DNA from: Flavobacteriales bacterium
GTDB lineage: Bacteria; Bacteroidota; Bacteroidia; Flavobacteriales_D; Crocinitomicaceae
Assembly: GCA_009926125.1 (NCBI GenBank)
Contig: RFPM01000010.1
Span: 1 to 33,227, forward strand
Length of the DNA stretch: 33,227 nucleotides
Reading direction: 5' to 3'
The translations under genes were made by a program, and so were the position numbers. Below are positions 1 through 33,227 of the stretch, one piece after another. The notes below the pieces were generated by a model. It saw nothing but the letters and a program-made list of their open reading frames with translations. It was not told where the DNA came from and made no database searches. Every line of letters begins with the position of its first letter. The first letter of the stretch is position 1.

Positions 1-822
1 AATTTACGTATTGCAAAATGGGCTAAAAGTCAAAACATCCCTGTCTATTATTACATTTCTCCACAGATTTGGGCTTGGAAAGAATCTCGAATTCACTTGA
101 TTAAAAAAACAGTTGAAAGGATGTATTGCATTTTACCTTTTGAAAAAGATTTTTACATGAAGCATTCGCTAAATGTATCGTATCTGGGACATCCACTGTT
201 AGATGAAGTAAATAAATTCAAAATCCTCAATTACAATAGTTTAGAATTAGAAAATAAAAGACCTATACTTGCTATTTTACCTGGAAGTAGAAAACAAGAA
301 ATAGAACGGAAATTACCACTTATGATAGCGGCAAGTTCTCAATTTCCTGAATATACAGTAATTGTAGCCTGTGCACCAAACCTTGATTTAGCATATTATG
401 AAAAGTTTAAAACTCAAGAGGTTTTATTTGTCAAAAATCAAACGTATAACTTACTTCAAAATGCAGAATTAGCGATTGTTACTTCTGGAACTGCTACGCT
501 TGAAGCAGCTCTTTTTAAAGTCCCACAAGTTGTTTGCTATAAGAGTTCTTTTATCTCCTTTTGGATAGCTAAAAAATTAATAAAGATTAAATTTATTTCT
601 TTGGTGAACTTAATTGCAAACAAAGAAATTGTCAGAGAACTTATTCAACGAGATTGTTCTTCAAGTAACATTGCTGGAGAATTAATAAAAATAAAAAAAG
701 GTGAAAAAAAAGCTATTCAAATGAATAAAGATTACAACGATTTAGTTGAACTATTAGGAAATGAAGGAGCAAGTTCAAGAGTTGCTGAGGACATGCTAAA
801 GAATTTATATTTAGCAAAATGA
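1..822 (+). CDS. lpxB: Lipid-A-disaccharide synthase LpxB, 5' truncated by the window edge
   Basis: The frame is open from nt 1 (NLRIAKWAKSQNIPVYYYISPQIWAWKESRIHLIKKTVERMYCILPFEKDFY...), with LpxB-like motifs YYISPQIWAWK, LGHPL, ILPGSRKQEI and VTSGTATLEAAL. The listed start at 97 is an internal TTG. Confidence 0.95.
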   Translation, partial: NLRIAKWAKSQNIPVYYYISPQIWAWKESRIHLIKKTVERMYCILPFEKDFYMKHSLNVSYLGHPLLDEVNKFKILNYNSLELENKRPILAILPGSRKQEIERKLPLMIAASSQFPEYTVIVACAPNLDLAYYEKFKTQEVLFVKNQTYNLLQNAELAIVTSGTATLEAALFKVPQVVCYKSSFISFWIAKKLIKIKFISLVNLIANKEIVRELIQRDCSSSNIAGELIKIKKGEKKAIQMNKDYNDLVELLGNEGASSRVAEDMLKNLYLAK

Positions 823-1970
823 AATTTTTTATCGCTTTTTGTTTTGCGTTTTGCGTTTTAGCTGCAAATTGCCAGACGATACGTGTTGGTTTATACACTG
901 AAAAGTCTCTTGAATCAATAGAATTATCTGGTTTTTCAGGTCAGTACTTATTAATTTCAGATTCTATAGTTAAAGAAATATCGCCTAAAGATATTCTTGA
1001 TGTAAAGATAATTGAAGGCAATCAAATGTCGCTTTTCTTGAATCAAAAATTTTATTCTTCACCATCTAAAATTTCATTGATACAACTACAGTGTATAAAT
1101 ACTTTGCTTATCCAGTCATCAAGTTCAAACTTAAAAAAAATAAGTTTTGAAGGGGATTTTGAAATCTCTTTAGTGGAAAAGCGCTTAAACATTATAAATT
1201 CACTGGATATCGAAGATTACATCAAAAGTGTAGTAGTTTCTGAATCCGGAATAAATTTGGATTTAGAGTATTATAAAGTTCAAGCTGTAATTAGTAGAAC
1301 CTATGCCATGAAATATTGGCAGAGACATGAGAATCAATCATTTAACATGTGTAATACTACGCATTGTCAAGTTTACGGACTTCGAAATAATACAAATCTG
1401 TTAATTGATTCAGCAGTTAAATCAACTAGGTCTTTAGTTATGAAATATAAAGATGACAGCTATTATCCAACTTTTTTTCATGCAAATTGCGGCGGACAAA
1501 CAAGTGAAACAGATTATATATGGAATGAGAAAATGGCTTGTTTTAAAAGTTTTCAAGATACATTTTGCAGAAAAACAAAGCAGGCAAACTGGGAAAAAGA
1601 AATCCCCTTGGAAAAATGGTCAAAATTTTTAACCGAAAAATATAATTTTCCTATTAATGATGAAAGTTCCATAGTTTTGATGTCAAATTTTATTCAAGAA
1701 AAAAGAATGGCTTTTTTTATTCATCCTCGTTATGGAATACCATTGAGAGATTTACGTGATGAATTTGATTTAAAATCTACTTTTTTTAACTGTCAAGTCA
1801 AAGATAATATTGTTTATTTGAAAGGAAAAGGAAATGGGCATGGTGTAGGATTATGTCAAGAAGGAGCAATTATTATGGCAAGTAAAGGGTATGATTTTAA
1901 GCAAATTTTAGCTTATTATTACACTGATATGTATTTGGATAAAATTGTAAAACTTAGACTAAATAGGTAG
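819..1970 (+). CDS. SpoIID/LytB domain-containing protein, exported
   Basis: Signal peptide, then SLDIEDYIKSVVVSESG, YKVQAVISRTYAMKYW, FFHANCGGQTSE and GNGHGVGLCQEGAIIMASKGYDFKQILAYYYTD, all typical of SpoIID/LytB. Overlaps the lpxB stop by 4 nt. Confidence 0.9.
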   Translation: MKFFIAFCFAFCVLAANCQTIRVGLYTEKSLESIELSGFSGQYLLISDSIVKEISPKDILDVKIIEGNQMSLFLNQKFYSSPSKISLIQLQCINTLLIQSSSSNLKKISFEGDFEISLVEKRLNIINSLDIEDYIKSVVVSESGINLDLEYYKVQAVISRTYAMKYWQRHENQSFNMCNTTHCQVYGLRNNTNLLIDSAVKSTRSLVMKYKDDSYYPTFFHANCGGQTSETDYIWNEKMACFKSFQDTFCRKTKQANWEKEIPLEKWSKFLTEKYNFPINDESSIVLMSNFIQEKRMAFFIHPRYGIPLRDLRDEFDLKSTFFNCQVKDNIVYLKGKGNGHGVGLCQEGAIIMASKGYDFKQILAYYYTDMYLDKIVKLRLNR

Positions 1971-1984
1971 TTTACAGATTAGAA

Positions 1985-2773
1985 TTAATTACTAACAGCA
2001 CTAATCGCTGCTCTTAAATCATCTGAAATAATTCCACTCGGTCTTTTTTGAAGTGCACTTTTTACACCTTTTGGTGAGCGAATTTCAAATAAGTATATTT
2101 TTTTATTTTGTGCTATTATTTCATTTACTTGAGATTTATTTATTACAGCACTTCGTATTATAAACCCTTTTATCATTGGTTCATCAGTAAGAATTATTTT
2201 TGCATTTTGAAAATCATCACTAGCAAAATAAACATTGAATTCATCTATGAAAAAGGGAATCCAACTTGGATCAGAGAGAATTATATTACACTTGTTAGGT
2301 AAATTTATCGCTAATAAGGCAGCTTTGAAATCTTCTGCAGAAACACTGCTTTCTGCGCATTTATTCCATGTTTTAAGATCTAAAAAAAAACTTTTGTCTT
2401 CAAAATTGTGAAAAGGAATTTGACATAACTCTGCGAGTTTTTCTTGCTTTAAACTACTATATCGTAAAGTTTTTAGGTATTCACTTGTATTGCTTGGAAT
2501 ACAATTTATCCCGTTCGTTTCTTCGTTCAATAGTTCATCGTGAAACAACCACAGACGACCATTTAAATCCATTTGAACGTCAATTTCAACTCCATTTGAA
2601 CCAGGAATAGTGAGCGCAAGCTCAATTGCCTCCATTGAATTGTCGTGAAAAATCGAATTAGGCATTTCAAGTCCCATTCCAGCGTGACCAATAACTTGTA
2701 CTTCAGAAAAATCCTCTTTTTTTGAACAAGAAAGCAGCAGTAGAACAAGAAAATAGAGCAATCTAAAAGGCAT
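1985..2773 (-). CDS. Glycerophosphodiester phosphodiesterase family lipoprotein
   Basis: Lipobox-like LLLSCSKK at the N-terminus, GHAGMGLEMPNS...EIDVQMDLNGRLWLFHDE (GDPD catalytic motif) and C-terminal GIISDDL. Confidence 0.75.
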   Translation of the reverse strand: MPFRLLYFLVLLLLSCSKKEDFSEVQVIGHAGMGLEMPNSIFHDNSMEAIELALTIPGSNGVEIDVQMDLNGRLWLFHDELLNEETNGINCIPSNTSEYLKTLRYSSLKQEKLAELCQIPFHNFEDKSFFLDLKTWNKCAESSVSAEDFKAALLAINLPNKCNIILSDPSWIPFFIDEFNVYFASDDFQNAKIILTDEPMIKGFIIRSAVINKSQVNEIIAQNKKIYLFEIRSPKGVKSALQKRPSGIISDDLRAAISAVSN

Positions 2774-3275
2774 AACTCAGTCCGATTTTCAAGTTGAAAT
2801 TAGTACTTCTAATAGAATAACGCTCATTTTTATCAGACTTAAATGTTTCCCAAAATGGTCCAATTCCTGCGGTATGAAAAAATTGTATGCGTTTCCCATA
2901 AAATAAACTATAGCCAAGAAGAAGATCATTGTATAGATGCCAAACTTTTACTTTTTGGTTGCACATGTTGTATTGAATTGATGGTCCAAATTGAAATGTG
3001 TTCTTATCGATTAAACGGAAGACAAAAGAACAGTTAGTTTCTGGAAAAAACTTTTGAGCAGAATACAAGGTTTTAACGGCTGTCTGTAATCCGAAAGAAG
3101 CAGAAAATAGTGGGAAATGATGCGTATATGAAATCCCATGAAAAAGTTCGTAATTTAAATATGAGTAGGAGGTAGTTAGTGATAGAAGATTTAGACTTTT
3201 TTTTGCCTTGGTTTCTAAATTTTGAGAAAATGAATTGAAATAAATAAAAGTAAAAACTAGGATTATAGTCCTCAT
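2763..3275 (-). CDS. Hypothetical secreted protein, possibly outer-membrane beta-barrel
   Basis: Signal peptide (MRTIILVFTFIYFNSFSQ), alternating aromatic/hydrophobic strands and a C-terminal aromatic residue (LKIGLSYAF). Overlaps the downstream GDPD start by 11 nt. Confidence 0.6.
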   Translation of the reverse strand: MRTIILVFTFIYFNSFSQNLETKAKKSLNLLSLTTSYSYLNYELFHGISYTHHFPLFSASFGLQTAVKTLYSAQKFFPETNCSFVFRLIDKNTFQFGPSIQYNMCNQKVKVWHLYNDLLLGYSLFYGKRIQFFHTAGIGPFWETFKSDKNERYSIRSTNFNLKIGLSYAF

Positions 3276-3284
3276 GACAATTTT

Positions 3285-3425
3285 TTAGTCAAATTTCGGA
3301 CAATTTTTGCAAGCATGATTTTTAGTTTTATATTTTTTACAACATTTCTTCTTTTTGGAGCAATCGCATATGCTACAATTAAGTATTAGTTGTCCTTCAG
3401 GAGAATGATTTTGTGCCTCTTTCAT
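3285..3425 (-). CDS. 46-aa Cys-rich small protein, absent from the ORF track
   Basis: Reverse strand translates from ATG 3425 to TAA 3285: MKEAQNHSPEGQLILNCSICDCSKKKKCCKKYKTKNHACKNCPKFD*. It has seven Cys (CxxCxC...CC...CxxC). A well-placed promoter lies upstream and the next gene starts 9 nt downstream. Confidence 0.7.
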   Translation of the reverse strand: MKEAQNHSPEGQLILNCSICDCSKKKKCCKKYKTKNHACKNCPKFD

Positions 3426-3427
3426 TA

Positions 3428-3444
3428 TTTAGAATAATTCTAAA
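3428..3444. promoter_or_regulatory. Perfect palindrome, candidate Fur/PerR-type operator
   Basis: TTTAGAATAATTCTAAA: 8-nt arms TTTAGAAT/ATTCTAAA around a central A. The inner 15-mer TTAGAAT-A-ATTCTAA has 7-1-7 symmetry with an AATnATT core, and sits between the -7 box and the start codon of the Cys-rich ORF. Confidence 0.55.
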
Positions 3445-3472
3445 CAAAGTTAAAAATTATTTTTGAAGTCAA
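3445..3472 (-). promoter_or_regulatory. Bacteroidota housekeeping promoter for the Cys-rich ORF operon
   Basis: On the minus strand: TTG (3472-3470)-N17-TAACTTTG (3452-3445), matching TTG-N17-21-TAnnTTTG. Confidence 0.6.
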
Positions 3473-3482
3473 GTAAAATTGT

Positions 3483-3510
3483 AAAAAAAAAATGCCCTGA
3501 AAAGGGCATT
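3483..3510 (-). terminator. Rho-independent terminator of gdhA
   Basis: Hairpin AATGCCC-TGAAAA-GGGCATT followed on the minus strand by a T10 run (A run at 3483-3492 on plus), 26 nt after the gdhA stop. Confidence 0.85.
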
Positions 3511-3535
3511 AATTTATTTAAAGAGTTCTAAGATC

Positions 3536-4891
3536 TTAAACCAAACCTTGATCAATCATAGAATCTGCAACTTTTACAAATCCTGCGATATTTGCACCTT
3601 TTACGTAATCGATAGTTCCATCTGCTTCTTTTCCATATTGAACGCAAGCAGTGTGAATGGAAACCATTATTCCGTGAAGTTTTGAATCAACTTCTTCCGC
3701 TGTCCAAGATAGACGCAATGAATTTTGTGACATCTCTAAACCAGAAGTTGCAACACCTCCAGCATTGGATGCTTTTCCAGGAGCAAATTGAACTTTAGCA
3801 TTTTGAAATGCTGTAATTGCTTCAGGTGTTGAGGGCATATTTGCGCCTTCAGCTACACATTGTACACCATTTGCAATAAGTGCTTTTGCTTCAGCTTCAT
3901 TTAATTCATTTTGAGTTGCACATGGTAAAGCAATATCAACTTTTACTTCCCAAGGTCTTTTTCCAGCTATAAATTTTGCAGATGGATATTTAGTAGCATA
4001 TTCTGAAATTCTACCACGTTTCACATTTTTCAATTCCATTACAAAAGCTAATTTATCAGCCGTAATTCCTTCAGAATCGTAAATGTATCCTTCAGAATCT
4101 GACAATGTAACAACTTTAGCTCCTAATTGCGTTGCTTTTTCAGTTGCGTATTGTGCAACATTTCCTGAACCAGAAACAGCGACAATCTTTCCTTTAAATG
4201 AATCATTTTTTGTTGCTAACATCTCTTTAGCAAAATAAACTGTTCCATATCCTGTTGCTTCTGGGCGAATTAAAGATCCTCCCCAGTTTCTTCCTTTACC
4301 AGTTAAAACTCCAGTAAATTCGTTTCGTATTCTTTTATATTGACCAAACATATAACCAATTTCTCTTCCGCCAACACCAATATCACCTGCTGGAACGTCT
4401 GTATCTGGTCCGATGTGTCTGCATAATTCTGTCATAAAAGATTGACAAAATTTCATTACTTCATTATCAGATTTTCCTTTTGGGTCAAAGTCAGAACCTC
4501 CTTTTCCTCCGCCCATTGGCAAAGTTGTAAGTGAATTCTTAAATGTTTGTTCGAAACCTAAGAATTTTAAAATTGAAAGATTCACAGAAGGGTGGAAGCG
4601 AAGCCCTCCTTTATATGGACCGATAGCAGAATTAAATTCTACTCGATAACCTCTGTTTACTTGAATCTCTCCTTTGTCGTCTAACCAAGGAACTCTAAAC
4701 AAAATAGTTCTTTCGGGTTCAACGATTCTATCAAGAATTTTGAAAGATTTATATTTTGGGTGTTCTTCCATAAACGGAATTACCGCTTCTGCTACTTCTT
4801 GCACAGCTTGAAGAAACTCAGTTTCGTGTGAATTTTTTAATCGAACACTGTTCATAAATTGCTCGATTTCTGTATGATAATTTTTAGACAT
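3536..4891 (-). CDS. gdhA: NADP-specific glutamate dehydrogenase
   Basis: Full-length 451 aa with [60 protein letters not shown] and [10 protein letters not shown], characteristic of hexameric GDH. Confidence 0.97.
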
Positions 4892-4920
4892 ATATATATT
4901 TTTTTTAAAATTAATCGTCG

Positions 4921-4949
4921 CAAATGTAGATAAGATTTTTGATTCTCAA
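4921..4949 (-). promoter_or_regulatory. gdhA promoter, Bacteroidota type
   Basis: On the minus strand: TTG (4949-4947)-N18-TACATTTG (4928-4921), about 30 nt upstream of the gdhA ATG. Confidence 0.6.
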
Positions 4950-4951
4950 TT

Positions 4952-5111
4952 CACTAAATTTGAATAATTTATTAGTGTCAAATTTACACTTAGATTGTAC
5001 TTTATTTGTATTTACAAGTAAGATTCAAGTAGATCTAATTTTTTAAATCTTTGTTTTAATCAAATTTGACTTAAATTTACAATTAGGCAACCCATTAAAA
5101 AATTGGTCGTT
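4952..5111 (+). promoter_or_regulatory. Repeated regulatory module, copy A, with candidate ECF-sigma promoter
   Basis: GGCAAC (5086-5091)-N16-CGTT (5108-5111). The upstream block includes AGTAGATCTAATTTTTTA and AAATTTGACTT, and an inverted repeat CACTAA...TTAGTG (4952-4957/4972-4977). Closely matches 5672-5828. Confidence 0.6.
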
Positions 5112-5136
5112 ATTCATTAAATTCACCTAAAATAAA

Positions 5137-5670
5137 ATGATAAAAAAATTACTATTAGGAACTCTACTACTATTGAGTACAACTAACATATTCTCACAAA
5201 ACAACACAATTGAAGGCAAATGGAAAATGCTAAACTTCGACAATACGCTGTATATTTTTGAAAATGGTGAACGGTTCACCTATTATTGTATCGCAGGAAA
5301 TTGCGATTCCTTATACAACACCTTTGAGGCTGGAGACGGCAATCATATTCCTGGAACAGAAGATTACTCCGTGTCTAACGATACAATTATTATGGATTAC
5401 CATTTTGGAAATATCTTAGTTAGTCGAATGGTATTTAGTTGTGAAGGAAACATCGCCACATTCGTTGACCAGAATAATTTGAATTACGTTCGTTTAGGAA
5501 CGAATATTAACGATTGTATTTCGGCATCCCTTGCTGAACAAACTCAAAATTCGTCATTAATGAATGGTAAATACTATGACTTATTAGGTAGAGAAATTAA
5601 AGACATAGCAACATACTCAATTAATTCTCTTTACATCAAGAACGGTAGAAAATATATCAAAACTCAGTAA
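5137..5670 (+). CDS. Hypothetical secreted protein with a short T9SS type A-like C-terminal tail
   Basis: Signal peptide MIKKLLLGTLLLLSTTNIFSQ, then a C-terminal MNGKYYDLLGREIKDIATYSINSLYIKNGRKYIKTQ that resembles type A sorting tails. Confidence 0.65.
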   Translation: MIKKLLLGTLLLLSTTNIFSQNNTIEGKWKMLNFDNTLYIFENGERFTYYCIAGNCDSLYNTFEAGDGNHIPGTEDYSVSNDTIIMDYHFGNILVSRMVFSCEGNIATFVDQNNLNYVRLGTNINDCISASLAEQTQNSSLMNGKYYDLLGREIKDIATYSINSLYIKNGRKYIKTQ

Positions 5671-5671
5671 T

Positions 5672-5828
5672 AAACTATTGATTAAATTATTAGTTTGAAA
5701 TTTATATTTTGAACCTTGGAAGTGAATTTATGTGGAAGAATGAAGTACATCTAATTTTTTATAAATTTATTTTCAGTAAATTTGACTTGTATTTTATAAT
5801 TAGGCAACCTCTAACAAAATATGTCGTT
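5672..5828 (+). promoter_or_regulatory. Repeated regulatory module, copy B, with candidate ECF-sigma promoter
   Basis: GGCAAC (5803-5808)-N16-CGTT (5825-5828), the same spacing as copy A. Shared upstream blocks AGTACATCTAATTTTTTA and AAATTTGACTT, and an inverted repeat AAACTA...TAGTTT (5672-5677/5691-5696). Confidence 0.6.
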
Positions 5829-5860
5829 TATAAAAAGTTACAAAAAATAAAAATTAGCTT

Positions 5861-8536
5861 ATGAAAAATTGGATACATTCAATTTCACTTTTATTCTTAG
5901 TCTTCTCTTTAAATTCATTTGAAATTTATAGTCAAGTAACACTTTGTTTAGGAGCAGATGCAACTATTTGTCCTGGTCAAGGTTTTACCATTAACGACTG
6001 TGCAAATGTTGGAGGTTCGATTGGAGGAGGTGGAGGTGCAGCATATAATACTAGCACTATTCCTTTTGCTCCAGATCCTTTAACAGCTGGCACCCAGGTT
6101 GCTTTAGGAGATGATGCTTTATCAGGTGTTTTAGATATCGGCTTTTCTTTTTGCTATTACGGAAATACTTACACACAATTTAATATAGGTTCAAATAATT
6201 TCATTTCTTTTCCTCCAAATGCTAATGCAACATGGGTCACAACACCAATTCCCAACGCTGGTTTTGTTCCTCAGAATGCTATTATGGGGCCGTGGCAAGA
6301 TATTCATCCTGGTTTAGGTGGTACAGTAACGTATCAATTATATGGCGTAGCTCCATTTAGAAGAATGTCAGTTTCTTGGAATAATATTCCGATGTTTAGT
6401 TGTACGGGACAGTTGTATTCAAGTCAAGTTATTATATATGAGACAACAAATGTAATTGAAACTCACATTGTAAATAAATCAGTTTGTGCCGGATGGAATA
6501 GCGGAAATGCTGTTCATGGCTTACATAATATTGATGGAACTGCCGCAATTGTTGTAAATAATAGAAACAATACACAATGGACAGCAACAAATGAAGGCAC
6601 TCGCTTTATGCCTGGAGCTCTTGGAATCGAGTGGGCAAGTACTAATGGGGCAAATTATCCTTATAATAATGGTGTGTTAACGATACCTGCTGTTCAAGTT
6701 ATTGCAGGAACAACGGGGTATTTTTTGCGTTCAACTTGCGGAGGAGGAAATGCAATCTCTGATACATCATGGATTACACAAGCAAGTCCGTCTGTTTCAC
6801 TTGTTGCACAAACTGATATATGCTCTCAAGGAATTGGAAGCATTACTGCAACTCCAGGAGCTGGCTCTCCTGGACCATACACATACACGTGGTCTCCATC
6901 TCCTGCAATTCCTTTGGCAAATCTAGCAGCTAATATAAATTTATTTGGAGGGTCTTATACGCTAACTCAAGTTGATGGTAACAATTGCACTTCCACTTCT
7001 TCAGCTGTAGTTGGTGATAACCCAGCAGTATTTACTTCAACAATAGTTCCTGTATCTTGTCCAGGAGGTTCTGACGGTACTGCGACAGCTATTTCTACCC
7101 CACAAAGCGCAGCAACAACTTATTTATGGGGAGGCGGAGAAACTACACAAACAATAACTGGATTAACTGTTGGAACCTATACTTGTTTTATTCAAGCTGC
7201 CTCTGGTTGCTCACAAAATCTTGTTATAAACGTAACACAGATACCTTATTTAAACCTTGTGATTTCAAATCAACAAGATGTAAATTGTAATTCTGCTAAT
7301 AATGGTATTGCTACTATTTCTGTTACTCAAGGTAGTACTCCTTATACTTTTAGTTGGAATACATCATCTTCAGTATCCAATACGGCAAATAATCTTGTTC
7401 CAGGGACAAATACATTAACAGTTACAGACGCAAATGGGTGCATTAATGACATTTCTGTACTTATTAATGAACCACAACCCTTAGCTATTACATTTGTTTC
7501 TCCAGATTCGATGATTTGTTCAGAGTCATCAATTGATTTAACTGCAGTTGGATCCGGAGGTTCGACAGCTTATATATTCACTTGGACAGAAAATGGTGTT
7601 CCAATTGGAAATGGCTCAACGATAAATGTTGATCCGATAAATACTGGAAATATATATTGTGTCACATTATCCGAACTCTGCGGTTCGCCAATACCGCCAC
7701 AAGAATGTTTAACTATTACCTTTCCAACTCCAATTACTCCAATTACAGTCCCGGATGATTCTAAAAAATGCTTACCAGGTGATTTTCTATTTTCAAACAC
7801 GTCTATAAATGGCTCAGAAATTGCAACAATGGATTATTCTTTTTCTAATGGTTTCGCATATAGCACAACTGATTTAAATCCTTTGTCCGCAATCTTTCCA
7901 TATGCTGGTGTTTACGGTGTTGATTTAACGGCAACCTCTATTTATGGCTGTATTTATACTTCCCAAATACCAAATATTATTGAAGTTACACCTCTTCCAA
8001 TTGCAGGTTTCACAATTTCAAAAAATCCTGCTACATGGTTTGAAACAACTATTCAGACAAATGATGTTTCATTCGGTAACATTTCAAATTATATGTGGTC
8101 TAGTGATGGCGCTTCAAATATTACAAGTAATGGCAATAATGCATTTATATCTTACCCCGAGGGGATAACTGGCAACTATGAAATCATGTTGATAGTAACA
8201 GATAGTGAGGGATGTATTGATTCTACAATACTGACAATGGAAATTGTTCCTGATATTATTTTTTACACTCCAAATTCATTTACGCCTGATGATGATGAAC
8301 ACAATCAATCATGGAATTTTTATATTGAGGGGATTGATTTCGCAAATTTCTCCTTAGAAATTTATAACCGTTGGGGAGAAGTAATTTGGCAAACAAATGA
8401 TTCAAAAGCTTCATGGGATGGCTATTATAATGGATCAATAGTTCAAGCAGGCTCGTATGTTTGGAAAGCCTCTTATAAAGCCCTAGATAATGACGACAAG
8501 AAACAAAGAACAGGATTAATTAATGTGATTCGTTAA
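5861..8536 (+). CDS. T9SS type B sorting domain (CHU_C) surface protein with SprB-like repeats
   Basis: Signal peptide. Repeats such as NCNSANNGIATISVTQGSTPYTFSWN...LTVTDANGCIND resemble SprB repeats. C-terminal FTPDDDEHNQSWNFYIEGIDFANFSLEIYNRWGEVIWQTN...WDGYYNGSIVQAGSYVWK is the gliding-motility-associated CTD. Confidence 0.92.
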   Translation: MKNWIHSISLLFLVFSLNSFEIYSQVTLCLGADATICPGQGFTINDCANVGGSIGGGGGAAYNTSTIPFAPDPLTAGTQVALGDDALSGVLDIGFSFCYYGNTYTQFNIGSNNFISFPPNANATWVTTPIPNAGFVPQNAIMGPWQDIHPGLGGTVTYQLYGVAPFRRMSVSWNNIPMFSCTGQLYSSQVIIYETTNVIETHIVNKSVCAGWNSGNAVHGLHNIDGTAAIVVNNRNNTQWTATNEGTRFMPGALGIEWASTNGANYPYNNGVLTIPAVQVIAGTTGYFLRSTCGGGNAISDTSWITQASPSVSLVAQTDICSQGIGSITATPGAGSPGPYTYTWSPSPAIPLANLAANINLFGGSYTLTQVDGNNCTSTSSAVVGDNPAVFTSTIVPVSCPGGSDGTATAISTPQSAATTYLWGGGETTQTITGLTVGTYTCFIQAASGCSQNLVINVTQIPYLNLVISNQQDVNCNSANNGIATISVTQGSTPYTFSWNTSSSVSNTANNLVPGTNTLTVTDANGCINDISVLINEPQPLAITFVSPDSMICSESSIDLTAVGSGGSTAYIFTWTENGVPIGNGSTINVDPINTGNIYCVTLSELCGSPIPPQECLTITFPTPITPITVPDDSKKCLPGDFLFSNTSINGSEIATMDYSFSNGFAYSTTDLNPLSAIFPYAGVYGVDLTATSIYGCIYTSQIPNIIEVTPLPIAGFTISKNPATWFETTIQTNDVSFGNISNYMWSSDGASNITSNGNNAFISYPEGITGNYEIMLIVTDSEGCIDSTILTMEIVPDIIFYTPNSFTPDDDEHNQSWNFYIEGIDFANFSLEIYNRWGEVIWQTNDSKASWDGYYNGSIVQAGSYVWKASYKALDNDDKKQRTGLINVIR

Positions 8537-8538
8537 AA

Positions 8539-9267
8539 ATGAAATTACTTGCTAGTTTATTTTTAATCAGTTTGTTTTCATGTAGCATTATAGAAAATGC
8601 TTCAACAACTATTTTAAATCCGACCAACAATTCTCCCTCTAAAATCGACTTAACAAATGAGGAAGTTATTTCAGGTTTAAAAGAAGCTTTGAATGTTGGT
8701 ATTAAGAATGCAGTTAATTTAAGTTCAGTAACGGATGGATTTCTTAAAAATGATGTGATTCGCTTACCTTTTCCTCCAGATGCCATTAAAGTTCGGGAAA
8801 AAGCCATAAATTTTGGTCTTTCCAAGCAAGTTGCAACCTTTGAGGAAACATTGAATCGTGCTGCAGAAGAAGCCACAAAAAAGGCACTACCCATTTTTAT
8901 TGATGCAATAAAAAATATGTCTGTTTCAGATGGCTTCTCAATATTAAAAGGAGGAGATGGAGCGGCTACTAAATTTTTAAAAAGCCAAACTTCAAATCAA
9001 TTAGTTATAGCATTTGCTCCTGTGGTAAAAGAAGCGACTACTAAAGTACAACTAACAGCATATTGGAATCCAATAATTACAAGATATAATTCTGCAATGA
9101 CTTTATCCGGTGGTCAAAAATTAGATCCAGATTTAGATGCTTATATTACCCAAAAAGCAATAGATGGTTTGTTTTATTTGGTAGAAACTGAAGAAAATAA
9201 AATTCGTAAAGACCCTTTAGCGCGTGTTTCAGATATTCTTGTAAAAGTATTTGGAAGTTTGTTTTAG
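8539..9267 (+). CDS. DUF4197 family lipoprotein
   Basis: Lipobox LISLFSCS, then GLKEALNVGIKNAVNLSSVTDGFLKNDVIRLPFPPDA and SILKGGDGAATKFLKSQTSNQL, as in DUF4197. Confidence 0.85.
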   Translation: MKLLASLFLISLFSCSIIENASTTILNPTNNSPSKIDLTNEEVISGLKEALNVGIKNAVNLSSVTDGFLKNDVIRLPFPPDAIKVREKAINFGLSKQVATFEETLNRAAEEATKKALPIFIDAIKNMSVSDGFSILKGGDGAATKFLKSQTSNQLVIAFAPVVKEATTKVQLTAYWNPIITRYNSAMTLSGGQKLDPDLDAYITQKAIDGLFYLVETEENKIRKDPLARVSDILVKVFGSLF

Positions 9268-9271
9268 CAGT

Positions 9272-10138
9272 ATGAAATATTACACTGAAACTGAATTGGT
9301 ATTAAATTCCAAAAAACAAGTATATCATCTTGGATTATCCGCAAATAACTTAGCTCATAAAATAATTCTTGTTGGAGATCAAGATCGTGTTTCAATGGTT
9401 TCAGAATTCTTTGAAAAGATTGAACATAAGTCACAGCATCGAGAATTTGTTTGCCATACAGGAATATACAAAGGAAAACGAATTTCTGCTATATCAACCG
9501 GAATTGGAACTGATAATATTGACATTACTATTAATGAATTGGATGCATTAGTCAATATTGATTTAGATAATAGAATAGAGAACGAAGAAAAAATTAGTTT
9601 AGAGATAATTCGTATTGGAACCTGTGGGATTTTACAAGAAAACATTCCAGTACATTCTTATATTTTATCTAGTCATGCTTGTGGTTTTGATAATGTAGCA
9701 CATTTTTATAAAATAAACTTCAGTGCTTTTGAACTTGACTTAGCACAAAAAATTAATAATTTTTTAGATTTCCCAAAGTCTATTCAAACTTATTTTTCTA
9801 GTGCAAACGAAGATTTAGTCAGTCGTTTAAGTTCAAAAGATACTCATATTGGAATTACGGTAACAAGTTCTGGATTTTATGGTCCACAAGGCAGAACTTT
9901 AAGGATTCCAACCCATACCCAAGATATTCATTTATTGCTTGCTAAATTTATCGAGAAAGACCTAAAAATTTTAAATTTTGAAATGGAAAGTTCAGCTCTT
10001 TTTGCTTTAGGGAAAGATCTTGGTCACAGATGCGCAACAATTTGTTTGGGGATTGCAAATAGACCAAACCTTGAATTTTCAAGTGATTCCAAAGCTGAAA
10101 TGCAAAAATTAATATCTTATACGCTCGAAAGAATATAA
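9272..10138 (+). CDS. Nucleoside phosphorylase, uridine phosphorylase-like
   Basis: VGDQDRVSMVSEFF, GIYKGKRISAISTGIGTDNIDITINEL and LNFEMESSALFALGKDLGHRCATICLGIANR. ATG at 9272 is preferred over the listed TTG at 9251, which lies inside the preceding gene. Confidence 0.88.
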   Translation: MKYYTETELVLNSKKQVYHLGLSANNLAHKIILVGDQDRVSMVSEFFEKIEHKSQHREFVCHTGIYKGKRISAISTGIGTDNIDITINELDALVNIDLDNRIENEEKISLEIIRIGTCGILQENIPVHSYILSSHACGFDNVAHFYKINFSAFELDLAQKINNFLDFPKSIQTYFSSANEDLVSRLSSKDTHIGITVTSSGFYGPQGRTLRIPTHTQDIHLLLAKFIEKDLKILNFEMESSALFALGKDLGHRCATICLGIANRPNLEFSSDSKAEMQKLISYTLERI

Positions 10139-10145
10139 ACTGATT

Positions 10146-10667
10146 TTAATTCTTTACTAGCTTGTCTATAGCAATGTGTAAATTGATTCCTCTCAGCTCA
10201 TTTCCTTGGGCAACAATTTTTCCTGTACCATCAACTAAAAAAGCTGAGGGGATTGAGCTAACGCCATAAAGAGTAGCGGCTTTTCCTTCTTTATCAATCC
10301 CATGATTTTTCCATGAAAGAAGATCATTTTTTATAGCTTCCTTCCATGCTTTTTCATCACGATCTAGTGAAACACTAAATACCTCAAAACCTTTTGCATT
10401 TATAAAGGTTTCTTTTTTATACTTTTTATAAGCTTCCACAACTTTTGGGTTTTCCTGCCTGCAAGGTCCACACCAAGAAGCCCAAAAATCTATTAAGACA
10501 ATTTTTCCTTTCAAATTTGAAAGTTTAATTTTTTTTCCACTTGGGGAAAGTAATTCTATTTCTGGAGCACTTATTACTGAATTAACACCAGCTTTTTTTT
10601 TCATAGTTAGAGCAAAGCAAGCATAAGCTACAACTAAAATAGAACTTAAAATTATTTTATATTTCAT
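10146..10667 (-). CDS. TlpA-family thioredoxin-like protein disulfide reductase
   Basis: N-terminal signal/anchor, GKIVLIDFWASWCGPCRQENP (CGPC active site) and GVSSIPSAFLVDGTGKIVAQG. Confidence 0.9.
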   Translation of the reverse strand: MKYKIILSSILVVAYACFALTMKKKAGVNSVISAPEIELLSPSGKKIKLSNLKGKIVLIDFWASWCGPCRQENPKVVEAYKKYKKETFINAKGFEVFSVSLDRDEKAWKEAIKNDLLSWKNHGIDKEGKAATLYGVSSIPSAFLVDGTGKIVAQGNELRGINLHIAIDKLVKN

Positions 10668-11974
10668 TAGCTAATTCTTCTTATGTCAGCACCGATATTA
10701 TTAAGTCGCAATTCGATATCTTGGTATCCACGATCAATTTGTTCAATATTATGTATAGTACTTTTTCCCGGTGCAGATAGAGCAGCAATTAAAAGGGAAA
10801 CGCCAGCACGAATATCTGGTGAAGTCATGCTAATTGCTTTTAAATCATGTTCTCTTCCCAAGCCAATAACTGTCGCCCGATGTGGGTCACAGAGAATAAT
10901 TTGAGCTCCCATATCGATTAACTTATCTACAAAAAATAAGCGGGATTCAAACATTTTTTGATGAATTAACACTGATCCTTTTGCTTGTGATGCAACAACT
11001 AAAATAATTGAAAGTAAATCTGGTGTGAAGCCTGGCCATGGTGCGTCATAAATAGTTAGAATTGACCCGTCGATAAAAGTATCAATTTGATAACTATCTT
11101 GAGCTGGCACAAAAATATCATCTCCTCGTCGTTCTAGTTTTATTCCGAGTCTCTTAAAAACATTTGGGATTATCCCTAGATTCTCATAACTCACTTCTTT
11201 GATTGTGATTTCAGATTTTGTCATTGCTGCTAGGCCGATAAAACTACCTATTTCAATCATATCTGGAAGTATACGATGGTAGCAACCTTTTAAAGATTTA
11301 ACCCCTTCAATATATAATAAATTAGAACCAATTCCAGTGATATTCGCTCCCATTGAATTCAACATGCGGCACATCTGTTGAATATATGGCTCACAAGCTG
11401 CGTTATAAAAGGTTGTTTTTCCTTCAGCAAGAACAGCAGCCATTAATATATTTGCAGTTCCTGTAACGGAAGCTTCATCTAAATGAATGTATGCACCTTT
11501 TAACTTTTTTGCTTCTACAGAATAAAAATGTTCTCCAGCATCGTAATTAAATTTTGCTCCTAGAAGTGCAAAACCTTCAAAATGAGTGTCTAAGCGACGT
11601 CTTCCAATTTTATCTCCACCGGGTTTTGGAATAAAACCTCTTCCGAAGCGCGCCAATAAAGGACCAACAATCATTATTGAACCACGAAGCGATGCAGCAC
11701 GTATTTTAAAATCTTCCGATTCAAGGTATTTTAAATCGATTTCTTTTGCTTGAAAGCTATACGTTCCTTTTTCAATTTTCTCAATTTTCACACCCATAAT
11801 TTGTAAGAGTGCAATTAATTTATTTACATCGACAATATCAGGAATATTAGATATTGTGACTTTTTCTTCCGTTAGAAGAGGAGCACACAATACTTGTAGC
11901 GCTTCATTTTTAGCACCTTGAGGAATTAATTCTCCCTTAAGTGGTTTTCCACCATAAATCTCAAATGAGGCCAT
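10667..11974 (-). CDS. murA: UDP-N-acetylglucosamine 1-carboxyvinyltransferase
   Basis: 435 aa EPSP-synthase fold with GGKPLKGELIPQGAKNEALQVLCAPLL, LRGSIMIVGPLLARFGRG and SPDIRAGVSLLIAALSAPGKSTIHNIEQIDRGYQ. Confidence 0.95.
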   Translation of the reverse strand: MASFEIYGGKPLKGELIPQGAKNEALQVLCAPLLTEEKVTISNIPDIVDVNKLIALLQIMGVKIEKIEKGTYSFQAKEIDLKYLESEDFKIRAASLRGSIMIVGPLLARFGRGFIPKPGGDKIGRRRLDTHFEGFALLGAKFNYDAGEHFYSVEAKKLKGAYIHLDEASVTGTANILMAAVLAEGKTTFYNAACEPYIQQMCRMLNSMGANITGIGSNLLYIEGVKSLKGCYHRILPDMIEIGSFIGLAAMTKSEITIKEVSYENLGIIPNVFKRLGIKLERRGDDIFVPAQDSYQIDTFIDGSILTIYDAPWPGFTPDLLSIILVVASQAKGSVLIHQKMFESRLFFVDKLIDMGAQIILCDPHRATVIGLGREHDLKAISMTSPDIRAGVSLLIAALSAPGKSTIHNIEQIDRGYQDIELRLNNIGADIRRIS

Positions 11975-11975
11975 T

Positions 11976-12611
11976 TTATTGCTTTTTGAATTTCTTTTTT
12001 TGCTTAAAATTGTTATTGGGTTTCGTAAATTTCTTATTCAGCCCCATTTCACGTAAAATAGTACTTGTATTAACCAAATCATCCGGGTTTTCCAAAATTA
12101 AGTCACCTTTTGATAATTCTTTTAAATTTTCAGCAATAACATTATTTTCTACAGCATCGTTGTTATGAGAGAGGTACTGTTTTTTCATGAAATTCGCCAT
12201 TGAAGTCTTTAAATATTCTTTTTCTTTTGGATCAGTTGTTTCCCTTGAAGCTTCTAAAATTGCTTGAGTATATTTCCCATAATGGCCATATTTAATAGAA
12301 CTTGAAGGATAATCCATAATGGATGGTTTTTCATTTAAAGCTTCAGGTTTTGGAATATCATAAGGAGAATCAACATCGAGCATAAAATCAGACATAACAA
12401 ATAAGTGTGTCCATAATTTATGTCTGTAGTCATCAACATCTCTTAAATGAGGATTTAGTTGTCCCATAACTTCAATTATAGCTTGAGCTGCTCTATTTCT
12501 TTCAATGCGATCCTCAAGTTCCATTGCGTGTGAGATCATATTTTGAACATTTCGACCATATTCAGGCAGAATTAATTTTCCACGAGTGGTATTGTATTCC
12601 ATTTCTTCCAT
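11976..12611 (-). CDS. DUF4290 domain-containing protein
   Basis: EMEYNTTRGKLILPEYGRNVQNMISHAMELEDRIERNRAAQAIIEVMGQLNPHLRDVDDYRHKLWTHLFVMSDF; Lys-rich C-terminus. Directly upstream of murA. Confidence 0.85.
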   Translation of the reverse strand: MEEMEYNTTRGKLILPEYGRNVQNMISHAMELEDRIERNRAAQAIIEVMGQLNPHLRDVDDYRHKLWTHLFVMSDFMLDVDSPYDIPKPEALNEKPSIMDYPSSSIKYGHYGKYTQAILEASRETTDPKEKEYLKTSMANFMKKQYLSHNNDAVENNVIAENLKELSKGDLILENPDDLVNTSTILREMGLNKKFTKPNNNFKQKKKFKKQ

Positions 12612-12613
12612 AA

Positions 12614-14851
12614 TTAATTTTCTAATTTTTGTGAGAGTGCATTATCATAAATATTTTTTGCTTCGCTAATAAATCCAAAATGTTCTTCGTCAATTTGAAG
12701 CTTTCCTTTGGTGACATGGCCTAAAAGCGTAATGTTTACCATTGTTTTTATCATGTATTCCAGAAAAGATTCAGCTTTTTCTTCACTTACAGTTACAACT
12801 ACTCTTCCTTGTCCTTCTCCGAATAAAAAGGCATCTTCACGAATTTCAGAGTCGCTAACAATATCAAAACCAAGTTCTCTTGGAAGAGACATTTCAATCA
12901 AAGTTACATACAATCCTCCATCTGCAACATCGTGAACAGCATTTACAATGTTTTCTTCGATTAATCCTTTTACTGCCTCTTGCATTTGAAATTCTTTTTC
13001 AAGATCAAAATAAGGAGCTGGCGAGGCTTTTACACCCAAGTATGTTGCAAGGTATTCTGAAGACGAAATATCGTTTTTATATTCACCAATTAAAAAAATT
13101 AAATCTCCTTTTTGCTTGAAATCCAAGGTCATTACCTTGTCTTTATCGGGAACAATGCCAATCATTCCAATAGTTGGAGTTGGAAAAACTGGAATTTCAA
13201 CACCATTTTTAGATGTTTGGTTATAAAATGATACATTTCCACCAGTTACAGGTGTCTTAAATTTTAGACAGGCAGTAGACATTCCTTTAATTGCTCCTAC
13301 AAACTGCCAATAGGATTCAGGATTATAGGGATTTCCAAAATTCAAGCAATTTGTAATTGCACTTGGAATTCCGCCAGCACATACAATATTTCTAGCTGCT
13401 TCTGATACGGCAATCATCGTTCCTATTTCTGGATCTGCATTAACGTAGCGCGAATTACAGTCAACGGTCATTGCTAAAGCTTTATTCGTTCCTTTTATAT
13501 TTACAACTCCTGCATCTGAAGGGCGATTAGTCGTCATATTCCGTGTACCGACCATTGAGTCATATTGTTCGTAAACCCATTTTTTAGATGCGATATTTGG
13601 CAATCCAAGCATTGCAAAGCCAACTTCTTTTAAATTACTTGGCATTTCGATACTATCAATATTAAATTTCTTGAATTCTGAATAGTATGCTGGTTCAGAA
13701 TATTCTCTATTGTATTGCGGTGCTCCACCTCCTAAAACAAGTGATTCGGCAGGAACATCGCCAACTAATTCATCATTTGTGAAATAGCGAACACGACCTG
13801 TATCTGTAACAAAGCCAATTTCCTCGGCATGTAAATCCCATTTTGTAAATATATCTTTTACGATTTTTTCTTTCCCCTTTTGAACAACCACAAGCATTCG
13901 TTCTTGAGATTCTGAAAGTAAAATTTCATAGGGAAGCATATTTTCTTGTCTTTTTGGCACCTTATCTAAAAAAATATCCATTCCAACGTTTCCTGCGGCA
14001 CTCATTTCGCAAGTTGAACAAGTAATTCCAGCGGCTCCCATATCTTGCATTCCAACAATTGCATTTGTTTCTGCTAATTCCATTGTAGCTTCAAGGAGTA
14101 ATTTTTCCATAAAAGGATCACCAACTTGTACAGATGGTAAATCGTTTACGGAATCTTCTGTTATGTCTTTTGATGCAAATGCTGCACCTGCGATTCCGTC
14201 TTTTCCAGTAGCAGACCCAACAATAAAAACTGGGTTTCCGGGACCTTTTGCAGTTGCTGAAATCATTTTTTTACTGTCAATTATTCCCGCTGAAAAAGCA
14301 TTAACTAGTGGATTTGTATTGTATGAATCATCAAAAAAGACTTCGCCACCAACGATTGGAATTCCAAATGCATTTCCATAATCTCCAATTCCTTTAACAA
14401 CTCCTTTGACCAACCATTTTGTTCTGGCATTTTCAATATTTCCAAAACGCAAAGAATTTAATTGAGCAATTGGTCGCGCTCCCATGGTAAAAATATCCCG
14501 ATTGATACCACCAACTCCAGTTGCAGCTCCTTGGTATGGTTCTAAAGCACTTGGGTGATTGTGTGATTCAATTTTAAAAACGCAGCCTAAACCATCTCCT
14601 ATATCTACCAAGCCAGCATTTTCCTCTCCAGCTTTTACGAGCATATGTGGACCATCTTTCGGAAGTGTTTTGAGCCAAAGAATCGAATTCTTGTAAGAAC
14701 AATGCTCCGACCACATAACAGAATAAACAGCAGTTTCAGTAAAATTTGGTGTTCGTCCTAAAATTTCTTTTATCTGATCAAATTCATCCGTTCTGAGACC
14801 TAAATCTATTGCTTGTTCTATGCTTGCTTCTTTTTGCAAATTACTTTCCAT
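12614..14851 (-). CDS. purL: Phosphoribosylformylglycinamidine synthase subunit PurL, small form
   Basis: [68 protein letters not shown] and [15 protein letters not shown]. Confidence 0.96.
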
Positions 14852-14980
14852 GATCCAATTTTTCTTTGCAAAAATAGGTAAATTATATAGATTTTAGTTT
14901 TAAAAATAGCAAGAATAAGAGGTATTTTTTTAGAAAAGACAATCGAATAAGAAAAGCAGTTAAATTCCCTAATTTTTTAT

Positions 14981-14988
14981 TAATTTTG
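14981..14988 (+). promoter_or_regulatory. -7 promoter element (TAATTTTG) of lpdA
   Basis: Perfect TAnnTTTG, 18 nt upstream of the ATG at 15007. It covers the alternative TTG start at 14986, arguing for the 15007 start. Confidence 0.5.
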
Positions 14989-15006
14989 ACATCTAAATTG
15001 AACTTT

Positions 15007-16398
15007 ATGAATTACGATATAATTGTTGTTGGTAGTGGACCCGGTGGATATGTAACTGCTATTCGGGCTTCTCAGTTGGGTTTTAAAACTGCGATTGTAG
15101 AGCGTGAATCTTTAGGTGGGATTTGCTTAAATTGGGGTTGTATCCCAACAAAAGCATTATTAAAATCCGCGAATGTTTTTGAATACATTTCTCATGCATC
15201 CGATTATGGAATAACAGTAAATTCTTCTTCTGTAGATTTTAACGGAATGATTAAAAGAAGTCGTGATGTAGCGGATGGAATGAGCAATGGAATTCAATTT
15301 TTAATGAAAAAAAATAAAATTGACGTTCTTAAAGGAAATGGCGTAATTAAAGCAGGAAGAAAAGTTGCTGTAACTGATGAGACTGGAAAGACAGTTGAAT
15401 ACACTGCTGATAAAGGATTAATTATTGCAACAGGATCTCGCTCGAGAGAATTACCAAATTTACCCCAGGATGGTGAAAAAATAATTGGTTACCGACAAGC
15501 AATGACTTTGAAGACTCAACCAAAAAAACTTGTTATTGTTGGTTCTGGAGCAATTGGTATTGAATTCGCTTATTTTTACAATGCTATTGGAACAGAGGTT
15601 ACCGTTGTTGAATACTTACCAAATATTGTCCCTGTTGAAGATGAAGATATTTCAAAGCAACTAGAAAAGTCCTTTAAAAAAGCTGGAATTAACATTATGA
15701 CGAATGCTTCAGTTGAAGCAGTTGATACTAAGGGTAAAAATTGTATTGTATCAATAAAAACTGAAAAAGGCGAAGAAAAAATAGAATGTGATGTTGTTCT
15801 TTCTGCTGTCGGAATTCAAGCAAATATAGAGAATATTGGATTAGAAGAACTTGGAATTATAGTTGACAAGGGTCGAATTCTTGTAAACGATTATTACCAA
15901 ACAAATTTACCAGGTTATTATGCAATTGGCGATATTGTTCCAGGACCTGCATTAGCGCATGTTGCTTCAGCGGAAGGAATTATTTGTGTTGAGAAATTAG
16001 CTGGACATCATCCTGAGCCATTAAATTATGGAAATATTCCAGGCTGTACTTATTGTTCTCCAGAAGTTGCTTCTGTTGGAATGACAGAGAAAGCAGCCAA
16101 AGAAGCAGGTTATGATGTAAAAATTGGAAAGTTTCCATTCTCGGCCTCTGGAAAAGCAAGTGCGGCGGGAGCAAAAGATGGTTTTGTGAAATTAATTTTC
16201 GATGCGAAGTATGGCGAACTTTTAGGTGGACATATGATTGGTGCAAATGTTACAGAAATGGTTGCTGAATTAGTTGCTGTTCGTAAATTAGAAATAACAG
16301 GAGAAGCATTGATTAAAACTGTTCATCCACATCCAACAATGTCAGAAGCGATTATGGAGGCCGCTGCTCAAGCTTACGGAGAAGTGATTCATTTGTAA
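15007..16398 (+). CDS. lpdA: Dihydrolipoyl dehydrogenase
   Basis: MNYDIIVVGSGPGGYVTAIRASQLG, GGICLNWGCIPTKALLKSA (redox-active Cys pair), YAIGDIVPGPALAHVASAEG and HPHPTMSEAIMEAA. Confidence 0.95.
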   Translation: MNYDIIVVGSGPGGYVTAIRASQLGFKTAIVERESLGGICLNWGCIPTKALLKSANVFEYISHASDYGITVNSSSVDFNGMIKRSRDVADGMSNGIQFLMKKNKIDVLKGNGVIKAGRKVAVTDETGKTVEYTADKGLIIATGSRSRELPNLPQDGEKIIGYRQAMTLKTQPKKLVIVGSGAIGIEFAYFYNAIGTEVTVVEYLPNIVPVEDEDISKQLEKSFKKAGINIMTNASVEAVDTKGKNCIVSIKTEKGEEKIECDVVLSAVGIQANIENIGLEELGIIVDKGRILVNDYYQTNLPGYYAIGDIVPGPALAHVASAEGIICVEKLAGHHPEPLNYGNIPGCTYCSPEVASVGMTEKAAKEAGYDVKIGKFPFSASGKASAAGAKDGFVKLIFDAKYGELLGGHMIGANVTEMVAELVAVRKLEITGEALIKTVHPHPTMSEAIMEAAAQAYGEVIHL

Positions 16399-16445
16399 TC
16401 CTTTTTTCTAAACTTAATTTAAAAGTTTTTCTTAGCCATAAGGAA

Positions 16446-19400
16446 TTACATTTTAACAAAAGGCAAGGTAACACTTCTGTCTTTTTGTTTTACCTGAACA
16501 TAATACATTCCTTGCTTAAAATCTTGAAGATTGATTTCAATATTTGAGATAAGTTCTTTCGAAGTTAAACTACATTTATCTAGAATACTTCCATTGAGAT
16601 TGTAGAGAATAAATTCAGTTGTTTCATCAAGTGCTAAAGAGTTTTTTATAGACAATGTAAGAGAGGAAGTAGCAGGATTTGGAAATAAACTCACAAAGCG
16701 ATCAGTATTATCATCACCTTGATCTACAGAAGCAGTACATGAAATAAATTGAGTTCCAGGAGAACCTCCAGGGCACCCCACAAACCAAGAAAGACCACTG
16801 TTTTGATCTAAGTAACCATTATAGAAATTGTATTCATTTGTGAAGTTAAGTACTGAGGGGATAGCCGACCAAGGAGCAAGTGTGTCATAAGTAAAACTAT
16901 TTATTAAGGTTCCGGTATTATCATAAATTCGAATACCATCATCTGAGGAAAGACCAAAATTAAATTGCCCAATAAAATTAGATACTAAAGGATGCTTTAG
17001 TGAGAACAATAAAATGTTGTTAGAAATGACGATAAATGAATCAGGAGGAATGCTTACAGATGGAAAAATGTATTCATTGTTATTTTTTGAATCTTTAAAA
17101 ACATATGAATTCAGGTTGATTGTTGCAGTTGTATTATTGTACAATTCAATCCAATCGCCTGCATTATTGCCTGGAATGCTATTGTTGTAATTAAATTCAC
17201 TAATAATGATAGGTTCTTCGCAAGGCGAATAGGCTTCTCCGGGTGATCCTCCAATGCAACCGCAGAACCACGTTAGTGAATCTAAAGGAAGTAGTGTAAT
17301 GTTTTTATTTTCTAAGGTTCTGCCCCAGCCATCAGCACATTTTGGATACGGTGATTCATCAGTGTACACCGCAGAAACTCGAATGTCTTCAAAGGGGTTA
17401 TACAATTTAATAGAATCCCATTTGTTGCTCCAAACGAAGCCCGTTCCTCCAACAAAATTAGTTACTTGTGGGTACATTTGACTAAAAAGATTTGTGTTTT
17501 CACAAACGACTAAAAATGCTCCAGGATTCAGAATAGTCTGGTCTTCAAAGGTAAATTTATCCCAGTAGTTTTTTGATTTTATTGACCAAGCAGTTAAATC
17601 GATTGGAGCAGTTCCAAAGTTGTGTAATTCTATCCAATTTCCTCCATCAACTGTTGGGTCTGGATTGTAATTTATTTCTGAAATTGTAATTTTTTCTTGT
17701 TTTGGAGAACCTGAAAAATGGGCTCTAAATAGATCGTTGTTTTCTATATTAATTGTTATGCTGGCATCAGTGTAATTAAAGAGTGAAAGTGTTAAGTTTT
17801 CGTCCCAATGTTGAAATGTGTATCCAGGGTTTGCAATTGCTGTTATTTTGACGGGATTCCCATTGAAATATACGCCTGTCCAAGGGAGGTTTTCAGGTAC
17901 GATTGTGGAGATTTTTATAGATCCTGCTCCATCTGGAAAAACATCCAATGTTACATCAACTTTGTTATTCAAGTTATATTCACTAACTATTTGATCTCTC
18001 ACAAAGTTATTTCTGTTGGCAAACTGATCTAAATGAATGTTGTGTATATTGTTGTAGTTGTCCATGCTACTGTTTCCTGTCCAAAGCAGCAATGATCTAG
18101 GATAATCAGCTAAAAGCTCGTTATGCATGCTATCAACTATTCCTTGGTAATGATCTGCTTGAAATGTTGTATTCATTAAATCTGCATACCGATTTATGAA
18201 GTAGTTTTTGAATTCTGGATTTTGGATAAGACCATTGTAAATATCCCAAAAGGCTGTTCCCTGACTTTGTCCTTCGAACCAATCAAACATATTTGATGTA
18301 TAATTTGTCCAGCCACCAAGTCCCCATTCTAAGTCCTGAAGAAAAAACCGCCATTTATTGTCAAAGGTTCTAGTTCTGGCCATTTTCATATTATTGTATA
18401 TCCAATCGGCATTGCCAAACCAATTTTCTCCAGCCATATAATCTGTAAAATTGTAAAGATCTAAGCGTTTATTGCATTCAGAAAAATAATTTGGTAGATA
18501 AGGATTTGTGTTTGCAATGTAATCGCGCATAGCATAAAAAGAAGTGTCTGAACCTTTTACAGTTCGAATAACTCCTGCGCCATAAAAATAACTTACTGAT
18601 AGTAAATCAACACTGTCTATGTCATTTCCATAGTTATTTTCGAAATAGCCCTCATTTGCCTTTTCTCGGATCTCATATACTCCAAAATATTCGCCATTTA
18701 GGAAAACTACTGCGGGAGTGTAAGCTTGAGAATTTACATTTGTTTTACTCATCATTCGATTAAACGTTGCATCTCTTTGTGGGTATTGATTCCAGAAATT
18801 ACTTCCATTTCGGATAAACAAAGCGTAGTAATCAGTAATATATGGTTTGTTTGGGATAATTGGATAATGAATAGGTTCTCCTTCTCCAAAGATTGTATTT
18901 GCTGGTTCAATGGTAACACTGTGTTGTGGATTTGAACGACTGCCACCGGCTCCTCCGTCAGGTTTTACAGATGATCGTGATTCAAATTTTTTGATTCCAT
19001 CTTTATCAAAATATTCTACAATACAAGGTTTTTTCCAATCGGTCCACCAATTGTCAAAAATACCATTATCACCGTATAAATCTACTGAATCAATAGTCAA
19101 TAATAAGATAGGAAGTTCAAAGTCTTCGGCAAATAAAAATGTTTCCGCAGCAATAATACTTGGTAACAAATTTGCACTTCCAGATGAAAAACAAGTAACT
19201 TTTAAAACAGTATTTACATTAATGCTAATTGGTCCAGTTACAAGTGGTGAATTAATTGTTGGATTTGAGCCGTTTGTGGTGTATCGTAAAATTCCATTTG
19301 AAATAGAATTATTTATAACCGAAACAGAAATCGGACCTTGAAAAACACCTCCTATATTTACAATTGTTGGTTGTACTTCATATCCATTGTATGCTAAAGC

Positions 19401-20450
19401 ATCATTATTTGATGCATTTGGTGTAGGAATTGGAAATGTAGAAATAGTGCTGCTTCCATTTGGCAACTTTCCACAGGACATGTTTGGTTCTAAATCTGAA
19501 ACTACTAATGAATCTATTAAGACACCTGCAGGATTTGATAAGTAGAGCGTTTCTCCAGCTGTGCTAATTGAAAAATTTGCTTCTAAATTCGTTCCGAAAG
19601 ATGTTTCAAAATAGGGGTGAACTGTATTATTGTAGAATATATTTCCTTGATTAAATCCAAAAGTTAAGTAAGGTTTACAAGTCAGGTCGGACGAGTTTGC
19701 ATTTACGTTATGTAATTCTATTGCCAAAACATTTGTGCCTATTACGAGTGCAGATTGAAGCACATTAATATCAATGTCAAAAGAGGAAATTGCTCCTCCT
19801 TGTGGAAGCGTAGCTTCATGGTCTGTTGAAAATTCATTCCACAAAGGCGGTGAGCCCATAAGTCCAGCTCGAGCTATTTCAACTCCATTAATATAGGCAA
19901 CAAACCCATCATCATAATCAATGTCTAAAAGTGCTTCACTTATCGCTGTTATATTTGTGCATTGAAATGTAATAAGAGAGTAAATTGTCGTAATTGGAGC
20001 GTTTAATACTGTGGCGTCATCTCCATCTCCAAATCCGATACTTGCGGCACCAGTTAACCAAGAGCTACTGTTAAATGAGTTACTTTTCCAATCAGGAATT
20101 TCTGCAGTTGGTATTTTGTATTTCCATGTGCTTTCTGCAAAAACGGCTGTTTCATAATGGTTGTTGAGATATACAGAATTGTTATTAGTCGCAAAAACTG
20201 TTAAAAAATTCAGTGCTCCAATTGAAGTAGTAGGAAAAACCCATTTCATTAGATTGCTTGGATCATCGCTTAGTCCATATCCTGAAATATTTGCAGAGGA
20301 AGAACTTGCATTGTAAATTTCAATCCAATCTGGGCCATCTCCGTTTGGCAGTAGAATTGTATTACCATTAGAATTACTTGCCTCATTGATTTTAAATTGC
20401 CCAAAACTTGATAATGGAAAGAGTAAAAAAAGTAAAATATATTTTGACAT
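16446..20450 (-). CDS. Large secreted CotH kinase-family protein with three lamin-tail domains, a chitobiase-like segment and a T9SS type A tail
   Basis: Signal peptide MSKYILLFLLFPLSSFGQ from ATG 20450. Lamin-tail-like: INEASNSNG..DWIEIYN, ISEINYNPDPTVDGGNWIELHN, ISEFNYNNS..GDWIELYN. Segment GILRYTTNGSNPTINSPLV. CotH-like: VYEIREKANEGYFENNYG and FFLQDLEWGLGG. C-terminal FPNPATSSLTLSI...GMYYVQVKQKD. Confidence 0.88.
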   Translation of the reverse strand: MSKYILLFLLFPLSSFGQFKINEASNSNGNTILLPNGDGPDWIEIYNASSSSANISGYGLSDDPSNLMKWVFPTTSIGALNFLTVFATNNNSVYLNNHYETAVFAESTWKYKIPTAEIPDWKSNSFNSSSWLTGAASIGFGDGDDATVLNAPITTIYSLITFQCTNITAISEALLDIDYDDGFVAYINGVEIARAGLMGSPPLWNEFSTDHEATLPQGGAISSFDIDINVLQSALVIGTNVLAIELHNVNANSSDLTCKPYLTFGFNQGNIFYNNTVHPYFETSFGTNLEANFSISTAGETLYLSNPAGVLIDSLVVSDLEPNMSCGKLPNGSSTISTFPIPTPNASNNDALAYNGYEVQPTIVNIGGVFQGPISVSVINNSISNGILRYTTNGSNPTINSPLVTGPISINVNTVLKVTCFSSGSANLLPSIIAAETFLFAEDFELPILLLTIDSVDLYGDNGIFDNWWTDWKKPCIVEYFDKDGIKKFESRSSVKPDGGAGGSRSNPQHSVTIEPANTIFGEGEPIHYPIIPNKPYITDYYALFIRNGSNFWNQYPQRDATFNRMMSKTNVNSQAYTPAVVFLNGEYFGVYEIREKANEGYFENNYGNDIDSVDLLSVSYFYGAGVIRTVKGSDTSFYAMRDYIANTNPYLPNYFSECNKRLDLYNFTDYMAGENWFGNADWIYNNMKMARTRTFDNKWRFFLQDLEWGLGGWTNYTSNMFDWFEGQSQGTAFWDIYNGLIQNPEFKNYFINRYADLMNTTFQADHYQGIVDSMHNELLADYPRSLLLWTGNSSMDNYNNIHNIHLDQFANRNNFVRDQIVSEYNLNNKVDVTLDVFPDGAGSIKISTIVPENLPWTGVYFNGNPVKITAIANPGYTFQHWDENLTLSLFNYTDASITINIENNDLFRAHFSGSPKQEKITISEINYNPDPTVDGGNWIELHNFGTAPIDLTAWSIKSKNYWDKFTFEDQTILNPGAFLVVCENTNLFSQMYPQVTNFVGGTGFVWSNKWDSIKLYNPFEDIRVSAVYTDESPYPKCADGWGRTLENKNITLLPLDSLTWFCGCIGGSPGEAYSPCEEPIIISEFNYNNSIPGNNAGDWIELYNNTTATINLNSYVFKDSKNNNEYIFPSVSIPPDSFIVISNNILLFSLKHPLVSNFIGQFNFGLSSDDGIRIYDNTGTLINSFTYDTLAPWSAIPSVLNFTNEYNFYNGYLDQNSGLSWFVGCPGGSPGTQFISCTASVDQGDDNTDRFVSLFPNPATSSLTLSIKNSLALDETTEFILYNLNGSILDKCSLTSKELISNIEINLQDFKQGMYYVQVKQKDRSVTLPFVKM

Positions 20451-20563
20451 ACTTAGATTATATTCTCCCAAATTTAAACAAAAAACGCAACAATTCGATG
20501 TATTTCCAAAGTGTTTCATTAATAAAATTCAAATAACTACCTTTACAATCAGTTTAAGAATGT

Positions 20564-22036
20564 ATGGCACAGAAATTTATAACAAGGGCAGAAGATTATT
20601 CGAAATGGTATAATGAATTGGTAAATCGTGCTGATTTAGCAGAGCACTCTGATGTTCGTGGTTGCATGGTTATTAAGCCTTATGGTTATGCAATTTGGGA
20701 GAAAATGCGAGATATTTTAGATGCTAAATTTAAGGAAACGGGACACCAGAATGCTTATTTCCCACTATTTATCCCAAAATCTTACTTGAGTAAAGAAGCG
20801 AGTCATGTGGATGGTTTTGCAAAAGAATGTGCTGTTGTAACTCATTACCGTTTAAAAAATGCCGAGGATGGAAGCGGATTAATTGTCGATCCAAGTGCTA
20901 AATTAGAGGAAGAGCTAATAGTTCGACCAACTTCCGAAACGATTATTTGGAATTCCTATAAAAAATGGATTCAGTCATACCGAGATTTACCAATATTAAT
21001 AAATCAATGGGCAAATGTTGTTCGATGGGAAATGAGAACACGTTTGTTTTTACGTACAACGGAATTTTTATGGCAAGAAGGTCATACTGCACATGCGACT
21101 AGTAAAGAGGCAATTTCTGAAGCAGAACAAATGTTAGATGTCTACGAAGATTTTGCTCAAAATTACATGTCAATGCCTGTAATTAAAGGACGTAAAACTG
21201 AAAGTGAACGTTTTGCTGGAGCTGAAGATACTTTGTGTATTGAAGCAATGATGCAAGACGGTAAAGCATTGCAAGCGGGCACATCTCATTTCTTAGGTCA
21301 AAATTTTGCAAAAGCATTCGAAGTAAAATTTGCCGATAAAGAAGGAAAATTAGAGTATGTTTGGGCAACATCTTGGGGAGTATCAACGCGCTTAATGGGT
21401 GCTTTGATTATGACGCATTCGGATGATGAAGGTTTGGTTTTACCTCCTGCTTTAGCGCCAATTCAAGTAGTTGCTATTCCAATTTACAGAACAGAGGAAG
21501 AACTGAGTGCTATTTCAGAAAAAATGAAGGAATTAGCATTGAAATTAAAGTCCAAAAATATTTCTTTCAAATTTGATGATGACGATCAACGACGTCCGGG
21601 ATGGAAATTTGCAGAATATGAATCGAAAGGCGTGCCTATTCGACTTGCGATGGGTCCTAGAGATTTAGAAAATGGAAAAGTTGAGATTGCAAGACGCGAC
21701 ACGAAAACAAAAGACATTATTGATTTTGATGGTTTAGATTCTTACATTGAACAATTACTTTCAGAAATCCAACTAAATTTATTTCAACGAGCGAGTGAAT
21801 TCCGAAGTTTAAATACAAAAAAGATAGATTCCTATGCTGATTTTAAAGTAGAAATTGAAAAAGGTGGCTTCTTCTTAGCACATTGGGATGGAACAGCTGA
21901 AACTGAAGCTAAAATTAAAGAGGAAACTCAAGCAACAATTAGATGTATAGCGCTAGATCAGGAAGAGGAGGAAGGTCTATGTATGTTTTCGGGTAAACCA
22001 TCTGTTCGCCGTGTTATTTTCGCAAAAGCTTATTAA
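20564..22036 (+). CDS. proS: Prolyl-tRNA synthetase
   Basis: [75 protein letters not shown] and [13 protein letters not shown]. Archaeal/eukaryal-type ProRS layout. Confidence 0.95.
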
Positions 22037-22747
22037 TTGTCAGTTTTTAAGTTCAAGAAATTTACGATAATCCAAAAAGTGAGTCCACTTAAAGTTGGAA
22101 CAGATAGCATGCTTTTGGGTTCTTTCATTTCCAGCGATTCAAAACTCCAAGGTTTAGATTTAGGAGCTGGTACTGGTGTTTTATCCTTAATGTTAGCTCA
22201 GAAAAATCAAAAATTACAAATTGATGCAGTTGAAATTGATGCTAATGTTGCCAATGAGTGTGATCTTAATTTCCAGAATTCGAAATGGAGAAAAAATTTA
22301 AAGTGTATTACCGCTGATTATCTTCAGTTTCCATTCAAAAAAAAATACGATTTGATTTTTTCTAATCCTCCTTATCATTTTGAAAATATATTAAGTCCAG
22401 ATAATGGAGTCAATATCTCTAAGCATTCCTTACTATCAGATTTCATTCAATTTTTCAAACTTGTAAAGCAGCTGTTGACTGAGAATGGTGATTTTTGGAT
22501 TATTCTGCCGTTTTCTTCTTCAGATCAACTAACTAAATTGGCTAGTGAGCATGGACTTTTCCTAAAAGAGTATATCTGTATTCATTCAAAACCATCCAAA
22601 AAAAATATTCGTATGATTTTAAATTTTTCAAGTCAAAAACAAGATGCTATTCGAGAGAGAGAATTTGTAATTCGAAATGAAAATAATCTATACTCTGAGG
22701 AGTACATTGCTTTAACAAAAGACTTTCATTCTAAGGATTTGTGTTAA
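22037..22747 (+). CDS. tRNA1(Val) (adenine(37)-N6)-methyltransferase-like
   Basis: KVGTDSMLLGSFI, LDLGAGTGVLSLMLAQ (SAM motif) and FSNPPYHFE (NPPY). TTG start immediately after the proS stop. Confidence 0.85.
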   Translation: MSVFKFKKFTIIQKVSPLKVGTDSMLLGSFISSDSKLQGLDLGAGTGVLSLMLAQKNQKLQIDAVEIDANVANECDLNFQNSKWRKNLKCITADYLQFPFKKKYDLIFSNPPYHFENILSPDNGVNISKHSLLSDFIQFFKLVKQLLTENGDFWIILPFSSSDQLTKLASEHGLFLKEYICIHSKPSKKNIRMILNFSSQKQDAIREREFVIRNENNLYSEEYIALTKDFHSKDLC

Positions 22748-22760
22748 TAGAAAGAGCATA

Positions 22761-23795
22761 TTATTTTTTCTTCCAATCTCCTAGATTTGTACTCAATCCA
22801 ATAGAATGATTTTGACCTGCCTTGGAGTAGTATAAAAATCCGTATTCAAATTTTATTTTCTTAAAATTTAGAGCAATTCCAGTTGAGAAACCTGCCATTC
22901 CGGGTCGATCAAGTAATTTTAATTGTTGTCTCCTATGGTAATCAAATCCTAGTCTAAACGTAGTATTTTTACTTGCTAATAATTCTACTTGGAAGTTAAG
23001 ATGATGCATGATCTTAGTAAAAAAAGAGCTTGTCTTTACGGGAATTGTATCTCCAGTTAATGCATCATACGTTGGCTTTAAATTTGGATCTTCGTAAACA
23101 ATATTCCATTTATTCAATTGCTGTCCCAAAACAGAAAATCGAAATGGTGCATACTTTAATTTATAGGAAATTCCTGCTTGAACATTGATTGGTAAAATAC
23201 TCTTTGAACTTGTTGTATAATCTTTAAAAGTAAAGCCAATATTTTTAACTGAAAATCCTGCACAAAACAATTCATTTGGATGTTTAATAAACGCTCCAAA
23301 TCCAAAAGTCATTCCATAGGCTGAGTATGTTTCTAAATTAGATCCTAAAAAAGTGATTGAGCTGCCAATGCTAATTAATTTGTTTACAGTTTTACCATAG
23401 CTCATTCCAATTGAATAATCACTCGCTGTAAATGTTCCCAATCGATTTCCAGCTTCATCGTACGACTCAAAGTTTCCGTAACTAAAGTATTTTATAGTTG
23501 GTGCAAAAACTCCATATTTTGTGTTGAAAGCATAATTTAGCATTCCGATAGAAATTCCATTTGGCAGAATACTTTGGTTTATTTGGAGCATCCTCACAGA
23601 TTTTGAATTTAGTAATGCTGGATTTTCTGCTGCCATTGACAAATCATTGTCCTGAATTGCAATTAAATTTCCTCCTAAGGCATTACTTCGAGCAGAGTAA
23701 TTTGCATTTAAAAAAGCAAAGGCATTTGATCCTACATAGGTTTGTGAGAAAAAGATTACAGGATATAAAATTATTAGAGAAGCAATAGATTTCAT
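22761..23795 (-). CDS. porQ: Type IX secretion system protein PorQ
   Basis: YVGSNAFAFLNANYSARSNALGGNLIAIQDNDLSMAAENPALLN and a beta-rich body ending FKKIKFEYGFLYYSKAGQNHSIGLSTNL, consistent with PorQ. Confidence 0.85.
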   Translation of the reverse strand: MKSIASLIILYPVIFFSQTYVGSNAFAFLNANYSARSNALGGNLIAIQDNDLSMAAENPALLNSKSVRMLQINQSILPNGISIGMLNYAFNTKYGVFAPTIKYFSYGNFESYDEAGNRLGTFTASDYSIGMSYGKTVNKLISIGSSITFLGSNLETYSAYGMTFGFGAFIKHPNELFCAGFSVKNIGFTFKDYTTSSKSILPINVQAGISYKLKYAPFRFSVLGQQLNKWNIVYEDPNLKPTYDALTGDTIPVKTSSFFTKIMHHLNFQVELLASKNTTFRLGFDYHRRQQLKLLDRPGMAGFSTGIALNFKKIKFEYGFLYYSKAGQNHSIGLSTNLGDWKKK

Positions 23796-23900
23796 ACTTA
23801 AAAAACGTTGTTAAAACGCAAAAATTGTCATAAAACACTTATTGTTTTGAATTTATTGTTACTTTCATCTAAGTTTTACGTTTTGTAAAAAAAACAAACT

Positions 23901-24497
23901 ATGGAGAAATCTACTATTAATAAGCTTTTGCTTATAGGAAATCATGCTTTATCGATTATTAAAAGAATCAAAAAAATAGATGATTTAGCTTTAATAATGC
24001 AAACATTAATGTATAATACTGGCGATCCATTTTTAGATAACTTTGATAATTTTGTTCAGATTGATACTATTAAACACTCGTATAAAAATGCTTATAATTT
24101 CGACGATTTAACATCTTTTTTAAAATTAAAATTTAAGGAGAATGCTATATTAGACTCCCCAGCACTTGTTATCGGGAATCCATCTGAATTACTTTTCCAG
24201 TCTGCTCTTACCGCCTTATTAGAGAATGAAAATAAAGCAATAAAATCGTCTATAATTATCTTGTTATATCCTATTGGCATGGTAGGTCATGATACCCGAA
24301 AGGAATTATCAAGTTTGATTTACCTCTTAAAAAAAAATGCTGTTCAAACACTATTAATTAGAAATTCAGAGACAGAAATCGAAGCTGTTCATAAAATTAT
24401 TTTAAATGATTTCTCTATGCATTCAATTTATGAATTAGAAAATCACATTGAAGGTTTAGAACACTTAATCGGCAAACCTAAGGAAGTCCTATTTTAG
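23901..24497 (+). CDS. Hypothetical protein, 198 aa, upstream of a divergent sigma factor
   Basis: Long intact ORF with good start context, ending 1 nt before the next ORF. Alpha/beta-looking core (DSPALVIGNPSELLFQSALTALLEN...SSIIILLYPIGMVGHDTRKELSSL). No family recognised. Confidence 0.7.
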   Translation: MEKSTINKLLLIGNHALSIIKRIKKIDDLALIMQTLMYNTGDPFLDNFDNFVQIDTIKHSYKNAYNFDDLTSFLKLKFKENAILDSPALVIGNPSELLFQSALTALLENENKAIKSSIIILLYPIGMVGHDTRKELSSLIYLLKKNAVQTLLIRNSETEIEAVHKIILNDFSMHSIYELENHIEGLEHLIGKPKEVLF

Positions 24498-24498
24498 A

Positions 24499-25083
24499 AT
24501 GAATAAAAGATTGCAGGATGTTGTGTTTACAGAAATACTAAATCGTTACAATCGATATTTTATTTCATTAATTCGACTGAAATTTCAAGAGCCAGAGGAA
24601 GTAAAAGATGTTTATCAAAATTTCTCTATTTTTCTTTATGATAAGATCGGTAAACTTTATCCTCTTTCTCCAGATTTATTCGATACTAAATCATGGTTGA
24701 GGACTATTGTATCAAATTTTTGTATTTCTGAGCTAAGAAAAAAAAATGCCATTCGCCAACCTCTCTTAATTCCTGAAGCTAAAACAGAATTTATTCGCAC
24801 TAATTATTCTGATAATCTAGATGATACATCGGGTTTATATGATTTCAACAAAAAAAAATCGGTAGACGATGGAATTGCTATATTATTTAAGCTTTTAACC
24901 AAACGGGAGGTGTTAATTCTTAAAATGAAGTATTATTATAATAAACCCTCTGTATTCATAAGTTCAAAAATGAATGAAACGCACGTTGATGTTTTAATTA
25001 GCAGAATCAAGGAAAAAATTAAGAGAAAATCTGGAGTAAAAGATATAAATCAGTTTATTAAAAGCTTTAATATTAAAATTTAA
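24499..25083 (+). CDS. Divergent ECF-type sigma-70 family factor
   Basis: Region 2-like LKFQEPEEVKDVYQNFSIFLYDKI...SWLRTIVSNFCISELRKKN; region 4-like LTKREVLILKMKYYYNKPSVFISSKMNETHVDVLISRIKEKIKRKSG. Confidence 0.65.
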   Translation: MNKRLQDVVFTEILNRYNRYFISLIRLKFQEPEEVKDVYQNFSIFLYDKIGKLYPLSPDLFDTKSWLRTIVSNFCISELRKKNAIRQPLLIPEAKTEFIRTNYSDNLDDTSGLYDFNKKKSVDDGIAILFKLLTKREVLILKMKYYYNKPSVFISSKMNETHVDVLISRIKEKIKRKSGVKDINQFIKSFNIKI

Positions 25084-25994
25084 AAGTCCATATGTCGTTC
25101 CTTTTTCTCAGGATAGATGTCTGAAATAGTAACCATAATTCCTGTTTCTTCCACATTTCCAAAATCTGAATTTATGGCAGTTCCAAATGTTTTCATACTG
25201 GGAGAAAGTCCCATATAGATATTAATTAATGGGGGTATAAATTCTCCTCGTTCTCGTAAATAAGAATTTAATACTTTTATTCCCTCTTTGAAATCTAAGT
25301 TTTGTAAAAAAACTGAATAATCGATTTTATTTTCATTGTGTAAAAGAGGGTGGAAGGGCCGCATTAATTCTTCCCTGTCAGGAAAATAGTAATCCAAGAA
25401 ATACAAGAGTAAATCCCTGCATTCAATATTGTAATTTGGATACATTGTTACTTTACCAAACAAATAGTTTATTTCTGGATTTAATTTTACAATTGCGCCT
25501 AATCCATCCCAGATATTGTCTAATGCAAAAAGTCCCTTTCGAGGATTGACATTTGGTTGAAAATTTGGCTGTACCCAGCTTCTTCCGAGTTCAATAGTAT
25601 TTGCAAGATAATTTTCTGTGAATTCAATATTAAAATTAAAATAATGAGCTGTAGATAAATGAATTTTTCCATCATCATCAATAGCATCAGCACATTTTAT
25701 GAAGCGATAACCTCCAATAATTTCTTCATCTTCAGGCGACCAAACAATTAATTGTTGATAGCAATTTTTGTGGGTGTCAAAGTCATCGATATCAACTTGT
25801 TCTCCAGTTCCTCCTCCCGAAGCTCGGAAAGTAATTTCTCGTAATCTACCAATTTCTAAAAGAATATTTGGTGCTGAAAAATAGTCGAGAATATAGATTT
25901 CATTGTTTCCTTTCCTCGTATTTCTAACAAATAAATCTTTTGACAATTCTGATTTTAGCAGAGCTCGAGAAATAGGTTCTATAATTGTTTTCAA
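25080..25994 (-). CDS. GNAT-family N-acyltransferase, probable GlsB-type
   Basis: LREITFRASGGGTGEQVDIDDFDTHKNCYQQLIVWSPEDEEIIGGYRF and ELGRSWVQPNFQP, OlsB/GlsB-like. Overlaps the upstream acyltransferase by 4 nt. Confidence 0.75.
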   Translation of the reverse strand: MKTIIEPISRALLKSELSKDLFVRNTRKGNNEIYILDYFSAPNILLEIGRLREITFRASGGGTGEQVDIDDFDTHKNCYQQLIVWSPEDEEIIGGYRFIKCADAIDDDGKIHLSTAHYFNFNIEFTENYLANTIELGRSWVQPNFQPNVNPRKGLFALDNIWDGLGAIVKLNPEINYLFGKVTMYPNYNIECRDLLLYFLDYYFPDREELMRPFHPLLHNENKIDYSVFLQNLDFKEGIKVLNSYLRERGEFIPPLINIYMGLSPSMKTFGTAINSDFGNVEETGIMVTISDIYPEKKERHMDF

Positions 25995-26812
25995 ACTTTT
26001 TCTTTTAATGCGTAGAGTGTTTCTCTAATTTTTAATGTAGTTTCATTGTCAGAAAGTTCAGGATATTGTTTGCAAACATTTATGGGCTCACCAACGATAA
26101 ATCTAAAGGTCCTGTTTTTTTGCTTATACAACTCATTCGCTAAATAGAACATTTCAATATTTGATTTAATACCGATGAATTGCCTAAAATTTGAAAGTCG
26201 ATAAAAGAATTTAGATAATTTTCCATCAATAAAAATGGGTATTATTTCTCTATTTAATTCTCTTGCATACTGAACAAAAGTTCTTTTCCACGCTAAGTCT
26301 TCAATTTTTCCTTTCAATCTTCTACTTACTTTACCTGCAGGAAAGATACAAAGAGCATGATCAGCATTAAATGCTGCATTAATTTGTTCTCGAACTGAGG
26401 TTTTATTTTTTCCAAATTTATTTACACCAACAAACATAGTTTTTAAAAAAGTGATATTTAGTAAAAGGTCATTAACAATAAATTTAAGGTCTCTTCGGTG
26501 TTCTTTTAATCCAGAGATCAATGCAACAGCATCCATTCCACCTAAAGGATGATTCATTGCAATAATGACCGGACCATTTTTTGGGATATTATCGATTCCC
26601 TGAATATCTACTTTAAGGTTTAGGGTGTCTAATAATTTTGAACAGAATTCTTGATTTTGAATATTTTTATTTTCTTGAAAAAATTTATTTAATTCTTTTT
26701 CATGTAAAATTCTTCTAAAGTAGCGTATAACAAAAAACGGAAGTAATTTTGCTAATCGAGGATTTTTACTCCTAATTAATTCTTTAATATCAATAGTATT
26801 TTCTACTTCCAT
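25991..26812 (-). CDS. PlsC-type 1-acyl-glycerol-3-phosphate-like acyltransferase, probable GlsA-type
   Basis: GPVIIAMNHPLGGMDAVAL (NHx4D motif with flanks) and ALCIFPAGKVSR, then translational overlap with the GNAT gene. Confidence 0.78.
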   Translation of the reverse strand: MEVENTIDIKELIRSKNPRLAKLLPFFVIRYFRRILHEKELNKFFQENKNIQNQEFCSKLLDTLNLKVDIQGIDNIPKNGPVIIAMNHPLGGMDAVALISGLKEHRRDLKFIVNDLLLNITFLKTMFVGVNKFGKNKTSVREQINAAFNADHALCIFPAGKVSRRLKGKIEDLAWKRTFVQYARELNREIIPIFIDGKLSKFFYRLSNFRQFIGIKSNIEMFYLANELYKQKNRTFRFIVGEPINVCKQYPELSDNETTLKIRETLYALKEKV

Positions 26813-26880
26813 TTTTTCGAAATTAAGTTTTATATTTTAGTGTGAAGGAAGATTCTATGTTTTTTATCAAAATAATGGTG

Positions 26881-27660
26881 TTAGTAAGCAAATGGAAGTT
26901 TTAAGCCATCATAAGCTACAAATATATTTTTTGGTAATTCCTTTTGAATATCCTCTTGTTTTCCGAATAAATGAGAAATATGTGTTAGGTAAGCTTTCTC
27001 TGGACTTATTTCCTCGATCACGCGAAGTGCTTCCTCTAAATTAAAATGAGATACATGACTATTTCTATGCAAAGCATTTATAATTAAGGTTTTAGTTCCT
27101 TTTACTTTGTTGATTTCTTGTTCTGAAATTGTTTTTGCATCTGTGATGTAGGTGAAATCTCCAAATCGAAATCCGAGAACAGGAAGTTTATGGTGAAAAA
27201 CTTGAATTGGAATTAAGGTAAGATTTTTTTGAAGAATAAAGGGAGTTAAATCAATCTGATTTATTTCAATTTTTGGTATTCCTGGATAACTGTATTCTTC
27301 AAAAACATAATGAAATTCGCGCCTAAGTGCTTCTTCTACTTGTGCAGTGGCATAAACTTCCATTTTTCGTTTTTCACGGTAATTAAATGCACGCACATCA
27401 TCCAAGCCTGCAAGATGGTCTTTGTGTTCATGTGTAAAAACAATGCCTCTTAATGTTTTCACTTTTTCGCGGAGCATCTGCTGCCTAAAATCTGGACCGG
27501 AGTCAATTACATAATTTTCTTCTTCTACAGAAATCATAATTGATGATCGCGTTCTGTTATCTTTTGGAGAATTTGATTGACAAACATTGCATTCACAAGC
27601 AATTACTGGAACGCCTTGTGATGTTCCAGAACCAAGAATTGTAACTACACCGTTTCTCAT
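26881..27660 (-). CDS. MBL-fold metallohydrolase, PhnP-like
   Basis: LGSGTSQGVPVIACECNVCQSNSPKDNRTRSS, IVFTHEHKDHLAGLDDVRAFN (HxHxDH) and YLTHISHLFG. Confidence 0.9.
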   Translation of the reverse strand: MRNGVVTILGSGTSQGVPVIACECNVCQSNSPKDNRTRSSIMISVEEENYVIDSGPDFRQQMLREKVKTLRGIVFTHEHKDHLAGLDDVRAFNYREKRKMEVYATAQVEEALRREFHYVFEEYSYPGIPKIEINQIDLTPFILQKNLTLIPIQVFHHKLPVLGFRFGDFTYITDAKTISEQEINKVKGTKTLIINALHRNSHVSHFNLEEALRVIEEISPEKAYLTHISHLFGKQEDIQKELPKNIFVAYDGLKLPFAY

Positions 27661-27692
27661 AGAACGAAGGTATAAATTTGGATTGAGAAACT

Positions 27693-29060
27693 TTAAATTT
27701 CGATCATTCTTTCAATTTGACCTTTACGAATAAATTGATTGATAATTGTTCGAATATCTTTGTTTTCCTTTTGTTCATCGATGTATTTTTTCCAATCTTT
27801 TGCTTCTTTTCCATGAAAATGAAAAGGTGCAAAACCATGACCTCGATAGGTTCCGTTTTCAATTAAAACTAAACTTTTCTCTGAATTATTTCGTCCTTTA
27901 TCTACGATATAAAAAGTTTTATTCTCTAAGGTTATTGTTGTCACAAAATCATTTACTCGTTGATTATATTCGTTTGGATTTATTTTATTTATACAGGCGC
28001 CATAACAAGTTTTAACAGAATACTGAAAACAGCCACCAGAAGAATTGTATAAATCACACAATTTTTGGCATAATTTATATTTCTCTATGATTTTCAGTAA
28101 ATAGGAGGTCCCTTCTTTTTTGGAAGTAAAACTGGCGATTGGGTAGGCAGTTTCTTTAGCACTAGACTTTACCTTCAGACGAATGTATCCATTAGAATCT
28201 AGCTCATCAAAAAGTCCAAATGGAAAGTGATTTTTTCGGAGTTTTCTATTATAAATGGGTTGTTTTTCTTTAATTAATTCGGATTCACGAAGTAAGGCAA
28301 TCAGTTCTGAACCACAAAGTTCAAATTTTACACTTGCAATATCTTGAATAAGTTTTAGACCTTTCACTGATTTTAGATTTCTTAAGTGTTGCTCTACGCG
28401 TGTCCGAATATGAATACTTTTCCCAACATAAATTAATTCATTAAATTCATTGTGAAAAAGGTAAACTCCTGTTTTATTTGGAATGGCTTCAATCGTATCC
28501 AAATCTAAATTTGGATGTAAGGATTTTGGATTTAATTCATCTTGAATAAATGATCTCAGTTTTTGCTCATCTTTTTTATAGATAATTTCAAATAATTTGC
28601 ATGTTGCAAGTGCATCTCCACCGGCTCTATGGCGACCAACAATTGAAATTCCTAAATCGCGTGTAATTTTCCCTAAACTATAAGAAGCATGTCCTGGAAG
28701 TATGTTTCTCGAACTACGAACTGTACACAAATGAGGTAAGCGGAAGTCGTAGCCCAAGCGTTTAAACTCACTTCTAAACATTCCATAGTCGAAAGATACA
28801 TTGTGAGCTACAAAAACACAATTATTGGTGAATTCAAGAATTTGTTTTGCAACCTCAAAGAATTTTGGTGCATTAGCAACCATTTGATCTGTAATTCCAG
28901 TAAGTCGGACAATAAATTCCGGGATTTCCATTTCTGGATTAAGCAAGGTTGAGAATTCTTCAATGATTTTAGTACCGTCAAATTTATACATCGCCAATTC
29001 TGTGATCTTTGAATTTTGTGGACTTCCTCCTGTTGTTTCGACGTCTACAATTACAAACAT
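27693..29060 (-). CDS. DEDDh exonuclease (DnaQ-like)-GIY-YIG (UvrC/Cho-like) fusion protein
   Basis: N-terminal FVIVDVETTGGSPQNSKITELAMYKFDG and FVAHNVSFDYGMFRSEFKRLG..HRAGGDALAT; middle NKTGVYLFHNEFNELIYVGKSIHIRTRVEQHLR (GIY-YIG); C-terminal UvrC-like Cys region. Confidence 0.9.
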   Translation of the reverse strand: MFVIVDVETTGGSPQNSKITELAMYKFDGTKIIEEFSTLLNPEMEIPEFIVRLTGITDQMVANAPKFFEVAKQILEFTNNCVFVAHNVSFDYGMFRSEFKRLGYDFRLPHLCTVRSSRNILPGHASYSLGKITRDLGISIVGRHRAGGDALATCKLFEIIYKKDEQKLRSFIQDELNPKSLHPNLDLDTIEAIPNKTGVYLFHNEFNELIYVGKSIHIRTRVEQHLRNLKSVKGLKLIQDIASVKFELCGSELIALLRESELIKEKQPIYNRKLRKNHFPFGLFDELDSNGYIRLKVKSSAKETAYPIASFTSKKEGTSYLLKIIEKYKLCQKLCDLYNSSGGCFQYSVKTCYGACINKINPNEYNQRVNDFVTTITLENKTFYIVDKGRNNSEKSLVLIENGTYRGHGFAPFHFHGKEAKDWKKYIDEQKENKDIRTIINQFIRKGQIERMIEI

Positions 29061-29109
29061 TCACTCACTAATTAATAGGTTTCTTAAGAATTTAAAGGCT
29101 ATTTGTTCT

Positions 29110-30309
29110 CTAATTTGTTCTACCAGGATAAACTTCCAATGCCTTTTCTAAACAAATCACCGCTTTTTTCAAATCTTCTTGGTTGAGAACATACGCTATT
29201 CTTGCTTCTTGTAATCCAGCTCCTTTTGTTGCGTAGAAACCATTTGCAGGAGCCATCATTACAGTTTGACCTTCGAATGAAAAATCTTCTAGTAACCATT
29301 GGCAAAATTTTTCAGCATCGTCAACAGGAAATTTTGCAACACAATAAAAAGCACCACTTGGATTTGGACAAAAAACTCCTGGAATAGAATTTAATCCTTG
29401 AATCATAATATTTCTTCGCTGAACGTATTCACGAACAACATTATCAAAATATGACTGGGGAGTATTTAAAGCAGCTTCTGCTGCAATTTGATCGATTGTT
29501 GGTGGTGAAAGTCGCGCTTGTCCAAATTTTAAGGCAGCATCCATCACTTCTTTATTTTTAGAAATTAGCGCACCAATTCTAGCTCCACACATAGAATATC
29601 GCTTAGAAACTGAGTCAATCATAATGACATTGTTCTCAATCCCATCTAAATTCATTACTGAGAAAGGAACAGCACCATCATAGCAGAATTCACGATAAAC
29701 TTCATCAGCAAATAAGAATAAGTCGTGTTTTTTTACAAGATCTCTCAACTGTTCTAGTTCTTCTTTTGAATAAAGATAACCAGTTGGATTTCCGGGGTTG
29801 CAAATTACAATACCTTTTGTCTTTGAGGTAATTTTCTTTTCAATTTCAGTAATCGGTGGAAGTGCAAATCCTGATTCAATTGTTGCTGTTACAGGAACTA
29901 CATTTATTCCAGCTGTTACAGCAAAGCCATTATAATTTGCATAAAAAGGTTCGGGAATAATTACTTCATCTCCGGGATTACAAGTTGTCATAAATCCAAA
30001 AATCAATGCTTCTGATCCACCTGTTGTGATAATAATATCTTCTGGTGAAACCCGAATACCATTTTTTACATAGTAAGCAGATAGAGCGTTTCGATAACTT
30101 TCAAAGCCGGCAGAGTGACTGTATTCAATTACTTTTCTATCTAAATTTTTTACTGCGTTTAGAGCTACTTCTGGAGTTTCAATGTCTGGTTGACCAATAT
30201 TCAGGTGGTATACAGTTGTCCCTAGTGTTTTTGCTTTTTCAGCATACGGAACAAGTTTCCTAATTGGAGAAGCTGGCATTAAAATGGCCTTTTCAGATAG
30301 TATTGGCAT
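29110..30309 (-). CDS. Pyridoxal-phosphate-dependent aminotransferase, class I/II
   Basis: LNIGQPDIETPEVALNAV, GGSEALIFGF, CNPGNPTGYLYSKEEL, LFADEVYREF and SVSKRYSMCGARIGAL. Confidence 0.93.
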   Translation of the reverse strand: MPILSEKAILMPASPIRKLVPYAEKAKTLGTTVYHLNIGQPDIETPEVALNAVKNLDRKVIEYSHSAGFESYRNALSAYYVKNGIRVSPEDIIITTGGSEALIFGFMTTCNPGDEVIIPEPFYANYNGFAVTAGINVVPVTATIESGFALPPITEIEKKITSKTKGIVICNPGNPTGYLYSKEELEQLRDLVKKHDLFLFADEVYREFCYDGAVPFSVMNLDGIENNVIMIDSVSKRYSMCGARIGALISKNKEVMDAALKFGQARLSPPTIDQIAAEAALNTPQSYFDNVVREYVQRRNIMIQGLNSIPGVFCPNPSGAFYCVAKFPVDDAEKFCQWLLEDFSFEGQTVMMAPANGFYATKGAGLQEARIAYVLNQEDLKKAVICLEKALEVYPGRTN

Positions 30310-30342
30310 AAACTTATTTTAAGGTATCAAATTTAACAATTC

Positions 30343-30999
30343 TTAAGTGCTTTGGTTCTTTTTTTTAATGCGATTTAAAATCGATCCATTTAGTTTCGAA
30401 AGTCTTGGGTTAAGGAACAACCAAGTATAGTTTGCAGTAAATGAACCAATAATTGAGCCTGCTAAAATATCTTCAACAAAATGCTGCGACAAATAAACGC
30501 GAGTAAGGGCAAAAATAATAGAGCAAACCAATAAAGAGATTTGCAGCCAGATTTTTGAGCTCCAATAATATGCTAAGATTGTAAATAACACAAAGCAAGA
30601 TGTGGCATGACCAGAAGGGAAACTATTGTAAAAATAATAGGTGAATCCTTCAATTTTATGAAATGACAAATCATTTTGAAAAAAAAACATTGGCCTATTT
30701 ACATTCTCAAAAATAATATGCTTAAGAAACTGAACTAGTCCTGAAGAAATTAGAAAAGACACGAATAGTAAAATTGCTATGCGAATTTCAATAAAGAGTA
30801 ATAAGAGTGAAATCAAAATTAGAAATAATCCATCGCCAACATTTGTAGCGATTGGTGCAAAGACATCAAGAAATGGAGAATGAAAACTATTAATTATTTT
30901 GTGAAGCTCAAGTTTGTTGCTTAAGAAAACAAGTACAAATACTAAAATCCATATAATGCGGAGCCCTGAAGTGTAATAAAATCCTGTTGTGCTTTTCAT
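30343..30999 (-). CDS. PAP2-family phosphatase, multipass membrane
   Basis: NRPMFFFQ, YNSFPSGHATSCFVLF and TRVYLSQHFVEDILAG match the PAP2 signature motifs. Confidence 0.88.
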   Translation of the reverse strand: MKSTTGFYYTSGLRIIWILVFVLVFLSNKLELHKIINSFHSPFLDVFAPIATNVGDGLFLILISLLLLFIEIRIAILLFVSFLISSGLVQFLKHIIFENVNRPMFFFQNDLSFHKIEGFTYYFYNSFPSGHATSCFVLFTILAYYWSSKIWLQISLLVCSIIFALTRVYLSQHFVEDILAGSIIGSFTANYTWLFLNPRLSKLNGSILNRIKKKNQST

Positions 31000-31013
31000 T
31001 TGTTACAAAGATA

Positions 31014-31568
31014 TTATTTAGATTTTGTTTCGTTTATCATAAAAGTAAACAAAACTGCATCGTAGGAAAAATGAGCCGCAATACAAAACCAAAGTCCAAA
31101 TTGATAATACGCTAGCGAAATTAATAAAATGAAAGGCAGAACAATAAGGCCGTAAACAGAAAAACGCCAGTTAAATGGATTCAAATAACCATGCAAAGCA
31201 ACAAATAAGATAGCGGTAATCCACCAGCCCATGTAATGTTGAACACCAGCTCTAAATAATAATTCTTCGCCAACTCCGGCACAAAGTGAAAGAAAAATAC
31301 CTTGGTAAATTTTGAGATTTAATTCCCCGATAATCTTGTCGATTTTTGTAGGGATTTTATCAAAAAAAGGAGCTTGCATGAAAAGATATGCGATAAAAGC
31401 ATAGATAATTCCAAATTGTAAACCAAGTCCAATTGGTAAGATTTTAATATTTTCAACTTGAATAAACTCCAAAAAGGAAAGTCTCTCTTTGAAAGTTCGA
31501 AAAAGAAATGCCGGTAGCGGAAAAAGCAACAATGTAATCCATCCAAAAAGTAAAATTCTTTGCTTCAT
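31014..31568 (-). CDS. CPBP-family intramembrane glutamic endopeptidase
   Basis: GVGEELLFRAGVQHYMGWW (EExxxR), FVALHG (FxxxH) and CIAAHFSYDAVLF in a multipass protein. Confidence 0.82.
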   Translation of the reverse strand: MKQRILLFGWITLLLFPLPAFLFRTFKERLSFLEFIQVENIKILPIGLGLQFGIIYAFIAYLFMQAPFFDKIPTKIDKIIGELNLKIYQGIFLSLCAGVGEELLFRAGVQHYMGWWITAILFVALHGYLNPFNWRFSVYGLIVLPFILLISLAYYQFGLWFCIAAHFSYDAVLFTFMINETKSK

Positions 31569-31702
31569 CTTTGTTTAAAATATTTTTTTTCCTTTTTATT
31601 TTGAATTGTTACAACTTTATTAATATATTAGCAAAAAAAACAAACGCCTATAGTCCAAATTTACTTTTAAATTGTTGAAGTTAACAACACAAAATGTAAA
31701 TT

Positions 31703-32302
31703 ATGGTATATTCTCAAATGAGCGATTGTGATTTAATCCAATTGTATTTATCCGGAAACGAAAAACCCTTTGAGGTTTTGTTATTGCGTCACAAAGATCG
31801 TTTGTTTCGTTTTATTAATTCTAAGGTAAAAGATGCAGCGCTTGCAAATGATCTGTTTCAAGACACCTTTGTAAAAATAATTAATACCATGAAATTGGGG
31901 AATTACAACGAAGAAGGAAAATTTCTACCTTGGGCTCAGCGAATTGCTCATAATTTGGTGATTGATTATTTTAGAAAAAAGAACAAGGTTCGAATTATTT
32001 CAGAATGCAATTCATTTGATGAGGAATATTCTATTTTTTATAAAATTGCGAGCGATGAGAAAAATTATTTGCAAACACAGTCATATTATGAATTAGAAAC
32101 GCAAATGGTTAATTTGATATCTCATTTGCCGAATCCTCAAAAGGAAATGATTGAAATGCGAATTTTTCAAGACATGTCATTCAAAGAAATTGCAGAATTA
32201 GAAGACATTAGCATCAACACTGCTTTGGGAAGAATGCGTTATGCGCTTATAAATATGAGAAAGTTGATTGATAAGCACAAGATGGTAACTGAAATTTCAT
32301 AG
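31703..32302 (+). CDS. RNA polymerase sigma factor, ECF subfamily
   Basis: [51 protein letters not shown]...[22 protein letters not shown] (region 2); [46 protein letters not shown] (region 4). Confidence 0.93.
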
Positions 32303-32310
32303 AATCTTTT

Positions 32311-32892
32311 ATGAAATTAATCTTTGCAACGCAAAATGAGAACAAAGCGCAAGAAATCCAATCGCTTTTACCTGAATATTTTAAAATCATTTCACTCAAA
32401 GATATTCGGTGCTTTGATGAGATACCAGAAACGGCGGAAACATTAGAGGGAAACTCACTTTTAAAGGCCTCCTTTATTTCAGAAACGTATAATTTAAATT
32501 GTTTTGCAGACGACACTGGACTTGAAATAGAAGCCTTAGATAATCGACCCGGTGTTTATTCAGCTCGCTATGCTGGACCAGAGAAAAGTGCAGCTGCAAA
32601 TATCAATAAAGTACTTTTAGAATTAGAAGGAAAAACAGCGAGAAACGCTCAGTTTAGAACTATTATAACCTTAATCTTAAATACTTCAATATTTACATTT
32701 GAAGGAATTGTCCGCGGTGAAATTATATCCAAGAAAAGAGGTGAAAATGGTTTTGGTTACGATCCGATTTTTGTTCCTGAAGGAGAAATAAGAACATTCG
32801 CGGAAATGAGCTTAGAAGAGAAAAATAAGCACAGTCATCGAGCAAGAGCTTTTCAAAAAATGATTGAATTTTTAAATCAGCTTAAGATTTGA
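32311..32892 (+). CDS. rdgB: RdgB/HAM1 family non-canonical purine NTP pyrophosphatase
   Basis: [57 protein letters not shown] and [18 protein letters not shown]. Confidence 0.95.
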
Positions 32893-33227
32893 TTTCGATA
32901 GAAACATTTTTTACATCTCCATTTATTGGAGGTGAAAGTTTGGTTATAAGCACTTTATAATTTGCATCTTGCTTAATTTCAGTTTTTAATCTTTTGACAA
33001 TGCGCATTCCAACATGCTCAATTAATTTCGAACGAATTGCCATTTCTTCAGCGACTATTTTATGAACTTGAACATAATCAATTGTATCTTTAAGCGTATC
33101 ATTTTCTGCAGCATCTGAAAAGTCAGTATCAATTCTTACATCGACTTCGTATTTACCGCCAATTTTCGCTTCTTCATCAAGACAGCCATGAAAGGCATAT
33201 AGTTGAATTCCCGAAACGTTTATTTTA
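32882..33227 (-). CDS. folB: Dihydroneopterin aldolase, 5' truncated by the window edge
   Basis: Reverse-strand translation from the window end: [62 protein letters not shown]...[13 protein letters not shown]...[29 protein letters not shown] and DTIDYVQV motifs. Overlaps the rdgB 3' end by 11 nt. Not in the ORF track. Confidence 0.92.

Follow-up and report, generated by a model that had tools for sequence, protein, structure and literature searches.

A perfect 17-bp palindrome lying between the promoter and the start codon of a gene for a 46-aa Cys-rich protein is, judging from sequence and from a closely matching Fur box in Riemerella anatipestifer, very probably an operator for the organism's one Fur protein, the predicted repressor at the start point. 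The site was found in the window, by which we mean the whole 33,227-nt stretch of DNA analysed (Flavobacteriales bacterium, contig RFPM01000010.1), and it was computed directly, as were its conservation and the iron regulon that shares it. Because site and gene occur together in nearly all relatives examined, the 46-aa protein appears likely to be a new member of the Fur regulon and of the iron-starvation response. This prediction would add a small, widespread and as yet unnamed protein to the Fur regulon of a phylum abundant in the environment, with a clear test, iron limitation, and a strong genetic handle. The work further shows the Riemerella Fur box in a freshwater lineage, and it reveals a putative second operator joined to the box.

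The palindrome in its promoter and in orthologous leaders

On the minus strand, the TTG is followed by 17 nt, TAACTTTG, the minus-strand copy of the palindrome (TTTAGAATTATTCTAAA, 3444-3428), the dinucleotide TA and the ATG (3425-3423), leaving 2 nt between the box and the Cys-rich ORF, and every detail of this layout as given in the preliminary description (TTG-N17-TAACTTTG-palindrome-2 nt-ATG) was confirmed (Table 1). The palindrome alone is without significance, since the window holds two perfect 8+1+8 palindromes, close to the figure of about one that had been expected by chance. The own genome (a 1.51-Mb, 81%-complete assembly) contains only one exact copy. The significance of the box comes from its conservation in place and from its genome-wide association with iron genes.

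Table 1. Features of the promoter region and its neighbourhood, and copies of the second palindrome that abut Fur boxes (window positions, except where a locus handle precedes them).
Feature	Position	Strand	Remarks
Fur box (predicted), TTTAGAATAATTCTAAA	3428..3444	.	plus-strand copy; perfect 8-1-8 palindrome; 7-1-7 core TTAGAATnATTCTAA
-7 element, TAACTTTG (TAnnTTTG)	3445..3452	-	abuts the box directly
-33 element, TTG	3470..3472	-	17 nt from the -7 element; read from sequence; weak consensus
46-aa basic Cys-rich ORF, MKEAQNHSPEGQLILNCSICDCSKKKKCCKKYKTKNHACKNCPKFD	3285..3425	-	7 Cys; no Pfam or NCBIfam match
170-aa ORF	2763..3275	-	N-terminal signal-like stretch; begins about 10 nt past the stop of the Cys-rich ORF; co-transcription probable; no Pfam match
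GDPD-family (glycerophosphodiester phosphodiesterase) ORF	1985..2773	-	Pfam PF03009; overlap with the 170-aa ORF; probably third in the transcription unit
AATGCCC...GGGCATT hairpin and T-run	3491..3510	.	likely to terminate transcription of the glutamate dehydrogenase gene upstream
Glutamate dehydrogenase gene	3536-4891	-	upstream of the TTG and the hairpin; identity by family-model match
AATACC-N8-GGTATT	L006:310-328, L078:2489-2508, L083:2544-2563, L086:2503-2522		abutting Fur boxes
AATACC-N8-GGTATT	L098:2512-2531, L109:2571-2590, L113:2465-2484 and 2502-2521, L115:2509-2528		abutting Fur boxes

We found the box at three or fewer mismatches in 88 of 90 orthologous leaders from the same family (20 perfect, 38 with one mismatch, 21 with two, nine with three), these leaders being phylogenetically non-independent, compared with 27 of 1800 leaders (1.5%) in a simple control of mononucleotide shuffles. 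Of the 90 leaders read, two (L031 and L240) had no good box. The sequence TAnnTTTG stands directly against the box in 73 of the 90, and in some genera the box lies just 5' of the -7 element instead, often after GGTATTG. Across orthologs the box is kept while the spacer, the -33 region and the N-terminus of the protein vary. Outside the family, eight of about 27 readable leaders carry the box within two mismatches and several more have a looser half-box ending TCTAAA.

Orthologs of the protein itself were identified in 126 of the 198 family genomes. At the level of the class, 33 of 293 genomes encode a relative, and the core KK-x-CCKKYK-x-K-(x)3-C-x2-CPK is invariant in the aligned set. Neither Pfam nor NCBIfam gave a match, a literature search on CCKKYKK found no paper, and the AlphaFold model (mean pLDDT 58, one short helix at 26-34) was not usable. 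Our guess is that this small product most likely binds or otherwise handles metal as part of the low-iron response. The matches listed include an ortholog of 91% identity whose leader is also the same, found in a MAG that bears the name Chitinophaga pinensis (L120, CAMCYF010000001.1), a label that looks wrong, and another relative in a Crocinitomicaceae MAG. A CCKKYK-type match on a contig labelled Myxococcota (L121) may reflect distant relatedness, gene transfer or faulty binning. Downstream, many relatives have a gene of a size similar to the 170-aa ORF 6-38 nt 3' of the Cys-rich gene, and a similar 'IGHAGMGL' gene follows in L018, L021, L025 and L026; the arrangement of 170-aa and GDPD-family ORFs is partly retained in relatives.

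Boxed iron genes and the candidate binder

Genome-wide counts were made by pattern searches with the reversed pattern as control. In 14 relatives we found 60 sites at one or no mismatch versus three for the reversed pattern; in the own genome, 14 sites at 0-2 mismatches stood against six for the control, so that chance must account for a good part of the two-mismatch sites there. Forty-four of 48 inspected sites did not lie deep within an ORF. The boxes of the own genome precede a FecA-like TonB receptor (twice), an alternative complex III operon, sufA and a response regulator, and those of relatives precede mostly iron genes, namely TonB/FecA-like receptors, feoA and feoA(B), alternative complex III, nqrA and imelysin-like lipoproteins, together with a conserved LuxR-type response regulator and porin-like genes (names of neighbours beyond the Pfam- or NCBIfam-matched genes were assigned by reading sequence). 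A two-mismatch box precedes sufA in all four genera inspected. The genes sharing the box are an iron regulon. The Fur-family operator proposed in the preliminary description is thus supported, at the level of sequence, by both leader conservation and boxes at metal genes, among them TonB/FecA-like receptors, feoA(B) and suf.

At two loci the geometry differs from that at the Cys-rich gene. The complex III box lies between the operon and a divergent gene for a small secreted protein in eight genomes (L075, L079, L080, L084, L088, L094, L105, L118), with the equivalent own-genome box at L003:908-924, and a box lies between apaG and nqrA (Na+-translocating NADH dehydrogenase) in three (L077, L085, L090). 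These boxes are some 90-135 bp upstream of the start codon, with no obvious -7 box close by, and the polarity of control may therefore differ there. A search of fur leaders found no box before fur itself. One-mismatch boxes were also seen before clpC in the own genome (L005:1501-1517) and in its nearest relative (L074:2500-2516) and not elsewhere, and may be due to chance.

The own genome encodes one Fur (90.5 bits to PF01475), and one strong Fur homologue was found in each of 21 genomes examined, some of which have weak second Fur-like proteins as well; Fur is therefore the likely binder of the box. The own protein scores best to solved Fur structures, to which it aligns over the metal-site histidines with the second Cys of the CxxC pair missing, and Fur models give much higher scores than those for Irr, PerRA/B and Zur, with one PerR model (TransRegPerRClab, 61 bits) close to the Fur models. 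It fell below every lineage-specific equivalog cut-off tried, those for Fur included, so it is the regulon and the Riemerella precedent that carry the assignment.

The 7-1-7 symmetry and AATnATT core are common to Fur, PerR and Zur boxes, and with a weak second family member in some relatives a peroxide- or zinc-sensing protein (PerR or Zur) might bind in place of Fur. We regard this as improbable: the same sequence is a Fur site in the Riemerella assays cited below, the box persists in the own genome and in many relatives that have a single family member, and the regulon is iron-centred, with no catalase/ahpC-type pattern and no recognised zinc-uptake genes among the boxed genes. The only boxed neighbour of peroxide type, found in L107 alone, was a thiol peroxidase-like gene that runs divergently from feoA. 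Of the Fur, PerR and Zur assignments considered at the outset, Fur has held through its Riemerella match and iron regulon, and PerR and Zur have fallen for want of a matching regulon.

A Fur-family protein acting as Irr does would instead bind at low iron and repress iron-using genes, and the occurrence of boxes ahead of iron-rich complexes (complex III, nqrA, suf), the resemblance of the box to the alphaproteobacterial ICE/Irr consensus (TTTAGAA-N3-TTCTAAA), and the weak Irr-model matches and missing CxxC cysteine of the own Fur are all consistent with it. This is still less probable, given that the best Fur model reaches 69.7 bits versus 28 bits for Irr models (the Irr equivalog cut-offs being 150-170), that FecA-like and Feo uptake genes bear the box in relatives, and that in the Riemerella data drawn on here the box gives iron-dependent Fur repression of uptake genes. 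An RNA hairpin in a short 5' leader, suggested by the position of the palindrome at or just past the transcription start, is scarcely credible in view of a weak A+U-rich stem, arms that often differ without compensation (e.g., TTTGGAATTAGTCTAAA) and boxes that at other genes stand 5' of the -7 box or apart from it, and between divergent genes.

A second palindrome beside the Fur boxes

At TonB receptors and other iron genes, many Fur boxes are abutted (0-3 nt) or closely accompanied by a second palindrome, AATACC-N8-GGTATT (Table 1). In 10 genomes, AATACC-N6..8-GGTATT was found at 36 sites, most with N8, versus five for the reversed pattern. In sufA leaders (L165, L167, L169, L170, L171, L172, L173) it occurs about 20-40 bp from a two-mismatch Fur box, sometimes overlapping the TATTTTTG -7 box, and in other families AATACC...GGTATT precedes the CCKKYK gene, taking the place of the Fur box in several such leaders. 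Among the titles and abstracts searched, no paper described the element.

DtxR and Rrf2 were each rejected as its general binder because the family is absent from several genomes that carry the palindrome. A LuxR-type response regulator (ADSNDLIRIGLR...) is encoded in 15 of 15 genomes (L252-L266; G000:C88:10195-10434 in the own genome), in most of which a Fur-like box lies at its own start. NarL sites have a 7-2-7 spacing, which the TACC-N8-GGTA of the second palindrome resembles, and we take the LuxR-type regulator as a candidate binder. It is a tentative idea, and we think a doubtful one, that the CCKKYK protein is a conserved low-iron effector (a metal donor, Fe-S helper or iron-sparing co-regulator) and, at the same time, that the boxed LuxR/NarL-type regulator binds AATACC-N8-GGTATT, making these sites composite operators.

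Proposed mechanism and comparison with known systems

From a box that covers the transcription start and lies against the -7 element, we infer that iron-loaded Fur represses the gene and lets go when iron runs short. In iron-replete cells, dimers of Fe(II)-loaded Fur would occupy the 17-bp palindrome and, as it touches the -7 element, exclude RNA polymerase, keeping the Cys-rich gene silent and probably the two genes behind it as well. When iron falls, Fur would leave the site, and the 46-aa protein would be made alongside the TonB-receptor and Feo uptake genes.

The closest known system is that of R. anatipestifer, for which the sections of the two reports used here give the predicted Fur box as 5'-ATTTAGAATTATTCTAAAT-3', with Fur EMSA on four promoters (PMC5609570), and describe Mn-dependent Fur binding at the one-mismatch box ATTTAGAATTATCCTAAAT together with iron- and Fur-dependent repression there that is relieved in a fur mutant (PMC10986502). 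The window site (GTTTAGAATTATTCTAAAT, minus strand) agrees with that box at 18 of 19 positions and letter for letter over the 17-bp core, and in both organisms it lies near a start codon and precedes TonB-dependent receptors. Of the features expected of a Riemerella-type Fur box, we found the sequence, its recurrence at iron genes, an encoded Fur and a promoter/start overlap conserved in leaders. The window's box differs in abutting the -7 element exactly and in its target, an unnamed 46-aa Cys-rich protein with no counterpart among the Riemerella targets given in those sections.

The Per box (TTATAATnATTATAA) and Fur box (TGATAATnATTATCA) of B. subtilis share the 7-1-7 inverted repeat and AATnATT core. 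The difference from the Per box of one symmetric position per arm, pointed out in the preliminary description, is correct, and the likeness amounts to general Fur-family similarity, the targets of the window's motif being iron rather than peroxide genes. The iron control element bound by Irr is nearly identical in letters, likewise has a Fur-family binder, and can overlie the transcription start, as at mbfA; Irr acts as a repressor when iron is depleted (PMC3413700). The own-genome protein differs in scoring as Fur, not Irr. The operator belongs to a known kind, and further work would best turn to the regulated protein and the composite operators. FbpA, FbpB and FbpC of B. subtilis are tiny, basic, Fur-regulated proteins made under iron limitation; the 46-aa protein resembles them in being tiny and basic, and differs in its seven Cys. 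The box itself is already known, and its target protein is new.
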